Part shown: positions 1 through 64,000 of the stretch, piece after piece
Layout: every line of letters starts with the position of its first letter
Numbering within the stretch: position 1 is the stretch's first letter
Assembly (NCBI GenBank): GCA_021648725.1
Contig: JAKISF010000008.1
Span: forward strand, 1 to 64,000
Direction: 5' to 3'
DNA from: Bacteroidales bacterium
GTDB taxonomy: Bacteria > Bacteroidota > Bacteroidia > Bacteroidales > JAADGE01
Length of the DNA stretch: 64,000 nucleotides
The notes under the pieces: generated by a model
Told to the model about the DNA's origin: nothing
The model's input: only the letters and a program-made list of their open reading frames with translations
The model's database searches: none
Program-made: the position numbers and the translations under genes

Positions 1-195
1 GGTTTTATGCTATAAATATATAAAAAGCATTGCACTTATACAAATATTTCAACATGTTTTTTGCTATTATTTTGCTGTGCCTCAAATAATTATGTTCATC
101 TAATTTAAAAATCAGCAAGCCCTAATTACTTATTTATATTCAAGGATACTGAAAAAAATCATTTCAATGCAATTCTAAAAAGCTTTATTCTTTCC
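1..195 (+). other. Leader region upstream of the truncated sulfotransferase
   Basis: All three plus-strand frames contain stops here: at 13 in frame 1, at 19 in frame 3, and at 101 in frame 2, which is open from the window edge. No peptide resembling a phosphosulfate-binding loop can be read in any frame. Bases 109-195 are open in the frame of the downstream sulfotransferase and are probably remnant coding sequence. No clear promoter box was found. Confidence 0.4.
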
Positions 196-831
196 GTGAA
201 ACACAATGAACTCGACAAGCTTGAATATTGGGCAGAAAAAACACCATTAAATGAATTATATACAAATAAAATATTGAAATTTTATTCTGATGCAAAATTT
301 ATAAATATCGTCAGAGACCCGATTCAAAATATCATTTCACTTAAGCATCTTCATAAAATCAGAAATCGTAAAAGCAGGATTGAAACCTTATCTCTTTTTC
401 AAGTATTTTTATACGAAAAAACATTGAAAAATTCACGAACAATAAAGGACTACAAAATTATTACTTATGAAGATATGCTGAGTAATACAAAACCGATAAT
501 GAAAAACTTATGCACTTATCTGAACATACAATATTCTGACAGCCTGACTGTTCCCACAATCAACAGTCTTCCGGCAACAGCAAATTCAATGTTCAAAAAC
601 AAGAGGCAAACCAGAGAAATAGTCAAAAACAAAGGCATTAAAAAACCGGAAAATGAATTTAACAAAAAAGAACTGTTTGTTTTGGTAAATACCTTATACA
701 TGAACAGAAACTTTCGAAAAATAATTCACAGAAAATATCCGGAAATGATTACTTACAAAAAGCCTTTGTTACTGTTGTTTGCAAAATTAAGTTTTTATCT
801 TTACAAAATATATCGCTTTTTATTTAAATGA
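196..831 (+). CDS. Sulfotransferase family protein, N-terminus missing (probably 5'-broken)
   Basis: The protein carries the second half of a PAPS-dependent sulfotransferase: a W-x-EKTP motif near its start, then INIVRDP, the usual 3'-phosphate-binding segment. The first half, with the GxxRSGT 5'-phosphosulfate loop, is absent. The GTG at 196 is only the first start-like codon. The same frame stays open back to 109 and that extra stretch still reads like sulfotransferase sequence (LKSFILSV directly before the GTG), but it is closed by TAA at 106-108 and has no ATG. I infer a frameshifted or truncated gene, or a very unusual start. The stop overlaps the next ATG (ATGA). An intact sulfotransferase lies two genes downstream. 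The family modifies glycans, lipids or small molecules; the substrate is unknown. Confidence 0.6.
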   Translation: MKHNELDKLEYWAEKTPLNELYTNKILKFYSDAKFINIVRDPIQNIISLKHLHKIRNRKSRIETLSLFQVFLYEKTLKNSRTIKDYKIITYEDMLSNTKPIMKNLCTYLNIQYSDSLTVPTINSLPATANSMFKNKRQTREIVKNKGIKKPENEFNKKELFVLVNTLYMNRNFRKIIHRKYPEMITYKKPLLLLFAKLSFYLYKIYRFLFK

Positions 832-1493
832 AATTAACGAAGTTAAAATATTACTTACGAAGCACATACAGAAGACAAATACTTGATAAACTTCTGAAAA
901 AATACGTATATATATATAAAGGTGTGGTTTTGGATATAGGCGGCAGAGACAGAGGTATTACACAAAAACCCAAGCAACAAGTTGAAAAATGGATTTTTGC
1001 AGATATTGAAGCAAAGCATAATCCGAATATAATCCTTGATGTTGCCGATATGCATGCCGTTGAAACTGAAAGTATTGATGTAGTTAATGCAATAGAACTT
1101 TTTGAACACGTTGCAGAAATAGATAAAGGTATTACTGAATGTTATCGTGTTTTAAAAAAAGGCGGTAAATTAGTCTTGTCAATACCGTTTCTTTATCCGA
1201 TACATGCCGACCCTTATGATTTTCAACGCCGAACACTCATTAAATGGAAAAAAGAATTGAAAAAAAATGGTTTCTCTATTGAAACAATTGAAATAAACGG
1301 CAGGTTTTTTACCGTAAGGAACTCAATGAAAAAAGATTTCATTCTGTCTTTACCGGCAATTTTAAGATATTTCGGATATTTACTTTTACCTTTTTTTGAC
1401 CTGACAAATAAACTTGACCGCACAGCTTGGATAAAAAATCATAAAAAACTCGGAAATTATCACGGAGGTTATTTTATAATTGCAAAAAAATAA
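828..1493 (+). CDS. Class I SAM-dependent methyltransferase (type 11-like)
   Basis: A 221-residue Rossmann-type methyltransferase. The SAM-binding loop VLDIGGRD is at about residues 34-41, the acidic end of strand 2 is in FADIEA, and the later FEHV..CYRVLKKGGKLVLSIPF segment (about 92-121) is characteristic of methyltransferase type 11 proteins. No signal peptide is seen, so it is cytoplasmic. The ATG overlaps the stop of the preceding sulfotransferase gene by four bases, which implies translational coupling. It sits with sulfotransferases, a second methyltransferase and a glycosyltransferase-like gene, so methylation of a surface glycan or its lipid-linked precursor is the best inference. 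The exact substrate cannot be read from the sequence. Confidence 0.85.
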   Translation: MKLTKLKYYLRSTYRRQILDKLLKKYVYIYKGVVLDIGGRDRGITQKPKQQVEKWIFADIEAKHNPNIILDVADMHAVETESIDVVNAIELFEHVAEIDKGITECYRVLKKGGKLVLSIPFLYPIHADPYDFQRRTLIKWKKELKKNGFSIETIEINGRFFTVRNSMKKDFILSLPAILRYFGYLLLPFFDLTNKLDRTAWIKNHKKLGNYHGGYFIIAKK

Positions 1494-1496
1494 TAT

Positions 1497-2270
1497 ATGT
1501 CAAAAGAAATAATTTTTGATAAATACGAAAAAAGAGGAAAAGATTATCATTACAAGCAAATTAATTTATCTAACCCTTTTACATTTAATGCATTTGTTTA
1601 TGCTCGATATCTTAAACATATCTTATTATTAAAAAAAGCATTGAAAAAATGTAATTTTGATTTTAAAAAAAGGTTGAATCTGTTAGATATGGGATGTGGA
1701 GATGCAGCTTTAATCTATATGCTAAAAAAACATTTGCCTCAATATTCCTTTAATATATACGGAATAGACTTATCTGAAAGTGCTCTGAAAACTGCTGAAC
1801 AAAAAATTACAGACGGTGTTTTTTCAGTTTCCGGTGTTTATGAAACAAATTTTGATAACAATTTTTTTGATATTATCTTGTCCTCCGATGTAATTGAACA
1901 TGTTAATTCCCCCTCTAAAATGCTGAAAGAAGCAAAAAGAACAGCAAAAAAAGATGCTGTTATAATTTTCGGCACCCCAATTCGATATACTGAATTTCCT
2001 TTAGACAAAATGCACGTAAAAGAATTTTTTCCTGATGAATTCAAACAACTTTTTTCTGAATATTTTAATAAAACAGAAATTGTTATGAGTCATAAAATAA
2101 TTCATTTATTAAAATACAGAAAAACACTTAAAGTACTCAATAAAAAAATAGGAGTTAGCAGATACCTTTATTATTTAAAATCTTTACTATCCTTAAACCC
2201 TTTTTTGGATAAACCCATATCAGAAAGAGATTTATGTTCATATATGTTTGCTGTTGCAATAAAAAAATAA
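1497..2270 (+). CDS. Class I SAM-dependent methyltransferase
   Basis: A 257-residue methyltransferase with motif I LLDMGCGDA at about residues 62-70, motif II YGIDLS at about 88-93, and the DVIEHV segment with a following helix typical of UbiE/Coq5-like and type 11/12 enzymes. It begins three bases after the preceding methyltransferase and runs four bases short of the next gene, so it belongs to one operon. The two methyltransferases are too different to be a recent duplication. The likely role is O- or N-methylation of a sugar in the same surface-glycan pathway, which is an inference from context. Confidence 0.85.
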   Translation: MSKEIIFDKYEKRGKDYHYKQINLSNPFTFNAFVYARYLKHILLLKKALKKCNFDFKKRLNLLDMGCGDAALIYMLKKHLPQYSFNIYGIDLSESALKTAEQKITDGVFSVSGVYETNFDNNFFDIILSSDVIEHVNSPSKMLKEAKRTAKKDAVIIFGTPIRYTEFPLDKMHVKEFFPDEFKQLFSEYFNKTEIVMSHKIIHLLKYRKTLKVLNKKIGVSRYLYYLKSLLSLNPFLDKPISERDLCSYMFAVAIKK

Positions 2271-2274
2271 ACCT

Positions 2275-3087
2275 ATGAAACAAGTTTTTGACAACAAACC
2301 ATACATAATTCTCGGTGTCCATCGTTCCGGAACAAGTTTAATGTCGCGAATTTTTGAAAAAACCGGCATTTTTACCGGTAAAAATCAAAATATAAATAAC
2401 GAAGCAAAGTTTTTTTTTCAGTTAAATAATCAAACTCTAAAAGCAAATAACTCTACGGCTTATAATTTTGATACATTCCTAAGAAAAACACAAAATGAGA
2501 ACTTTTTAAACGAACAAGCCCAAAGGCTTAAAATATTGGTTGATAAAAAAATTAAATCACAATTTTTCGGTATCCGAAAAGTTTTAAAACACCAATTTAC
2601 AAAAGAAAAAATAAAATGGGGCTTTAAAGATCCCAGAACTGTTTTATTGTTGCCGATTTGGCAAAAAATATTCCCCGAAGCAAAATTACTTATCATCTTT
2701 CGAAATCCTGTTGATGTATGTATGAGCATATATTATTTCGAACAAAAACGATTTCTTATAAAACTGAAAAAAAGACCGAACTTAAAATTTGAAATGCAAC
2801 TTGAAGAAGCGTTTAAAGTTTGGAAAAGCTTTACAGAAATTCTTTATGCAACATCAAAAAACAACACACATAATACGCTGATTGTCAGATACGAAGATCT
2901 TCACAAAAAAGAAGTTATTCAAAAGATAATCAAATTTACCGAAAGCAAAATTGAAGAAAAAGAAATCTCAGAAATGATAAAAAGCAAAACAAGCAACTAC
3001 GAAAAACCCGAAGGTTACAACCGGTTACTCGAAATTGTTCGAAATGATAATCTCGTTCAAAAAATATACCCCGATTTAGAATTTTGA
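2275..3087 (+). CDS. Sulfotransferase family protein (intact)
   Basis: A 270-residue PAPS-dependent sulfotransferase. The 5'-phosphosulfate loop GVHRSGTSLM is at residues 14-23, WGFKDPR is at 115-121 and the 3'-phosphate segment FRNPVDVCMS is at about 142-151. These are the two signature elements of the Sulfotransfer_1/3 families. It is of normal length, with no signal peptide or membrane segment. It lies one base from the following glycosyltransferase-like gene. It probably transfers sulfate to a cell-surface glycan or sulfolipid. A sulfated exopolymer fits a marine or saline habitat, but that is speculation. Confidence 0.85.
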   Translation: MKQVFDNKPYIILGVHRSGTSLMSRIFEKTGIFTGKNQNINNEAKFFFQLNNQTLKANNSTAYNFDTFLRKTQNENFLNEQAQRLKILVDKKIKSQFFGIRKVLKHQFTKEKIKWGFKDPRTVLLLPIWQKIFPEAKLLIIFRNPVDVCMSIYYFEQKRFLIKLKKRPNLKFEMQLEEAFKVWKSFTEILYATSKNNTHNTLIVRYEDLHKKEVIQKIIKFTESKIEEKEISEMIKSKTSNYEKPEGYNRLLEIVRNDNLVQKIYPDLEF

Positions 3088-3088
3088 T

Positions 3089-4138
3089 ATGCAAAAAACA
3101 ATAATAAACACAAACAAACTGTTTAAAACCGAAACAGCATTAAAGGTTCTGCCGAAAACAATTACGGTTTGGCATGATTTAAAAAAGCAGGTTGCAAAAA
3201 TCGACATAATCATCAACGGTTTTCGAAAACCCGAACTTACAAATGCAACGGCACTTAACTATCTTTTGCTTGAAGATAAAATACCGATAAATGTAATAAT
3301 CGTAGAATCATCAGGCGATGAAAACATTTTTAATCAACTAATCAAACACAATAAAGTAAGTAAAATTTTAGTTGAAGACCACAAAGCAAGCCACCCTGAA
3401 CACGGAGCAGGTTCATACGGTATGTCAATTTCATCAGCCGTAGGATTCTATTTTTCAAAATCACCCTACGTTTTTTTCAGCCATAACGATATGATTGCCT
3501 TAAAAAAAGATTTTCTCGAACATCTTTTATCTAAACTTAACGAAAAAACACGAATTGCATCTTTTACCCAAAGACATGTAATTCCTTTTACCGGTTGCAT
3601 GCTTATTGATCGAAATTTAGTAACTGATTCCGAAACCGACTGGTTACTTTATGACAATAATCCGTATATTGAAAGGTCAAAGTTTTTGCAAGATTTATGT
3701 TCCCTCAAAGAAAACAAACCAATGTTGAAATGCGACTGGATTGATTCGGGAGAAGCATTAATTTATGAAGAAATTGCAAAAGGGAACAATGTTTTCGTTG
3801 CTGCTTCATTCGGCGGTACAAAAGGATTATGGAAAACAACTTTTGATTTACTCGGTATAACTAAACGTGATGTTGAAAAAATAGGGAATGCAATTATTTA
3901 CGAAAACTTAACAACTAATAAAAAAGAATTCAAAAAACGATATAAGTTTGTGCTGAGGGCAGGAAAAAAATGGGAAAACATACGATGGTTTTTGAGCAAG
4001 CGTAAAAATTACTGGCGATACTCAATAAATGAGAATAATGATTTAATTTTTATTCACCACGGCAGAGGAACTCGCAGAACAATTAATCGTTGGATGAAAT
4101 TTGTGCATGCTCTGAATAAAAGCCTTTCGGAAGATTAG
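3089..4138 (+). CDS. Glycosyltransferase-like protein (GT-A fold, family 2-like)
   Basis: A 349-residue soluble protein. After about 38 residues it shows an alternating strand/helix pattern (IDIIINGFRKPEL, then INVIIVESSG) like the nucleotide-sugar-binding half of GT-A glycosyltransferases. FFSHNDM at about 129-135 occupies the place of the DxD metal site and GCMLIDR follows at the expected acceptor-loop distance. The usual DxD is not literally present, so activity is uncertain. It is last in the plus-strand operon. Its stop TAG (4136-4138) overlaps the stop of the convergent flippase gene. It probably decorates the same glycan; family placement is moderate. Confidence 0.55.
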   Translation: MQKTIINTNKLFKTETALKVLPKTITVWHDLKKQVAKIDIIINGFRKPELTNATALNYLLLEDKIPINVIIVESSGDENIFNQLIKHNKVSKILVEDHKASHPEHGAGSYGMSISSAVGFYFSKSPYVFFSHNDMIALKKDFLEHLLSKLNEKTRIASFTQRHVIPFTGCMLIDRNLVTDSETDWLLYDNNPYIERSKFLQDLCSLKENKPMLKCDWIDSGEALIYEEIAKGNNVFVAASFGGTKGLWKTTFDLLGITKRDVEKIGNAIIYENLTTNKKEFKKRYKFVLRAGKKWENIRWFLSKRKNYWRYSINENNDLIFIHHGRGTRRTINRWMKFVHALNKSLSED

Positions 4139-5394
4139 CCTTTTTCTAAACGGTCTTTTTTCTCCGGTAAAATTAAAATAATAAAATTCAAAATATTGAA
4201 ACAGAAGAACTTCGCAAAAATAAAGTATTCAATTTTTTTTGTAAATAAATAAACTGTTACCGAAAATAGTAAAGTAATAACAGGAATAGTAATTTTAAGA
4301 TGAATAAGAATCTTTTCGTTTTTTCTTGCCAAAACTTTTTTTGACAAAACCGAACTTACTATAAAAAGCGGAACTATCAATACAAATAATTTGAAATAAT
4401 AGGCAGATTTTAAATATTTATCGGTATAAAGTATCCTTATCAAATCATCTGCAATAAAAAATAAAATTCCGGTAAGTATTATTCCAAAAAAAAGTAAAAT
4501 TAGTATTTGTTTAACGGACAATGAAATATTATGCTTTGCAAACTTAGGGAAAGTAATAGCTGCTGCACTTTTAATGAAATTTTTTATGATGTTAATTAAA
4601 CCCAAAGAAATTGCATACACAGCAAGCATTTTTATATCTAAAATACCTATTAAAATTTTATCAAAATGGTTTACTACCGTATTTAAGATACCTAATTTCG
4701 TAATAAATCCGGCATATTGCAATGTGTCTTTACCTTTTTGGTTGTTTTTTATTTCCTTTTTTGTTCTTAAATATAGCACAATGTGAAAAAATGCAGTGCC
4801 GAAAAGATATGCAGCTACAACAGGTAACAAATAATTTCGAAATAAAACAATTGCCGAAACAATCAAAACAGTTTTTCCGATTGTTATTAAAATATTATGC
4901 TTCGTAAATTTCTCAAATTGTTCTTTTCCTTTCAGAAATACCTGCCATTTATCAAAAGAAAACAAAAAAGGGAAAACAACAGCCGATAACAGTAATGCAA
5001 ACGCAACAAGTTCTTCCGATTTAAAAAAATAGTAAACGGCAACACCTACAAGAAATAAACTTCCGAAAGGCGAAAATCTAAGTGCCCGGCTAACACCGAG
5101 TTTCAAATCGCCTTCATTACCTTTGGCTATACTTCTTATCAAAGCCGGATTTAATCCCGGAACTGAAAAAAACGAAAAAAAAGCAATAATCGACAACACT
5201 AACTGATATTGACCGTATATTTCTTTCTCAAAAAAGCGAGCAAACAGCATTGATGTTGCAAGTCCTGCAACCATAACAACCGCTTGGCTGAGAAGCATCC
5301 AAAAACCGTTTTCAACAAAATAAGGTAAATCAAATCCCAGGCGATCGCCTGTTTTTTTACTGATATTATATATTTTACGCCTTATTTTTTTCAA
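4135..5394 (-). CDS. Polysaccharide flippase (Wzx/MVF superfamily membrane protein)
   Basis: A 419-residue protein with about 12 predicted membrane helices. The N-terminal pattern (ENGFWMLLSQAVVMVAGL followed by ARFFEKEIYGQYQL) is typical of O-antigen and capsule flippases, which have an FG.Y motif after helix 1. It would move lipid-linked oligosaccharide units across the inner membrane. It is transcribed against the sulfotransferase/methyltransferase operon and the two genes overlap by four bases at their stops. A short minus-strand leader (5395-5456) separates it from the divergent YfhO-type gene, so both may be controlled from the same 95-bp region. Confidence 0.85.
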   Translation of the reverse strand: MKKIRRKIYNISKKTGDRLGFDLPYFVENGFWMLLSQAVVMVAGLATSMLFARFFEKEIYGQYQLVLSIIAFFSFFSVPGLNPALIRSIAKGNEGDLKLGVSRALRFSPFGSLFLVGVAVYYFFKSEELVAFALLLSAVVFPFLFSFDKWQVFLKGKEQFEKFTKHNILITIGKTVLIVSAIVLFRNYLLPVVAAYLFGTAFFHIVLYLRTKKEIKNNQKGKDTLQYAGFITKLGILNTVVNHFDKILIGILDIKMLAVYAISLGLINIIKNFIKSAAAITFPKFAKHNISLSVKQILILLFFGIILTGILFFIADDLIRILYTDKYLKSAYYFKLFVLIVPLFIVSSVLSKKVLARKNEKILIHLKITIPVITLLFSVTVYLFTKKIEYFIFAKFFCFNILNFIILILPEKKDRLEKG

Positions 5395-5456
5395 CAGAAA
5401 TAATTATTAAGCTAAAGCGTAAAAATAACATTTTTTTATTTTCAAAATAATTATAA

Positions 5457-5464
5457 TAATTTTG
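5457..5464 (+). promoter_or_regulatory. Promoter -7 box TAATTTTG
   Basis: Matches the Bacteroidota housekeeping -7 consensus TAnnTTTG. It lies 25 bases before the ATG at 5489 and covers the TTG at 5462, which argues that this upstream TTG is not the translation start. No convincing -33 TTG is visible. Confidence 0.55.
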
Positions 5465-5488
5465 AAACATTACTTTACTTCAAACAAT

Positions 5489-8215
5489 ATGAAAAGAAGC
5501 AAAAAATCAAAAGATAACATCAAAACAAAAAATGTTGTTAAAAAAAATACGAAACAAACAAAAACAGAATACACACAAACATTCTTTTTTGAAAAATATT
5601 TTAATGTTTGGACACTTTCATTATTAATTTTTGTTATCGGTTTTTTTGCTTTCTCAAAATATTTAACAGGCGAGTATCTTTTCTTTTTTAAAGACATAGG
5701 CAGTGACAGCATAAACCAAAATTATCCGGGCTTGGTTCATAAAATTAACCTTTTAAAAGAAGGGTTTTTCTCAGAATGGTCATTTTCCAAAGGCATGGGT
5801 GATGAATACATTACGGGTATTGCTTCCGAACCGTACGGACTTTTGCGTCAAACAATTGACTATTTAGGAGCAAGTTTCGGCGGTGCTAACTTTTTTATAT
5901 TCGGAAGATTTTTGCGAATTTTTATTTTTTCTTTTTTGTTCAGCGGAATTATCAGCTATTTGTATTTCAGAACTTTATCTTTTGAAAAACATATCTCGTT
6001 TATCGGTGCATTGTTGATTTCTTTCTCCGGCTATATGGTTGTAGGTGCCGGGTGGGGATTTTCTTCGCACATTTTTAAAGCAATGTTTTTGCTTTTTGCA
6101 TTTGAACAACTTTATTTAAAAAAACGATGGTATTTTTTCCCTTTTGCAGTAATCTTGCTGTCTTCAAACCCTTTTGTTTTATTTATTTATTCCGTATTTT
6201 TAGTTTTATACTCACTTTTCAGATATTTTTCCGAAGAAAAAAACAAATTGCCCGACTACTTCAAACTATCCGGAAAAATGATACTGCTCGGATTTGTCGG
6301 TTTAATGATGAACTTCTCTCATCTTTTACGTTCTTTTTTGAAAATGTATAACAGTCCGCGAGTTGCCGGAGATGTGTCATACAGCAACATTTTAAGTGCA
6401 GGGCAAGATATTACCGAACACGGAAACCTTGCAGGAACAACTATTTTTCGCTTTTTTTCAAGCGATATTCTCGGAACGGGAAGTAATTTTCACGGCTGGT
6501 CCAATTATCTTGAAGCACCGCTTTTTTATATAGGATTACTTACTTTGTTGATATTTCCGCAAGTTTTTATTCGCCTTAATAAAAGAAAAAAAATCATTTT
6601 CGGAACTTTCCTCGGATTTTGGGTGCTTACTTTATTTTTCCCTTATTTGAGATATTCTATGCTTGCTTTTACGGGTGACTATTTTCGCTACGGTTTTGAC
6701 TTTTTCATTCCTTTTACCTTATTGCTCTTTGCAATATTTGCTGCTGACGAAATAATAAAAACAGCTAAAATTAATTTACCTTTGCTTGCTGCAAGTTTAA
6801 CAGTTCTTATTATTCTTCTTTTTGTACCCTATGAGAGCATTTCTTCTGTTAACATTAATTCAACTATCCGGAATTCAGTTATAATTCTTTTGGTTTTATA
6901 TGCCCTTTTCATTTTTCTTTTATCAAAACCAAAATATAAATCGTTATCAAAATCGGCAATTATGTTGCTTGTTATTTTTGAACTTTCGTATTTTTCTTAC
7001 CAATCATACGCCACAAGAGAACCGATTACAAAAACAGAATTTAAAAAAGACAAAGCCGGTTATGCCGACGGCTCAATAAAAGCTGTAAAACTTATCAAAT
7101 CAACAGATAAAACACCTTTTTTCAGAACCGAAAAAGATTATCAATCAGGAAATGCAGTACACAGCAGTTTAAATGATGCCTTAGCACAAGACTATTTCGG
7201 AACAACATCTTATTCTTCATTTAATCAACTTAATTATGTTCGGTTTCTTGAAAAAACCGGCGTTATACAAAAAGGAGATGAAACGGCTACAAGATGGTTA
7301 ACCGGATTACGTGGCTCTCCTCTGTTGCAAACTTTCGGAAATGTGAAATATCATTTGAGCAAATCAAAAAATCCTGAATTTCTTCTATTCGGTTTTGATT
7401 CATTATCAACTGAGAGCGGTATAACAATTTTAAAAAACAGATATTATTTACCTTTCGGTTATACTTATGATAAATACATTGATTCGGAAGATTTTAAAAA
7501 TCTGATTAATTACCAAGTTACCGGGCAATCTTTAACAAATATATATACAGATTTATCCCGAACTGTTGAGCAACAAAAATTAACAGAAATTATTTCTAAA
7601 CTACAGACTGTCATAAACATCAGATATTCAAACAACAACACTTTCAATGATGTATTGATAAAACAACTCGGAACAGAAGATGCAGAGAAATATTCAATAA
7701 CAATTTCAAAATACAGTGTTTCAAATTTCAGAAATCAAATTGCACTTTTATCAGGTTTTGTTTATGAAAAAGAATTTAATAAAAATGTAAATATCAGCAG
7801 TTTTGAAAAAATACAATTTAATGATTCAAACATACTTGTTCCTGCTTCAAGTTTCAATTTTGATATTTACAAAAAAATAACCGACGAATTAAAACAAGAC
7901 ACTTTTCAAATAGAAAATTTTTCTAATTCAAATATTAAAGGCAAAATAATTTTACCAAAAACAAAAATGTTATTTTTCACGATACCCTACGATGAAGGCT
8001 GGAAAATAAAAGTAAACGGCAAAGAGGAACTCCTGCAAAGAATTAATTTCGGGTTTGCCGGAATTGTTCTTCCGAAGGGTTCTTATAATATTGAATTATA
8101 TTACGTTCCTAAGCATTCAAGGTTTGCAAATATGGTTTCGTTAATCTCAATTCTCAGTTTTTGGAGTTTCTTATTTTATTTTATAATTAAAAAAAGGAGG
8201 AAACAAAAAGCCTAA
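5489..8215 (+). CDS. YfhO family membrane protein
   Basis: A 908-residue polytopic membrane protein. A short basic N-terminus (KRSKKSK) leads into a first helix near residue 45. A luminal-type loop follows with KDIGSDSINQNYP, the conserved acidic start of YfhO/GT-C-like proteins. About a dozen helices follow, then a large soluble domain (about residues 520-870) and a last helix before a Lys/Arg tail. YfhO in Gram-positives is linked to glycosylation of lipoteichoic acid, and the fold resembles GT-C mannosyltransferases. I chose ATG 5489 over an in-frame TTG at 5462 because the latter lies in the promoter box. The context with flippase and sulfotransferases supports a role in surface glycan or glycolipid modification. 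Confidence 0.85.
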   Translation: MKRSKKSKDNIKTKNVVKKNTKQTKTEYTQTFFFEKYFNVWTLSLLIFVIGFFAFSKYLTGEYLFFFKDIGSDSINQNYPGLVHKINLLKEGFFSEWSFSKGMGDEYITGIASEPYGLLRQTIDYLGASFGGANFFIFGRFLRIFIFSFLFSGIISYLYFRTLSFEKHISFIGALLISFSGYMVVGAGWGFSSHIFKAMFLLFAFEQLYLKKRWYFFPFAVILLSSNPFVLFIYSVFLVLYSLFRYFSEEKNKLPDYFKLSGKMILLGFVGLMMNFSHLLRSFLKMYNSPRVAGDVSYSNILSAGQDITEHGNLAGTTIFRFFSSDILGTGSNFHGWSNYLEAPLFYIGLLTLLIFPQVFIRLNKRKKIIFGTFLGFWVLTLFFPYLRYSMLAFTGDYFRYGFDFFIPFTLLLFAIFAADEIIKTAKINLPLLAASLTVLIILLFVPYESISSVNINSTIRNSVIILLVLYALFIFLLSKPKYKSLSKSAIMLLVIFELSYFSYQSYATREPITKTEFKKDKAGYADGSIKAVKLIKSTDKTPFFRTEKDYQSGNAVHSSLNDALAQDYFGTTSYSSFNQLNYVRFLEKTGVIQKGDETATRWLTGLRGSPLLQTFGNVKYHLSKSKNPEFLLFGFDSLSTESGITILKNRYYLPFGYTYDKYIDSEDFKNLINYQVTGQSLTNIYTDLSRTVEQQKLTEIISKLQTVINIRYSNNNTFNDVLIKQLGTEDAEKYSITISKYSVSNFRNQIALLSGFVYEKEFNKNVNISSFEKIQFNDSNILVPASSFNFDIYKKITDELKQDTFQIENFSNSNIKGKIILPKTKMLFFTIPYDEGWKIKVNGKEELLQRINFGFAGIVLPKGSYNIELYYVPKHSRFANMVSLISILSFWSFLFYFIIKKRRKQKA

Positions 8216-8255
8216 ATTAAATTTCAACTATTAGTTTTAACCTTTCAATTAAAAT

Positions 8256-8945
8256 ATGTCAAAACTTTATATAGTCCCGACGCCTATCGGCAATTTAAAA
8301 GATATAACTTTCAGAGCAATTGAAGTGTTGAAAGATGTTGATTTAATTTTGGCGGAAGATACACGCAAAACATCAGTTCTTTTAAATCATTTTGAAATTC
8401 GAAACAAACTTCAAGCCTATCATAAATTTAACGAGCACAAACAAATTCAACCGATTATCGAAAAATTGAAATCCGGAAAATCAATTGCATTAGTAACCGA
8501 TGCAGGTACTCCGGGCATTTCAGATCCCGGTTTTTTGATTGTCAGAGAGTGTATAAAAAACAAAATTGAAATTGAAACCTTACCCGGAGCAACAGCATTT
8601 GTTCCTGCACTGATAAACTCAGGTTTTCCTTCCGATAAGTTCTGTTTTGAAGGCTTCTTACCGCAAAAAAAAGGACGGCAAAAAAGATTAAAAGAATTGA
8701 CTAATGAAGAAAGAACAATTATTTTTTATGAATCTCCTCACAGATTATTAAAACTGCTTAACCAAATATCAGAATTTTTCGGAGATAAAAAGCAGATATC
8801 GGTTTCTCGCGAACTGACAAAAATTTACGAAGAAACAAAAAGAGGAACAGCAAATGAATTAATCGAATACTACAAAGAAAAAACAATAAAAGGCGAAATA
8901 GTCGTTGTTATATACGGAAAAAAGAATGATAACCCTAAGGATTAA
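8256..8945 (+). CDS. rsmI: 16S rRNA (cytidine(1402)-2'-O)-methyltransferase RsmI
   Basis: A 229-residue tetrapyrrole-methylase-fold enzyme. YIVPTPIGNL (about 5-14), AEDTRKT (33-39) and the VTDAGTPGISDPG loop are signature segments of RsmI, which methylates the ribose of C1402 in 16S rRNA using SAM. It is somewhat shorter than the E. coli enzyme because the C-terminal extension is missing, as is common in Bacteroidota. It follows the YfhO gene after 40 bases, and I see no separate promoter. Housekeeping, cytoplasmic. Confidence 0.95.
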   Translation: MSKLYIVPTPIGNLKDITFRAIEVLKDVDLILAEDTRKTSVLLNHFEIRNKLQAYHKFNEHKQIQPIIEKLKSGKSIALVTDAGTPGISDPGFLIVRECIKNKIEIETLPGATAFVPALINSGFPSDKFCFEGFLPQKKGRQKRLKELTNEERTIIFYESPHRLLKLLNQISEFFGDKKQISVSRELTKIYEETKRGTANELIEYYKEKTIKGEIVVVIYGKKNDNPKD

Positions 8946-8965
8946 AATTTCAAATTAAAAATAAC

Positions 8966-8973
8966 TATATTTG
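8966..8973 (+). promoter_or_regulatory. Promoter -7 box TATATTTG
   Basis: Exact TAnnTTTG match 21 bases upstream of the ATG at 8995 (GAF/PAS gene). No clear -33 element. Confidence 0.55.
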
Positions 8974-8994
8974 CTTTTGAATATAAAATAAAGA

Positions 8995-10497
8995 ATGAAA
9001 ATAAGATTTAAAATATTCATATCAATCCTTTTAACCGCAATCATTATAAGTTCAGCTTTTCTTATAATAATTCCTTTTGAATCGATTACTCAATTTGTTG
9101 AAAACAATATAATTATTTTCGGAATAATTTCAGCATCTTCTTTAATTTTAATAAGTCTTACTATATTTCTGTTAATCATTGACATAGAAAAGCCGTTAAG
9201 TCGTATCAAACTATTTATCAGAAATATAAATTCCGGCAAGTCTAATCAAAAAACAAAACTGAATACTGCCCGAAAAGACAATATAGGAATAATTTCGGCA
9301 GAACTGATAACTTTGCAAAAAACATTGCATAACGCATCATTATATGCAGAAAATCTTAAATCAGGTAAATTTGAAGAATTAGAAAAACATATAAGTTCCG
9401 ATGCAATTATCGGAAAAACATTATCCGAAATTCAAGAAAACTTGATTTCAATTGAAAAAGAAAAAAAATATACTGTTGAAGAAAATAAAAAAACACAATG
9501 GTTTCAAAACGGTATAGCAGATTTTGCAAAATTATTACAACAAGATTTTGAAAGTACCGAAGATTTAGCTTCCGCAGCAGTTAAAAAATTAGTAAAACAT
9601 TTAGAAGTTGAGCAAGGAGGTATTTTTGTTTTACATGAAAACGGTGAAGAAAAAACTCTCGTTTTAGAAGCAGCCTACGCATTCGACAAAAAGAAAATTC
9701 TTGATGCAGAATTTGAAATTGGCGAAGGATTAGTAGGAAAATGTGCAAAAGACCTAAAAACAATTAAAATTGAAAATCTGCCGGAAGGCTACACATTTAT
9801 AGGTTCAGGCTTGGGCGAAGATACTCCCGAAACACTACTTTTAGTTCCTATGATGCACGAGAATATATTATTCGGAGTTATCGAAATTGCATCTTTATAT
9901 AAAATACCTGATTATAAAATTAATTTTATAAATGCCGTAGGTGAAAGAATAGCAACCGAAATTTATAATCTGAAAACAAAACTTCTTACAAAAACACTGG
10001 CAGAAGATTTTAAAAAACAAGCAGAAGAATTAGCTTTAAAAGAAAAAGAGACAGAACAAACAATAAATCAACTTCAAAAAGCAAAAGATAAAATTGCTGA
10101 GCAAGCTGCTGAAAGTAACGGAATATTGAAAGCTCTTATTTCTGTTGCATCAGTTGTATTTTATGATATGGAAGGCAGAATTACAAATATAAATCAAAAA
10201 AACTTGGAACTTTTTAATCTTAAAAAAGAAGAACAAATAGGGAAAACCCATTTTGAAATTCTAAAAGAGGCAAAAGAAAATCCGGAGTGGTTTGAAGAAT
10301 TTTGGAATGACCTTCGCAAAGGAAAAACGAGAACAAAAGAATATTATATAAAAAATGAAGACAAAGAAATGTGGTTGCTTGAAACTTTCACTCCGATATT
10401 AAATAATGAAGGTAAACCTGAAAAAGTAATAAATATCGGAATTGACATAACCGAGCAAAAACTTCTTGAAAAGCAGCTCAACAAACAACATAAATAA
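8995..10497 (+). CDS. Membrane-bound GAF and PAS domain sensor protein without output domain
   Basis: A 500-residue protein. Two membrane helices (about 7-27 and 38-62) flank a very short periplasmic loop. A HAMP-like segment (about 62-115), a GAF domain (about 185-330, with EQGGIFVLHEN and EIGEGLVGKCA), a coiled coil (about 335-375) and a PAS domain (about 378-490, ending NIGIDITEQKLLEKQL) follow. The PAS is normally followed by a histidine-kinase or GGDEF domain. Here the protein stops seven residues after the PAC-like end. No partner kinase gene is next door. It may act by protein contact, or be a truncated kinase. It probably senses a cytoplasmic ligand or redox state. Confidence 0.8.
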   Translation: MKIRFKIFISILLTAIIISSAFLIIIPFESITQFVENNIIIFGIISASSLILISLTIFLLIIDIEKPLSRIKLFIRNINSGKSNQKTKLNTARKDNIGIISAELITLQKTLHNASLYAENLKSGKFEELEKHISSDAIIGKTLSEIQENLISIEKEKKYTVEENKKTQWFQNGIADFAKLLQQDFESTEDLASAAVKKLVKHLEVEQGGIFVLHENGEEKTLVLEAAYAFDKKKILDAEFEIGEGLVGKCAKDLKTIKIENLPEGYTFIGSGLGEDTPETLLLVPMMHENILFGVIEIASLYKIPDYKINFINAVGERIATEIYNLKTKLLTKTLAEDFKKQAEELALKEKETEQTINQLQKAKDKIAEQAAESNGILKALISVASVVFYDMEGRITNINQKNLELFNLKKEEQIGKTHFEILKEAKENPEWFEEFWNDLRKGKTRTKEYYIKNEDKEMWLLETFTPILNNEGKPEKVINIGIDITEQKLLEKQLNKQHK

Positions 10498-10562
10498 TTT
10501 TTCAATATTAATATCCGTTATTTAAAGGTTATAAATAATTTCTTCTATTAATTCAATTTCAA

Positions 10563-11972
10563 ATGAACAGAATATATTTAATAATTACCTTTATTATCAG
10601 CATAAATTCTGCTTTTTCTCAAGAATATTCCGTTTACGGAAATGCAGCAACATATTCGGGAACAACACTTGAAATGTATGTATATTCTGATTATATTACA
10701 AAAACAAAACAAATAATCTCGAGATGTAAAGTTGATGAAGAAGGATACTTTTCTTTTAAACTGACAGAAAAAGATACCGTTGAAGCATTTATTGATTTAG
10801 ATGTTTTTATAGGAAGAATAATTCTTGAACCCGGTAAAGATTTTAAAATTGTATTACCGAAAAAAACAGTCCGAAACGATTATGACAGATTAAATCCATA
10901 TTTTGAACCGATGCAATTTTACATAAGAATTTTAAACGGAGATGATAATATTACCTCGGCAATAAAGCTTTTCAACAGACTTATGGAGCAATCAAACAAA
11001 ATAATTTTTAAAGATAAAACGTATATTAATTCAGGAATTGTAGAAAAAGAAATAAAAAAAATAGATGACAGCACATCATACATATCAAACTCTTTTTTTA
11101 ACAATTACAAAAAATATAAATTTCTATATTTAAGACATTTAACCTTCTATAAAAATAAAAAAGCAATCATCAGAAAAGATTTTTCGGGGCAAAAACTTTT
11201 TGCTAAAAACCCTGCCTATAATGAAATGCTTGAGAAATCTTTTAAATCATTTATTTTTCAAACAAACGGAGATACTTTATATAACTTTCTTTCTGCCGAT
11301 TATTCTTGGAATAATTATATGAATTATTTGGCAAAAGATAAGATGTTTTATAATAAAGAATTTCGCGAGTATCTTTTTTTGCTGAACCTTTCAAAATTAT
11401 TTTACAGAAACAGCACCTATCAAAAAAGTATAATAAAGCTGCTGCGTTCTGCAAAAAGTACAGATATAACAAAACAATCCGAAATCATTATTTATAATTT
11501 TCTTAATAAATCTGCAAAGTTAATTGTCGGAAATCCGATTCCGTATTTCAGTTTGCCTGACGAAAACGAATTATTTGTTTCTCCCGATGAATTTGAAGAC
11601 AACTTTGTATATCTGTGTTTCTATAATAAAGACAGTTACGCATGCCAAAAAGAAATAGAGTTATTAAATCAACTTAATAAAAAAGAAATAGATCTATTAA
11701 AAATAGTAACAATATTTGTTGATGAAAATTCAGATTATATAAAAGATTTAAAAGAAAATAAAGAATACGACTGGACATTATTGTATTGTAACAAAAAAGA
11801 TAAAGTTTTAAGCGACTATAAAGTTGTTGCCTATCCTACTTATTACCTTATACATCCTACGGGAACATTATCTTTATACCCTGCTCCGAGCCCTGCCGAA
11901 AACTTTGAGTCAGTTTATTACAAAGCATATCAAAGTTGGAAAAGAAAACTTATTCGTGACGAAAACAAGTAA
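10563..11972 (+). CDS. Secreted thioredoxin-fold (TlpA-like) protein lacking CXXC
   Basis: A 469-residue protein with a signal peptide (residues 1-20, ending AFSQ). The N-terminal beta-rich domain (about 22-115) resembles the DUF4369-type domain found before TlpA/AhpC thioredoxins in Bacteroidota. A helical middle follows, then a C-terminal thioredoxin-like domain starting at VGNPIPYFSLPDENE, with the cis-proline segment AYPTYYLI. The redox motif is replaced by SYACQKE, which has a single cysteine, so a normal disulfide-exchange role is unlikely. It probably resides in the periplasm. Function unknown. Confidence 0.7.
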   Translation: MNRIYLIITFIISINSAFSQEYSVYGNAATYSGTTLEMYVYSDYITKTKQIISRCKVDEEGYFSFKLTEKDTVEAFIDLDVFIGRIILEPGKDFKIVLPKKTVRNDYDRLNPYFEPMQFYIRILNGDDNITSAIKLFNRLMEQSNKIIFKDKTYINSGIVEKEIKKIDDSTSYISNSFFNNYKKYKFLYLRHLTFYKNKKAIIRKDFSGQKLFAKNPAYNEMLEKSFKSFIFQTNGDTLYNFLSADYSWNNYMNYLAKDKMFYNKEFREYLFLLNLSKLFYRNSTYQKSIIKLLRSAKSTDITKQSEIIIYNFLNKSAKLIVGNPIPYFSLPDENELFVSPDEFEDNFVYLCFYNKDSYACQKEIELLNQLNKKEIDLLKIVTIFVDENSDYIKDLKENKEYDWTLLYCNKKDKVLSDYKVVAYPTYYLIHPTGTLSLYPAPSPAENFESVYYKAYQSWKRKLIRDENK

Positions 11973-12034
11973 CGTTTTCTTTCGCTTTTTTATTTAGTTG
12001 CACAGAACTGCGAATATAAATAAGACAAATTGCT

Positions 12035-13231
12035 TTATTCATATTTCCCGCTTTTGAATTTATTGTATAATTCCAGAGGATTAATAATAATACCGCCCAT
12101 AACTTCATAGTAGTTATATGAACGTCTTGTTTTTCTGGTAAAATCAAGAGTGTTTGATTCTCTGTTTTTGTTCCTGAATTCAAAGGACAACAATACTCCC
12201 GGATAAACTTCATAGCTGCCTTTAAATTTAAAACTCATATACTTGTAAGCTAATAAAGGGTCATTTGTAATATTAGGATCGGGAGCTGTTCTTATCAAAT
12301 AATTAAGTGTTTTATATTCAGGAGTAAGGTCTATATTCAGCTTTTCTGTATTATACCCGAAGTTAATTCCGAACGATATTGAGTTATATGAGTAGTAATC
12401 TTCAAATAAATCGTCTTTGCTTTTATATGCAATAAACGGCTTAATTTCAAATACATCTGCAAAAATCCCTCTCACATAAAATTTGCCGAAATAATAGTTC
12501 CAAAGTCTAAGCGGGTAATTATTTAATTCCTTTCCGTACATATCAGAAGCAATTATCTCAGAAAACATTTTTTTAGAATATCCTATGTCTAAGTTTGCTT
12601 TTAATTCAAGTTTTTTAATTTTAAAATCATGTCGTAATCTTATATCTATTTTCTCATCATTGTAATCTAACGGTAAAATTCCGAAAGTTGTATCATAAAG
12701 TCTTTTACCGAACGATGAATTAAGTTCAATATCGGTATTTTTAGAAATGCGATAATAAAAGTATAAATCGGCACGGTTCATTTTATAAGAATATAACCGT
12801 GTCAACTCATCACCCAAAACAGATGTTGCAATTTTATTTACGCGATCGAATCTATATTTCAATCCTAAATGCATTTTTTTGTTTATTCTGTATTCGTAAT
12901 TAAACCTTACATTAAATTTCTTTTGGTTTAAAACATTGTAATTTGAATATCTTCTGTTCCAAAAACTATTGTGAAATCTTAAAGTATGTTTTTTCTTAAT
13001 TCTATATTTAAAATATAGGTCATAATCAAAGTCAAAATAACTATCCGAAAGAATCATGTCAGATCCTGTTAATTCACTTCCGTCTCTTAATATTAACCTG
13101 TCGGGTGCTCTGAAAATATTACTTTCATAGCCAAAATTGCTGTAAAGTTGCGGCTTAAATTTAATTTGTCCGAATGATTGTAAGCTTATTATCATTACAA
13201 TCGCTAAAGTTGTAAAATATTTTTTTTTCAT
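12035..13231 (-). CDS. Outer-membrane beta-barrel protein (hypothetical)
   Basis: A 398-residue protein. I chose the ATG at 13231 because it gives a proper signal peptide (MKKKYFTT..SLQSFGQ, cleavage near residue 22) and lies one base past the stop of the TPR gene. A longer frame to 13303 would overlap that gene by 71 bases. The mature part is a succession of amphipathic, aromatic-rich strands separated by charged turns (such as YRIKKKHTLRFHNSF, YEYRINKKMHLGLKYRF, FYYRISKNTDIELNSSF), consistent with a barrel of about 16 strands. No TonB box or plug is seen. It is last in the operon with TPR, ATP-grasp and 7TM-transglutaminase genes and may be their outer-membrane outlet. Confidence 0.7.
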   Translation of the reverse strand: MKKKYFTTLAIVMIISLQSFGQIKFKPQLYSNFGYESNIFRAPDRLILRDGSELTGSDMILSDSYFDFDYDLYFKYRIKKKHTLRFHNSFWNRRYSNYNVLNQKKFNVRFNYEYRINKKMHLGLKYRFDRVNKIATSVLGDELTRLYSYKMNRADLYFYYRISKNTDIELNSSFGKRLYDTTFGILPLDYNDEKIDIRLRHDFKIKKLELKANLDIGYSKKMFSEIIASDMYGKELNNYPLRLWNYYFGKFYVRGIFADVFEIKPFIAYKSKDDLFEDYYSYNSISFGINFGYNTEKLNIDLTPEYKTLNYLIRTAPDPNITNDPLLAYKYMSFKFKGSYEVYPGVLLSFEFRNKNRESNTLDFTRKTRRSYNYYEVMGGIIINPLELYNKFKSGKYE

Positions 13232-13232
13232 T

Positions 13233-15512
13233 TTATTTTGATATTTCGTTAATTGCATTTTGTGCTTTAATAAATCCTGAATCAATACTGACAGCCTTTT
13301 CATAATAATTTAAGGCCTCATCAGTATTATCGTTTTTTTGTTTAATTCTGCCGAGTAAGTAGTATGCGTTTTTATGTTTATCATCAACTTTTATAGTTTT
13401 ATTCAACATTGTTTCTGCTTTATTGTATTCATTATTCTCATAATACAGCTTTGCAAGCCAATAATAATTCCAACTTTTATGCCTGCCCATTTCTATTGAT
13501 TTTAAATACCACTTTTCAGCAGCAACAAGGTCATCAGCCTTATCATAATTTCTTGCAATTTTATATGCTAAATTTTTGCTTTGCTTAAATCTAAAATACT
13601 TCTCCCCTGCAACTGCAGCACTTTTCCATTTTTTTTCTTTCTCAAGAATATCTATAATTAAATAATTCGCATTTTTACTGTAAGGGTTTAGAGCAAGGCA
13701 TTTTTCTAATTGAAAAACTGCATTAATATAATCATTGCCGGAATAATAAACTTTTGCTAACAAAAAACGACTCTTGAAATCGGAAGGGTTAATATCAATT
13801 GCTTCATTTAATATATCGGCTGCCGAGTTTATTTTATTTTGTGATAAATAAATATCGGCAATTTGCTTCATAGCATTTATATTATTCGGATCTGAATGTA
13901 AAATGTCATTTAAAATTTCTAAAGATTTTTCATTGTTTCCGTTTTTTATATAAACTAAAGCTAAATTATACTTTGCCGGTATATAATTCGGGTATTTTTG
14001 TAACAAAGCATCGTATGTTTTTATTGAATTAGAGTTATCTCCGTTTTTTCTGAATGCTATCGCAAGATTTTTCATTGCTTTTAAATAATCAGGATTAATC
14101 CTTAAAGCATTTTTATATGAATATATTGCAGAGTCTAATTTGCCGGTTTTCTCATAAATAGTTGCTAAGTTAAACCATGCCTTTTCGTATTCGGGGAATT
14201 TTTTAATAGCTTCTTTATAGTTTCTGACAGATGCGGCAGTATCCTTTAATCTTAAATACAACAAAGCCATATTATAATTTGCTTCGTGGTATGATTTGTT
14301 TTGAGAAAGTGCAGCTTTATAAGAATTTATTGCTTTATTATATTTGTTTTGCTTCCTTAGAACCAAACCTTTGTTCAAATATGCTTCCGGGTAATAACCG
14401 TCTGCTAATTTAATAGCCTTATCATAATTTAGTATAGCTTTATTATATTCTTTTTTTGCTGAATTTAATTTAGCCATATTAAAATAGGATTGAGGTTGAA
14501 GAGAATCTTGTTTTAAATTTTCGGCATATAGTTCTTCTGCTTCTTTTTTTCTGTTTTGAGAAATTAAAAAATCACCGTAAGCTTTAATTGTTTTTTCATC
14601 ATCAGGATTTAATTCAAATGCTTTTAAAAAGTTTTTTTCTGCCAGATTCATATTCCCCTCTTTAAAAAATAAGAAAGCTAATTGATAATATGCTTCATAT
14701 ACCGTTGGATTCAGCAAAATTATATCATTAAGGTATTTCTTTTTTTTCTCTGTTGATTCTTCTGACAGAGCTAATTGAACCCTGGGTAAAATATAATTTG
14801 GTTTTAAAAGGACGGCTTCTTCAAAGTTGCTTTTTGCCGAACTGTTTTTGCCTGTTTGCAACCGGGCTAAGCCTAAATAATATAATGCCTTGGCTTTAAT
14901 TGTTCCGCTTGACAGGTTGGCGGCAATTGCAGAATGTTTTGCAGCATCTTCCCATTTTTTAATTTTTATATATAAAATTGCAAGATTAAGGTGTGATTTT
15001 GTATTTTTTGATTGAATTCTTATTAAATCAAGGTAGGTTTTTTCGGCCTCTAAATATCTGTGTGTTCTTGAATAAGCTATCCCCATATTCGTATAAGCCG
15101 GAGCATATTGATTATCAAGCGAGATGCATTTCTTAAAATACTCAATAGCTTTATTATAGTTTTTTAATTTTAATTGTATAATTCCTATTTTATTAATAAT
15201 CCCCTTATTATTTGAATATTGATTGCCTAATATGCTGAAATACTTTTCGGCTTCTTTATAGTTCCCCGAATTAAAAAGTTTATTTCCTTCAACAAATAGT
15301 GTATCTGATTCTAATTCAATATTTTCATTTTTGTCCTCAATTTCATATTCTGTATATAAATCATCCGAACCTTCTTTTACAGAAGTAATTTTTATTATTT
15401 TCGGCATAATACTTATTCTTCCAGCATATCGGTCAACCATTATAATTGCTACTGTAATTAATAACAAAATAACAGTAAAAGGTATAAATGTATTTAAAAT
15501 GCGGTTAATCAT
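13233..15512 (-). CDS. Membrane-anchored tetratricopeptide repeat protein
   Basis: A 759-residue protein. One N-terminal membrane helix (about 10-27) is followed by a short linker and then almost uninterrupted TPR repeats of about 34 residues (for example PAYTNMGIAYSRTHRYLEAE, EKAWFNLATIYEKTGKLD), about 18 in all. With the helix as an uncleaved anchor, the solenoid would lie in the periplasm. It begins three bases after the ATP-grasp gene and ends one base before the beta-barrel gene, so it is co-transcribed with them. It probably scaffolds an envelope complex that links the inner-membrane 7TM-transglutaminase with the outer-membrane barrel. That is inference. Confidence 0.85.
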   Translation of the reverse strand: MINRILNTFIPFTVILLLITVAIIMVDRYAGRISIMPKIIKITSVKEGSDDLYTEYEIEDKNENIELESDTLFVEGNKLFNSGNYKEAEKYFSILGNQYSNNKGIINKIGIIQLKLKNYNKAIEYFKKCISLDNQYAPAYTNMGIAYSRTHRYLEAEKTYLDLIRIQSKNTKSHLNLAILYIKIKKWEDAAKHSAIAANLSSGTIKAKALYYLGLARLQTGKNSSAKSNFEEAVLLKPNYILPRVQLALSEESTEKKKKYLNDIILLNPTVYEAYYQLAFLFFKEGNMNLAEKNFLKAFELNPDDEKTIKAYGDFLISQNRKKEAEELYAENLKQDSLQPQSYFNMAKLNSAKKEYNKAILNYDKAIKLADGYYPEAYLNKGLVLRKQNKYNKAINSYKAALSQNKSYHEANYNMALLYLRLKDTAASVRNYKEAIKKFPEYEKAWFNLATIYEKTGKLDSAIYSYKNALRINPDYLKAMKNLAIAFRKNGDNSNSIKTYDALLQKYPNYIPAKYNLALVYIKNGNNEKSLEILNDILHSDPNNINAMKQIADIYLSQNKINSAADILNEAIDINPSDFKSRFLLAKVYYSGNDYINAVFQLEKCLALNPYSKNANYLIIDILEKEKKWKSAAVAGEKYFRFKQSKNLAYKIARNYDKADDLVAAEKWYLKSIEMGRHKSWNYYWLAKLYYENNEYNKAETMLNKTIKVDDKHKNAYYLLGRIKQKNDNTDEALNYYEKAVSIDSGFIKAQNAINEISK

Positions 15513-15515
15513 ACT

Positions 15516-16394
15516 TTAAATTTTATTTGCATATAATAAATCTCTTAATCCTGTCTGAGTAACATTTTGTATCTCAATACCGGGTCTTGCATTTATTTCA
15601 AGTACCAACGGTCCTTTATATTCGTCAATTGCAATATCAATTCCTAAAAATAAAAGAGGAGAGTTGTTTGCAATTTTTTGTGAAATACTTAATATTTCCT
15701 GCCAAAAAGGTATTTGCAAGCCTTCAATTATAACTTTTGAATCAGGGTGGAATATTTCATAGCTTTTATAATCATAAGCTTTTTTTAAAATGCCTGTTTC
15801 CAAATCAACCGAAACCCCAATTGCTCCTTGGTGGAGGTTTGCTTTCCCGTCAGACCGGTCTGTCGGAATTCTCAGCATAATATTTATTATTATTTTTTTG
15901 TATGTAATTATTCTTATATCCGGAACCCCTTTTGAATATATTTTTTTGAAGAAATTATGTGACTGTATTTGATATTCTACAATTGTTCTGTCATTTGTTC
16001 CGAACGAGTAAATACCAAATATTATATTTGCAATAAAACTTCTTATATCTCGGTATGTGTATTTCTTCCCTGATTGTGTTTTCCAAGTATTTTCGGTTTC
16101 TTTATTAAGAACTAATATACCTCCTCCTGCTTTGCCGTTTGCAGGCTTAATAACTAATTGTTTGTATTTTAATAAGCTACTCCATTTTTTATTAATTTCT
16201 CCTATTTTATCAATTATTGCATAAGTATTAGGATGCGGAATATTATGATGCTCAAAGAACTGCTTTGTAACAATTTTATCATTGGCTAAAATAAAATCCT
16301 TTTTCTTATTGTTCGGATATACCAAAATCCGATTTCTGGCATTTACACCAAAAATCTTTTTATCAAGGTTTAATATTGTTTTGAAACGATTCAT
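15516..16394 (-). CDS. RimK-related ATP-grasp ligase (alpha-L-glutamate ligase-like)
   Basis: A 292-residue ATP-grasp enzyme. The ATP-binding loop VIKPANGKAGGGI is at about residues 81-93, PDIRIITY at 158-165, RSDGKANLHQGAIG at 180-193, and the Mg/ATP carboxylates with LEINARPG at 265-272. This matches the alpha-L-glutamate-ligase-like family that in many Proteobacteria is paired with a 7TM-transglutaminase protein, exactly as here (the partner is upstream, 22 bases away). Members are expected to form amide bonds between an amino acid and a peptide or protein. The substrate is unknown. Cytoplasmic, second gene of a four-gene operon. Confidence 0.85.
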   Translation of the reverse strand: MNRFKTILNLDKKIFGVNARNRILVYPNNKKKDFILANDKIVTKQFFEHHNIPHPNTYAIIDKIGEINKKWSSLLKYKQLVIKPANGKAGGGILVLNKETENTWKTQSGKKYTYRDIRSFIANIIFGIYSFGTNDRTIVEYQIQSHNFFKKIYSKGVPDIRIITYKKIIINIMLRIPTDRSDGKANLHQGAIGVSVDLETGILKKAYDYKSYEIFHPDSKVIIEGLQIPFWQEILSISQKIANNSPLLFLGIDIAIDEYKGPLVLEINARPGIEIQNVTQTGLRDLLYANKI

Positions 16395-16416
16395 TCGTAA
16401 TTATATAAATTTATAT

Positions 16417-18018
16417 TTAAGAGATTAACCAACGAAAGCGCCAATATTCAGTTAACCTTAAACCTACCCACTTGCCTAACCATAATTCTGTTCCGATTAT
16501 AAGAAGTAATATTTCAGGGAAAGCCAAAAATACCGACTCTAAAGTATCTGAATTCATCACAAAAAATGCTGCTGAAGCAACAAACAGAGTTTGAATCATT
16601 AAAACAGCAGTTTTTTGCAAACCGTCTTCTTCTATTTTTCGGCCTAATCTTTCGGCGGTTACTGTTAATATAACAATTGGAAATAATGTAACATACGACA
16701 TTTTATAAAGACCTGCATCAATTGCTAATATCGATATTAAGATGGATGATACGATAACAAAAATTAATAAAATTGCCATTTTAGGAACATAGAGCAGACC
16801 CATCCTTTCTAAAGGGAAGTGCATGAATGACACCAAAACAGTAATAAATAAAAATCCGGACATACCATATATCAAACCTGTTTCGCTGAATGCAATTGCA
16901 ATTAAAGCAGGGAGAAAAACACCAAAGGTTTGAATTCCTATAACATTCCTAAATATTGCAACAAATAATGCTCCCATAGGCAACAAAATTATTATTTTAA
17001 TAAGCCCTAAAGGAATACCTACTTTTGTAAAAATAAACCAAAACTTATATGCATTCAAAGGTGTATCTTTTAATTCAGTCAATAATGACGGGTTTGGTTG
17101 TATCCTTGTGTTTATAGTAAAAAAATAATTAAAGTTTATATTTGAAGTATGTGAAAATAAATAATAATCCCCACTATATAAAGACAAATAATTAGCGGGT
17201 ATTTCAGCATAGTAATTATTTAAAGCATCAAATGGTACCCAGTATCCTTGAATATATGCCTCAACCCATTGATGAGATGTTTTTTTTGTTCCGTTACTTA
17301 ATATAATTCCGCCGACCAACCTTGCAGGAATTCCGGCTTTTCTGGATAATGCAACAAACAATCTGCTTTTACCGTTACATGATGCTTCGTTTAATTTTGC
17401 AGCAGTAACAGCATCAGTTAACCCTTTAAAAGGTCTGGGATTTATAGCATAAACATATTTAAAAATTGATTCAAGAACTTCATTTACATTATTAGATTTA
17501 GATATATGTTTTTCATAAATTTCATTAATGAACGGATGGTTAACTTGAATATTCTCTGTTGTTTCCAAATACTCTTTCATTGAAGAAGGTGTATTCTTCG
17601 GGATTATCAATGAAGAGTCAATCTCAAACTTTTGCGAACTTCCGAAGAATGTAAATTTATAAGATATATAGTGCTCAACATTTCGTTTATTTATTGCCCA
17701 ATTTCCTACTCTTCCCGATTTTTCGGAATGAACAGTAAATTCCGCTGATTCAGAGATATTTGTTTCATTGCTGATTTTTTGCCTTATGTCATTTGACGGT
17801 AAAAAACAAGATATGTTAATGTCATCGTCATAACCTGTGGCATTCATTTCCAACGTAACATCATAAGTTGTAACAGGAAGAATTTTTTGAAAAGAGTAAT
17901 TCCAAAATGAGAATTTAAATAAAACAATTATAAGCGGTAAAATGAAAAAGATGAAAAAAACAATTATATTAAATCTGTTAAAATAGTTATAATATGTATT
18001 TATTAAATTGTTTTTCAT
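16417..18018 (-). CDS. 7TM-transglutaminase (UUP1-like) membrane protein with apparently intact catalytic triad
   Basis: A 533-residue protein. An N-terminal membrane helix (about 17-36), a beta-rich periplasmic domain, a transglutaminase/protease domain (about 165-290) and seven C-terminal helices (about 336-530) give the UUP1_N/7TM_transglut_C architecture. Related proteobacterial proteins are usually described as inactive. Here Cys214 (NEASCNGKSR), His249 (TSHQWVEAY) and Asp264 (WVPFDAL) occupy the three catalytic positions. The domain would face the periplasm. First gene of the operon with the ATP-grasp ligase, TPR and beta-barrel genes. It may cleave or transfer the peptide product of the ligase; this pairing is known from genome context, the chemistry is not. 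Confidence 0.85.
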   Translation of the reverse strand: MKNNLINTYYNYFNRFNIIVFFIFFILPLIIVLFKFSFWNYSFQKILPVTTYDVTLEMNATGYDDDINISCFLPSNDIRQKISNETNISESAEFTVHSEKSGRVGNWAINKRNVEHYISYKFTFFGSSQKFEIDSSLIIPKNTPSSMKEYLETTENIQVNHPFINEIYEKHISKSNNVNEVLESIFKYVYAINPRPFKGLTDAVTAAKLNEASCNGKSRLFVALSRKAGIPARLVGGIILSNGTKKTSHQWVEAYIQGYWVPFDALNNYYAEIPANYLSLYSGDYYLFSHTSNINFNYFFTINTRIQPNPSLLTELKDTPLNAYKFWFIFTKVGIPLGLIKIIILLPMGALFVAIFRNVIGIQTFGVFLPALIAIAFSETGLIYGMSGFLFITVLVSFMHFPLERMGLLYVPKMAILLIFVIVSSILISILAIDAGLYKMSYVTLFPIVILTVTAERLGRKIEEDGLQKTAVLMIQTLFVASAAFFVMNSDTLESVFLAFPEILLLIIGTELWLGKWVGLRLTEYWRFRWLIS

Positions 18019-18313
18019 AAATTAAAGCTTAATAATAGATTTAGAGAGTTTTTTATGCGAATATTTTAAATCATACTTCAGTGGGTAAGATACCAAAAGG
18101 TTAAAAATAGTTGGAACGAAATCTTTATTTATTAAAATTGTTGTCTGATAAAAAATATATACAAAGGGTAAGCCCCAAAGTATCTTTCGATTACTTTAAC
18201 TTAAATCATGATTACGAAAGAACAATAGATTATTAACAGCATCAAATATGTAAAAGATGAGCATATAAGATAACACACACTATAAACAATTGTAGAGTTA
18301 TAAATGAAAAAGG
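18019..18313 (-). other. Intergenic region upstream of the 7TM-transglutaminase operon
   Basis: 295 bases, AT-rich. It must contain the promoter of the minus-strand operon, but I could not find an exact TAnnTTTG box on that strand. No reading frame, RNA gene or strong hairpin was seen. Confidence 0.4.
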
Positions 18314-19267
18314 CTACTTCCCAAATTTCTTCTTCACACCTTTGAGCATAACTTCAGTTAATGCTTTTATATCATATTTTGTTTCAAGTCCCCAATCTTT
18401 TTGTGCCTTTTTGTCGTTTATTGATTGGGGCCAAGAGTCGGCAATCGGTTGTCTGAAATCAGGTTTATAGCTAATTTCGAAATCAGGGATATGTTTTTTT
18501 ATTTCTTCTGAAAGTTGTTTCGGTGTAAAACTTATTCCTCCGACATTATAACTTGAATGAATTGTAATTCTTTCTTTCGGAGATTCCATTAATTTAATTG
18601 TTGCGTTTACGGCATCTTCCATAAACATCATCGGTAAGGCTGTGTCGTCCTTTAAAAAACATTCATATTTTCCGGTTTTAATTGCTTCATAAAAAATTTC
18701 AACAGCATAATCCGTTGTTCCTCCGCCGGCTTCTGTTTTATAGCTTATTAAGCCGGGGTATCTGATACTTCTCACATCAACATTGTATCTGTTATAAAAA
18801 TATTCGCACCATCGTTCTCCTGCAAGTTTACTTATTCCGTAAACAGTTGACGGTTCGGTAATCGTCAGTTGCGGAGTTTCAACACGAGGAGTTGTAGGTC
18901 CGAAAACAGCAATTGAACTCGGCCAAAAAACTTTTTTAATGTCTTCTACAACTTTTGCCAAATCTAATATATTCATTAAACTTTGCATATTAATATGCCA
19001 CGCCTGAAGCGGTAATTTTTCTGCATTTCCGGAAAGAACAGCTGCAAGATGATAAATTTGTGTTATTTTATGACGAATTACATAATGAATTAAGCGTTTG
19101 TCATCCATAACATCAAGAACTGCAGACGGTCCTGCATTTTTAATATCATCAGGAACATCTTTAATGTCCGTTGCAAAAACATTTTCATTCCCGTGAACAA
19201 GCCGTAAAGCCGCAACAAGCTCAGAACCAATTTGTCCGGCAGCACCGATAACCATAACTCTTTCCAT
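18314..19267 (-). CDS. L-threonine 3-dehydrogenase, SDR (UDP-galactose-epimerase-like) type
   Basis: A 317-residue extended short-chain dehydrogenase. The NAD loop GAAGQIG is at residues 8-14, with catalytic Ser near 118 (WPSSIAVFG), Tyr143 and Lys147 (TVYGISK). RYPGLISYKTEAGGGTTDYAVEIF is the stretch that separates bacterial threonine dehydrogenases of this type from sugar epimerases. It oxidises L-threonine to 2-amino-3-ketobutyrate with NAD+, feeding glycine and acetyl-CoA. Single-gene unit with its own promoter box at 19291-19298. Confidence 0.88.
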   Translation of the reverse strand: MERVMVIGAAGQIGSELVAALRLVHGNENVFATDIKDVPDDIKNAGPSAVLDVMDDKRLIHYVIRHKITQIYHLAAVLSGNAEKLPLQAWHINMQSLMNILDLAKVVEDIKKVFWPSSIAVFGPTTPRVETPQLTITEPSTVYGISKLAGERWCEYFYNRYNVDVRSIRYPGLISYKTEAGGGTTDYAVEIFYEAIKTGKYECFLKDDTALPMMFMEDAVNATIKLMESPKERITIHSSYNVGGISFTPKQLSEEIKKHIPDFEISYKPDFRQPIADSWPQSINDKKAQKDWGLETKYDIKALTEVMLKGVKKKFGK

Positions 19268-19290
19268 AAATAAACTATTTAAATTTGTTT

Positions 19291-19317
19291 CAAAAATAAG
19301 AATTCCGAATTAAACAA
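19291..19317 (-). promoter_or_regulatory. Promoter for the threonine dehydrogenase gene
   Basis: On the minus strand TATTTTTG (19298-19291) fits TAnnTTTG, and a TTG (19317-19315) lies 16 bases upstream, one base short of the usual 17-19 spacing. The box is 24 bases before the start codon. Confidence 0.55.
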
Positions 19318-19396
19318 ACAGCAAAAAAAGAAATAAAAATTGCTGTTTTAAAAAACATTAATTAATTTTAACCGAAATTATTTAAAAAATATACAT

Positions 19397-19852
19397 ATGA
19401 AAAAGAAAATTTTATTCGTATTAGCAGCATTTATTACAATGACATTGTTTGTTAATCAGGCACATGCACAAGTAAGTAAGATAGCGGGATTGTGGAAAAC
19501 AATAGACGATGAAACCGGTGAAGCAAAATCTTATGTTAGTATTAAACAAGCCAAAAACGGAAAGTTTTACGGAGCAATAACAAAATTATTACAAGAACCG
19601 CAAGATAAATTATGTGAAGAATGTAAGGGTTCCTTAAAAAACAAAAGAATTGTTGGAATGGCTATTGTTATTAATATGAAATCAGACGGAAAAAAGCTTA
19701 AAGGCGGAAAGATACTTGATCCCGGTAACGGAAAATGGTATCATTGCACAATGGAAATTGATGCAAAGAATCCAAAAAAACTAAATGTAAGGGGTTCTAT
19801 TGACGGTTGGGGCTTAGCCGGAAGAACACAAAGTTGGTACAGAGTTAAATAA
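19397..19852 (+). CDS. DUF2147 domain-containing secreted protein
   Basis: A 151-residue protein with a signal peptide (residues 1-25, ending AHAQ) and one DUF2147 domain. The domain shows GLWKTIDDETGEAKS at the start, a central C-x-x-C pair (KLCEECKGSLK), the ILDPGNGKWYHC segment and a GWGLAGRTQSWYR ending, all typical. DUF2147 proteins are small periplasmic or surface proteins of lipocalin-like fold. Their role is not established. It is transcribed alone. It is followed by structured non-coding sequence. Confidence 0.9.
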   Translation: MKKKILFVLAAFITMTLFVNQAHAQVSKIAGLWKTIDDETGEAKSYVSIKQAKNGKFYGAITKLLQEPQDKLCEECKGSLKNKRIVGMAIVINMKSDGKKLKGGKILDPGNGKWYHCTMEIDAKNPKKLNVRGSIDGWGLAGRTQSWYRVK

Positions 19853-19877
19853 AAAAATATTTCAAATAATAACTCCT

Positions 19878-20006
19878 AATTTGCTGCTGAAAAATCAGAT
19901 GGTAATTATCAGTTGGTTTCCGGTAACAATTGTTAAGAAATAAAGGCGAGAAACATTGTATTTTCAATGTTTCTCGCAAAAAAACTATAAGCTTTAGCGG
20001 CAAATT
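19878..20006 (+). ncRNA. Structured intergenic element, possible small RNA
   Basis: Two nested inverted repeats. The inner one is a perfect 13-bp stem with a 6-base loop (19946-19958 with 19965-19977). The outer arms AATTTGCTGCTGAA (19878-19891) and TTTAGCGGCAAATT (19993-20006) pair over 14 positions with two mismatches, and both mismatches are G-U pairs only if the plus strand is transcribed. No open reading frame. Could be a small RNA, a long 3'-UTR structure of the DUF2147 mRNA, or a decayed miniature element. Confidence 0.4.
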
Positions 20007-20037
20007 GAAAACCCTGTCTAAAATTTAAAACTATTAA

Positions 20038-20066
20038 AATCTTTGCAAAAGCAAAGATTTTTTTTT
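20038..20066 (+). terminator. Intrinsic terminator
   Basis: Perfect stem AATCTTTGC / GCAAAGATT with an AAAA loop, followed directly by a T run (to 20066). It would end plus-strand transcripts from the DUF2147 gene or the structured element before the saccharopine-dehydrogenase-like gene. Confidence 0.7.
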
Positions 20067-20111
20067 GACTTAAGCTTTTATTACTTTTATGAAAATTTTC
20101 AAACTAAATAT

Positions 20112-21245
20112 ATGAAAAAAGTATCAGTCCTTGGTGCGGGCTTAGTCGGTAAAGCAATCGCTGTTGATTTAAATAATAAATTTAATGTGCATTCTTATGA
20201 TATTGATAAAACTGCTTTAAAATTATTAAATGATAAATACAACATCAAAACAACAGAAATTAACTTATTTAATTCAAACAACATTAAAAACGCTGTTGAA
20301 AATGCAGATATTGTTGTTAATGCTCTTCCCGGTTTTATGGGATTTAAGGCTTTAAAAGAAATAATAAAGGCAAAAAAAAATGTTGTTGATATATCATTTT
20401 TTCCGGAAGACCCTTTTGAACTTGATAAACTTGCAAAAGAAAAAGGAGTAATTGCAATAACAGATTGCGGTGTTGCACCCGGAATGGGAAATGTTATTTG
20501 CGGTTTTCATAATGAAAGGATGCAAATTAATGATTATAAGTGCTATGTAGGAGGCTTGCCTTTTGTTAAAGAGTGGCCGTTTGATTATAAAGCCGTTTTT
20601 TCTCCGATTGATGTAATTGAAGAATACACACGCCCGGCAAGATATATTCAAAATAATGAATTAATAATTCGAGAAGCATTAAGCGAGGCTGAACATATAT
20701 TTTTTGAAGGAGCAGGAACATTGGAGGCTTTTAATACAGACGGTCTCAGAAGTTTAATGCAAACAATGAAAATACCGAACATGATTGAAAAAACATTACG
20801 CTATCCGGGAACAATCGAATATATGAAAGTTCTCAGAGCTTGCGGTTTTTTTGACAAAACAGAAGTTGAAGTTAAAGGAAACAAAGTTGTTCCTCTTGAT
20901 TTAACTGCAAAATTGCTTTTCCCGAAATGGGAATTAAAGCAAGGAGAAAAAGAATTTACGGTTATGCGAGTTATATGTGAAGGAACAGAAAACAGCAAAA
21001 AAATAAAATATACATACGATTTGTTTGATACTTTTGATGAAGAAACAAATACAACATCTATGGCAAGAACAACAGGCTATACATGTACGGCAGCAGTAAA
21101 TTTACTTGCCGATAATCATTACAAACATACAGGAATCTCTCCTCCTGAATACCTGGGCAAAAATGAACAAAACTTTAAGTTCATAATCAACTATCTGTCA
21201 GAAAGAAGTGTTATTTATAAAAAAGAAAAAGTGCTTATAAATTAA
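20112..21245 (+). CDS. Saccharopine dehydrogenase NADP-binding domain protein
   Basis: A 377-residue NAD(P)-dependent enzyme. The Rossmann loop GAGLVG is at residues 8-13 and VNALPGFMGFKALKEIIKAKKNVVDIS follows, which is typical of saccharopine dehydrogenase/lysine 6-dehydrogenase-like proteins. DCGVAPGMGN is the conserved substrate-loop segment. I chose ATG 20112 because residues before it are not conserved in character and a terminator hairpin lies just upstream of the in-frame TTG at 20043. The likely reaction is oxidative deamination or saccharopine-type chemistry in lysine metabolism. The exact substrate is unproven. Confidence 0.85.
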   Translation: MKKVSVLGAGLVGKAIAVDLNNKFNVHSYDIDKTALKLLNDKYNIKTTEINLFNSNNIKNAVENADIVVNALPGFMGFKALKEIIKAKKNVVDISFFPEDPFELDKLAKEKGVIAITDCGVAPGMGNVICGFHNERMQINDYKCYVGGLPFVKEWPFDYKAVFSPIDVIEEYTRPARYIQNNELIIREALSEAEHIFFEGAGTLEAFNTDGLRSLMQTMKIPNMIEKTLRYPGTIEYMKVLRACGFFDKTEVEVKGNKVVPLDLTAKLLFPKWELKQGEKEFTVMRVICEGTENSKKIKYTYDLFDTFDEETNTTSMARTTGYTCTAAVNLLADNHYKHTGISPPEYLGKNEQNFKFIINYLSERSVIYKKEKVLIN

Positions 21246-21337
21246 CAAAAAACAATAACCGTATGTTTACTAATAAATTGCAGTCTCTTATTTATACCGA
21301 TTCTAAATAAGCGTTTTTTTATATAGAAATATAGTTA

Positions 21338-21345
21338 TATATTTG
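21338..21345 (+). promoter_or_regulatory. Promoter -7 box TATATTTG
   Basis: Exact match to TAnnTTTG, 32 bases upstream of the ferredoxin ATG at 21378. Confidence 0.55.
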
Positions 21346-21377
21346 TATTATATAACAATAAAACAAAATATTATATT

Positions 21378-21572
21378 ATGGCAATAAAAAAAGTATGGGT
21401 AGATGAGGGCTGCATTTCTTGCGGTTTATGTGAAGAAGTTGCAGAAGATATATTTGAAGTTGATGATGTATCGGAAGTAAAAGAAGGTGCTGATTTTTCA
21501 AGTAACGAAGATGCTATTAAAGAAGCTGCAGAAGGCTGCCCGGTAGAAGTAATAAAATTTGAAGAAGACTAA
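21378..21572 (+). CDS. Single-cluster [4Fe-4S] ferredoxin
   Basis: A 64-residue acidic protein with Cys12, Cys15 and Cys18 (GCISCGLC) and a distant Cys54-Pro (EGCPVE). This is the four-cysteine pattern of monocluster ferredoxins with one degenerate half. It is a cytoplasmic electron carrier. It is monocistronic: a promoter box lies 32 bases upstream and a strong terminator follows 25 bases after the stop. The redox partner is not evident from the neighbours. Confidence 0.9.
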   Translation: MAIKKVWVDEGCISCGLCEEVAEDIFEVDDVSEVKEGADFSSNEDAIKEAAEGCPVEVIKFEED

Positions 21573-21597
21573 ATAATCAATTTATTTAATTTGTAAT

Positions 21598-21627
21598 AAG
21601 GCGGAACTTTTTGTTTCGTCTTTTTTA
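21598..21627 (+). terminator. Intrinsic terminator of the ferredoxin gene
   Basis: Ten-pair stem AAGGCGGAAC / GTTTCGTCTT (two G-U pairs) with a TTTTT loop, followed by TTTT before the AT. Confidence 0.75.
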
Positions 21628-21673
21628 TGTTTCGAAATATGCTTTGGCAGATATTTTCGCAAGTAATATTTTA

Positions 21674-21681
21674 TATCTTTG
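21674..21681 (+). promoter_or_regulatory. Promoter -7 box TATCTTTG
   Basis: Exact TAnnTTTG match 34 bases upstream of the ATG at 21716. Confidence 0.55.
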
Positions 21682-21715
21682 AAAATTATTATAAAATTCT
21701 AAAAAACATATAAAA

Positions 21716-22606
21716 ATGAAAAAAATAGCAGTTATTGGTGCCGGAACAATGGGAAACGGTATTGCACATGTATTTGCACAGTCAGGATATGATGTTTCGT
21801 TAATCGACATCAGTGAGTCGGCATTGAACAAAGCATTATCAATTATTCAAAAAAACCTTGACAGGCTGATAAAAAAAGAAAGAATAACCGAAGATGATAA
21901 AAATGCAACTGTAAGCAGAATAAAAATACATACAGGTATTAAATCAGGAGTTAAAGATGCCGATTTAATTGTTGAAGCAGCAACAGAAAACGAAGATTTA
22001 AAACTTAAAATTTTCAAAGAAATTGATGAGGCAGCAAAACCCGAAGCAATTTTAGCAACAAATACGTCTTCAATTTCAATAACAAAAATTGCCGCTGTTA
22101 CAAAAAGACCCGAAAAAGTTATCGGAATGCATTTTATGAATCCTGTTCCGATTATGAAACTGGTTGAAATAATAAAAGGGTACAAAACATCGAATGATGT
22201 AATGCAAACCATTATGGAAACAGCCAAAACACTCGGGAAGGTTCCTGTTGAAGTTAATGATTTTCCCGGTTTTGTTGCAAACAGAATATTAATACCAATG
22301 ATTAACGAAGCAATTATTACTTTAAACAGAGGTGTTGCAGGTGTTGCAGAAATTGATACGGTTATGAAACTGGGAATGGCTCATCCGATGGGCCCTTTGC
22401 AACTTGCTGATTTTATTGGTTTAGATGTTTGCCTTGCAATTACTGAGGTTCTTTACAAAGGTTTAGGTGAAGCTAAATATGCAGCATCTCCTTTATTGAA
22501 AACAATGGTTGATGCCGGAAATCTCGGGGTTAAATCGGGAGAAGGTTTTTATTCGTGGGGGCACGGAACAAAAGAACTTATTGTGGCTGACAGATTTAAA
22601 AAATGA
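21716..22606 (+). CDS. 3-hydroxybutyryl-CoA dehydrogenase
   Basis: A 296-residue enzyme with NAD loop GAGTMGNGIA (about 8-17), the 3-hydroxyacyl-CoA dehydrogenase signature around DFPGFVANRI and the C-terminal domain starting at NEAIITLNRGVAGVAEID. The catalytic His-Glu pair is expected in IGMHFMNPVPIMKLVE. It interconverts acetoacetyl-CoA and 3-hydroxybutyryl-CoA, in butyrate-type fermentation or fatty-acid oxidation. It overlaps the LpxH-like gene by four bases. An acyl-CoA dehydrogenase is encoded separately at 35311. Confidence 0.92.
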   Translation: MKKIAVIGAGTMGNGIAHVFAQSGYDVSLIDISESALNKALSIIQKNLDRLIKKERITEDDKNATVSRIKIHTGIKSGVKDADLIVEAATENEDLKLKIFKEIDEAAKPEAILATNTSSISITKIAAVTKRPEKVIGMHFMNPVPIMKLVEIIKGYKTSNDVMQTIMETAKTLGKVPVEVNDFPGFVANRILIPMINEAIITLNRGVAGVAEIDTVMKLGMAHPMGPLQLADFIGLDVCLAITEVLYKGLGEAKYAASPLLKTMVDAGNLGVKSGEGFYSWGHGTKELIVADRFKK

Positions 22607-23403
22607 CAGGAGCAAAAACATATTTTATTTCTGATATACATCTTGGTTTGCCGAACAACGAAAAAAGTTTTGAAAGAGAACTGTTGTTGATAAAACTGCT
22701 TGATATATTAAAAAAAGATGCAAAAACAATATACTTTGTAGGAGATATATTTGATTTTTGGTGGGAATATAAATATGTAGTTCCGCGAGGATATGTCCGT
22801 TTTTTAGGAAAAATTGCAGAACTGTCGGATTCCGGAATTAAGATTCACTTTTTTACGGGAAATCATGATGTTTGGATGAAATCTTATTTAAGTGATGAAT
22901 TAGGGCTTACGATTCATGAGAAAGAATTTGCAATTGATATTAGCGGGAAAAAGTTTTTTATTGCACACGGCGACGGTTTAGGTAAAGGAGATAATGGGTA
23001 TAAATTTTTAAAAAGAGTTTTCACAAATAAATTTTTGCAATGGTGTTATTCAAGACTGCATCCGAATTTTGCCTTTTCACTTGCAAAAATATGGTCGCAA
23101 TCAAGACGTAAAAAAGAAACACATTATGAATTTAAAGGAGAAGATAAAGAGCTGTTAATTAAATTTTCAAAAGATAAACTTAAAACCGAGCACTTTGATT
23201 ATTTTATTTTCGGACACAGACATTTTCCGGTAATTATTGATATTGGTAAAAAATCAAAATACGTGAATATCGGAGATTGGCTCGTAAATTTCACATTTGT
23301 AGAATTTGACGGAATAAGTTTACAACAATTTACTTTTCGCTCAGGAGAAATAAAAAAATTTGCGACAGACATAACTGCGAAACAAAAAGTTGATATTTTT
23401 TAG
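22603..23403 (+). CDS. lpxH: UDP-2,3-diacylglucosamine diphosphatase (LpxH-like)
   Basis: A 266-residue calcineurin-like metallophosphoesterase with the metal-binding motifs SDIHLG (D11, H13), GDIFDFWWE, GNHD, AHGDG and FGHRHFP in order. GDIFDFWWE and the downstream insertion YKFLKRVFTNKFLQWCYSRLHP are typical of the Bacteroidota LpxH-type enzyme, which cleaves UDP-2,3-diacylglucosamine in lipid A synthesis at the inner membrane. Translationally coupled (ATGA) to the hydroxybutyryl-CoA dehydrogenase gene. A related UDP-sugar hydrolase role cannot be excluded. Confidence 0.85.
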   Translation: MTGAKTYFISDIHLGLPNNEKSFERELLLIKLLDILKKDAKTIYFVGDIFDFWWEYKYVVPRGYVRFLGKIAELSDSGIKIHFFTGNHDVWMKSYLSDELGLTIHEKEFAIDISGKKFFIAHGDGLGKGDNGYKFLKRVFTNKFLQWCYSRLHPNFAFSLAKIWSQSRRKKETHYEFKGEDKELLIKFSKDKLKTEHFDYFIFGHRHFPVIIDIGKKSKYVNIGDWLVNFTFVEFDGISLQQFTFRSGEIKKFATDITAKQKVDIF

Positions 23404-23752
23404 CCGTAATTTAAAAAACCGAGTTCGATATAATATTTGCTGACAGTTTCAGGCAATTAGCCTCTAAACAAAACAAATTTTTGCAGTATTATCGGGATAA
23501 TTTAAGGAAATTTGGTAAGGTTTAGAAGCTAATTGTTGAAACCTTTATAAGAAAAAACAAAAGTATCATCTTTGAACAGAAAACCCTTTATAATAACCCG
23601 TTATAATTTCTTGAGGCTCTGATTTAAAATAACGGATAATATTTATGTCTTTACAAAAAAATATAATTATGAATATTCAGTAACAAAACATCTTCAAAAT
23701 TATATGAATTGGTTCAGGTATAAAAGAAAATATAATCAATATTAATTTTATT
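23404..23752 (+). other. Intergenic region with a large hairpin element
   Basis: 349 bases without a credible gene. The one notable content is the nested inverted repeat at 23446-23542. The rest is AT-rich, with only a 13-codon open frame (from 23704), which I consider chance. No exact TAnnTTTG box for the AI-2E-type gene was found. Confidence 0.5.
23446..23542. repeat. 97-bp nested inverted repeat (long hairpin, MITE-like or structured RNA)
   Basis: Outer arms 23446-23469 and 23520-23542 are near-perfect inverted copies (one mismatch, one G-U, one bulged G over about 23 pairs). Inside are CAAATTT (23474-23480) with AAATTTG (23508-23514) and a centre ATTATCGGGATAAT (23488-23501). The whole element folds as one long imperfect hairpin. 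No target-site duplication is obvious. Confidence 0.55.
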
Positions 23753-24847
23753 ATGAAAGAAACAAGAACAACAAATATACTTTTATTGATAATTGTAATT
23801 CCGCTTATTTTTTACTTGCTGAAAATATTGTCTTTTATTTTCATTCCGCTTATTTTTTCAATGTTTATCTCATTATTATTTTTACCCTTAATGAGGTGGC
23901 TTAAAAAAAAGAAAGTTCCCCGTTTTATAAGTGTTATATTTGTTGTTCTGATAATTGCCGGAGTATTAAAACTGGGGGGTGAGTTAATTCAATTGTCAAC
24001 TCATGAAATAGTATCTGTTAAAAGTGTCTTTATTGATAAGGCCGAAATAAAACTCGTAAAATTAATCACATCCGTAGAAGGTTTTTTCGGAATTGAGCGT
24101 ATAGAAGGTGAAAATGTATTAATTCATTACTTTCAAAAGAATAATATTCTTAAGAATTTCGGTACAACATTAGATTTTATCGGAGATACACTTACCATGA
24201 CTCTAATGACAGCTTTCTTTGTAATTCTTTTGCTTTCAGGCTCAATAAATTTTGAAAATTTGATGAACACAACTCTGTTTAAGCAAAAGTTTTCTTCTGT
24301 TAAAACCTTTATGAAAATTGAAAAAGATATTATTAAGTTTGTTAAAGTAAAATTTATTGTCAGTTTATTTACCGGAATCGGCTTTACACTTGCCTGTTTG
24401 TTTTTTGATATAAGCTTTCCTGTCTTTTGGGGGCTGTTTGCTTTTATAATTAACTTTGTTCAAATGGTCGGCTCTGTTGTTTCAGTTGTATTACTGTCTT
24501 TATTTGCTTTTATTGAACTTGACCCGACAAGTACCTTGCTCTTTTTTATTATTATAATCACAACTGTACAGGTTGTAATGGGAGGTATTATGGAACCTAT
24601 TTTTATGGGTAAAACATTTTCGGTAAATGTTATGACAGTTTTGGTAATGTTGATGCTTTGGGGTTACCTTTGGGGTGTGCCGGGTTTAATTATGGCAATA
24701 CCGATAACCGTATTTACCAAAATTATATTGGAGCAATTCCCTAAAACAAAGGTTATTGCAAATTTAATTTCAGGTGCAGATAAAAAAGTTAAATTCTCTC
24801 GGAAGAAAAAATTAAAAAGAAATAAAACAGTTGATACCGACTTGTAA
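23753..24847 (+). CDS. AI-2E family transporter (PerM-like membrane protein)
   Basis: A 364-residue membrane protein with about seven or eight helices in the order typical of this family: two hydrophobic N-terminal segments, a soluble stretch (about 85-135), then a C-terminal bundle. The conserved block PIFMGKTFSVNVMTVLVMLMLWGYLWG carries the family's central motif. The tail is very basic (KFSRKKKLKRNK). Despite the name, members include sodium/proton antiporters and permeases of unknown cargo, so the transported solute is open. Monocistronic in appearance. Confidence 0.88.
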   Translation: MKETRTTNILLLIIVIPLIFYLLKILSFIFIPLIFSMFISLLFLPLMRWLKKKKVPRFISVIFVVLIIAGVLKLGGELIQLSTHEIVSVKSVFIDKAEIKLVKLITSVEGFFGIERIEGENVLIHYFQKNNILKNFGTTLDFIGDTLTMTLMTAFFVILLLSGSINFENLMNTTLFKQKFSSVKTFMKIEKDIIKFVKVKFIVSLFTGIGFTLACLFFDISFPVFWGLFAFIINFVQMVGSVVSVVLLSLFAFIELDPTSTLLFFIIIITTVQVVMGGIMEPIFMGKTFSVNVMTVLVMLMLWGYLWGVPGLIMAIPITVFTKIILEQFPKTKVIANLISGADKKVKFSRKKKLKRNKTVDTDL

Positions 24848-24900
24848 CGAGTGCTGCTGTCTTGTCTTGCAGGGAATTAAAAAAGCATGATTTTCTAAAA

Positions 24901-24986
24901 CTAATCAATCATAAAATGCTGACTAACTTTACCCGTAAACTTTCTGCCGATTGTTCCGGAAAGTGGGTTATCTTCTACCATAACTT
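24901..24986 (-). pseudogene. Truncated tail of a second class-I glutamine-amidotransferase-like (peptidase C26) gene
   Basis: Read on the minus strand this encodes 28 residues, ending with KVSQHFMID and a TAG stop, that match the C-terminus of the intact gene at 26346-27164 at 21 of 28 positions (shared NPLSGTIG, then KVSQHFMID). The similarity ends exactly at the stop codon of the DUF4143 ATPase gene. There is no start and the catalytic parts are missing, so it is a remnant. The differences from the intact copy show it is not a very recent duplicate. Confidence 0.8.
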
Positions 24987-26117
24987 CTAGGAATTCACAA
25001 ACCCAATAAAATCCTCAGGTGTTACGATACTTGCTTTTGCTTCCGGATACATGTTTGTAAATGATTGTGTAATTTTATGTTTTTTTCTTGTATTCCATTT
25101 CATTTCAAAAGCGGAAAGGCTATTTTTTTCTAATTCCACATAATCAACCTCACTTTTATTATAGTTTCTCCAGAAATAACTTTTAACATCCGACTGTAAC
25201 CAAGCATTCATCTTCATTCGCTCACTTATCATAAAATTTTCAAATAATTGTCCTTGATCATTTCTTAATGGCAAATCTCTAAAATCTTCAATCACGGCAT
25301 TACGCACACCTACATCCCAAAACAATATTTTGCTCATTTTGCTTACTTCTTTTCGGGAATTTGTACTGTATGATTTTAAACGATAGACAACAAACGATTT
25401 TTCTAATAAATCAATATAATTTTCAACCGTATCGGACTTAACTTTAAGTTGATTTGCCAACTCATTAATTGAAACTTCCGAACCTATTTGATATGCCAAA
25501 AGTTTCAGCAACTTATCTAATAATTGCGGTTTCCGAATATCTTTCCAAATTAATACATCTTTATATAAATACTGTTGAGCCAAGTTCTTTAAAATCATTT
25601 CGGCCATATCCCTTTTGACGGCAATTTCAGGATACATTCCGAACACCAAATGAAACGGTAATTCTTGCTCAATTTCAAATGGTGATTTTTCGGGATATAG
25701 TTCCGCTAAACTAAACGGATATAAATGATAAGGAAAATGCCTTCCTGTTAAAGGTTCAAAAATGCAATCAGAAATTTCTAATACAGAGGAACCGGTTGCA
25801 ATAAATTGAACTTCTTTAAAATTATCTGCCATTATTTTCAAAAGCAATCCTGCATTTTTAATACGTTGAACTTCATCAATAATAACAATTTTATAATTGC
25901 CGATTATATTTTTTATTGCATTAACAGATGGATTTGCTAGGCGTTCTCGCACGTTATTTTCATCAGCATTTAACCATAAAAAGCTTCCGAATTCTTTGCT
26001 CATTTCTTGCAATAAAGTTGTTTTACCTACTTGCCTTGCTCCGACAATCAATAAAACTTTTCCTTTAAAAAAATAATCTTTTAAAGTTTTCTCTAATATT
26101 CGTTTGTAAGTTTTCAT
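24987..26117 (-). CDS. AAA_14/DUF4143 ATPase
   Basis: A 376-residue P-loop ATPase with Walker A GARQVGKTT (26-34), Walker B IVIIDEVQ (77-84), sensor ATGSS (108-111) and the C-terminal DUF4143 domain (about 200-370), which contains a winged-helix-like part (SVNELANQLKVKSDTVENYI pattern) and a nuclease-like FEMKWN segment. These proteins occur in many, variable copies in Bacteroidota and archaea and their function is not settled. It lies between the fragment and the intact copy of a peptidase C26 gene, which marks it as an insertion or recombination product. It has its own promoter box. Confidence 0.9.
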   Translation of the reverse strand: MKTYKRILEKTLKDYFFKGKVLLIVGARQVGKTTLLQEMSKEFGSFLWLNADENNVRERLANPSVNAIKNIIGNYKIVIIDEVQRIKNAGLLLKIMADNFKEVQFIATGSSVLEISDCIFEPLTGRHFPYHLYPFSLAELYPEKSPFEIEQELPFHLVFGMYPEIAVKRDMAEMILKNLAQQYLYKDVLIWKDIRKPQLLDKLLKLLAYQIGSEVSINELANQLKVKSDTVENYIDLLEKSFVVYRLKSYSTNSRKEVSKMSKILFWDVGVRNAVIEDFRDLPLRNDQGQLFENFMISERMKMNAWLQSDVKSYFWRNYNKSEVDYVELEKNSLSAFEMKWNTRKKHKITQSFTNMYPEAKASIVTPEDFIGFVNS

Positions 26118-26232
26118 GTGTCTTTTTTATATATTTTTATTATCACATGAACCAAAAGGCTCAGCGAATCTAAACTCGCTCAAAAACTCATTCATATTTG
26201 TGATGCGTTTTTCTTATGCTCGTTTCACAATA

Positions 26233-26240
26233 CAAATATA
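26233..26240 (-). promoter_or_regulatory. Promoter -7 box TATATTTG (minus strand)
   Basis: Exact TAnnTTTG match on the minus strand, upstream of the DUF4143 ATPase start at 26117 (115-base leader), directly next to the 32-bp tandem repeats. Confidence 0.45.
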
Positions 26241-26252
26241 GAATATTTTTTA

Positions 26253-26335
26253 ATATAACGGAAATTTTAATTGTAATTTTTCCGATATAACGGAAATTTT
26301 AATTGTAATTTTTCCGATATAGGGGAAATTTTAAT
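26253..26335. repeat. 32-bp tandem repeat, about 2.6 copies
   Basis: Two exact 32-base copies (26253-26284 and 26285-26316) and a 19-base third copy (26317-26335, with two substitutions). Each full unit contains the inverted arms CGGAAA and TTTCCG, so each can form a hairpin. It lies between the DUF4143 ATPase gene and the peptidase C26 gene. Confidence 0.85.
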
Positions 26336-26345
26336 ACTTTTCAAG

Positions 26346-27164
26346 CTAATCTATCATAAAATGCTGACTAACTTTTGTCATAAATTTTTTGCCGATTGTT
26401 CCCGAAAGAGGATTTTTAGTTTTCATCGCTTCAGGATGCCATTGCACGCCTAAAATAAAAGGATGCAACAAAGTATCAGCAGGTTCAAACGATTCCGAAA
26501 CTTTATCCTTAGCAAAAGATGAAACTTTAAAAAATGGAGCAACTTTTTCCATTGCCTGATGATGATTGCTGTAAACAATACTGCTGTCAGCTTTTACGAT
26601 ATTATATAAATATGTTCCTCTGTTAATATATACCGTATGGTTTACGGCAGTACTTTTATTTTTTTTAGCTTTTCTGCTGTCCCTGTGTAAATATTTGCTG
26701 CCTACATCCGCAGGAATATCAATAATCAAAGAACCGCCTTGCGTAACATTTAAAATTTGTAAACCTCTGCAAATTCCCAACAAAGGTATTTTTCTGTTAA
26801 CCGCATATCTAATCATCATTTGCTCCAAGCTGTCTCTGTGAGAATTTATGCTTCCGCATCTGTTAAGTTCATTTTCTTTTCCGTATAATGCAGGATTAAC
26901 ATCTTCTCCTCCCGAAATAATTATTCCGTCAGCTTTATGCAACATCATTCTTACAGAGTCCGAACTTTTTACGGCATACATATTAAAACAAATAACTTTG
27001 TCGTTACCGATTGATGCACGCAGCCAATCCTGATGTATATTCCCGTAATCTTTTGAAACTAAAACAAGAGGTTTATTTACGTCTTCTTGTAAAACTGTGT
27101 TTTGCTGATGCTTACAAGAAAAAAATATAAGAAGAAAAATGGCGAAAACAAAAAATTTATTCAT
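26346..27164 (-). CDS. Class-I glutamine-amidotransferase-like (peptidase C26) lipoprotein
   Basis: A 272-residue protein with a lipoprotein signal ending at Cys17 (IFFSCKH). The mature domain matches gamma-glutamyl-gamma-aminobutyrate hydrolase/peptidase C26: SGGEDVNP (84-91), nucleophile Cys132 in GICRGLQ, and His243/Glu245 in QWHPEA. The family hydrolyses gamma-glutamyl amides in the cytoplasm. Export as a lipoprotein suggests action on periplasmic gamma-glutamyl compounds or peptidoglycan fragments, which is inference. A broken paralogous tail lies downstream beyond the DUF4143 ATPase. Confidence 0.88.
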   Translation of the reverse strand: MNKFFVFAIFLLIFFSCKHQQNTVLQEDVNKPLVLVSKDYGNIHQDWLRASIGNDKVICFNMYAVKSSDSVRMMLHKADGIIISGGEDVNPALYGKENELNRCGSINSHRDSLEQMMIRYAVNRKIPLLGICRGLQILNVTQGGSLIIDIPADVGSKYLHRDSRKAKKNKSTAVNHTVYINRGTYLYNIVKADSSIVYSNHHQAMEKVAPFFKVSSFAKDKVSESFEPADTLLHPFILGVQWHPEAMKTKNPLSGTIGKKFMTKVSQHFMID

Positions 27165-27207
27165 ATATTTAAAGAATTATTATGGAAAAATATCTTAAAA
27201 ATCATCC

Positions 27208-27215
27208 CAAATATA
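27208..27215 (-). promoter_or_regulatory. Promoter -7 box TATATTTG (minus strand)
   Basis: Exact TAnnTTTG match on the minus strand, 43 bases upstream of the peptidase C26 lipoprotein start at 27164. Confidence 0.5.
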
Positions 27216-27256
27216 CATTTAATATTCCGAAAATATAAACCGCAAAAATTATAACT

Positions 27257-28909
27257 ATGAACACAAAGGTATTGAAAATTGCAATTTTATTTTTTATTGT
27301 AAATTTATTTGCTTGTAATACAAGCCAAGAAAACAGAAAAACAGAAGAAACCGATTTCTATTATGATGTTGCTGAAACCGAAGATGTACTTGCTGAGGAA
27401 CCCGTCTATAATAAAGCTAAAAGATCAAAAGCAGACATAGATGACATCAATATCCCCGACGGTCCTAAACCCGATGAAGGCGACCCGAATTTAAACACCG
27501 AAGAATATGACAAAATTGTTGAAAACGAATTTTTAGATTCTAAACAAAATCCTCTGTCAACTTTTTCTATTGACGTTGATAATGCTGCATATTCAAATGT
27601 AAGAAGAATTCTTAATAATAACGAAATGCCGGATAAAGGAGCAGTAAGAATTGAAGAAATGATTAATTACTTCACCTATGATTATCCCGAACCGACCGGT
27701 AAACATCCTTTTTCTTTTAATACTGAAATTTCAGACTGCCCTTGGAACAAAGAAAATAAATTAATTCATATCGGGCTTCAAGGGAAAAAACTTGATTATA
27801 ATGATTTAAAGCCGTCAAACTTAGTTTTTTTATTAGATGTGTCAGGCTCAATGGAAAACCAAAACAAACTACCCCTTTTAAGAAAATCGTTTAAATTATT
27901 GCTTGATGAACTGTCACAGCAAGATAAAGTTTCAATTGTAGTTTATGCAGGTGCTGCAGGCTTAGTTCTTCCTCCGACAGCCGCATCCGAAAAGAAAAAA
28001 ATAATGCGTGCATTAGACGATTTGCAAGCCGGAGGTTCAACAGCAGGAGGCGACGGAATTATACTTGCATATAAAATTGCAAAAGAGAACTTAATAAAAA
28101 ACGGAAATAACAGAATAATACTTGCAACAGACGGTGATTTTAATGTAGGAACATCTTCTACAAGTTCATTAGTAGATTTAATTGAAGAAAAAAGAAAAGA
28201 TAATATTTATTTGACGATTCTCGGTTTCGGAATGGGAAATTATAAAGACGGCAGAATGGAGCAAATAAGTAATGCAGGAAACGGAAACTATTTTTATATT
28301 GATAACATTAAAGAAGCTGAAAAAGTTTTTGTAAAAGAAATGCGAGCAAATATGTTTACAATTGCCAAAGATGTTAAAATTCAAATCGAATTCAACCCTA
28401 CACACGTAAAAGCATATCGTTTAATTGGTTACGAAAACAGAATAATGGCAAAAGAAGATTTTGACGATGACACAAAAGATGCAGGAGAACTTGGTGCAGG
28501 TCATACAGTTACGGCTCTTTATGAAATTGTTCCGGCAAATTCAAATTGGAACGTAAGAACTGCCGATGATTTAAAATACCAAACAACAACCGTTAATGAC
28601 AATGCAAAAAACAGCAATGAAATTATGACTATTAAGTTCAGATATAAGCCGCCGAAAAGCGACACAAGTATTAAAATTGAACATCCTATAATGAATACTT
28701 TAACCGAATTTAACGCAACATCAAACAACTTTAAGTTCTCTGCTGCAGTTGCCGGTTTCGGGATGTTATTGAGAGATTCAAAATATAAAGGTAATGCAAC
28801 TTATAAAATGATTGCTGAATTGGCAAACAAATCTAAAGGAGCAGATAAAAATGGATACAGAGCAGAATTTATAAATTTAGTTAAAACAGCAGAACTGTTA
28901 GATAAGTAG
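27257..28909 (+). CDS. von Willebrand factor type A lipoprotein (YfbK-like)
   Basis: A 550-residue protein with lipobox Cys20 (NLFACN), an acidic linker, a VWA N-terminal domain (about 90-185, FSIDVDNAAYSNVRRIL), a VWA domain with the metal-ion site DVSGS at 194-198 and a second site residue in LATDGDFNVG, and a C-terminal DUF3520-type domain (about 390-545). This is the three-domain plan of E. coli YfbK and its many Bacteroidota relatives. It is anchored in the outer or inner membrane. The metal site appears complete, suggesting divalent-metal-dependent protein binding. Partner unknown. Confidence 0.92.
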   Translation: MNTKVLKIAILFFIVNLFACNTSQENRKTEETDFYYDVAETEDVLAEEPVYNKAKRSKADIDDINIPDGPKPDEGDPNLNTEEYDKIVENEFLDSKQNPLSTFSIDVDNAAYSNVRRILNNNEMPDKGAVRIEEMINYFTYDYPEPTGKHPFSFNTEISDCPWNKENKLIHIGLQGKKLDYNDLKPSNLVFLLDVSGSMENQNKLPLLRKSFKLLLDELSQQDKVSIVVYAGAAGLVLPPTAASEKKKIMRALDDLQAGGSTAGGDGIILAYKIAKENLIKNGNNRIILATDGDFNVGTSSTSSLVDLIEEKRKDNIYLTILGFGMGNYKDGRMEQISNAGNGNYFYIDNIKEAEKVFVKEMRANMFTIAKDVKIQIEFNPTHVKAYRLIGYENRIMAKEDFDDDTKDAGELGAGHTVTALYEIVPANSNWNVRTADDLKYQTTTVNDNAKNSNEIMTIKFRYKPPKSDTSIKIEHPIMNTLTEFNATSNNFKFSAAVAGFGMLLRDSKYKGNATYKMIAELANKSKGADKNGYRAEFINLVKTAELLDK

Positions 28910-28932
28910 ATTGTATTGAAATCCTGTAATTT

Positions 28933-28989
28933 CCCTCGCATCTTTTTTTTCTGCACAAACAGGTTGCAGTTTTCAGGTGCGGGGTTTTT
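28933..28989. terminator. Possible bidirectional terminator between convergent genes
   Basis: CCC(T)CGCA (28933-28940) can pair with TGCGGGG (28978-28984) around an inner CTGCA/TGCAG hairpin, with a T run after the right arm and a few As before the left arm. It lies between the VWA gene and gldG. The stem has one bulge, so confidence is limited. Confidence 0.4.
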
Positions 28990-30685
28990 AATTTTTATAT
29001 TTCCGTTTTCTTACAACAGATACAATAATACCGAAAAGCAAAATAAGCAAAACCGGAAAAACAATATTAATAAATTGAATAATAAACCTGTTATTAATAA
29101 TTTTATCATGGTTTAAAAGTCTCATTTTTAATTCCCTGGAACGAATAGACATTAATCCTTCGTCATCACATAAATAGTTAACGGCATTTAAAATAAATTC
29201 TTTATTTCCCGTAAAAGTTTGACGTGTATATCTGTCAAAGCCTAACGGGCTTGGTTTTCCTTCTTTGTCAACTTCATTTCTTATAATATCTCCGTCGCTT
29301 ACAATAATCATTTTTGCAGGTTTACTTTCAGTCAACACATCGGGTAACGAAATGCCGGGAAAATATTTATTAACAGGTCTGTTTTTAAAAACCGATTCAA
29401 ACTTTCCTTCAAGTAATACGGCTAAATTTCTTCTTCCTGCTTTCATTTCATTATCTGCCGGCATATTATTAATTTGTTCCAATGCTATTCTTGCCGGAAT
29501 AGGATCTAAACGAGAAAGTTCGGAACTCTTCAATAATATCGTTTTTTTTATATTAGGGTTAAACCCTACGGTATCAATTGTTGAAATAAATTCAGTTCTG
29601 ATATAATTCAAATATTTAGAAATCACATGATTATTGTCTGAAACAATTACAGGAAAATAATACCACGGATAATAGTTTATTTTTGGTTTTCCGTCAGGTC
29701 CTTTAATTGTTAATCCGATAGGAGAATAAAACTTATCTTGCAATAAATCGTGATTTATTCTTGCTCCGTATTGGAATAACATATCATTCAAATTTAAATC
29801 TTGTGCTAACGAAATTGTACTTCCTGTTAAAAGCAAGCTGTCAACATTTGTTTTGCACCCTTCAATCAACCACAAAACACTTCCGCCTTTCATAATGTAT
29901 TGGTCAATTACAAACTTATCTTGTTCCGAAAATTCGTTTTCGGGTTTAGCAATTATAACAGCTTTGAAATCGTTTAAAATCCCGGGAGTTCCGTTTAATG
30001 CTCCGGTCATTACCTTGTAATATTCCGACAAAATTGAAGAAATATCCATAAGTTGAAATTCGTTTAACTCTCCGTGTCCTTCAAGAAATGCTATTTTGGG
30101 TTTCTTTTCTTTACTTAATTTTTGAATTGCATTTGTAAATTCGTATTCTAATGCCTGAATTGAATTATTAATGTTTTCCTCGCTTTCGGGTTCTGAATTT
30201 CCGGAAGATTTTAATAAATTTACTGCTTTTTCTCTTCCTTTATAAGATAAAATTATCCCGGGGAATATTAGTTTTTGAGAACTTTTTCCGTCGTCGGAAA
30301 TTTCATTTGTTTCAATAGGAATTAACCCTTTCTTAAATAAATCTCCGTACAAAGCAAACCTGACTTCCTGATCCGGGCTCTCGGAAGGATTAATAAATTC
30401 AAATTCTAAATTTTCACCGGCATAAATTTTAAATTCATCCAATTCTTCTTTAATTTCTCTTCTGAAATTTTTAAAAGTTGAAGGTAAGCCTTTTCCGTCA
30501 AGATAAACTTTTATGTAAACCTTATCGTTTAAGTTTTTAAGTATATTTATTGAATAATCAGACAATGTATACCTTCCTTCGGATGTTAAATCAAAACGCA
30601 AAAATTTAATTGATAAAAAGTAGGCTCCGATAATAATTATTAAAGAAGAAATGATTAGTTTTATTAATCTGTTTTTGATTTTCAT
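28988..30685 (-). CDS. gldG: Gliding-motility ABC transporter auxiliary protein GldG
   Basis: A 565-residue protein with an N-terminal membrane helix (about 8-27), the RFDLTSEGRYTLSDYS segment that marks GldG, a large periplasmic ABC-type uncharacterised domain (about 35-520) and a C-terminal helix just before a basic tail. GldG works with GldF and the ATPase GldA in flavobacteria, where loss abolishes gliding, although many non-gliding Bacteroidota keep the genes. It follows gldF by 24 bases in the same operon. The ATPase gene is not in this window. Confidence 0.92.
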   Translation of the reverse strand: MKIKNRLIKLIISSLIIIIGAYFLSIKFLRFDLTSEGRYTLSDYSINILKNLNDKVYIKVYLDGKGLPSTFKNFRREIKEELDEFKIYAGENLEFEFINPSESPDQEVRFALYGDLFKKGLIPIETNEISDDGKSSQKLIFPGIILSYKGREKAVNLLKSSGNSEPESEENINNSIQALEYEFTNAIQKLSKEKKPKIAFLEGHGELNEFQLMDISSILSEYYKVMTGALNGTPGILNDFKAVIIAKPENEFSEQDKFVIDQYIMKGGSVLWLIEGCKTNVDSLLLTGSTISLAQDLNLNDMLFQYGARINHDLLQDKFYSPIGLTIKGPDGKPKINYYPWYYFPVIVSDNNHVISKYLNYIRTEFISTIDTVGFNPNIKKTILLKSSELSRLDPIPARIALEQINNMPADNEMKAGRRNLAVLLEGKFESVFKNRPVNKYFPGISLPDVLTESKPAKMIIVSDGDIIRNEVDKEGKPSPLGFDRYTRQTFTGNKEFILNAVNYLCDDEGLMSIRSRELKMRLLNHDKIINNRFIIQFINIVFPVLLILLFGIIVSVVRKRKYKN

Positions 30686-30709
30686 ACTTGTAAATATTGT
30701 ATTTTAATT

Positions 30710-31465
30710 TTACCTGCTTTTTTCTAAAACAGCCTTTGTCGATAATAAAAATATGAGTGAAACAGTAACAAAATAAATAATATCTCGAGTATCCAAAACA
30801 CCTCTGCTCATTGATTTATAATGTGCATTAATACCCAGTTTATCAACTGTGTTGCTAAAATTTCCCCATAATTCCAAATTACTTACAGCCTCAAAACCAA
30901 TATAAAAGAAAAAAGAAATAATCATTGCTGTTAAAAATGCAATTATCTGATTATCAGTAACAGAAGATGCAAAAACACCAATTGCAACATAAACGGCAGC
31001 TAAAAAAAACAAACCTATAAAAGAACCCCAAAATGCTCCGGTGTCAATATTCCAGGCAGGGTCTCCCAAAAAACCTACAGTTATAAAAAAAAGTAAAACA
31101 GGTATTAATGAGAATAAAACTAAAGCAATACCGGCACTATATTTAGCAAGTACAATTTGTAATTCCGACAAAGGTCTTGTAAATAATAACTCTATTGTTC
31201 CCGTTCGCTTTTCATCGGCAAATAAACGCATTGTAACAGCAGGAACTAAAAATAAGAAAATCCAAGGAGCCATAAAAAACAAGGTGTCTAAATTGGCATA
31301 ACCGCTGTCCAGTACATTATATTCTCCGGGAAAAACCCAGAGGAACAAACTGTTTGCAATTAGAAATATAGAAATTACGATATAGCCGGTCAACGAACCG
31401 AAAAAAGATGTAACTTCTTTCTTAAAAAAGAAATAGCCGACTTTAAAATCTGATAGTTTGCTCAT
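30710..31465 (-). CDS. gldF: Gliding-motility ABC transporter permease GldF
   Basis: A 251-residue ABC-2 type permease with six membrane helices. The conserved MRLFADEKRTGTIELLFTRPLSE segment (about 80-102) and the preceding LDTLFFMAPWIFLFLVPA are characteristic of GldF. It is first in the gldFG operon, with promoter box TAATTTTG at 31496-31489 on the minus strand. It should form the inner-membrane channel of an ABC exporter or mechanochemical complex together with GldG. Confidence 0.92.
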   Translation of the reverse strand: MSKLSDFKVGYFFFKKEVTSFFGSLTGYIVISIFLIANSLFLWVFPGEYNVLDSGYANLDTLFFMAPWIFLFLVPAVTMRLFADEKRTGTIELLFTRPLSELQIVLAKYSAGIALVLFSLIPVLLFFITVGFLGDPAWNIDTGAFWGSFIGLFFLAAVYVAIGVFASSVTDNQIIAFLTAMIISFFFYIGFEAVSNLELWGNFSNTVDKLGINAHYKSMSRGVLDTRDIIYFVTVSLIFLLSTKAVLEKSR

Positions 31466-31488
31466 TTAGTTTTAATTTTCTGAACGTT

Positions 31489-31496
31489 CAAAATTA
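31489..31496 (-). promoter_or_regulatory. Promoter -7 box TAATTTTG for gldFG
   Basis: Exact TAnnTTTG match on the minus strand, 23 bases upstream of the gldF start at 31465. Confidence 0.55.
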
Positions 31497-31568
31497 ACAT
31501 TTATTTCTTTATCGAAAAATGTCGATTTTAACACATAGCCAATAAATATTAAATTTGTTAAATTATTT

Positions 31569-31576
31569 TATCTTTG
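31569..31576 (+). promoter_or_regulatory. Promoter -7 box TATCTTTG
   Basis: Exact TAnnTTTG match, 28 bases upstream of the FISUMP gene at 31605, divergent from the gldFG promoter. Confidence 0.55.
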
Positions 31577-31604
31577 CATTTTTAAAACATAATTAAGAGC
31601 CAAA

Positions 31605-32195
31605 ATGAAAGCACACCCTCTATATTTTATTCTTGTAATATTTATTTCAAATTCTGTTTTTTCTCAAACTGACAGTTTAGTTGATGCACGAAACGGAAAA
31701 ATATATCCTACAGTTAAAATAGGGAATCAAATTTGGATGGCAGAAAATTTAAATTTCGAAACTGAAAATTCCTATTGTTATGCAAGAAAAACATTAAATT
31801 GTGAAAAATACGGACGGTTATATCAATGGGATACTGCAACTAAAGTGTGCCCTGACGGGTGGCATCTTCCCTCAGACCTAGAATGGATGGAAATGGAAGC
31901 AGCAATCGGAATGTCTGCCGAAGATACCGCAAAAGGTGATACATGGAGGGGAACTGACCAAGCTGTTCAACTTTTAGAGGGAGGAAAAACGGGCTTTAAT
32001 GCAAAATTAGGGGGTTACAGAAATCCGCCGTCAAATTACTTTTTAGAAGGAATGCACGCATTTTTTTGGACATCAACTGCAACTAAAAACGGTTATCGAA
32101 TGTGGTACAGGCAAATGATAAAAGGAAATCCTAAAATATTAAGACATAATCAAACAAAAAGTTGGGGTATGTCGGTAAGATGTGCCAAAGATTAA
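31605..32195 (+). CDS. FISUMP (Fibrobacter succinogenes major paralogous domain) secreted protein
   Basis: A 196-residue protein with a signal peptide (1-21, ending VFSQ) and a single FISUMP domain. The signs are DARNGKIYPTVKIGNQIWMAENL at the start, CYAR, YGRLYQWDTA, CPDGWHLPSDLEW and the closing SVRCAKD. The paired cysteines probably form disulfides. FISUMP domains are common in secreted Bacteroidota and Fibrobacteres proteins and resemble C-type-lectin-like folds. The ligand is unknown. Transcribed alone. Confidence 0.9.
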   Translation: MKAHPLYFILVIFISNSVFSQTDSLVDARNGKIYPTVKIGNQIWMAENLNFETENSYCYARKTLNCEKYGRLYQWDTATKVCPDGWHLPSDLEWMEMEAAIGMSAEDTAKGDTWRGTDQAVQLLEGGKTGFNAKLGGYRNPPSNYFLEGMHAFFWTSTATKNGYRMWYRQMIKGNPKILRHNQTKSWGMSVRCAKD

Positions 32196-32257
32196 TAATC
32201 CCCTAAAAACAAACATATTTATTTTGGCAAATTAGTATTTACTTTTATTATTTAGTT

Positions 32258-32265
32258 TACTTTTG
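32258..32265 (+). promoter_or_regulatory. Promoter -7 box TACTTTTG
   Basis: Exact TAnnTTTG match, 58 bases upstream of the LytTR gene's TTG start. Confidence 0.5.
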
Positions 32266-32323
32266 AACGTAAAATAATTAAGAAATATAAAATTAAACTT
32301 TTGTCTCATTAAACTTTTTTCTC

Positions 32324-33178
32324 TTGGGTAATTGGAAAGATCATATTATAAAGTCACTGAAAGATGAATTAAGTTTATTGTTTATTCTTAGTGTAAGTGT
32401 TTTTCTGTTCATCCTTTTTTTTGAACCTTTTCCTCTCGAGTTACAAGATTTTAATAACAGATTATTATATATTACAGGGTTCGGTGCAATAACATTTTTT
32501 ATAGCAAGCCTTATACTTATTGCTCTTCCGACGACAATACCTAAATGGTTCAAGGTTAGCGATTTAAAAAAGAACCTACCCTTTATTCTCGGCTTTCTTT
32601 TTTTAACACTTACAGCTACTGCTTTTGCTTTTTATATACGGTATGTCGGAATGGTAATCCTTACATTTTATATTATGTTTAAAGTAACCTTGGTTTGCTT
32701 GCTCCCTTTAATAATTACCATGTTTATGCATAAAAATAAATTATTGAAACAAGATATTACAACTCTTAAAAAAGAAAATAAGAGCCACTTGTTAAAATTA
32801 AAAGAATATGAAAATATTGAGATTGAAAAAGAAATAGAAATCCTTTCTACAAATAAATCTGACAAATTAGTTTTAAAATGTAAACAAATAATATCAATCA
32901 AGTCTGCCGATAATTATATTGAAATATCTTATCTTGAAGAAAATATCCTTGAAAAGAAATTAATTCGTAATACATTAAAGAATATTGAAACGCAATTATC
33001 AAATCAAAAGAATTTTATTCGTTGTCACAGAACAAGCATTGTAAATATTATTTATGTTGAAAGCTTAGTCAGAAACAAGAACGGTTATAGCCTTAAAATG
33101 AGCTGCTTTGAAGAAACAATTCCTGTTTCCAGACAATATTTTTTACAAGTTAAAGATGCAATTTCCGACAACAATTAG
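32324..33178 (+). CDS. Membrane-bound LytTR transcriptional regulator
   Basis: A 284-residue protein with four membrane helices (about 18-140), a coiled linker (about 145-175) and a C-terminal LytTR DNA-binding domain (about 180-280: SADNYIEISY, then IRCHRTSIVNI and PVSRQYF). The start is TTG: the frame is closed by a TAA at 32294-32296 and no ATG lies between, while GNWKDHII looks like a natural N-terminus. There is no receiver domain, so the membrane part itself probably senses the signal. The target genes are unknown. No companion kinase is adjacent. Confidence 0.85.
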   Translation: MGNWKDHIIKSLKDELSLLFILSVSVFLFILFFEPFPLELQDFNNRLLYITGFGAITFFIASLILIALPTTIPKWFKVSDLKKNLPFILGFLFLTLTATAFAFYIRYVGMVILTFYIMFKVTLVCLLPLIITMFMHKNKLLKQDITTLKKENKSHLLKLKEYENIEIEKEIEILSTNKSDKLVLKCKQIISIKSADNYIEISYLEENILEKKLIRNTLKNIETQLSNQKNFIRCHRTSIVNIIYVESLVRNKNGYSLKMSCFEETIPVSRQYFLQVKDAISDNN

Positions 33179-33321
33179 GCATGCTGTTTGCCACATATTA
33201 AATGCCGTTCACCCCTAAAGCTTTTGTCTGTCCCTTTTTTAAACCATACAACACTCTTTGTTTTTTTGCCCGCAGTTAATGTATAAAATTGCAAAACAAA
33301 ATAATATAAAGTTTTAAAAAA

Positions 33322-35139
33322 ATGGTTAAAGCACATACATTTCATATACCCGTAATGGGAATTGCATACACAATCGATACTCCTCTGAAAGTTTCACAAT
33401 ACGGAATTGATTCGGTAATTTCTTTGGTTGATGATATTCTTCTCGAAAAACTGAGAAAAATGTATTGCGAGAAATTTAAAATACCCTTTAAAGAAATAAC
33501 AAACAAAGTTAAAGACTTCAGAGCTAAAAGAATAACATCTTATCTTAACTTATTGAATGATTTAACAAAAAAGAGATTTGAAGACATAAAAAATGCAGTT
33601 AATAAAAAAGAATTGAAAAAATATATTGATTTATTATCTGAAAAATCAGAAATCAAGAAAAAGTTAAATAAAATAAATGTTGATTCATACGACTTTAAAA
33701 AACTTAAAATTTGGTTGGCAGAAAACATATCAATAGGAAACATTGATGTTAATATAATGACAAAGCTTGACAAAGAAAACTATTTAAAAGGAGAGAAATT
33801 ACCCGATAAATATAATGATGCACACGCTGCACTGAGGGGGTTTGCAATGAGTGATTTATCTTCTTCAATTATTCTTTCGGCAGGTATGAATCCTAAATTA
33901 TACAGTTATATTGAGCAATTTGAAGATTTTTATCCTGATTACAACGGAAATATAAAAAAGAAAATAGTGCTAAAAGTAAGTGATTACAGATCAGCATTAA
34001 TACAAGGTAAATTTTTAGCAAAAAAAGGTCTTTGGGTTTCTGAATATCGAATTGAATCCGGACTAAATTGCGGAGGTCATGCTTTTGCAACAAACGGCTT
34101 ACTGATGGGACCTATATTAGAAGCATTTAAAGAAAACAGAAATGATCTTATAACATCAGTACATCAAATTTTAATTAACGCACTATCTGATAAAAACCGA
34201 GTAATACCCCAAAAGAAAATACAATTAAAAATTACAGCACAAGGCGGTGTAGGAACAGCAGAAGAACATAATTTTTTAATTAATGAATATAATTTAGACT
34301 CAATAGGTTGGGGGTCTCCGTTTCTGCTCGTTCCGGAAGCAACAACAATCGACAAACATACAATGAATCAGCTTATTGAAGCAAAAGAAAAAGATTTATA
34401 TTTAAGCAATATCTCTCCACTCGGAGTTCCTTTTAACAGTTTAAGAGGCAATACTAAGGATTTAGAAAAAAGATTGTTAATCAATAAAGGAAAACCCGGT
34501 AGTGCTTGCCCAAAAAAATATCTTTCACTTAATAATGAACTCGGCGGTAAACATATTTGCACTGCTTCACGAAAATATCAGTACAAAAAGTTAAAGGAAC
34601 TTGAAAAAGAAGATTTGACACCTAAAGAATTACATCACAAGAAAAGAAAAATATTTGAAAAATCTTGTATTTGTGTTGGTTTGGGAACTTCTGCATTGTT
34701 AGTAAATAATATTGACACAACAATTGAAGGCAAAGGTGTTTCGGTATGTCCCGGTCCTAATATGGCATATTTCTCAAAAGAGATGAGTTTAAAAGAAATG
34801 GTAAATCACATCTATAATAAAAACGAAATTACAAATTCCGACAGGCCGAATATGTTTATTAAGGAATTAAATATTTATATTGAATACATTAAAAACAAAG
34901 TGAAAAAGATTGATTTATCTTCAACCGATAAACAAAAAAAATATTTACAGACTTTTGTCAAAAATTTACAGACCGGAATTAATTATTATTTAAAATTATT
35001 CACTGAAAAAAAGGAAATATTTGAAAATATAAAAACAAATATTCTGCAAGAATTATCTGACGGAAACAAAATACTTAATATCTTAAATTCTGAAATTGAA
35101 AACACACAAATTACGGAAAAAGAACTTGTTCTTGCATAA
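33322..35139 (+). CDS. Uncharacterised 605-residue protein, remote nitronate-monooxygenase-like with Cys-rich tail
   Basis: I do not recognise this as a named family. No signal peptide. Two segments recall the flavin TIM barrel of nitronate monooxygenase/FabK: GLNCGGHAFATNG (247-259), where that family has its catalytic GGH, and KITAQGGVGTAEEH followed by DSIGWGSPFLLVPEAT (303-341), where it has the phosphate loop and strand. Unusual additions are a helical N-terminal insertion (about 40-160) and a late Cys set (C396, C413, C449, C451, C476), which could bind an Fe-S cluster. A terminator follows. The flavin and cluster assignments are inference. Confidence 0.5.
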   Translation: MVKAHTFHIPVMGIAYTIDTPLKVSQYGIDSVISLVDDILLEKLRKMYCEKFKIPFKEITNKVKDFRAKRITSYLNLLNDLTKKRFEDIKNAVNKKELKKYIDLLSEKSEIKKKLNKINVDSYDFKKLKIWLAENISIGNIDVNIMTKLDKENYLKGEKLPDKYNDAHAALRGFAMSDLSSSIILSAGMNPKLYSYIEQFEDFYPDYNGNIKKKIVLKVSDYRSALIQGKFLAKKGLWVSEYRIESGLNCGGHAFATNGLLMGPILEAFKENRNDLITSVHQILINALSDKNRVIPQKKIQLKITAQGGVGTAEEHNFLINEYNLDSIGWGSPFLLVPEATTIDKHTMNQLIEAKEKDLYLSNISPLGVPFNSLRGNTKDLEKRLLINKGKPGSACPKKYLSLNNELGGKHICTASRKYQYKKLKELEKEDLTPKELHHKKRKIFEKSCICVGLGTSALLVNNIDTTIEGKGVSVCPGPNMAYFSKEMSLKEMVNHIYNKNEITNSDRPNMFIKELNIYIEYIKNKVKKIDLSSTDKQKKYLQTFVKNLQTGINYYLKLFTEKKEIFENIKTNILQELSDGNKILNILNSEIENTQITEKELVLA

Positions 35140-35162
35140 ATTACCGATATTCAACTTATACT

Positions 35163-35195
35163 AAATGTTCGAGATTTACTTCTCGGACATTTTTT
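35163..35195 (+). terminator. Intrinsic terminator after the 605-residue protein gene
   Basis: Twelve-pair stem AAATGTTCGAGA / TCTCGGACATTT (one G-U) with a 6-base loop, followed by a T run. Confidence 0.8.
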
Positions 35196-35264
35196 ATGCA
35201 CCCAATAAATATTTTAAATTACTTCAAATTATCAAAAAACATAAAATAATTTATCCGGTTTTGC

Positions 35265-35272
35265 TATATTTG
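35265..35272 (+). promoter_or_regulatory. Promoter -7 box TATATTTG
   Basis: Exact TAnnTTTG match, 38 bases upstream of the acyl-CoA dehydrogenase ATG. Confidence 0.55.
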
Positions 35273-35310
35273 TGTTTCAAAATTAAAAATTCACATAAAC
35301 ATATTTTCTC

Positions 35311-36450
35311 ATGGATTTCAGTTTTACCGAAGAACATTTAATGATTAAACAAGCAGCAAGAGATTTTGCACGTACTGAATTACTTCCTGACGTTATAGAG
35401 CGTGACGACAAAGAAATTGAACCGATTGAACAAATAAAAAAGATGCAACAATTAGGTTTTATGGGTATGATGACCAATCCTAAATACGGAGGGGAAGGTA
35501 TGGATACCATTTCTTATGTTCTTGCAATTGAGGAAATATCAAAAATTGATGCTTCGGCAGCAGTTGTAATGTCAATACAGAACTCGCTGGTTAATTGGGG
35601 TTTAGAACATTATGGAAGTGAAGAACTAAAACAAAAATATCTTATTCCCATGGCAAGCGGTAAAGTAATCGGTGCCTTCGCTTTATCAGAACCCGAAGCA
35701 GGCTCGGATGCCACAAAACAAAGAACAACTGCAATTGAAAAAGATGACCATTATCTTTTAAACGGAACAAAAAATTGGATTTCTAATGCATCAATTGCCG
35801 AATATTTTATTGTAATTGCTCAGACACATCCCGAAAAAGGACACAGAGGAATTAATGCTTTTATTGTTGAAAAAGGAACTGAGGGCTTTGTTATAGGTCC
35901 GAAAGAAAATAAAATGGGGCTGAGAGGTTCTCATACTCATTCTTTAATGTTCACAGATGTTAAAGTTCCGAAAGAAAACAGAATAGGAGAAGACGGATTC
36001 GGATTTAAACTTGCTTTGTTATCATTAAACGGAGGAAGAATCGGTATTGCGGCACAAGCTTTGGGAATTTCACAAGGAGCATTAGAACTTTCCGTTCAAT
36101 ATTCGAAAGAACGAAAAGCATTCGGGAAATTTATTTCAGAGCATCAAGCAATTGCTTTTAAACTTGCAGAAATGGAAGTAAGAACCGAAGCCTCAAGAAA
36201 TTTAGTTTATAAAGCTGCTTGGCTTAAAGACCAACATAAAGACTATAATATGGCAAGTGCAACCGCTAAATACTTTGCTGCTGAAACCGCAATGTATGTT
36301 ACAACAGAAGCTGTTCAAATTCACGGCGGCTACGGTTATGTTAAAGAATATCATGTAGAGCGACTAATGCGTGAAGCGAAACTTACACAAATATACGAAG
36401 GAACATCCGAAATTCAACAAATTGTGATTTCGAGAGAACTCTTGAAATAA
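35311..36450 (+). CDS. Acyl-CoA dehydrogenase
   Basis: A 379-residue FAD enzyme of full length. FALSEPEAGSDA and NGTKNWISNA are the FAD/substrate signatures. The second family signature is in QIHGGYGYVKEYHVERLMREA, and the catalytic glutamate is in IYEGTSEIQQIV near the end. It resembles short-chain (butyryl-CoA type) dehydrogenases and would oxidise acyl-CoA or reduce crotonyl-CoA with an electron-transfer flavoprotein. It fits with the 3-hydroxybutyryl-CoA dehydrogenase at 21716. Monocistronic, with a promoter box before and a terminator after. Confidence 0.93.
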   Translation: MDFSFTEEHLMIKQAARDFARTELLPDVIERDDKEIEPIEQIKKMQQLGFMGMMTNPKYGGEGMDTISYVLAIEEISKIDASAAVVMSIQNSLVNWGLEHYGSEELKQKYLIPMASGKVIGAFALSEPEAGSDATKQRTTAIEKDDHYLLNGTKNWISNASIAEYFIVIAQTHPEKGHRGINAFIVEKGTEGFVIGPKENKMGLRGSHTHSLMFTDVKVPKENRIGEDGFGFKLALLSLNGGRIGIAAQALGISQGALELSVQYSKERKAFGKFISEHQAIAFKLAEMEVRTEASRNLVYKAAWLKDQHKDYNMASATAKYFAAETAMYVTTEAVQIHGGYGYVKEYHVERLMREAKLTQIYEGTSEIQQIVISRELLK

Positions 36451-36472
36451 ACAACTACAAACCTTATTATAA

Positions 36473-36506
36473 AAAACCTGCCCAAATTTTTGAGCAGGGT
36501 TTTTTA
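36473..36506 (+). terminator. Intrinsic terminator of the acyl-CoA dehydrogenase gene
   Basis: CCTGC-C-CAAA pairs with TTTG-A-GCAGG (one internal mismatch), extended by A/T pairs, followed by a run of Ts. Confidence 0.75.
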
Positions 36507-36836
36507 TTTTAGGCTGAAACTAAAAATTAAACATCACTACTACGAATTAATTCTGCAATCAAAATGCTGAGAGTGTATAATTAAAATCAATACATCTGCC
36601 TATGTAATTTTAAAAAAATATGTTATTCAATAGCTTTTAAAGTTTACAAAGATTCTAAATAGGGTAGTAGTGTTCAGATATTCACTGTGTTATGAAGTAT
36701 CTGATTAGTTATATGTTTTGTTATTTATATGTGTATGTTTTAAAAAACATTTTTCAACAACAAATAAGTATAATTTTGAACAATTCTTAATGCGAAGCAA
36801 ATCATAATCTGAATTGATTAATATCAAACATTAAAT
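36507..36836 (+). other. Long AT-rich leader upstream of the sulfur/molybdoenzyme operon
   Basis: 330 bases with no reading frame of note. It contains CACTACTAC near 36535-36543 and its inverse GTAGTAGTG at 36664-36672, a short CAGATA/TATCTG pair near 36675-36705, and the promoter box at 36771. The length suggests regulated transcription, but no named operator could be recognised. Confidence 0.4.
36771..36778 (+). promoter_or_regulatory. Promoter -7 box TAATTTTG for the molybdoenzyme operon
   Basis: Exact TAnnTTTG match, 58 bases upstream of the first gene of the operon (36837). Confidence 0.5.
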
Positions 36837-39140
36837 ATGAAAACAACAAGACGTGATTTTATAAAGATATCTTCAATGGGAGTAGGCGGTCTTGCTCTTT
36901 CGGCATCTCCTGTTTTAGGATGGGTTCCAGGATTTTTAAAAATTGATGATGTTATTCCTGACGATTCCAAAGTAAAAAGAACACCGACCTATTGCGAAAT
37001 TTGTTTTTGGAAGTGTGCCGGATGGACATATACTGACGAAAAAGGCAAAATATTAAAAATTGTCGGAAATGACGATGACCAACATTCAAACGGAAGGTTT
37101 TGCCCCAGAGGAACCGGCGGTGTAGGAATGTATAATGACGAAGACAGATTAAAAACTCCTTTAATAAGAGAAGAAAAAGACGGGAAACAATATTTCAGAG
37201 AAGCAAGTTGGGATGAAGCATTAGATTTAATAAGTAAACGTCTGACAGAAATAGGAGAAGAATATACCAGAGAATGTATTGCATTATTTACACACGGCTC
37301 AGGCGGTAAATTCTTAGGAAATGTTTTGAAAGCATTCGGTTCCGGAAGTATATCCGCTCCTTCGTATGCACAATGCAAAGGACCGAGAGAAGTTGCTTTT
37401 ATTGCAACTTACGGAAAAGGTTTAAGCTCGCCCGAACCTACTGATATAAGAAATACAAGATGTTTAGTTTTAATAGGCTCTCATATCGGAGAAAATATGC
37501 ATAACGGACAAGTTCAAGAAATGTCCGAAGCCATTGATAACGGTGCAACAATTATTACCGTTGACCCCAGATACTCTACTGCTGCAAGTAAATCTAAATA
37601 CTGGTTGCCGATTAAACCCGCTACGGACATTGCTCTTTTATTAGCTTGGATGAACGTTATTATTAAAGAAGAACTATATGATAAAGAATATATTGAGAAA
37701 TACACATTCGGATTTGAGCAATTAAAAAATCATGTTAAAAATAAAACTCCTGAATGGGCATACGGCATCACAACCATAAAGCCTGATGTCATTAGAAAAA
37801 CTGCAAGAGAAATGGCAGGAGCTGCTCCTGCAGCAATCGTTCATCCCGGAAGACACACAACTTGGTACGGAGATGATACTCAAAGGTTAAGAGCTGTTGC
37901 AGTTCTAAATGCTCTTCTCGGATCTTGGGGCAGAAAAGGAGGATTCTATATGTCTGAAAAATTGCATTTAAAAAACATGAATACTCCCGAATATCCCAAA
38001 ATGAAACATACTTGGCGTGATGCACATCCGGGAAAATATATGTTGGCAGATTTAGCATTAGCATCCGGAATTTGTGATGCAACAATTCCGAGTGTTGACA
38101 GAGAGTGTTCATATAAAGCATGGATTGTAAACGGTTCAAACTTATTAACAACAATACCCAACAGAAAAAATACAATTGAAGCAATTAATAATTTGGAATT
38201 TATGGTGGTAATTGATACAATGCCTGCTGAAATTACCGGATATGCTGATGTTGTTTTACCGGAATGTACATACCTTGAGCGTTATGATATGTTAAGAACA
38301 TCTAAACACAGAAAACCTTCCGTTGCTTTAAGAATGCCTGCAGTTGAACCTAAATATAACTCTAAACCTGACTGGTGGATTGCAAAGCAATTAGCAGAAA
38401 AACTCGGACTCGGAGATTACGTTCCCTATAATGATATTACAGAACTTTTGGATTGGCAATTAAAACAAATAGGAAGTTCTTTAGAGGAAATGCAAAAAAT
38501 CGGTGTTAAAAATATAGACAGAGAGTATAACGATTTGTATATTCTTCAAGGAGAAGAGCATGAATTTAACACAAACACAGGGAAGATTGAACTGTATGCA
38601 ACATCATTTCAGCAAGAAGGTTTTGACCCTTTGCCGAATTATACTGCTCATCCTGAGCCTTTACCCGGGTTTTACAGGCTTAATTACGGAAGAGCTCCGA
38701 TGCACACATTCGGAAGAACAACAAATAATCCGAACCTGACGGATTTAATGGACGAAAATAAACTTTGGGTAAATCCTAAAGTTGCAAAAGAATGGGATTT
38801 AAGTAACAACCAAGAGGTTTGGTTAGAAAATCAAGACGGAGTTGTTTCAACTTTCCCCATTAAAGTCAGAATAACGGAAAGAATCGGGAAACATTCGGTT
38901 TATCTCGTTCACGGTTTCGGAAGATTTGACAAACGATTAAAAAGAAGTTACGGTAAAGGACTTGATGATTCAGAATTGATTACAAATGTTATGGTTGATC
39001 CTATTATGGGAGGAACCGGAATGAGAGGGAACTTTGTCACATTTATAACGGAAGACCCTAAATTAAAACTTGTCGGAAATAAAGCAAGAAAAAGAAATAA
39101 ATCCGGCAACAGTGCAAAAATTAATAATAAACAAGCCTAA
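36837..39140 (+). CDS. Molybdopterin oxidoreductase catalytic subunit (PsrA/PhsA-type, Tat-exported)
   Basis: A 767-residue DMSO-reductase-family enzyme with Tat signal TTRRDFIK (RR at 5-6). A [4Fe-4S] site comprises Cys53, Cys56, Cys60 and Cys89 (YCEICFWKC, FCPRG). Cys180 in APSYAQCKGPRE sits at the Mo-ligand position. The Cys ligand and the Psr/NrfD-type partners downstream point to polysulfide, sulfur, thiosulfate or tetrathionate reduction in the periplasm. Arsenate or other sulfur-oxyanion substrates cannot be excluded. First gene of an eight-gene operon; the iron-sulfur subunit starts two bases after its stop. Confidence 0.88.
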   Translation: MKTTRRDFIKISSMGVGGLALSASPVLGWVPGFLKIDDVIPDDSKVKRTPTYCEICFWKCAGWTYTDEKGKILKIVGNDDDQHSNGRFCPRGTGGVGMYNDEDRLKTPLIREEKDGKQYFREASWDEALDLISKRLTEIGEEYTRECIALFTHGSGGKFLGNVLKAFGSGSISAPSYAQCKGPREVAFIATYGKGLSSPEPTDIRNTRCLVLIGSHIGENMHNGQVQEMSEAIDNGATIITVDPRYSTAASKSKYWLPIKPATDIALLLAWMNVIIKEELYDKEYIEKYTFGFEQLKNHVKNKTPEWAYGITTIKPDVIRKTAREMAGAAPAAIVHPGRHTTWYGDDTQRLRAVAVLNALLGSWGRKGGFYMSEKLHLKNMNTPEYPKMKHTWRDAHPGKYMLADLALASGICDATIPSVDRECSYKAWIVNGSNLLTTIPNRKNTIEAINNLEFMVVIDTMPAEITGYADVVLPECTYLERYDMLRTSKHRKPSVALRMPAVEPKYNSKPDWWIAKQLAEKLGLGDYVPYNDITELLDWQLKQIGSSLEEMQKIGVKNIDREYNDLYILQGEEHEFNTNTGKIELYATSFQQEGFDPLPNYTAHPEPLPGFYRLNYGRAPMHTFGRTTNNPNLTDLMDENKLWVNPKVAKEWDLSNNQEVWLENQDGVVSTFPIKVRITERIGKHSVYLVHGFGRFDKRLKRSYGKGLDDSELITNVMVDPIMGGTGMRGNFVTFITEDPKLKLVGNKARKRNKSGNSAKINNKQA

Positions 39141-39142
39141 TT

Positions 39143-39676
39143 ATGAGATATGCAATGGCAATAGACACAAAAAAGTGTGTCGGATGCAGCGACTGTGTCG
39201 TAGCCTGTCAAACAGAAAACAATATCCCGATAGGATATTCTCGAGATTGGATAACAGAAACAGTTGAAGGAATTTATCCCGGTTTGCATTTGGAAATAAG
39301 ATCGGAAAGGTGTAATCATTGTGAAAATACTCCTTGTGTAAGAACTTGTCCCACAGGAGCAAGTCATATAATCGAAGGCGGTATTGTAAAAGTGAACCAT
39401 GAGGAATGTATAGGGTGCGGAGCATGTATTCAATCATGTCCTTATGATGCAAGATATTCGCATCCCGAAGGTTATGTTGATAAATGTACATTTTGCGACC
39501 ACAGGATTAACAACGGTCAAGACCCGGCATGTGTTTCGGTTTGCCCTACGCATTGTATGTATTTCGGTGATTTAGATGACCCGAACAGCGAAATTTCCAA
39601 AATAGTATCTGCTCGAAAAGTTAAAGTTTTAGCTCCGGAAGCAGGAACAAAACCACAAATATTCTATTTAGTATAA
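39143..39676 (+). CDS. Four-cluster [4Fe-4S] electron-transfer subunit (PsrB/NrfC-like)
   Basis: A 177-residue ferredoxin-type protein with 16 cysteines in four sets: 12/15/18/22, 57/60/65/69, 89/92/95/99 and 115/118/130/134. It has no signal peptide. Such subunits are carried out with the Tat-exported catalytic partner. It would pass electrons between the quinone-reactive membrane subunit (next gene) and the molybdenum site. The size and cluster order match PsrB, NrfC and DmsB. An additional Cys138 (THCMYFG) lies just beyond the last set. Confidence 0.93.
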   Translation: MRYAMAIDTKKCVGCSDCVVACQTENNIPIGYSRDWITETVEGIYPGLHLEIRSERCNHCENTPCVRTCPTGASHIIEGGIVKVNHEECIGCGACIQSCPYDARYSHPEGYVDKCTFCDHRINNGQDPACVSVCPTHCMYFGDLDDPNSEISKIVSARKVKVLAPEAGTKPQIFYLV

Positions 39677-39701
39677 TTTAAAACTTTTAACGCTAAAAGA
39701 A

Positions 39702-40718
39702 ATGAGAGAAGAAATTATAACCAGCGGAAGAATGAACCCGGGAATTGATCCGTACCTTCATATATGGCACTGGGAAATCCCCTTATATTTATTTCTCGGC
39801 GGACTTGCTGCCGGATTACTTTTTTTTGCCGCTTATTTTGTCATAACAGGAAAAGATAAACAGTTTCCAACCGCAGTAAAATATGGGCCGATTATAGCTC
39901 TTGTTACAATTGTTATCGGACTTATTGTTTTAATACTAGACTTAAAACACCCTGCATATTTTTGGCAACTGTTAACAACAGTCAGGTTTGTTTCTCCGAT
40001 GTCATGGGGAGCATGGACATTAGTGTTTATGTCTATTGTAAACGTTGTTTGGCTTTTTTCATATGCAAAAGATATTTTTAAAGGTTATAAATGTCGCTTT
40101 AAGTTTGTGCTTAAGTTAACAAAAATACTTGTAAAAGAAGACAGCAGCAATGAATACGGTTGGGAATGGCAACACAAATTAATAAAACGGTTTGAAATTT
40201 ATACACAAGACAAACGAAAAGCATGGGCTTGGGTAATGATTGTTCTTGCTGTTATTTTAGGTGTATATACCGGAATCTTATTGTCTGCATTTAACGCACG
40301 CCCATTATGGAACACCTCTATTTTGGGACCTCTGTTTTTAACCTCAGGTTTGTCCACGGGAGCAGCATTACTTATGATTTTATCTAAAACACATTCGGAA
40401 AAACATGCTTTCAGCAGAATTGACATTTTACTTATTGTAATTGAATTGTTTTTTATAGTTCATATGTTTATGGGGTTCTTAGCAGGTTCCGAAGTAAAAG
40501 CTGAAGCTGCCCATTATTTCCTTGGCGGAGAATTTACGGTTGTTTTTTGGATAAATGTTGTTATAATAGGACTTATTATTCCTGCTGTTCTTGAAATTTT
40601 AGAACTTCTTAAATTTAAAATACCTGTTATTGTTCCCGGAATATTAATTCTGTGGGGAGGTATGATGTTTAGGTTTATTATGGTGGATGCCGGACAAATA
40701 ACAAGATTCTTATATTAA
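39702..40718 (+). CDS. NrfD/PsrC-type membrane subunit
   Basis: A 338-residue membrane protein with about nine helices. HIWHWEIPLYLFLGGLAAGLLF at the start, PAYFWQLLTTVRFVSPMSWGAW and NARPLWNTSILGPLFLTSGLSTGAA are conserved NrfD-family segments. PsrC-type proteins exchange electrons with menaquinol at the inner membrane and anchor the catalytic and iron-sulfur subunits. There is a soluble insertion between helices 3 and 4 (about 128-165). Third gene of the operon, 25 bases after the iron-sulfur subunit. Confidence 0.92.
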   Translation: MREEIITSGRMNPGIDPYLHIWHWEIPLYLFLGGLAAGLLFFAAYFVITGKDKQFPTAVKYGPIIALVTIVIGLIVLILDLKHPAYFWQLLTTVRFVSPMSWGAWTLVFMSIVNVVWLFSYAKDIFKGYKCRFKFVLKLTKILVKEDSSNEYGWEWQHKLIKRFEIYTQDKRKAWAWVMIVLAVILGVYTGILLSAFNARPLWNTSILGPLFLTSGLSTGAALLMILSKTHSEKHAFSRIDILLIVIELFFIVHMFMGFLAGSEVKAEAAHYFLGGEFTVVFWINVVIIGLIIPAVLEILELLKFKIPVIVPGILILWGGMMFRFIMVDAGQITRFLY

Positions 40719-40750
40719 ATTTTATTTGAAAAAATTATAAACAAACTAAA

Positions 40751-41269
40751 ATGGAAGGCAAAAGAAAATATATGAATTCATATCTGGCAGGAGTATTGTT
40801 AGGCTTGCTTATCTTAGCATCGTTCTATTTTACTCGAGAAGGGTTGGGTGCCAGCGGAGCTTTTAAAAGAACTGCCGCAAAAATTGAACAAACAATAATT
40901 CCTTCATACATAGAAAACCCCGATACCTATTTTCATAAATATGTTAAAAACGGAACAGATCCTTTAAAAAACAGATTAGTATTTATGATTATCGGTGTTT
41001 TTGTAGGCGGATTTATTTCGGGTGCAATTAACGGAAGACTTAAAGTTAAATTACAACATTCTCCTAATATTACAGCTAAAAAAAGAGTAATTGCCGCCGG
41101 AATAGGAGGAATACTTTTCGGAATAGGAGCATCTTTCGGAAGAGGGTGTACAAGCGGTGCGGGCTTAGACGGAATGGCAGTTCTGGCAACAACAGGCTTT
41201 ATAGTCGTTGCTGCAATTTTCGGGACAGGATATTTGGCAGCATGGTTTTTCAGAAAAATGTGGCTGTAA
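40751..41269 (+). CDS. YeeE/YedE family half-transporter (first of pair)
   Basis: A 172-residue membrane protein with about four helices. GIGASFGRGCTSGAGLDGMA (Cys133) is the YeeE/YedE (sulf_transp, formerly DUF395) signature. In YeeE of E. coli, conserved cysteines relay thiosulfate across the membrane. Here the transporter is split into two small proteins encoded next to each other, each with one conserved Cys motif. Between helices 1 and 2 lies a long hydrophilic loop (about 30-72). It probably moves a sulfur compound for the molybdoenzyme or for sulfur recovery. Confidence 0.88.
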   Translation: MEGKRKYMNSYLAGVLLGLLILASFYFTREGLGASGAFKRTAAKIEQTIIPSYIENPDTYFHKYVKNGTDPLKNRLVFMIIGVFVGGFISGAINGRLKVKLQHSPNITAKKRVIAAGIGGILFGIGASFGRGCTSGAGLDGMAVLATTGFIVVAAIFGTGYLAAWFFRKMWL

Positions 41270-41308
41270 CATCTAAATTTTAATACTTAACAAAATAAAA
41301 CACAATAT

Positions 41309-41896
41309 ATGGGACCTTTATTTACAGCAGCTGACGAGTGGAGTTATGTTATAGCTCTTGTGCTCGGAATTGCTTTCGGGTATATTTTAGAAAGTGCAGG
41401 TTTTTCTTCCTCAAGAAAACTGGCAGGTGTATTTTACGGATATGATTTTGTTGTATTGCGTGTATTTTTCACGGCAGCAATTACGGCAGCAATCGGGCTT
41501 TTCTATTTTGATTATCTCGGGTGGCTTAATTTCTCAGAAATATATGTGAATAAGCTTTACGTGGGTTCTGCAATTGTAGGCGGAATGATAATGGGTTTAG
41601 GATTTATAATCGGAGGTTTTTGCCCGGGTACAAGTGCTTGTGCAGCAGCAATCGGGAAAGTTGATGCAATGATTTTTATCGGAGGTGTTGTTATCGGTGC
41701 AATAATTTTTGATGCCGGATATCCCTTATGGGGCGAATTTTATGAAAGCGGAGGCAAAGGATCTGCCACTCTTTATGAAGACTTAGGTATTTCAAGAGAA
41801 TTATTATTGTTCGGCTTTATATTGTTTGCATTATTCGCTTTTTGGGCAACTGCATTAATTCAGAAAAAAGTATCAAATAAAACGCATAAATATTAA
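41309..41896 (+). CDS. YeeE/YedE family half-transporter (second of pair)
   Basis: A 195-residue membrane protein with about six helices and the motif IIGGFCPGTSACAAAIG (Cys105, Cys111). This is the complementary YeeE/YedE half to the gene just upstream. The N-terminal GYILESAGFSSSRKLAG is also characteristic. The two halves probably assemble into one pore with their cysteines lined up. It ends five bases before the first rhodanese gene. Confidence 0.88.
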   Translation: MGPLFTAADEWSYVIALVLGIAFGYILESAGFSSSRKLAGVFYGYDFVVLRVFFTAAITAAIGLFYFDYLGWLNFSEIYVNKLYVGSAIVGGMIMGLGFIIGGFCPGTSACAAAIGKVDAMIFIGGVVIGAIIFDAGYPLWGEFYESGGKGSATLYEDLGISRELLLFGFILFALFAFWATALIQKKVSNKTHKY

Positions 41897-41901
41897 TTGA
41901 A

Positions 41902-42549
41902 ATGGCTGATAATAGACAATTTAAAAAAAGATACATTTTAATGGCTTTAATCTTAGTGATATTAGCAGGCGGAACTTTACTTCTTCCCGAAAAATATGTA
42001 TCTGAGGAATTAAGTCCGGAAAACTTGCTGAAAGAGATTAATGATAATACCAGATATATATATCCAGATGATATTGCTCATCTTATTATAAGCAAAGACC
42101 CTAATTTTTTATTGATTGACGTAAGAGATTCTGCTTCATATCAAGAATTTAAACTGCCGGGAGCAATTAATATTCCGTTAAAAAACTTGCTCGACAAAGA
42201 TGACGCAGGAGATTATAAATGGGAAGGTTTTTTAAATCAAGATACTCGAAAAAATATATTTTATTCAAACGGAACGGTTTATTCGCATCAAGCATGGATG
42301 TTAACAAAGCGACTTAATTATGAAAACAACTACGTTATGAAAGGCGGATTAAACAAGTGGATTGAGACGATTATACAAGTTCGCCGACCTGAATTTGATG
42401 CATCAGAACAAGAACTTGCAACATATACATTCAGAAAAGCCGCAAGTATGTTTTTCGGAGGAGGAGGAACTGCCGCTAGTGATGATCCCGTTAATATTCC
42501 GGCATTTACAGGTAAGAAAAAAGAAAAAGAGGTTCAAGAAGGTTGTTAA
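41902..42549 (+). CDS. Membrane-anchored rhodanese-like protein, catalytic Cys absent, ends in Gly-Cys
   Basis: A 215-residue protein with an uncleaved N-terminal helix (about 11-28) and one rhodanese domain (about 52-160: LIDVRDSASY, then LPGAINIPL). The active-site loop reads FYSNGTVYSHQAW (120-132), with Ser122 where the catalytic Cys should be. The only cysteine of the whole protein is its last residue, Cys215, after a Lys-rich tail (TGKKKEKEVQEGC). The next gene's product shares this tail. It may hold sulfur on the C-terminal Cys, like a swinging arm. Periplasmic by topology. The carrier role is inference. Confidence 0.8.
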   Translation: MADNRQFKKRYILMALILVILAGGTLLLPEKYVSEELSPENLLKEINDNTRYIYPDDIAHLIISKDPNFLLIDVRDSASYQEFKLPGAINIPLKNLLDKDDAGDYKWEGFLNQDTRKNIFYSNGTVYSHQAWMLTKRLNYENNYVMKGGLNKWIETIIQVRRPEFDASEQELATYTFRKAASMFFGGGGTAASDDPVNIPAFTGKKKEKEVQEGC

Positions 42550-42567
42550 ATTTTAAATCAGAATAAA

Positions 42568-43212
42568 ATGAATAGTCAATATCTAAATATAGGTCACAAA
42601 AAAATATCTAATAAGCTGCCGATTATCGGTATTTCTGCAATTGTAATAGTTGTTCTCGGAATTCTGTTAATGAGCCATCCGAAAATTAAATATCAAATCA
42701 GCACGGAAGATATGTTAGAGATTGCAATAGAAAAGAAAGATATAATAAGACCTGCCGAATTCATGAATATCTATTACACAAAAGATTCGAGTTATCGTTT
42801 TATTGATTTAAGGTCTGCACATGAATTTTTAATAAGCCACATAGACGGTGCAATTAATATTCCGATTCATAAATTATTAGATGATGAATATGAGAATATT
42901 TTTAATCAAGACGAAAAGATTAACATACTGTATTATTCAGACCAATGCGGAGCATGCGGACCCTGGATGATATTAAAACAAATAGGATATCCTAACAATA
43001 AAGTTTTGCAAGGAGGGTATAATTATGTGAAAAAAAGCATTATTGATAATTATGCTCCGATGAGCGGTGATTATAGTGCAGAAAAAGCAAAATATGATTA
43101 TGCCGAAGTTATAAAAAATACTCCGAGCAGCGGTGCAGAATCTACCCTTGAAACCGGACCCGTTATCGTCGGGAAAAAGAAAAAAAAGAGAGAAATAGAC
43201 GGCGGTTGCTGA
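42568..43212 (+). CDS. Membrane-anchored rhodanese-like protein with CGAC loop and Gly-Cys terminus
   Basis: A 214-residue paralogue of the preceding gene: anchor helix (about 18-36), rhodanese domain (about 58-158: FIDLRSAHEF, IDGAINIPI). The loop is YYSDQCGACGPW. Ser124 takes the usual Cys position, but a CxxC pair (Cys127, Cys130) follows within the loop, as in thioredoxin-like or disulfide sites. The tail VGKKKKKREIDGGC ends in Cys214. The stop TGA is followed at once by TAA. Could shuttle persulfide between the CxxC pair and the terminal Cys. Not tested. Confidence 0.8.
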   Translation: MNSQYLNIGHKKISNKLPIIGISAIVIVVLGILLMSHPKIKYQISTEDMLEIAIEKKDIIRPAEFMNIYYTKDSSYRFIDLRSAHEFLISHIDGAINIPIHKLLDDEYENIFNQDEKINILYYSDQCGACGPWMILKQIGYPNNKVLQGGYNYVKKSIIDNYAPMSGDYSAEKAKYDYAEVIKNTPSSGAESTLETGPVIVGKKKKKREIDGGC

Positions 43213-43261
43213 TAAATACTAAAATAACAAATTAAGCTTCTCAGAAATAAACTCAAACAAT

Positions 43262-44299
43262 ATGAAAAATATATCATTCCCGATTTTTATATTAACATCT
43301 TTTTTTATAACCGTTTTATTATCTTGTAGCTCAGGAGGAAGCAGTAAAAAAGAATTAGCAAAAAATACGGTATTAAATGCTGAAAACGAAACAGAAGCAC
43401 TTTTTGATTTTTTTGAGAAATCAGGCAGTTATATTAATTCACCACAAATACCGGCACTTGTTTTTGCCGATGATGTTTTCGAAAACATTAGGGAATATAA
43501 ATTAATCGACATTCGAAACACAATTGAATACTTATCCGGACATATTGAAAGTGCTGAAAACATTAAGCCGAAAGATATTATTAATTATATGAAGTTTGGT
43601 ATTTCTGCCGTAAGTTTTGAGAAAATTGTAATTATCAGTAATTCCGGATTTGATGCTTCGTATGTAACTTCAGTGTTGAGGCTTTTAGGTTATAATAATG
43701 TCTTTGCGTTAAAATACGGAATGAGTTCATGGAATAAAGAATTTGCAAATGAATATTGGAATAATAATCTCTCAAGTAAATATGTTTCAACTTTAGAAAC
43801 AGCCAAAAATGAAATTCCTGAAAAAAATAACTATCCGACCATAACAACGGGAAAAACAACAGCCTATGAAATACTTGAAGTAAGAGCTCGTCAATTGTTA
43901 GACTCTTTAAATTTCAGAATAACGGCAGATTCTTTGTATAGCAATATTTCAAAATATTTTATTGTAAATTACTGGCCTAATTTCCAGTATGAAAAAGGGC
44001 ATATTCCCGGGTCATTTCAATATACGCCGAGAAAATCGTTAACTAAAGATTCCCTTTTGCTGACTTTGCCCGTTAACAAACCCATTGTGTTATATGAATA
44101 TACCGGACATCACTCTTCATTTGCCGCCGCATATTTGCAAATATTAGGATATGACTCTTATGTTTTGGATTACGGAACAAACGCAATTATGTATTCTCAA
44201 TTAGCAAGCAAAAAAATAGGGCGTATTTTTAATATGAAGTCGGTAAATAACTATTCTGTTGTTACAGGGCAGAAAAAAAGGAGAAGGTCAGGATTTTAA
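43262..44299 (+). CDS. Lipoprotein with two degenerate rhodanese domains
   Basis: A 345-residue protein with lipobox Cys22 (VLLSCSSGG), which is its only cysteine. The first rhodanese domain is about 65-165 (LIDIRNTIEYLSGHI, loop ISNSGFDASY). The second is about 210-320 (KGHIPGSFQYTP, loop YEYTGHHSSFAAAY). Both loops lack Cys: Ser in the first, Glu in the second. The C-terminus VVTGQKKRRRSGF resembles the tails of the two preceding proteins without the terminal Cys. Last gene of the sulfur operon. It probably binds a sulfur compound or a partner in the periplasm without catalysing transfer. Confidence 0.8.
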   Translation: MKNISFPIFILTSFFITVLLSCSSGGSSKKELAKNTVLNAENETEALFDFFEKSGSYINSPQIPALVFADDVFENIREYKLIDIRNTIEYLSGHIESAENIKPKDIINYMKFGISAVSFEKIVIISNSGFDASYVTSVLRLLGYNNVFALKYGMSSWNKEFANEYWNNNLSSKYVSTLETAKNEIPEKNNYPTITTGKTTAYEILEVRARQLLDSLNFRITADSLYSNISKYFIVNYWPNFQYEKGHIPGSFQYTPRKSLTKDSLLLTLPVNKPIVLYEYTGHHSSFAAAYLQILGYDSYVLDYGTNAIMYSQLASKKIGRIFNMKSVNNYSVVTGQKKRRRSGF

Positions 44300-44323
44300 A
44301 GTAACGGATATGATAAAAAGTTG

Positions 44324-44887
44324 TTAAACCGTCATAATTTCTTTTTCTTTTTCGCTGATAATACTTGCAACCTTTTTTACGCTTGCATCAATTTGTTCCT
44401 GAACTTTTGCCTCTGCTCTTTTTTGCTCGTCTTCCGACAAGCCGTCTTCTTTTAATTGTTTAAAGCCGTCCATTGCTTCTTTTCTTGCACTTCTCAGGCT
44501 AATTTTACAGTTTTCTTCTTCTGCTTTTACAAATCTTACCAGTTCTTTTCTTCTCTCTTCCGTTAAGGGCGGAACATTAATCATAATTCGTTCTCCGTTG
44601 TTTTGCGGATTAAAACCTAAATTTGCTTTTTGGATTTCTTTCTCAATTATAGGAATCATAGATTTGTCCCAAGGTTGTATAACAATAGTTTGGGCATCCA
44701 TTGTTCCTACATTAGCAATTTGATTCAATGGTGATTGCTGCCCGTAGCTTTCAACTGTTATCCCCGAAAGCATATGAGGATTTGCTTTTCCGGCTCTTAA
44801 TTTCGCCAATTCGTTCTGCAAATAATCTATTGCTTTGTTTATACTTTCTTCAAGAATTTCAAATTGCATTTGGACGTCTTCATTCAT
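44324..44887 (-). CDS. frr: Ribosome recycling factor
   Basis: A 187-residue protein matching RRF over its whole length, including LAKLRAGKANPHML, GERIMINVPPLTEERRKELV and the C-terminal helix. I chose ATG 44887 (NEDVQMQFEILEES) because it gives the normal family length. An upstream ATG at 44935 lies before the promoter box at 44914-44921. The protein splits post-termination ribosomes together with EF-G. It is convergent with the sulfur operon, only 24 bases from its end. Confidence 0.96.
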   Translation of the reverse strand: MNEDVQMQFEILEESINKAIDYLQNELAKLRAGKANPHMLSGITVESYGQQSPLNQIANVGTMDAQTIVIQPWDKSMIPIIEKEIQKANLGFNPQNNGERIMINVPPLTEERRKELVRFVKAEEENCKISLRSARKEAMDGFKQLKEDGLSEDEQKRAEAKVQEQIDASVKKVASIISEKEKEIMTV

Positions 44888-44913
44888 TATATTAATATTT
44901 TTGTTATTTTCCG

Positions 44914-44921
44914 CAAATTTA
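44914..44921 (-). promoter_or_regulatory. Promoter -7 box TAAATTTG for frr
   Basis: Exact TAnnTTTG match on the minus strand, 26 bases upstream of the frr ATG. It excludes the upstream ATG at 44935 as the start. Confidence 0.55.
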
Positions 44922-44976
44922 ACAAAAACAAGCAAATAATTTAAACAAAAAAAAATAAATGATGTTAAAATTTACT

Positions 44977-45963
44977 TTAAAAAGTGTAATTTACAGATAT
45001 TATAATAGTTATTAAAAGGAATATTGTAAAAAGAAGTTCAGCAAAAAGCCTTTTTTTGATATTAATAAAAAACCTGCCGAAAGGAATTGTTAATGCAACA
45101 GCAAGAATCGGTAAAATATTATTAATCAAATCAGGTTTGAGAAAACATATTCCGGCAGAAAGCAAAAAGATAAAGAAAAATATTTTGTAATAGTCCTGGG
45201 TATCAGCTTCAAAAGTTTTGAACCTGCCTATAATTTGCAGTGTAGAAATTAAAGAAAAGAAAGAAATATAACTTCCCGCAATAATTTGATATGTTGAATA
45301 ATTTGCAGATTCCGATTTTTCCGAAAAGAATTTAAATACATCATAAAAAAAATCGAAGTTCGAAAAAATAAAAAAATATACAGAAGAGAAAATAAAAAAA
45401 GGAAGCAACAAACCTATGGCAGATGATGCCAATTCTCGCCACTGTCCGGTTCTGAGAACAAATAATCCGAAAAAAACAACAAGGATTAAGAAAACCGTGT
45501 TTACCCAAAATAAGAAACCGATTGAGATTAACATTCCGGCATTCAGAAAATCAAATATAGCAACTTGTTTTCTTAAAGTTTTAAAAATAATATTCAATGC
45601 AAGCAAAAAGAAAAATAAAGCAATTAAAACAGAAAGGTTGCCGGACAATGAAGAGCTTAAGCCGAGAAAAATTAAAAAAACAAAACCGATATAATAATTG
45701 TTGGGTTTGCAAATTTTAGACGAAATTACTAATCGATTAAATATAATTCCGTTTAACATAAGAAACAACGCTGATAAAACCTTATAGAAAACAACAAAAA
45801 AACTTCCTTGAATAATCAGCAACAGTTGTTTATAAAAAAGAATTTGTGTTTCGGCAGTAATATTATTAATCAAAGTTTTAGGAATTGCCGAAGAAAAAAG
45901 ACCGGCAAGCAAAGGAAAAAGAATAAACATTAATATGTTATTATTCTGAAAAAACCTAAGCAT
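44977..45963 (-). CDS. DUF6427 family membrane protein
   Basis: A 328-residue integral membrane protein with about ten helices and the N-terminal segment MLRFFQNNNILMFIL typical of DUF6427 proteins of Bacteroidota. The motif VLRTGQWRELASSAIGLLLPFF in the middle is conserved in the family. No catalytic residues are known and the function is unestablished. In other Bacteroidota it is often near cell-division or phosphoribosyltransferase genes; here it precedes frr. It starts after a strong terminator, so it is probably transcribed on its own. Confidence 0.8.
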   Translation of the reverse strand: MLRFFQNNNILMFILFPLLAGLFSSAIPKTLINNITAETQILFYKQLLLIIQGSFFVVFYKVLSALFLMLNGIIFNRLVISSKICKPNNYYIGFVFLIFLGLSSSLSGNLSVLIALFFFLLALNIIFKTLRKQVAIFDFLNAGMLISIGFLFWVNTVFLILVVFFGLFVLRTGQWRELASSAIGLLLPFFIFSSVYFFIFSNFDFFYDVFKFFSEKSESANYSTYQIIAGSYISFFSLISTLQIIGRFKTFEADTQDYYKIFFFIFLLSAGICFLKPDLINNILPILAVALTIPFGRFFINIKKRLFAELLFTIFLLITIIISVNYTF

Positions 45964-45986
45964 AAAATAATATTGTTAACATTTAT

Positions 45987-46037
45987 ATAAAAAGACTGCT
46001 TCAATATTAATAAAAAGTTTTGAAACAGTCTTTTTTT
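45987..46037 (-). terminator. Strong intrinsic terminator (likely bidirectional)
   Basis: AAAAAGACTG-C-TTCAA pairs with TTGAA-A-CAGTCTTTTT across a short AT loop, giving Ts on both strands. It follows the 86-residue protein gene (minus strand) by 31 bases. Confidence 0.8.
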
Positions 46038-46068
46038 AAGAAATTATTAGAGTTTGCTTTAAATCTTA

Positions 46069-46329
46069 TTATTTAGTAGCAGCCCATTTTCTTATTTCAG
46101 TTCTGAACCAAGCATCAGCTTCGTCAGTCCATTTAAAATTATCACGAATATAAGACACTGTATCTTTTTCAACATCTGTATATTTTCCGCCGTCTCTTAC
46201 TTCGGCAAATAATTTTTCGGCATCAGCCTTTGAAATTCTTCCGTCACCTTGTCCTTTTACTAATTTTTCAGCTGTCTCTAACAGTTCTTTGTCGTATTTT
46301 TTACCGTCAATTTCTGTGTAATAACTCAT
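46069..46329 (-). CDS. Conserved small protein with EF-hand-like segment
   Basis: An 86-residue soluble protein (start chosen at MSYYTEIDGKKYD). The upstream ATG at 46359 sits inside a promoter box. VKGQGDGRISKADAEKLFAE looks like half of an EF-hand (D-x-R/S spacing with a following helix). KYTDVEKDTVSYIRDNF and WTDEADAWFRTEIRKWAA form further helices. It is rich in Asp, Glu and Lys and has no Cys. I recall near-identical small proteins in other bacteria but no established function. Monocistronic with a strong terminator, so it is probably well expressed. Confidence 0.7.
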   Translation of the reverse strand: MSYYTEIDGKKYDKELLETAEKLVKGQGDGRISKADAEKLFAEVRDGGKYTDVEKDTVSYIRDNFKWTDEADAWFRTEIRKWAATK

Positions 46330-46356
46330 AATGTTTTTTTTGATTAATATTAAGCC

Positions 46357-46364
46357 CAAAATTA
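46357..46364 (-). promoter_or_regulatory. Promoter -7 box TAATTTTG (minus strand)
   Basis: Exact TAnnTTTG match upstream of the 86-residue protein gene (start 46329). It overlaps the longer possible start at 46359. Confidence 0.5.
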
Positions 46365-46448
46365 AACAAATATTTTATAAAAAAAAAGCTTGTTCTGAAA
46401 ACAAGTTATAAAGCAATTAATTTTGAAAGACTTCTAAAAAAAAATATG

Positions 46449-46456
46449 TAGCTTTG
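46449..46456 (+). promoter_or_regulatory. Promoter -7 box TAGCTTTG for rpoN
   Basis: Exact TAnnTTTG match, 32 bases upstream of the rpoN ATG. No TTG at the expected 17-19 base spacing. Confidence 0.5.
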
Positions 46457-46488
46457 CACCTTTATTTAAAGATTTTATATTCTAATCA

Positions 46489-47958
46489 ATGTTAAAGCAG
46501 AGCCTCAATCAAAAAATGTTGCAACGATTATCTCCGCAACAAATTCAACTGATTAAGTTGTTGGAGCTTCCTGCTTTGCAATTGGAACAGAGAATAAAAA
46601 AGGAGATTGAAGAAAACCCGGTTTTAGAAGAAGGTAATTCAGAGGAAGAATATTTAAAAGAAGAAGCAAGCCCTGACAAGGAGGAGCCGGAAAAAGAATA
46701 TGATGATGAGTTTTCTATTGATGATTATATAAACGATGATGATATTCCGTCATACAAGCTAAATACAAATAACTATTCAAAAGACGATAAAGTAATTGAT
46801 ATCCCTTATTCGGAAGGATTTTCTTTGCAAGAACATTTGCTTGAGCAATTAAGTTTACAAAAGCTGACTGAAAAGGAGGAGTTCTTTGCTCGATATTTAA
46901 TCGGAAGTTTAGATGAGTCAGGATATTTACGAAGAGAAGCCGATGCAATTGTTGATGATTTAGCATTTTCACAGAATATAACAACAACTGTTGAAGAATT
47001 AGAAATTGCATTAAAAATAATACAAGACTTAGATCCTACGGGCATAGGAGCTCGAAGTTTACAGGAAAGTTTATTGCTTCAAATTGAAAAAAAAATAGCG
47101 TCAAATGAAAATAATTTAAAAGTTTTAGAAAATGCTCATAAAATATTAAAAGATTATTTTGATGAATTTTCAAAAAAGCATTACTCAAAAATTATTAAAC
47201 GCTTAGATATTTCCAGCAACGACGTAAAAGATGCAATTGGAATAATTGTTAAACTGAACCCGAAACCCGGCGGAAACTTTTCTTCATCTTTAAATAAAAC
47301 AGCACAGCAAATTACACCTGATTTTATTTTGAAAATTATTGACGGAGAACCTATTATTTCTTTAAATTCAAAAAATATTCCGCCTTTACGTGTAAGCCGA
47401 ACTTATGCAGAAATGCTTAAGGGCATGAAGGAACAAAAAGAAAAACCTACAAAATCAGAAAAACAAGCAGTGGGTTTTGTTAAACAAAAATTAGATTCGG
47501 CAAAATGGTTTATTGAAGCAATAAAACAAAGACAAAATACACTTCTTTCAACAATAAATGCAATAATCGGGTTTCAGGCAGAATATTTTATCGGAGGTGA
47601 CGAAACAAAGTTAAGACCGATGATTTTAAAAGATATTGCAGACTTAACAAATTTAGACATATCAACTATTTCAAGGGTTGCAAACAGCAAATATATTCAA
47701 ACCCACTTCGGTATTTTGCCTCTTAAGTTTTTCTTTTCGGAAGGAATGGAAACACAAGACGGCGAAACAGTTTCGACAAGAGAAATAAAAAGAATTTTGC
47801 AAGAATGTATTGACAGCGAAGATAAAAAGAAACCTTTAACAGACGAAAAGTTGGCTCAAATATTACAAGAAAAAGGTTATAAAATTGCAAGGCGAACTGT
47901 TGCAAAATATCGTGAACAGTTAGATATTTTAGTTGCTCGTTTAAGAAAAGAATTATAG
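46489..47958 (+). CDS. rpoN: RNA polymerase sigma-54 factor
   Basis: A 489-residue RpoN. Glutamine- and leucine-rich region I begins MLQRLSPQQIQLIKLLELP (about 10-28), an acidic region II follows (about 45-85), then the core-binding domain (about 100-300). The DNA-binding part carries the RpoN box ARRTVAKYRE (about 467-476) close to the C-terminus. It directs RNA polymerase to -24/-12 promoters with AAA+ activators, none of which is encoded in this window. It is followed after two bases by a PAP2-like membrane gene. Confidence 0.96.
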   Translation: MLKQSLNQKMLQRLSPQQIQLIKLLELPALQLEQRIKKEIEENPVLEEGNSEEEYLKEEASPDKEEPEKEYDDEFSIDDYINDDDIPSYKLNTNNYSKDDKVIDIPYSEGFSLQEHLLEQLSLQKLTEKEEFFARYLIGSLDESGYLRREADAIVDDLAFSQNITTTVEELEIALKIIQDLDPTGIGARSLQESLLLQIEKKIASNENNLKVLENAHKILKDYFDEFSKKHYSKIIKRLDISSNDVKDAIGIIVKLNPKPGGNFSSSLNKTAQQITPDFILKIIDGEPIISLNSKNIPPLRVSRTYAEMLKGMKEQKEKPTKSEKQAVGFVKQKLDSAKWFIEAIKQRQNTLLSTINAIIGFQAEYFIGGDETKLRPMILKDIADLTNLDISTISRVANSKYIQTHFGILPLKFFFSEGMETQDGETVSTREIKRILQECIDSEDKKKPLTDEKLAQILQEKGYKIARRTVAKYREQLDILVARLRKEL

Positions 47959-47960
47959 AT

Positions 47961-48611
47961 ATGGCGGAAAAACTTGCAAAATTTTTGTCTTTTATTTTTC
48001 ATCCTTTGTTGTTGCCGACATTTGCAATTATTTTAATGTTTTTTTTCCCTTCGTATTTATCTCATTATCAATACGCATACAAAAAAGCAATTGTGCTGGT
48101 TGTTTTTTTATCGACATTTATTTCTCCCTTACTGGTAATGCTTATTTTACTAAATTTAAGAGTAATTTCAGATATATCGTTACCCGACAGAAAAGAGCGA
48201 TATTACCCTTTTGCAATTGTTACGATGATATACATAACTGCATATTTTATCACAGTTAACTTACCCTTAGGGATTCCCTCTAATATCAGCGAATTCGTAT
48301 TAATGTCTTCCGTAATTATTTTATTTGTTCTTTTTGTAAACCTTAAAATAAAAGTAAGTGTGCACATGGCAGGTATCGGAGGTTTTTTAGGTTTTTTTTA
48401 TGTCTTTTTTCTTAAAGAAAGTTTAAATGAGGTATTGTTTACCTTTATGAATTTTGAGTTTACTGCTGTTTATTTTTTTTCAATCTTAATTTTAATTGCA
48501 GGAATAACAGCAACGGCAAGGCTTATTTTAAAAGCACACACCTTTAAAGAAATAGGCTTAGGTTTTTTTCTCGGTTTATCAGTAAGCATTGTAACGGCAT
48601 TTTTAATATAA
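47961..48611 (+). CDS. PAP2-like membrane protein
   Basis: A 216-residue protein with six membrane helices. DRKERYYPF, KVSVHMAGIGG and ARLILKAHTFKEIGLG lie where type-2 phosphatidic-acid phosphatases have K-x6-RP, PSGH and SR-x5-H-x3-D. The motifs are degenerate (no SGH, no final Asp), so it may be a non-catalytic relative. Directly downstream of rpoN (two-base gap), an arrangement probably conserved in related Bacteroidota. Function unknown. Confidence 0.55.
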   Translation: MAEKLAKFLSFIFHPLLLPTFAIILMFFFPSYLSHYQYAYKKAIVLVVFLSTFISPLLVMLILLNLRVISDISLPDRKERYYPFAIVTMIYITAYFITVNLPLGIPSNISEFVLMSSVIILFVLFVNLKIKVSVHMAGIGGFLGFFYVFFLKESLNEVLFTFMNFEFTAVYFFSILILIAGITATARLILKAHTFKEIGLGFFLGLSVSIVTAFLI

Positions 48612-48716
48612 TTTAAGTTTGTAAGCTAAATGTTATATAATAATTGCAGAGAAAATAGATGTAACAAAAAATTATAAATCTTATATCGAACTCAGGTTAT
48701 AAGGTAAAAATTATGT

Positions 48717-50222
48717 TTATTCCGATAACCATCCGAAGTTTGTTCTGCGTATTATAAACATTTGTTCGGGGTCATATTTTTTTGATATTTCTGAAAACTT
48801 GCTGTCTTTTTCAGCAGCATCCAAAAGATATTTATTGTTGCCTATTTCTAATAATGCAATTACGGACTTGAATTGGTTAATTTGTGAGATATTTTTATCT
48901 AATATTTCATTATCAAACGTGTTTGCAAGTACAGGATAAACTTTTAAACCTGCTTTTTTTAATAAATGCATTAACACAAAATTTATTTCGGCGGAAGTTC
49001 CGGTTCCTTCGTCAAAGTATAAACCGACATTATTCAATTTTACGGAAGCACCAATTTTTCCGTACATCTTTTTAATAAAACTGTCGGACACATCAGCATA
49101 AATAGAATATTTATTATTCCATTTCATCTTTTTTCTGACAAAATTATATATTGCCTCAGCTTTTTCCCGTTCTGTTTGCTTGTTTTCAATCACAGAATCA
49201 ATTATAGATTTACAATTCCAATATTTTATTAGTGCTAACCCGAAATTTTTTCCGTATAAAAGATTTTCGTTTAGTTCTGACCAAGAGGGAAGGTAGTATA
49301 TTACATAGGGAGCAGGGTAGCTTAGGTTTTTTCTTTGTACGGGGGTTCTTCTGTCATAGTCAGACCATGTTGTAATCATTAAAGCTTTTGTCAACTTTTC
49401 CCATGAATAATCTGAAGGTTCGGCTGTTATTCTTTTTAAGTGAATATTTATTTTTTCCTCATCCTTTTTATTTTGAAGTACGGGCATATATTTATTTACA
49501 AATCGGTATTCTTTTCCTGAAAGGTCCATAAAAGCAGAATATGTATTTCTGTTTATTTTGTATTTATAGCTTATCAGTTTATCATAAAAAGAAGAATCTT
49601 TTACCGGAAGTTCTTCAATGTTTTTGACAGAGAAAACATATTTGAATTTTTGCGGAATTTTTGCTCTGAATTCACTGTATATTACCGGAATTTTTGATTG
49701 AAAATGCCAAGAATCCGGTTTAATTAATTTTAGTGTAGGAATTGTAATAATATATTCAAGAATTGAGCCGATTTTAGCATTCGGAAATTCAAATTCGGCA
49801 TTTTTAATACATCTTACAGAGTCTGTTATTTTTATATCCCTGTTTTTTACTTTTGACACAATTATTTGCCCTGTTTCATCAATGTTATGTGTTACGGCTT
49901 TTACGTAATACGATTGTTCTCCGAAGTATTGCTCACAACTCATATCGTTATAGGAAAACTTTATTTTTGCATATTTCAAACCGGCTTCATTTAATATTTT
50001 AATTCTTACATGCCTTTTTCTAAAAAGAAACAGATTTTCGCCGTTAGGGTTAATGTCAAAATACATTTGACCGTAATCGTATAAAACAACTGCTGATGCA
50101 CCTTTATATTCTTTAAGCTCAATTTCCTCTTTTGTGAGTTTCTTCCATTTTATCGGGTCTTTTTGAGCTATAGCCGTTAATGAAAGAAAAATAAGTAAAA
50201 TATAAATTTGAGCCTTTTTCAT
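48717..50222 (-). CDS. DUF3857/transglutaminase-like secreted protein without catalytic Cys
   Basis: A 501-residue protein. ATG 50222 is chosen because it gives a signal peptide (KKAQIYIL..LTAIAQ). An N-terminal DUF3857-type beta domain (about 45-270) is followed by a transglutaminase-like domain (about 340-480: AEAIYNFVRKKMKWN, then GTGTSAEINFVLMHLLKKAGL). The catalytic Cys position reads GTGTSAEIN, with Ser. Probably exported to the periplasm as a binding module. Last gene of the six-gene ECF-sigma operon, 59 bases after the GldM-C-like gene. Confidence 0.8.
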   Translation of the reverse strand: MKKAQIYILLIFLSLTAIAQKDPIKWKKLTKEEIELKEYKGASAVVLYDYGQMYFDINPNGENLFLFRKRHVRIKILNEAGLKYAKIKFSYNDMSCEQYFGEQSYYVKAVTHNIDETGQIIVSKVKNRDIKITDSVRCIKNAEFEFPNAKIGSILEYIITIPTLKLIKPDSWHFQSKIPVIYSEFRAKIPQKFKYVFSVKNIEELPVKDSSFYDKLISYKYKINRNTYSAFMDLSGKEYRFVNKYMPVLQNKKDEEKINIHLKRITAEPSDYSWEKLTKALMITTWSDYDRRTPVQRKNLSYPAPYVIYYLPSWSELNENLLYGKNFGLALIKYWNCKSIIDSVIENKQTEREKAEAIYNFVRKKMKWNNKYSIYADVSDSFIKKMYGKIGASVKLNNVGLYFDEGTGTSAEINFVLMHLLKKAGLKVYPVLANTFDNEILDKNISQINQFKSVIALLEIGNNKYLLDAAEKDSKFSEISKKYDPEQMFIIRRTNFGWLSE

Positions 50223-50281
50223 GGTTTTTGGTTTCTTTAATTTACTCAATAACTATACCGTGTTCTTATATTGAATTCATG

Positions 50282-51310
50282 CTAATAAATTATGAACCCA
50301 AGAGGTTTTAATTCAATAATTTTATTGTCAGCCATTTTAACTTTAATGTTTTTAATGAAGAGTTGCTCTCCTTCTTTTAAACCTTTAATAACTTCTTTTT
50401 GAGAATACGTAAATTTACAATTATTTGACATCTTTCCCGAAATCCCTAACAGTTTATTTGAAACTGTAAAGTTTATAATTTTGTATTTTTCGGGATTAGG
50501 GATATTGCCGAGATGTAAATCAAGCTCGTTAATGTTTAATAAATCAGATTTATATATTAAGCCTCCGGTGTTTCCGTTTAAGCCGGCATAGGGGATGGGC
50601 ATTTTCTCAACAATAAATTCCTTTGATATTTCACCTTTTATATTCCCGGTGCTGTCAATTGTCTGTGCTGTTATTTTAATTGTTCCGATTGTATCGGGAA
50701 TAACTGTATATTTTCCGTTTTGGCCTTCAACTGTTCCTTGATTCGAGAAAACATGAACACTGCAATTAGGCTCATCTATATATGCAATATAAAGAGGGTT
50801 TTCAATTCCGACATATAATTTTTCGGGAAATTGGGTTTCTTTAACATTTGTAGAGTCATTAACAACCATTGAGAGAATTGCTGCTGCACAACCGGCTTTT
50901 CCTTCAATAAACGACATTAATATTTGATATGTGTCTGTTTCTTCACATTCAAAATCGAATGATTTATTGTATTTTAAACCTTCTAAATCGTATGTACTGC
51001 CCAATAATTTATCTTTTTTGTATAATTGCAATATAAGTTGACCGCTGTATTCTTTTGCATTTACGACATTAAACCTGTATGTTGTGCTGTCTTTTAAAAA
51101 AGTCGAGTATTTTGCTACTCTTACCGGTCTGTTTGCTTTTCCTTTTTTAAATTTCACTTTATATTCTTTTAAAAAAACAGCATCGTGTCCGCTTTCGAAA
51201 ATTGCCTGTTTTACAAGAGTGTCATTGCACTGAGCAACAGTGTTTTGGGGTGCAAAAACATTCAATAACATTATAAACAGAAAAATGAGATATATTTTAT
51301 AAGTGTTCAT
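50282..51310 (-). CDS. Secreted protein with GldM-like C-terminal domains
   Basis: A 342-residue protein with a signal peptide (about 1-27, ending TVAQ). Residues about 30-155 form an unassigned beta-rich, Cys-containing domain. From YVGIENPLYIAY to the end it follows the GldM/PorM C-terminal pattern: GTVEGQNGKYTVIPDTIGTIKITAQT, VEKMPIPYAGLNG, then a last beta domain. GldM forms the periplasmic shaft of the type IX secretion motor, but it has a membrane helix and extra domains missing here. Its start overlaps the STN gene's stop by four bases. Function unknown; probably a periplasmic or surface binding protein. Confidence 0.65.
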   Translation of the reverse strand: MNTYKIYLIFLFIMLLNVFAPQNTVAQCNDTLVKQAIFESGHDAVFLKEYKVKFKKGKANRPVRVAKYSTFLKDSTTYRFNVVNAKEYSGQLILQLYKKDKLLGSTYDLEGLKYNKSFDFECEETDTYQILMSFIEGKAGCAAAILSMVVNDSTNVKETQFPEKLYVGIENPLYIAYIDEPNCSVHVFSNQGTVEGQNGKYTVIPDTIGTIKITAQTIDSTGNIKGEISKEFIVEKMPIPYAGLNGNTGGLIYKSDLLNINELDLHLGNIPNPEKYKIINFTVSNKLLGISGKMSNNCKFTYSQKEVIKGLKEGEQLFIKNIKVKMADNKIIELKPLGFIIY

Positions 51311-52479
51311 TTGTTTGATTTTTTATATATTATTTTTGCTTTAATCATTACGTTAAATCGTTGCTTATTAAGTTGAAACCATTGATGCGACAATGATTTG
51401 TGCCAAGTATTATTTTTGCCTTTTTTGTTATAGCAAAGTCTTTGTCCGTATGATAAATCATTCGGATTTTCGAGAGAGCCGTCTTCTGATAAGTTATCAA
51501 AACCTTGGTCGCCGAAATAAAAATTAAAGTCATTAGGGAAAATGCCTCCCATTGAAATAAATAAACCGCTTTCGGGAAAAGTTACATTATATGAAGATAA
51601 ATTAACTTCAAACCATGATTTTTTTGTTGCCGGCTTTACAACTAAAATATCTTTCAGAAGATCTTCTCCGGGTTTTCCGTGAGAGTCAGGTTGATAAATT
51701 CTTATTCTGAAAGGAGCGTCAATATTTCCTTTTGAAGATAGTTTAAAATATATTTTATAAAATTTCCCTTCTTTCTTTTTTTTGTTTTTTATGAATAATG
51801 CAACTTCTTGCCCGTGAGTATCCATGTATAATGCTCCGAGGGAAGCAAGTCCGGTGTTGCCTGCAATCAAATTATAATAATCTGAACCGTTTACTGAAAC
51901 TTTTGGTATGGGAATAAGGTCTTTTTGCAAGCTTATTTTTATAACATTTTTATTCAAGATTTTTTTTGTTGCAAGTTTTCTTGATTTAAAACCGAGGGAA
52001 GCAAATCTTAATGTATCTATATTGTTTCTGTCAAATTCAAGTTCAAAATTTCCGTTATAATCTGAAATTACGCCTTGTCCGGTTTCTCCGTACATTATTG
52101 TTGCATAAGGAATTGCCTCATTTGTTTCGATATCGACAATTTTGCCTTTTATAATTTTTTTATGGGGTGCTTTTTCGCTTTCAACAAGAATAATTTGGTC
52201 TGAAAAAGCTAAATACCTAATGGTTGTATTATCAAACATTTTTGAAAGTATAAATTTCAATTTTCCTTCTTTAAAATATATTGACTTTTTTATGTTCATA
52301 TCTTGAAGTTGCCCGTATGAAAATCTGATGTTTTCATTTTTGCTTATTTGTTGTATTATTTCTGATATTTTCATTTCGGTGCAATGCAGACTAATCCTTT
52401 TTTCCAAAACTTCTGTTTGGGAACTTGCTGTGTTATACGCAATTAAGATTATTGTTAATGCAGCAAAAAGTTTTTTCAC
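51307..52479 (-). CDS. STN plus carboxypeptidase-regulatory-like domain protein without TonB barrel
   Basis: A 390-residue protein with a signal peptide (1-20), an STN domain (about 27-100: LHCTEMKISEIIQQISKNE, the domain that in TonB-dependent transducers contacts the FecR anti-sigma factor), and a carboxypeptidase-regulatory-like beta domain (about 107-190: GKIVDIETNEAIPYATIMYGE). An unassigned C-terminal beta domain (about 210-385) stands in place of a plug and 22-strand barrel. It lies in the operon of the ECF sigma/FecR pair and could be a soluble signal receiver. That is inference. Confidence 0.8.
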   Translation of the reverse strand: MKKLFAALTIILIAYNTASSQTEVLEKRISLHCTEMKISEIIQQISKNENIRFSYGQLQDMNIKKSIYFKEGKLKFILSKMFDNTTIRYLAFSDQIILVESEKAPHKKIIKGKIVDIETNEAIPYATIMYGETGQGVISDYNGNFELEFDRNNIDTLRFASLGFKSRKLATKKILNKNVIKISLQKDLIPIPKVSVNGSDYYNLIAGNTGLASLGALYMDTHGQEVALFIKNKKKKEGKFYKIYFKLSSKGNIDAPFRIRIYQPDSHGKPGEDLLKDILVVKPATKKSWFEVNLSSYNVTFPESGLFISMGGIFPNDFNFYFGDQGFDNLSEDGSLENPNDLSYGQRLCYNKKGKNNTWHKSLSHQWFQLNKQRFNVMIKAKIIYKKSNK

Positions 52480-52501
52480 TAAATATTTATTGTTATTTTT
52501 T

Positions 52502-53476
52502 TTATTTAATAATTCTTTCTCCTATTTTTCCTCCGCCCCATTCAATTAATGTAAATCCTTTTCTTTCAAAAGACGGCAATTTTTGTTCGGGTAATTTTAA
52601 AATACCGATTAAATTGTTGTATCCTTTAAATTCCATAAAAATTCTGATTGTCGTATTTGGTTTGGGGGTAACATTCAAAAATGCGGAATTATCAATATTG
52701 TCACTTATCCAAAAATGAATAAAGTTATAATTGCTTTTATTGAGCTCCGGCAACCAATAAACTATAAAATCATTAATCTCTGTATTGTTTAAACCAATTT
52801 GTGAAAGTTTTTCTTGCAGAAAACTAACCACATTATCTTTTTTTATATAAAACCCGGATTTATAATCAAAATGTTCTTTCGGAAAAGAATAAATACCGTC
52901 CCAAAATAAATAATTATATGTTCTGTTGTCTTTAAGATTTAATAATGTTCCGTCTGGCTTTGCAATAACTGTCCAGTTTTTATCATACTTAGGATAGGTG
53001 TTAAGTATTTTTCCTTTAAAATTAAGTTCGATTGTTACTTTTATTTTTGTTTCGGGATACAGATAGATTGCAGGTTTAGCTGTTATAACAGGAATGTCTT
53101 CTAAAACAATTGTAAGATATTCGTCTGTTATTGTATCTATTTTAACTATACAATTTTTAAATCTACTATTGCTGATAAACTCTAAATAATTAAAAAGTTT
53201 TAATTTTTTTTGAGAAATCCCAAATTCAAAAGTGCTGCTTCTTGTTGCTTGATATACTTTCTTTTTCTTTTTTCTTTTTAAATCCTTTAAAAGATAAACT
53301 TTAAACTTATTAATTTTAACTTTCTCTTCTAAATAAAAAACAGAATCATTATTTGAATTTGCTGACAATGTTCTGTTCTTTTCCCAAACGATACCTTGTA
53401 TTCTTTTTTCTTGACCAAAGCTTTTCTTAAAAACAAAAAGAGATAATATCAGCATATATAAAAATATAGTTCTCAT
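52502..53476 (-). CDS. Hypothetical secreted protein with KPxIYLYP domain
   Basis: A 324-residue protein with a signal peptide (about 1-21). The N-terminal 110 residues are beta-rich and Lys-rich, unlike named families. From KPAIYLYPETKIKV the protein enters a conserved but unnamed module (NTYPKYDKNWTVIAKPDG, YNYLFWDG) that I recall as a widespread hypothetical domain in bacterial and archaeal secreted proteins. It ends with a probable GG-containing loop (EWGGGKIG). It lies between the FecR and STN genes, so it is under the same ECF sigma control. Confidence 0.55.
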   Translation of the reverse strand: MRTIFLYMLILSLFVFKKSFGQEKRIQGIVWEKNRTLSANSNNDSVFYLEEKVKINKFKVYLLKDLKRKKKKKVYQATRSSTFEFGISQKKLKLFNYLEFISNSRFKNCIVKIDTITDEYLTIVLEDIPVITAKPAIYLYPETKIKVTIELNFKGKILNTYPKYDKNWTVIAKPDGTLLNLKDNRTYNYLFWDGIYSFPKEHFDYKSGFYIKKDNVVSFLQEKLSQIGLNNTEINDFIVYWLPELNKSNYNFIHFWISDNIDNSAFLNVTPKPNTTIRIFMEFKGYNNLIGILKLPEQKLPSFERKGFTLIEWGGGKIGERIIK

Positions 53477-53486
53477 TTTTTTTCTT

Positions 53487-54515
53487 TTATTTTCTTAAAA
53501 TAACTTCCCCCTCAATACTATCAATTTCAATCCCTAATGAAAGTTCTAATGAGTTTAAAACATCTTGCAGTTTTGCATGATTAAACGGTAAAGTTGTGTG
53601 AAATATTGAATCTTTAACGGAATCATCTGCTTTTACATCTAAATTATAATAATCAGAAAGAATGTTTGCAATTTCTTCCAAACTCATATTATTTAAATCA
53701 AGTTCCTTTGTTCTCCATGATAAGAAATTTGCATTTTTCACTGTTTCTTTTTTCAATATCCGTTCTTTTTTATTTAAAGTAATCTTTTCATTAATTTTCA
53801 TAATGTCAGACGCATTACTTTTAGTGTCCGTAAATTTTACTTTTCCTTTGTTTAATACTATTTCTATATCTTGCTCATTTTCAAATGCTTTCAGGTTGAA
53901 TTCCGTTCCGAGAACTTCGGTTGTTGTGTGTTCTGTTTTAACAATAAAAGGTTTTTTCGGATTACGGCTGACAATAAAATATGCTTCACCGGTCATTTTT
54001 ACAATGCGTTTTTTCTTATCAAATACTTCGGGAAATTCTATTTTGCTGTTTTTGTTAAGCCAAACGATACTTCCGTCTGAAAGTTTGTATTCTTTAATTT
54101 TATCTCCGGATTTTACGGTTACAAATTGAGTGTTTTTATTGAAAATATCATTTTTAAACAGCAATGAAATACCGAGAATAATAATTATTGATGCGGCAAT
54201 TCTTAACCAAGTTTTTTTGTTGTTTAAGGGAATTGTTTTATTATCATTATTAATTTTATTTTTAACGGAAAGCAAAGCGGATTCAGTTTTTGCTTCAAAC
54301 TTATTTTCGTTTGTTTGCTTGCTCCAAATTATTTTATATTCATTGAATATTTCTTTGTTCTCAGTGTTCTTTGAAATAAAATTATCTAATGTTTTTTGCT
54401 CTTTTTCGGAAATTTCTCCCGAAAAGAATTTTGCGAATAACGTGTAAGGTATATTGTTTTTTGTTTTCATTTTTATATTTTTTAACCATTCAGGAATAAG
54501 AAAAAAATTATTCAT
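53487..54515 (-). CDS. FecR family anti-sigma factor
   Basis: A 342-residue protein. The cytoplasmic N-terminal part (about 1-100) is followed by one membrane helix (about 103-120), the FecR domain (about 125-235: VKSGDKIKEYKLSDGSIVWLNKNS, then VLGTEFNLKAF) and a C-terminal DUF4974/STN-like domain (about 270-340). It binds and controls the sigma factor encoded just upstream in response to a periplasmic signal. The ATG at 54515 overlaps the sigma gene by eight bases, but a later ATG at 54470 (KTKNNIPYTLF) is equally likely and would look more like a usual N-terminus. Confidence 0.92.
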   Translation of the reverse strand: MNNFFLIPEWLKNIKMKTKNNIPYTLFAKFFSGEISEKEQKTLDNFISKNTENKEIFNEYKIIWSKQTNENKFEAKTESALLSVKNKINNDNKTIPLNNKKTWLRIAASIIIILGISLLFKNDIFNKNTQFVTVKSGDKIKEYKLSDGSIVWLNKNSKIEFPEVFDKKKRIVKMTGEAYFIVSRNPKKPFIVKTEHTTTEVLGTEFNLKAFENEQDIEIVLNKGKVKFTDTKSNASDIMKINEKITLNKKERILKKETVKNANFLSWRTKELDLNNMSLEEIANILSDYYNLDVKADDSVKDSIFHTTLPFNHAKLQDVLNSLELSLGIEIDSIEGEVILRK

Positions 54516-55050
54516 AAATTAGACTTTTGTACGGCATTAAAACCTCTCGTAATTTTTTAAAAGCAATTCCCATGTTGTTTTCAACTGTTTTAGCCGTAAT
54601 TTGTAAATATTCTGCAATTTCATTATATGTTAATCCTTCATTTTTGCTTAATATAAACACTTGTTTTGTTCTTTCGGGAAGTTTTTCAACAGCCTCATTA
54701 TAAATCTTATTTATGTCTTTATTAATTTCTTCTTTTTTTTCGGTGTTATCAACTTCATATTTTTCTTCATAAATATTTCTTGTTTTTTCCTTTTTAATGA
54801 AATTAAGAGCCGTGTTTCTTACGGAGGTATATAAATATGATTTTACGGAACTTTTTATTTTCAGTTTTTTTCTTTGTTGCCAAAGTTTTACAAAAAATGT
54901 TTGAACAATTTCATCGGCATTATTTTCATTTTTTGTGAACATAAGAGCAAAATTTGCCAACTGTGCATAGTATTTCCGAAACAATGTGTCGAATGCTTGT
55001 TCGTCTCCTTTTTTTATTTTAATGAATATTTCTTTGTCTGTTAATTTCAA
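54508..55050 (-). CDS. ECF RNA polymerase sigma factor (FecI-like)
   Basis: A 180-residue sigma-70-family ECF factor. Region 2 (about 10-80: FDTLFRKYYAQLANFALMF, EIVQTFFVKLWQQR) and region 4 (about 115-175: PERTKQVFILSKNEGLTYNEIAEYL, TAKTVENNMGIAFKKLR) are both complete. First gene of an operon with FecR next, which fits the Bacteroidota FecI/FecR signalling class. No TonB-dependent receptor gene accompanies it. I saw no housekeeping -7 box in the 87-base leader, so it may be transcribed from its own type of promoter. Confidence 0.93.
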   Translation of the reverse strand: MKLTDKEIFIKIKKGDEQAFDTLFRKYYAQLANFALMFTKNENNADEIVQTFFVKLWQQRKKLKIKSSVKSYLYTSVRNTALNFIKKEKTRNIYEEKYEVDNTEKKEEINKDINKIYNEAVEKLPERTKQVFILSKNEGLTYNEIAEYLQITAKTVENNMGIAFKKLREVLMPYKSLIYE

Positions 55051-55132
55051 TATTTCTTTTTAAGATAAGACAACTTTTGATTTTTATACCCCTAAATGTA
55101 AGAATGATATTTTAACAGAGCAATAAAAATTA

Positions 55133-55140
55133 TATTTTTG
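55133..55140 (+). promoter_or_regulatory. Promoter -7 box TATTTTTG
   Basis: TAnnTTTG match, 15 bases before the symporter ATG at 55156. It covers the TTG at 55138 that would otherwise be a possible start. Confidence 0.5.
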
Positions 55141-55155
55141 TGCAAAATAAATTTT

Positions 55156-56601
55156 ATGTCTCCAGTCTTAGTTTTTACGGTTATTGCTTTATACTTCGGT
55201 TTATTGATATTAATTTCTTATTTCACGGGAAAGAAAAGCAATACGGCAACTTTTTTTACGGGCAATAAACAATCACCTTGGTTTTTGGTTGCATTCGGAA
55301 TGATTGGTGCATCTTTATCGGGAGTAACTTTTATTTCTGTTCCCGGCTGGGTTGCCGATACTAAATTTTACTACTTCCAAATGGTATTGGGTTATTTGGT
55401 TGGCTATTTTATTATTGCAACTGTCTTAATGCCTTTGTATTACAAGTTGAACCTAATAACGATTTATACATATTTAGAAAAACGTTTCGGCTACAGAACA
55501 TATAAAACAGGTTCGGCATTTTTTCTTTTATCAAGGGTAATAGGAGCATCTTTCAGGTTGTTTTTAGTTGCCGGTGTTTTACAGATAGGTTTCTTTAATG
55601 CTTTTGAAATTCCGTTTTGGGTAACAGTTTTTGTAACAATTGCATTGATTTGGGTTTATACGTTTCGTGCAGGCATTAAAACAATAGTTTGGACAGATAC
55701 TTTGCAAACTATTTTTATGCTGACGGCTGTTTTTGTAACTATTTTTATTATTGGAAAAGAATTGAATTTAAACACTGAAGGAATTGTAGAAACAATAAGA
55801 GCAAGTGATTATTCAACGGTTTTTAATTGGGATTGGCAATCAAAAAGCAATTTTTTTAAACAATTTATTGCAGGTACATTTATTGCAATTGTAATGACCG
55901 GACTTGACCAAGATATGATGCAAAAAAATCTTACGTGCAGAAATATAAAAGATGCAAAGAAAAATATGCTTTGGTTTAGTATTGTTTTGGTTCCGGTTAA
56001 TTTGGTCTTTCTTTCCTTGGGTGTACTATTGTATGTTTATGCTTCACAATCAGGTATTACTCTTCCGGTAAAGTCAGATGATTTATATCCGTTTTTAGCA
56101 TTAAATCATTTTTCGGTTTTTGCAGGAATTGTTTTTCTTTTAGGAATTACAGCTGCCGCTTTTTCAAGTGCAGATTCAGCACTTACGGCTTTAACAACTT
56201 CTTTCAGTATTGATTTTTTAAAACTTAATGTAAGAGAAGATAATAAAATGATTAATAAAACGAAACGATTTGTACATATCGGGTTTTCGGCTTTGCTTTT
56301 TTTGGTAATTCTTATTTTTAATGAGGTAAATGATGAAAGTGTTGTTTCTGCTGTTTTTAAAGTTGCGGGATATACCTACGGACCTATTTTGGGGCTTTTT
56401 GCTTTCGGCTTAATATTAAAAAGAAGGGTTAAAGATAAAGCTGTTCCTTTTATTGCCGTTATTTCTCCGGTATTAATTTTTATTCTTAACCGATATTCAG
56501 AAACATTATTATTCGGCTATAAGTTTGGTTTTGAATTGTTAATAGTTAACGGTGCATTAACTTTTTTCGGTTTATTAATGTTTTCAAAAAAGCATGTATA
56601 A
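55156..56601 (+). CDS. Sodium:solute symporter (SSS family)
   Basis: A 481-residue membrane protein with 13 helices of the SSS/LeuT-fold type. GMIGASLSGVTFISVPGW, PLYYKLNLITIYTYLEKRFG and TAAAFSSADSALTALTTSFS (the sodium-binding region) are family signatures. It imports a sugar, organic acid, sialic acid or amino acid with Na+; the substrate cannot be told. I chose ATG 55156 because the in-frame TTG at 55138 lies in a promoter box. Divergent from the ECF sigma operon. Confidence 0.92.
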   Translation: MSPVLVFTVIALYFGLLILISYFTGKKSNTATFFTGNKQSPWFLVAFGMIGASLSGVTFISVPGWVADTKFYYFQMVLGYLVGYFIIATVLMPLYYKLNLITIYTYLEKRFGYRTYKTGSAFFLLSRVIGASFRLFLVAGVLQIGFFNAFEIPFWVTVFVTIALIWVYTFRAGIKTIVWTDTLQTIFMLTAVFVTIFIIGKELNLNTEGIVETIRASDYSTVFNWDWQSKSNFFKQFIAGTFIAIVMTGLDQDMMQKNLTCRNIKDAKKNMLWFSIVLVPVNLVFLSLGVLLYVYASQSGITLPVKSDDLYPFLALNHFSVFAGIVFLLGITAAAFSSADSALTALTTSFSIDFLKLNVREDNKMINKTKRFVHIGFSALLFLVILIFNEVNDESVVSAVFKVAGYTYGPILGLFAFGLILKRRVKDKAVPFIAVISPVLIFILNRYSETLLFGYKFGFELLIVNGALTFFGLLMFSKKHV

Positions 56602-56626
56602 TTATTTTTTATTTCAATTATTTTTT

Positions 56627-56634
56627 TACTTTTG
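56627..56634 (+). promoter_or_regulatory. Promoter -7 box TACTTTTG for tRNA-Pro
   Basis: Exact TAnnTTTG match followed by CATCCGC, 47 bases upstream of the tRNA. The same 15 bases occur before tRNA-Glu. Confidence 0.6.
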
Positions 56635-56681
56635 CATCCGCAATTGAAAACAGGGATGTTTAAAATAGCCAAAGAAAATTT

Positions 56682-56756
56682 CGGGGCGTAGCGCAGCCCG
56701 GTTAGCGCATCTGCTTTGGGAGCAGAGGGTCGCAGGTTCGAATCCTGCCGCCCCGA
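56682..56756 (+). tRNA. tRNA-Pro (anticodon TGG)
   Basis: Cloverleaf: acceptor CGGGGCG/CGCCCCG, D arm GCGC/GCGC, anticodon stem TCTGC/GCAGA with loop TTTGGGA (anticodon TGG at 56717-56719), T arm GCAGG-TTCGAAT-CCTGC, discriminator A. The 3' CCA is not encoded. Confidence 0.95.
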
Positions 56757-56851
56757 CACAGAGAAATTAGAAACTTTCATTGATTTGAGAGTTTCTTTTT
56801 TTATTTATTAAAATTATCAAAAAAAAAACATTTATTTTTTAATAAAATATT

Positions 56852-56881
56852 TTGCATATAAAATTATTAATTTTACTTTTG
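56852..56881 (+). promoter_or_regulatory. Promoter for tRNA-Glu and rpsT (TTG-N19-TACTTTTG)
   Basis: TTG at 56852-56854 and TACTTTTG at 56874-56881, with the full 19-base spacing of the Bacteroidota sigma consensus. This is the best-formed promoter in the window. Confidence 0.7.
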
Positions 56882-56901
56882 CATCCGCTAATAAACAAAA
56901 C

Positions 56902-56973
56902 GGTCCGTTCGTCTAGGGGTCAGGACGCCGGGTTTTCATCCCGGTAACAGGGGTTCAAATCCCCTACGGACTG
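56902..56973 (+). tRNA. tRNA-Glu (anticodon TTC)
   Basis: Cloverleaf: acceptor GGTCCGT/ACGGACT (G-U first pair), D arm TCTAGGGGTCAGGA, anticodon stem CCGGG/CCCGG with loop TTTTCAT (anticodon TTC), T arm AGGGG-TTCAAAT-CCCCT, discriminator G. CCA not fully encoded. Confidence 0.94.
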
Positions 56974-56996
56974 CATTTTTTACATAAAACAATATA

Positions 56997-57248
56997 ATGG
57001 CAAATCATCAATCAGCAAAAAAAAGAATCAGACAAAACGAAAAAAGAAGACTGCATAACAGATACTTCTCTGTTTCAACCAGAAACGCAATCAGAAAATT
57101 GAGACTAAAAACTGATAAAAAAGAAGCAGAAGAAATGCTGCCTGAAGTTTCAAGTATGATAGATAAATTGTCTAAAAGAAATATTATTCATAATAACAAG
57201 GCGGCTAATTTAAAATCGAAGTTAGCTAAGTTTACAGCATCTTTATAA
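56997..57248 (+). CDS. rpsT: 30S ribosomal protein S20
   Basis: An 83-residue basic protein matching S20 from the [18 protein letters not shown] start to the [14 protein letters not shown] helix. It binds 16S rRNA early in small-subunit assembly. It lies 23 bases after tRNA-Glu with no separate promoter seen, so the two are probably co-transcribed and processed. A terminator follows 21 bases after the stop. Confidence 0.97.
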
Positions 57249-57269
57249 TATAGTTGCAATAAGAATATT

Positions 57270-57299
57270 AAGGTCTTTCTGTTAAGGAAGACCTTTTTT
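57270..57299 (+). terminator. Intrinsic terminator of rpsT
   Basis: Stem AAGGTCTTTC / GGAAGACCTT (nine of ten pairs) with a short TGTTAA loop and a T run. Confidence 0.8.
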
Positions 57300-57314
57300 A
57301 TTTATATTATTTAT

Positions 57315-57322
57315 TACTTTTG
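57315..57322 (+). promoter_or_regulatory. Promoter -7 box TACTTTTG
   Basis: Exact TAnnTTTG match, 13 bases before the DnaJ-like ATG at 57336, so the leader would be very short. Confidence 0.5.
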
Positions 57323-57335
57323 GGTATTGTAAAAA

Positions 57336-58193
57336 ATGATTGTGGATTTTAAAAATTATTATAAGGTATTAGGTGTTAAAAATAATGCGGAAGAAGATGA
57401 GATAAAAAAAGCTTATCGGAAACTTGCAAAACTGTGGCATCCGGATAAAAACCCCGAGAATAAAAAAGCAGAAGATAGGTTTAAGCAAATTTCAGAAGCT
57501 TATGATGTTTTATCGGATGCTGTAAAAAGAAAAAAGTTTGATGATTTTATTAATGTTCGCAACACAAACTATTCATACAGAACAGCAAGTGATTTTACAC
57601 AAAAAGAATATGAAACCGAATTTTCAGATTTTTTCAAACAATTTTTCAAAAAAAAAAAACAAAGAAAGTATTCGTATTTTAAAGGAGATGATTTGCGCGG
57701 TAAAATTACCATTACTCTTGATGAAGTGTATAACGGATCAACGAGGATAATTAATAATGTTGAAGGTAAAATAAGAATAAAAATAAAGCCCGGAATTGAA
57801 AATGATAAAATTTTAAAAGTTTCCCAAAAAGGGAAAAAAAGTAAATACGGCGGAGAAAATGGTGATTTATATATCAGAATAGCAATTAAAAAGAATAGCA
57901 ATTACACCCAAAAAGGCATTAACCTTATAAAACATATTAAAATTGATGTTTATACTGCAATATTGGGAGGTGAAATAACAGTTTCGACTTTTAAAGGGAA
58001 TTTAAAAATTAAGATTCCGGAAAACCATGATTACAGCAAAAAATTAAGGATAAAAGATTACGGAATGCCGGTTTATGATAAACCGGGTCAGTTCGGAGAT
58101 TTATATTTAGATGTTCAATATCAATTACCGGAAAATATTACAACGGAAGAAAAAAATCTTTTATTGAAGTTGAAACAAATCAAAAACAAATAG
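57336..58193 (+). CDS. DnaJ-family co-chaperone (CbpA type)
   Basis: A 285-residue protein. J domain 6-72 with the HPD motif at 35-37 (LWHPDKNP), a charged linker, then the DnaJ C-terminal substrate-binding domains (about 115-280: [40 protein letters not shown]). The Cys-rich zinc-finger domain of true DnaJ is absent, as in CbpA. It should stimulate DnaK ATPase activity and deliver misfolded protein. Single gene with its own promoter box. Confidence 0.93.
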
Positions 58194-58240
58194 CTCTTTA
58201 TAAAGTCAAATAATGCTTGAATTGTTATCATAGAATAAAT

Positions 58241-59395
58241 CTATTCAATCACAAAATTAACCGGTAAAATAAATGATGACATAGTTCCTTTGCCTTTTTC
58301 ATTTAATGCAGGTTTCCATTTGGGCATACTTTTTACTAATTTTATTGCGGCATCATCCAGCTCATAATCAATGCTTTTATATAACCTGATATTTCCGATA
58401 CTTCCGGAATGGTCAATTGCAAAACCGACAATAACTAAACCTTGTTTTCCTGCTTTTTTAGGATATTTTAGATTTGCTTGAATGTAATCTTTCAAGGCCT
58501 CAATTCCGCCGGGAAAATACGATGCGGTTTTATATTTAAACGTCTGTTCAAAATTTTCATATTTCTTAAAACATTTACCGTAATCCGGTATAGGCAACCA
58601 ACGTTCAATATTTCGGGTTTTTTGAGCAAATGTTATATATTCTCTTTTATAAATGTAATTGCGTCCTTCATCTGTTTGATTTATTTCTGAAATTAAATCG
58701 TCTTTATATACAAAACTTTGCTCACTTAAAAACTTTGAAGGCTTATACTTTGTAAAAGAAATATTATTCTTTTTTCCGTCTCCATAATCTATTTTCATTT
58801 CAGAAGATATTTCCTCCTTATTATCAGCCTTAACAGAATAAAATCTTGCGTTAACCAGCTCATTGTTAGGGTTGTATTTAAATTCTCCTCGTGTTATAAG
58901 AGTCCCCGAAGGTCCTGTTATCAAAGTTCTTTCAGCTAAATCCTTCGAATTATAAAAATATATTTGCTTGGAATGTATTGAGCCGAATTCATTTGTTTTA
59001 ACTCTTTCTATCAACTTGTGTGAAAGATCGAAATAATTATCCGTTTGGTATAACAGCCTGTTATTAATAATAAAGTATGTTTTTATATTTTCATTTTTAT
59101 CATTAAAATCATAACGATAAAGATTTACAATTTCTCTGTTCTTATTAAATAATGCTTTTTGAATGATATTTCCGCAAGTATCAACCGTAACTAATTCATA
59201 CATACTTATTGTGTCGGAAATTTTACCGTCTTTTATTTCATAACGCCTGTCAACATAAGCTCTGATATTTTTTTCTTTATAAATTAATCGTTGTTTTTCA
59301 TATTCGTTTCTGTTTAACAAATCTCGGCTAAATTGAGCATTAAGCATTTGAGCATAAAACAGGCACATTACAAAGATTAAAACTACTTTTTTCAT
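58241..59395 (-). CDS. TonB C-terminal domain secreted protein
   Basis: A 384-residue protein with a signal peptide (1-21, ending NAQ). The middle is made of repeated short beta hairpins with the pattern Y-x-N/K-N-x-x-L/I (for example FKYNPNNELVNARFY), like the MORN or 'antitoxin component' repeats of Bacteroidota. The last 90 residues (ASYFPGGIEALKDYIQANLKYP to the end) are a TonB C-terminal domain, which normally contacts TonB boxes of outer-membrane receptors. No membrane anchor besides the signal sequence is seen, so it may not be an energy transducer in the strict sense. Confidence 0.8.
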   Translation of the reverse strand: MKKVVLIFVMCLFYAQMLNAQFSRDLLNRNEYEKQRLIYKEKNIRAYVDRRYEIKDGKISDTISMYELVTVDTCGNIIQKALFNKNREIVNLYRYDFNDKNENIKTYFIINNRLLYQTDNYFDLSHKLIERVKTNEFGSIHSKQIYFYNSKDLAERTLITGPSGTLITRGEFKYNPNNELVNARFYSVKADNKEEISSEMKIDYGDGKKNNISFTKYKPSKFLSEQSFVYKDDLISEINQTDEGRNYIYKREYITFAQKTRNIERWLPIPDYGKCFKKYENFEQTFKYKTASYFPGGIEALKDYIQANLKYPKKAGKQGLVIVGFAIDHSGSIGNIRLYKSIDYELDDAAIKLVKSMPKWKPALNEKGKGTMSSFILPVNFVIE

Positions 59396-59526
59396 ACATT
59401 TTTAATTTACGGTTAATGAAGAACTTGTGCTGTACGGTTATTATTATACATCAGCATATTATAAAACAACAACTTATTTTTGTCATGTTTATCTTCGTTC
59501 AAATATCTTTTAATTTCATTCAATTG

Positions 59527-59560
59527 AAAAAAACTTTGCAGTTTATTTTTGCAAAGCTTT
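59527..59560. terminator. Intrinsic terminator (bidirectional)
   Basis: CTTTGCA (59534-59540) pairs with TGCAAAG (59550-59556), flanked by A and T runs on the two sides. It ends the minus-strand TPR/DUF3137/PLDc_N operon, whose last stop is at 59562. Confidence 0.7.
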
Positions 59561-59561
59561 T

Positions 59562-59753
59562 TTATCTGTAAATTGTTACATCACCTCCTCCAGACTTAGG
59601 CTTTCGCAGGGCAAAATATAAAATGATACCCAGAATAGGCATAAAAAAAACAAAAGCCGCCCACAGCCAATAAAACATTTTTCTTTCTTTTGCGTCTTGA
59701 AATACCAGAAATGCAAATAAAATTTGAGCAATTAATACTATTATTCTTATCAT
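59562..59753 (-). CDS. Small PLDc_N domain membrane protein
   Basis: A 63-residue protein with two membrane helices (about 4-20 and 28-48) and the segment MFYWLWAAFVFFMPILGIILYF typical of the phospholipase-D/nuclease N-terminal domain, found as a separate small protein or in front of cardiolipin synthases. No catalytic part is present. It lies three bases after the DUF3137 gene. Function unknown, perhaps an accessory subunit. Confidence 0.8.
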   Translation of the reverse strand: MIRIIVLIAQILFAFLVFQDAKERKMFYWLWAAFVFFMPILGIILYFALRKPKSGGGDVTIYR

Positions 59754-59756
59754 AAC

Positions 59757-60713
59757 TTAGTTTGATTTCTTTGTAAAAATATTATTTTCTAAACTGTTTA
59801 CAATATTGTATAATTCTTCAATAAGGTTTAAGTTTTGTGCTAATTCATCATAATACGGACGAATTGATTGTTCATTAATTTCTGTTTTAACATCTATTTT
59901 GTACAAATCCTTTGAGTTATAGATTCCGAAATAAATTTCATTTTTGCTGAATCCGAAGTAAACTTGTTTTGCTTTACTTTTTTCTCTTAATAAAAAGCTT
60001 ATAAGTTCATCGGATAATATTAGTTTAGCTTCGCTTTCGTTACTTGAAAAAACTGCAAACTGCTTTTCAAAAACTTCATTGTCAATTTTTATCAATGCAT
60101 CTCTTGAAAAATTCATTTTTTGTAATGCTCTGCCGAATTTTCCTAATAACTTTTCTGCAAAATCTGGGACAACTACAGTTCTTCCTTCAAAATTGTTTTT
60201 TGTTTGAATATAATAAAACGGTCCTTTGAAAACAGTTACAGTTGACTTATCTCTTTTTTGCGAAATATGTAATTCTGAATATTCAACATAAATATTATTA
60301 TAAATTCCGACAAATAAATCTTCACCTTTGTAATATGAATAATGTTTTATAAACTGACTTTTTTTAAACATTTCTCTTGAAACATGCTTTTGAGGGAAGT
60401 ATTCAAAATCAGGGCTGATTGCTTCAATTAATTTTTTTATAACTTTTTCTTTAATTGTTAAATAAAGTTTTCTTTTTATTCCTCCTCCTCTTATTATAAT
60501 AAAAGCAATTAATCCCATAACAAAGCCTGCAACAAGAAACCAGCCGTTATAAAACATCGTACTTAAAGGTGTTGCTGAAAAAAAAACAATCCCCCAGAAC
60601 ATAAAACCTTTAATATTTCTTTTTTGTAATTCGCTTAATTGCTGCAATCTGTGGTTTTCAATTTCGGGAATATTAAGTTCTCCTGAGCTTATAATATCTT
60701 CAAAAGATTTCAT
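59757..60713 (-). CDS. DUF3137 domain membrane protein
   Basis: A 318-residue protein with two helices (about 37-76) near the N-terminus and a soluble domain (about 90-290) with the DUF3137 elements FEYFPQKHVSREMFKKS, YKGEDLFVGIYNN and VFKGPFYYIQTKNNFEG. The same domain is present in the E. coli/Pseudomonas proteins of unknown function. It lies between a TPR gene and a PLDc_N gene in one operon. Confidence 0.85.
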   Translation of the reverse strand: MKSFEDIISSGELNIPEIENHRLQQLSELQKRNIKGFMFWGIVFFSATPLSTMFYNGWFLVAGFVMGLIAFIIIRGGGIKRKLYLTIKEKVIKKLIEAISPDFEYFPQKHVSREMFKKSQFIKHYSYYKGEDLFVGIYNNIYVEYSELHISQKRDKSTVTVFKGPFYYIQTKNNFEGRTVVVPDFAEKLLGKFGRALQKMNFSRDALIKIDNEVFEKQFAVFSSNESEAKLILSDELISFLLREKSKAKQVYFGFSKNEIYFGIYNSKDLYKIDVKTEINEQSIRPYYDELAQNLNLIEELYNIVNSLENNIFTKKSN

Positions 60714-60741
60714 TTTTTTATTAATTTTGTTAAATAATCAT

Positions 60742-62556
60742 TTATGCCCCGTTTCTTATTTTTCGGTACCTTCTTCTTGCTTCCGAAACATAAATACTGT
60801 CCGGGTGCTCAATCATAAGTTTTTTATAATATTCAACGGCTTCCTCTTTGTTTAATAATTTTTCTTCATACATAACCGCCAGTTTGAACATTGCTAAGTC
60901 TGCCAAGATATCCCAAGAATATTCTGCTATTATCTTTTTATAAAACTTTTCGGCATTAACAAAATTTCGGTCTGATTCGTAAATCTTTGCTTTTAATAAA
61001 TAAGCTTCGTCTATAATCTGATGTCCTGTATTTTTAGCAATTAACGAGTCTAACACAATTAATGCAGAATCATTTATGTGTCTGAATTTCAGAAGTTCAG
61101 CTCTTGCGTATATTTTTAAAGCGGTTTGCAAAGAATCCCCTTCCGTATTTTCATCAATATGTATTGAATAGAATAAAGCATCATTTGCAACAGGTTTTGA
61201 AGTGCTGGCTTTTAACGCATCGAATTGTGCTTTTGCCCAACGAAAGTTATTTGCAAAATATGCTAATTTAGCTTTTCTGAGTTTTGCTTCATCTCCAATG
61301 GTATTCCCTTTGTTTTCTAATTCAACCTGACCGTATATTAAAGCCGCATAATCTAAATCATTTCTAAAAACTAAAACATCTCCCAACTCAATTTTGCATT
61401 TTGAAGCAAGTTTTTTGTCAAGCCCTCTTATATTTACGGCATCAGTTAAAAGTTTCTCTGCATCATCAGATTTTTTTAAATAAAATGTTTGTAAATGAGC
61501 TAAATCAATAATTGTTTCGATTGTATTCGGCCCGATTCCGAATTTTATAAGAGCTGAATTATATTCTTGTTCTAAGCTTAATATTTCTTCCTCGGTATTT
61601 ATTATTCCGTTTTTTACTTGCAGAAATTTAACATTTAATATACCGAGCCTTGACGGTATATAATAAGAATATCTTCTGCCTTTTTCAATTAAATATTTGT
61701 ATGCCTGTGTTGCTGTTTTTAAATCGTTGTTTAATTTTGCCGTTTTCGCCAAATCAAAAACTTTTTTCCCCGATGTTTTTAACCTTTTATCTATTGCTAT
61801 TTCCTGAAAAAGAGCTTTGTCAAATTCTTTACGCTGCAAATAATACCAAACTAACATTTGGTTATACACAATTCTTGAATTAGATTTTTGAATACGTTTT
61901 AGAAGAGCAGTTCTTAAAACATTTGAAAACTCATTATTAATATCTTTGCTTATAAAATATTGCATTCTGTTTTGAACAACATTTAAATTTCGGATTGACT
62001 CCTCAAGAAAATCTAAATATTCATTTACCATTTTATCATATTGCCTTTGAATTGCAAATAAATTTGCAAGCTCACTTCTGTATGTTTCAGAAGTAACTTT
62101 CCTCCCTTCTAAATATGTTTTTTCGGCATAATTATACTCTCTTCTTTGAATAAATGCAGATGCAACAGCTCTTACCTGTGCAGAATTATTTTGAACTTTT
62201 GACAAGGCTTTTTCAAAATATTTCTCAGCAGCTTCATTTTTATTCTGTTTTTTAAATAAATATCCTAAATCAATATAATACGAAGGGTCGTTCTTATGCT
62301 TTCTTATTTGTTTTTTGATTTCACTTTCGGCAATTTCAAATTTGCTTTGTTCAATTAAACAATTTGCATAATATGTGAAATAAATTTTTGCTTTTGTTTT
62401 GTCAAAAACTCTTTTAAACAATACTTCTGCCTTATCAAAATCTTTACTTCTGTAATAATCATGAGCTAATCTGATATCATTACCTGTATTATTTTGTGAA
62501 AAAGAATTAATCCCGAAAATAAAAATCAGAAATAATATGTAAATGTGTTTTAACAT
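60742..62556 (-). CDS. Secreted tetratricopeptide repeat protein
   Basis: A 604-residue protein with a signal peptide (1-21, ending SFSQ), about four clear TPR units in the N-terminal 150 residues (DFDKAEVLFKRVFDKTK, PSYYIDLGYLFKKQNKNE), a long helical middle of less regular repeats, and further repeats near the end (AEKFYKKIIAEYSWD, EAVEYYKKLMIEHPD). The final repeats resemble the outer-membrane assembly/YfgC-like TPR type. First gene of the TPR/DUF3137/PLDc_N operon, with promoter box TATATTTG at 62599-62592. Confidence 0.85.
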   Translation of the reverse strand: MLKHIYILFLIFIFGINSFSQNNTGNDIRLAHDYYRSKDFDKAEVLFKRVFDKTKAKIYFTYYANCLIEQSKFEIAESEIKKQIRKHKNDPSYYIDLGYLFKKQNKNEAAEKYFEKALSKVQNNSAQVRAVASAFIQRREYNYAEKTYLEGRKVTSETYRSELANLFAIQRQYDKMVNEYLDFLEESIRNLNVVQNRMQYFISKDINNEFSNVLRTALLKRIQKSNSRIVYNQMLVWYYLQRKEFDKALFQEIAIDKRLKTSGKKVFDLAKTAKLNNDLKTATQAYKYLIEKGRRYSYYIPSRLGILNVKFLQVKNGIINTEEEILSLEQEYNSALIKFGIGPNTIETIIDLAHLQTFYLKKSDDAEKLLTDAVNIRGLDKKLASKCKIELGDVLVFRNDLDYAALIYGQVELENKGNTIGDEAKLRKAKLAYFANNFRWAKAQFDALKASTSKPVANDALFYSIHIDENTEGDSLQTALKIYARAELLKFRHINDSALIVLDSLIAKNTGHQIIDEAYLLKAKIYESDRNFVNAEKFYKKIIAEYSWDILADLAMFKLAVMYEEKLLNKEEAVEYYKKLMIEHPDSIYVSEARRRYRKIRNGA

Positions 62557-62570
62557 TTGCTTTGAAATTA

Positions 62571-62578
62571 TATCTTTG
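62571..62578 (+). promoter_or_regulatory. Promoter -7 box TATCTTTG (plus strand)
   Basis: Exact TAnnTTTG match upstream of the XRE regulator (80-base leader), facing away from the TPR gene. Confidence 0.4.
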
Positions 62579-62591
62579 ATGAACAGAAATC

Positions 62592-62599
62592 CAAATATA
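62592..62599 (-). promoter_or_regulatory. Promoter -7 box TATATTTG (minus strand)
   Basis: Exact TAnnTTTG match on the minus strand, 35 bases upstream of the TPR gene at 62556. Confidence 0.5.
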
Positions 62600-62658
62600 T
62601 AAATAAACTTACATTTTTAAAGTTTTATTATAATGTAAAATAATTTCTGCTGTTAATT

Positions 62659-62907
62659 ATGTCATATTTCGGTAAAAATATCAGAAAAATAAGAGTTGCA
62701 AAAAAAATGACACAAACAGAGTTTGCCGAATTATTCGATTTAAAACGGACGGCATTAGGCTCTTATGAAGAAGGTAGAGCTGAAGCAAAAATTGATACAA
62801 TTATTAAAATTGCCGATTATTTTAAACTTACTTTAGACCAACTTCTCAGGAAAGAGTTAACAATTAATGAGATTTTCCACTTTAAAAATGATTTCTTTTA
62901 CGATTAG
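62659..62907 (+). CDS. XRE-family helix-turn-helix regulator
   Basis: An 82-residue protein whose first 60 residues form a Cro/C1-type HTH (NIRKIRVAKKMTQTEFAELF, RTALGSYEEGRAEAKIDTI, then ADYFKLTLDQLL). The short C-terminal tail has no sensor domain. It may be an autonomous repressor. No toxin or phage gene is adjacent, so a toxin-antitoxin assignment is not supported. The next gene, encoding an OmpA-like protein, starts 110 bases downstream. Confidence 0.9.
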   Translation: MSYFGKNIRKIRVAKKMTQTEFAELFDLKRTALGSYEEGRAEAKIDTIIKIADYFKLTLDQLLRKELTINEIFHFKNDFFYD

Positions 62908-63017
62908 TGCAAGAAATATATGCTCATAGGTACTCTTCTGTTAATCAACATACTGATTGATTTTGAAAATTCATTTTTTTTCGTTATTATTGTATGAAAT
63001 AATTAAAATTCCGACAT

Positions 63018-63614
63018 ATGAAACTAAGCTCTGGGTTATTCGGATTTCTTCTTATCGTTTGGATGGGCGGTTCAACTTATTGGTATGTTTGTAAAATAAA
63101 AAACGACTGTGAGAACAAAGAAACTTCTTCAACTCAAATACTTTCTGATACTCAAAATAAAACTTCTGAAGATGCATTAAACGAATTGTCGGAAAAAAAA
63201 GAAAATATTTATAAAAATACAGAAACAGTTCGAGAAGATATTATCAACAAAACAAAAGAAAAACTAACTGCAGGTTATATTGTTTTTGATTTTCCGAAGA
63301 ATTCAGTAATAATCAACAATATTTCAAACGATTTTAATGAATTTGCAGAAAACCTAAAACTATATCTAATTGAAAACAGCACTGATAAAATTGAAATAAT
63401 CGGTCATACAGATAATATCGGGAATAGCAGTGCTAATTATAAATTCGGACAAAAAAGAGCATTATTTATTAAAAATAAATTGATAGAAACAGGTATCTCG
63501 GATGAACATTTTATTATAAAATCAAAAGGAGAAAAAGAACCGATTGATACAAATGATACTGAGAACGGGCGTAAAAAAAACAGGCGTGTTGTTATTAAAT
63601 TACGTCAACAATAA
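63018..63614 (+). CDS. OmpA-family peptidoglycan-binding protein
   Basis: A 198-residue protein with an N-terminal membrane segment (about 5-24), a helical linker rich in Glu and Lys (about 30-88), and a C-terminal OmpA domain (about 90-196: GHTDNIGNSSANYKFGQKRALFIKNKL, the peptidoglycan-contacting stretch, then NRRVVIKL). The first segment has no clear cleavage site, so it is probably an inner-membrane anchor as in MotB-like proteins. It runs with the next membrane coiled-coil gene (11 bases apart). Confidence 0.85.
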   Translation: MKLSSGLFGFLLIVWMGGSTYWYVCKIKNDCENKETSSTQILSDTQNKTSEDALNELSEKKENIYKNTETVREDIINKTKEKLTAGYIVFDFPKNSVIINNISNDFNEFAENLKLYLIENSTDKIEIIGHTDNIGNSSANYKFGQKRALFIKNKLIETGISDEHFIIKSKGEKEPIDTNDTENGRKKNRRVVIKLRQQ

Positions 63615-63625
63615 AACTTTAAAAC

Positions 63626-64000
63626 ATGGGCGAACATATTTTAGAAATAGTTGTAATGTTGCTCGGAGCAGCAATTTTAGGATTCTTTATCGGTTGGTTT
63701 TTGCAAAAAAATAAAATTAGTGACTTAGAAGAGTACATAACCACGCTTGAAGAAAAAAACAACAGACTGCAAGGCGAATATAATGAAAATGAAAGGGCTT
63801 TAATTAATTGTCAAACCGAAAAGAAAAAAACAGAAGCCGACAAAGGCAGGATTGAAACATTGCTGGTTGAGTGCCAAGGTAAGTTAACTGTTTCAGATGT
63901 TGAATTGGCAAAAAAAGAAATTGATGCTAAAACTGAAAAAACAATAAAAGTTAATAAGAAAACAGATTCTAAGCAAGAAAGTAAGAAAAAAATCACAAAA
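63626..64000 (+). CDS. Membrane coiled-coil protein, partial (runs off the window)
   Basis: Open from ATG 63626 to the window end, 125 codons. An N-terminal membrane helix (ILEIVVMLLGAAILGFFIGW, about 5-24) is followed by a long Glu/Lys-rich coiled coil (for example SDLEEYITTLEEKNNRL) and a very basic stretch at the edge. It resembles membrane-anchored coiled-coil proteins encoded next to OmpA-domain genes in Bacteroidota, some with helix-hairpin-helix C-termini that would lie outside the window. Reading is incomplete, so no function is assigned. Confidence 0.75.
   Translation, partial: MGEHILEIVVMLLGAAILGFFIGWFLQKNKISDLEEYITTLEEKNNRLQGEYNENERALINCQTEKKKTEADKGRIETLLVECQGKLTVSDVELAKKEIDAKTEKTIKVNKKTDSKQESKKKITK

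Follow-up and report, generated by a model that had tools for sequence, protein, structure and literature searches.

Among described sulfur carriers, SoxY of SoxYZ is a periplasmic swinging arm that carries sulfur intermediates between enzymes on the cysteine of a C-terminal GGC motif (PMC5336275, PMC11237559), and it has been proposed that the SoxY cysteine hands its sulfur to cysteines lining a YeeE-family channel, with the hand-over of sulfane sulfur between periplasmic redox enzymes and channels of this family regarded as an open question (PMC11582611). A YeeE family channel is also combined with a thiol carrier in the YeeE/TsuA-YeeD and SoxT transporters, and in the cytoplasm DsrC/TusE (PF04358), a protein of another fold, takes part in sulfur relay through a cysteine near the end of a flexible C-terminal arm. 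The periplasmic rhodaneses of Psr operons are thought to work via a loop cysteine. Examples of periplasmic proteins of rhodanese fold that are encoded together with Psr/Phs are Sud of Wolinella and the triple-rhodanese lipoprotein of Desulfurivibrio dismutans (PMC12142623).

Here we analyze a stretch of 64,000 nucleotides from a Bacteroidales genome (the window), in which an operon ends with three genes for rhodanese-fold proteins, R1, R2, and R3. A lysine-rich arm with a GGC end on a rhodanese scaffold that mostly lacks the usual catalytic cysteine has apparently gone undescribed so far, and we found no paper on such a tail among the open-licence PMC papers. The arm family would offer a simple and mutable answer to the question of hand-over, i.e., one terminal cysteine, in many cases the protein's sole cysteine, and it occurs in the genomes of cultured organisms (Maribacter, Sunxiuqinia).

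Organization of the operon and anatomy of R1, R2, and R3

Our analysis demonstrated that the PhsABC/PsrABC gene set, i.e., molybdoenzyme, 4Fe-4S subunit, and NrfD subunit, is complete in the window operon, with all genes of the operon encoded on the forward strand. The PhsA/PsrA-like molybdopterin oxidoreductase (36837..39140; PF00384, 1.3e-46) has a twin-arginine-type N-terminus, and its best NCBIfam model is PhsA at 452 bits, below the cut-off of 694, so that this model leaves the thiosulfate/polysulfide subfamily unassigned. A PhsB-like 4Fe-4S subunit (39143..39676; PF13247) and an NrfD/PsrC-like membrane subunit (39702..40718; PF03916, 8.1e-51) follow. The Sulf_transp domain of YeeE/YedE (PF04143) is present as two halves encoded by separate genes, YeeE1 (40751..41269), which matches the second half of the domain, and YeeE2 (41309..41896), which matches the first half and is fused to R1 in other genomes, with a single invariant cysteine in each (GRGCTSG in 113 relatives of YeeE1 and GGFCPGT in 112 relatives of YeeE2). 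The final three genes encode R1 (41902..42549, 215 aa; PF00581, 1.8e-13), R2 (42568..43212, 214 aa; PF00581, 1.5e-11), and R3 (43262..44299), a lipoprotein with a lipobox and two rhodanese domains, and all three score above the Pfam cut-off for PF00581.

For R1, AlphaFold predicts (mean pLDDT 88.7) the transmembrane helix (residues 5-27), the rhodanese domain, a helix at residues 169-186, and a low-confidence tail at residues 187-215, and the top Foldseek matches of this model in the PDB are rhodaneses. Alignment to solved rhodaneses places Ser122 (42265..42267), nearly invariant in R1 relatives, at the position of the catalytic cysteine, and it is in this serine at the loop position, with a terminal thiol instead, that R1 differs from Sud and the D. 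dismutans protein. Because the active-site cysteine is replaced, the R1 rhodanese domain is predicted to be catalytically dead, with the fold serving as a scaffold. The basic N-terminus ahead of the helix suggests, through the transmembrane topology, that the R1 domain lies in the periplasm, and both R1 and R2 are predicted to be anchored in the inner membrane via the N-terminal helix. Residues 12-171 of R1 also match the N-terminal part of TsoB (NF045694, a rhodanese/DsbD fusion-like selenoprotein) at 39 bits, but this is far below the cut-off of 805, and R1 has neither the DsbD part nor a selenocysteine.

R1 ends in FTGKKKEKEVQEGC (given also as GKKKEKEVQEGC), and its translation confirmed what a sequence-only reading of this DNA had noticed, i.e., that residue 215 is both the last residue and the sole cysteine of the protein. 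The arm (residues 187-215, 42460..42546; pLDDT about 56-62) is unstructured and lysine-rich with a Glu-Gly-Cys end, of which the terminal Gly-Cys (42541..42546) is invariant in 109/109 tailed R1. R2 likewise consists of a transmembrane helix, a rhodanese domain, and a lysine-rich arm (43120..43209), which ends in IVGKKKKKREIDGGC (given also as GKKKKKREIDGGC) and in which G212, G213, and C214 are invariant in alignment A2. The rhodanese domain of R2 has a CGAC loop (Cys127-x-x-Cys130, 42946..42957) that is conserved in part of the R2 proteins only, the loop cysteine being missing in many, and since the R2 of the window has these two extra cysteines its tail cysteine need not be the sole active thiol. 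The pattern GKKK-x-K-x-x-x-x-G-C that had been read in both tails is correct as to the lysine-rich stretch and the terminal Gly-Cys, but the spacing in R2 is one residue longer. Two further explanations concerning R2 were rejected: TAA, TAG, and TGA alternate among relatives, so the TGA that ends R2 is an ordinary stop and not a selenocysteine codon, and a frameshift does not lie behind two tail-less R2 proteins (L204, L213), as their other frames contain no tail.

R3 ends in VTGQKKRRRSGF, a tail stump (GQKKRRRSGF, 44267..44296) that has no cysteine, as the earlier description of a like tail without Cys in the third protein had it. The R3 proteins of relatives have two intact Cys loops and a tail, which in the AlphaFold model of one of them (residues 344-376) has a pLDDT <50. 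Since both loop cysteines and the tail cysteine have been lost in the window R3, this protein is probably degenerate, through either decay or a changed role.

Conservation of the terminal Gly-Cys

Relatives were collected from three sources, i.e., whole genomes of the same order, 396 genomes spread over the phylum (57 with a match), and 80 loci found through the PhsB protein, a query that is independent of the tail. The sample covers Bacteroidota plus a few contigs with records naming other phyla (L175, L216), and the counts of termini given next were made on distinct sequences, with duplicates removed. Among the Bacteroidota relatives, a C-terminal xGC or xGCx is present in 99 of 99 R1, 10 of 11 YeeE2-R1 fusions, 73 of 76 R2, and 24 of 36 R3, compared to 0 of 486 PhsA, PhsB, NrfD, and YeeE proteins and 1 of 430 other ORFs, and this conserved terminus is no chance occurrence. 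A random loss of the tail or its cysteine among homologues was also looked for, and none was seen among the 99 R1. A few members have lost the terminal cysteine: the window R3, three R2, and one fusion (L101).

In the R1 relatives, the invariant Gly-Cys is preceded at position -3 by G, E, or rarely D, and the linker upstream is variable. The arms of the carriers extend for a median of 40 residues past the last conserved helix Arg. No cysteine other than the terminal one is present in 63 of the 99 R1 and in 29 of the 76 R2. In the window genome (3.24 Mb), R2 is the only open frame >40 aa with a GGC end, and among real ORFs a KKK...GC end is confined to R1 and R2; a proteome-wide tail was rejected, as in this genome it is restricted to two operon genes. 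A looser C-terminal pattern, applied to five other genomes, was too unspecific for use.

At one locus (L199, 1352-1870), an extra R1-like protein of 172 aa with the end DADIGGC is encoded well upstream of PhsA, and the GGC terminus may be used beyond the standard operon. At Flavobacteria-type loci (L185, 12281-14311; L218, 12318-14428; L265, 4662-6666), R1 and R2 are followed by two tandem, tail-less double-rhodanese proteins that end soon past the fold.

The YeeE channel and its exchangeable redox enzymes

At the annotated loci, R1 is located directly 3′ of YeeE2 or is fused to it, and these YeeE2-R1 fusions are mostly from other classes of Bacteroidota. At 9 of the 10 fusion loci examined, the fusion is adjoined by an octaheme tetrathionate reductase, without PhsABC and in most cases with a b-type cytochrome, and the fused R1 next to this enzyme keeps the GGC end. 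At the one locus scanned, the octaheme enzyme scored 590 bits with TIGR04315, above the cut-off of 375. Near the tenth fusion (L101) neither redox enzyme is encoded, and the R1 part of this fusion has lost the tail. A search of the window genome, run without a positive control, did not find the octaheme tetrathionate reductase. Since R1 is always with YeeE and the redox enzyme is exchanged between loci, gene order points to YeeE as the constant partner and to the redox enzyme, either PhsABC-like or octaheme tetrathionate reductase, as the variable one; from this we infer a contact between the arm and the channel.

At the loci L252-L259 and L103, the octaheme tetrathionate reductase, which has 8 heme motifs, forms an operon type with cytochrome b561, YeeE1, and the YeeE2-R1 fusion. 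This arrangement looks like a tetrathionate or sulfur system that is linked to quinones and has a channel to itself. The PhsABC-YeeE-R1 operon is adjoined by genes for proteins with 12 heme c motifs at three loci (L265, 13954-15858; L264, 872-2833; L260, 337-3126).

We consider it fairly probable that R1, R2, and the R3 of most relatives are periplasm-facing sulfur-carrier proteins with arms that serve the YeeE channel, and the nearly unbroken conservation of the Gly-Gly-Cys end across the phylum points to a swinging arm from which this membrane sulfur channel would receive sulfur. The sequence-only reading had instead proposed that persulfide passes from the YeeE pair to the molybdoenzyme, a destination that is not general, since the molybdoenzyme is replaced elsewhere and the split YeeE stays constant. 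A related alternative, in which the arms would feed the redox enzyme, i.e., supply the molybdenum site of PhsA with sulfur from polysulfide or thiosulfate, as is thought for Sud and the Wolinella Psr, with YeeE as a separate import branch, seems doubtful: PhsABC does share the operon here and in nearly all of the loci found through PhsB, and the sequence matches include 1qxn, the structure of Sud, but the fused YeeE2-R1, which has the same GGC end, sits with the octaheme tetrathionate reductase and not with PhsABC, and the neighbour that stays the same is YeeE. As an alternative acceptor may exist in the octaheme enzyme, serving YeeE and serving the redox enzyme may both be true.

Matched arms and a candidate sulfur-transfer system

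Comparison of the 13 residues ahead of the terminal tripeptide demonstrated that the R1 and R2 tails of the same genome share 0.63 identity, with cores that are only 24% identical, whereas orthologous R1 tails of different genomes share 0.26 identity, with cores that are 42% identical. R3 tails behave alike (0.56 and 0.68 within a genome vs 0.31 across genomes). This match is not explained by chance or composition, as near-neighbour swaps (0.295, with a maximum of 0.347 in 2000 draws), composition-preserving shuffles (0.19), and slid registers (<=0.32) all give identities far below those observed. Codon identity at the matched residues is 0.54 vs 0.50 expected and pS is 0.70, i.e., synonymous sites are near saturation overall, so that in most genomes the tails match at the protein level, and recent gene conversion was also rejected as the only explanation. 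The tails of L174, L080, L094, and L185 do look recently gene-converted, and the matches at these four loci could partly be neutral. At L174 (6864-9313), the tails of R1, R2, and R3 are identical over 18 residues and the R1 and R2 DNA is almost identical, which we read as a probable recent conversion or copying of the 3′ end between otherwise dissimilar genes.

Since the tails match within a genome and differ across genomes, on cores that are divergent, all arms of one cell probably share one docking partner. That the arm is flexible and its terminal thiol functional, as proposed at the outset, is now a prediction well supported by the invariant terminus, the disordered linker, the lost catalytic cysteine, and the matched tails. 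The family is an example of an enzyme fold that has lost its catalytic cysteine and holds a C-terminal thiol invariant, and its arms match in sequence across three different proteins.

On the reading of sulfur-carrying arms, the rhodanese fold would serve as the scaffold for a disordered, lysine-rich C-terminal arm bearing Gly-Gly-Cys, the terminal thiol of which would load sulfane sulfur (as persulfide or S-thiosulfonate) produced or used by the periplasmic redox enzyme. By swinging, the arm would then carry this sulfur towards the mouth of the split channel formed by YeeE1 and YeeE2, each with one invariant cysteine, or away from it, and in relatives the loading may be carried out by an active R3, with its two Cys-loop rhodanese domains. 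The broader reading, to which we give an even chance, is that of a new periplasmic sulfur-transfer system, in which a split YeeE and two or three pseudo-rhodanese carriers, with interchangeable polybasic GGC arms co-selected for one docking site, would be coupled to either of two redox enzymes that are unrelated, the PhsABC-like one or the octaheme tetrathionate reductase, the catalytic thiol of the rhodanese fold having moved to a mobile tail.

The terminal cysteine could instead form disulfides, bind metal, or be lipidated, and the tail could conceivably be clipped off during maturation. Disulfides between the tail cysteines of R1, R2, and R3, or a metal bound by them, would hold one complex together, and the match of the three tails within a genome is what would be expected of parts touching a common surface; this is nevertheless unlikely, as R1 is the sole tailed protein at some loci (e.g., L202, L206, L215, and L260-L264), so that partner tails are unnecessary, and a lone terminal cysteine is a poor metal site. 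Still less likely is a membrane-targeting or lipid-attachment signal like the tails of Rab and Ras: the polybasic stretch (mean net charge of +3.5 over the last 25 residues) with a terminal GGC does resemble eukaryotic prenylation tails, but R1 and R2 already have a transmembrane helix and R3 a lipobox, the tail persists on R1 fused to the membrane protein YeeE2, and we know of no periplasmic prenyltransferase. A processing site, at which cleavage would leave a Gly-Gly end open to thiocarboxylation, as in those sulfur-carrier proteins that have residues past GG, is scarcely credible: GG-C with 0-1 further residues does resemble precursors trimmed to GG, but 16 of 109 R1, that of the window included, have Glu at position -3, so that the cysteine is invariant and the GG is not, and the activation requires ATP, which the periplasm is not known to contain.

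Returning to the sulfur-carrying arms, their closer analogue, judged by architecture, would be SoxY. R1 and R2 share with it a flexible, disordered C-terminal arm with a conserved GGC/EGC end (followed by a few residues in SoxY), a periplasmic side as suggested by the transmembrane topology, and a role in sulfur carriage, SoxY's own and that proposed here. They differ from SoxY in having a rhodanese fold and no match to PF13501 (which also matched nothing in the window genome, in a search without a positive control), a cysteine that is last or second-last, a lysine-rich arm, a membrane anchor, no SoxZ, and, within each operon, two or three carriers that are matched to each other. Compared to YeeE/TsuA-YeeD and SoxT, the channel is split, the carrier is extracytoplasmic and rhodanese-based, and the operon has no TusA/YeeD gene. 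The likeness to DsrC/TusE that had been drawn is the weaker of the two analogies, holding for the cysteine on a C-terminal arm, but R1 and R2 match only the rhodanese family in Pfam (PF00581, with no match to PF04358), and the true DsrC/TusE of the window genome, which ends in PSSCV, is encoded at a separate locus. This locus (L251, G000:C5:1-16000, 3894-6712, minus strand) encodes in a row a type III sulfide:quinone reductase (NF049943, 644 bits), DUF1641, DsrC/TusE, and a DsrE2-like protein, which we class as a putative cytoplasmic sulfur-handling set, and DsrC/TusE and the DsrE2-like protein could receive sulfur that has passed the channel, or supply it, on the cytoplasmic side.
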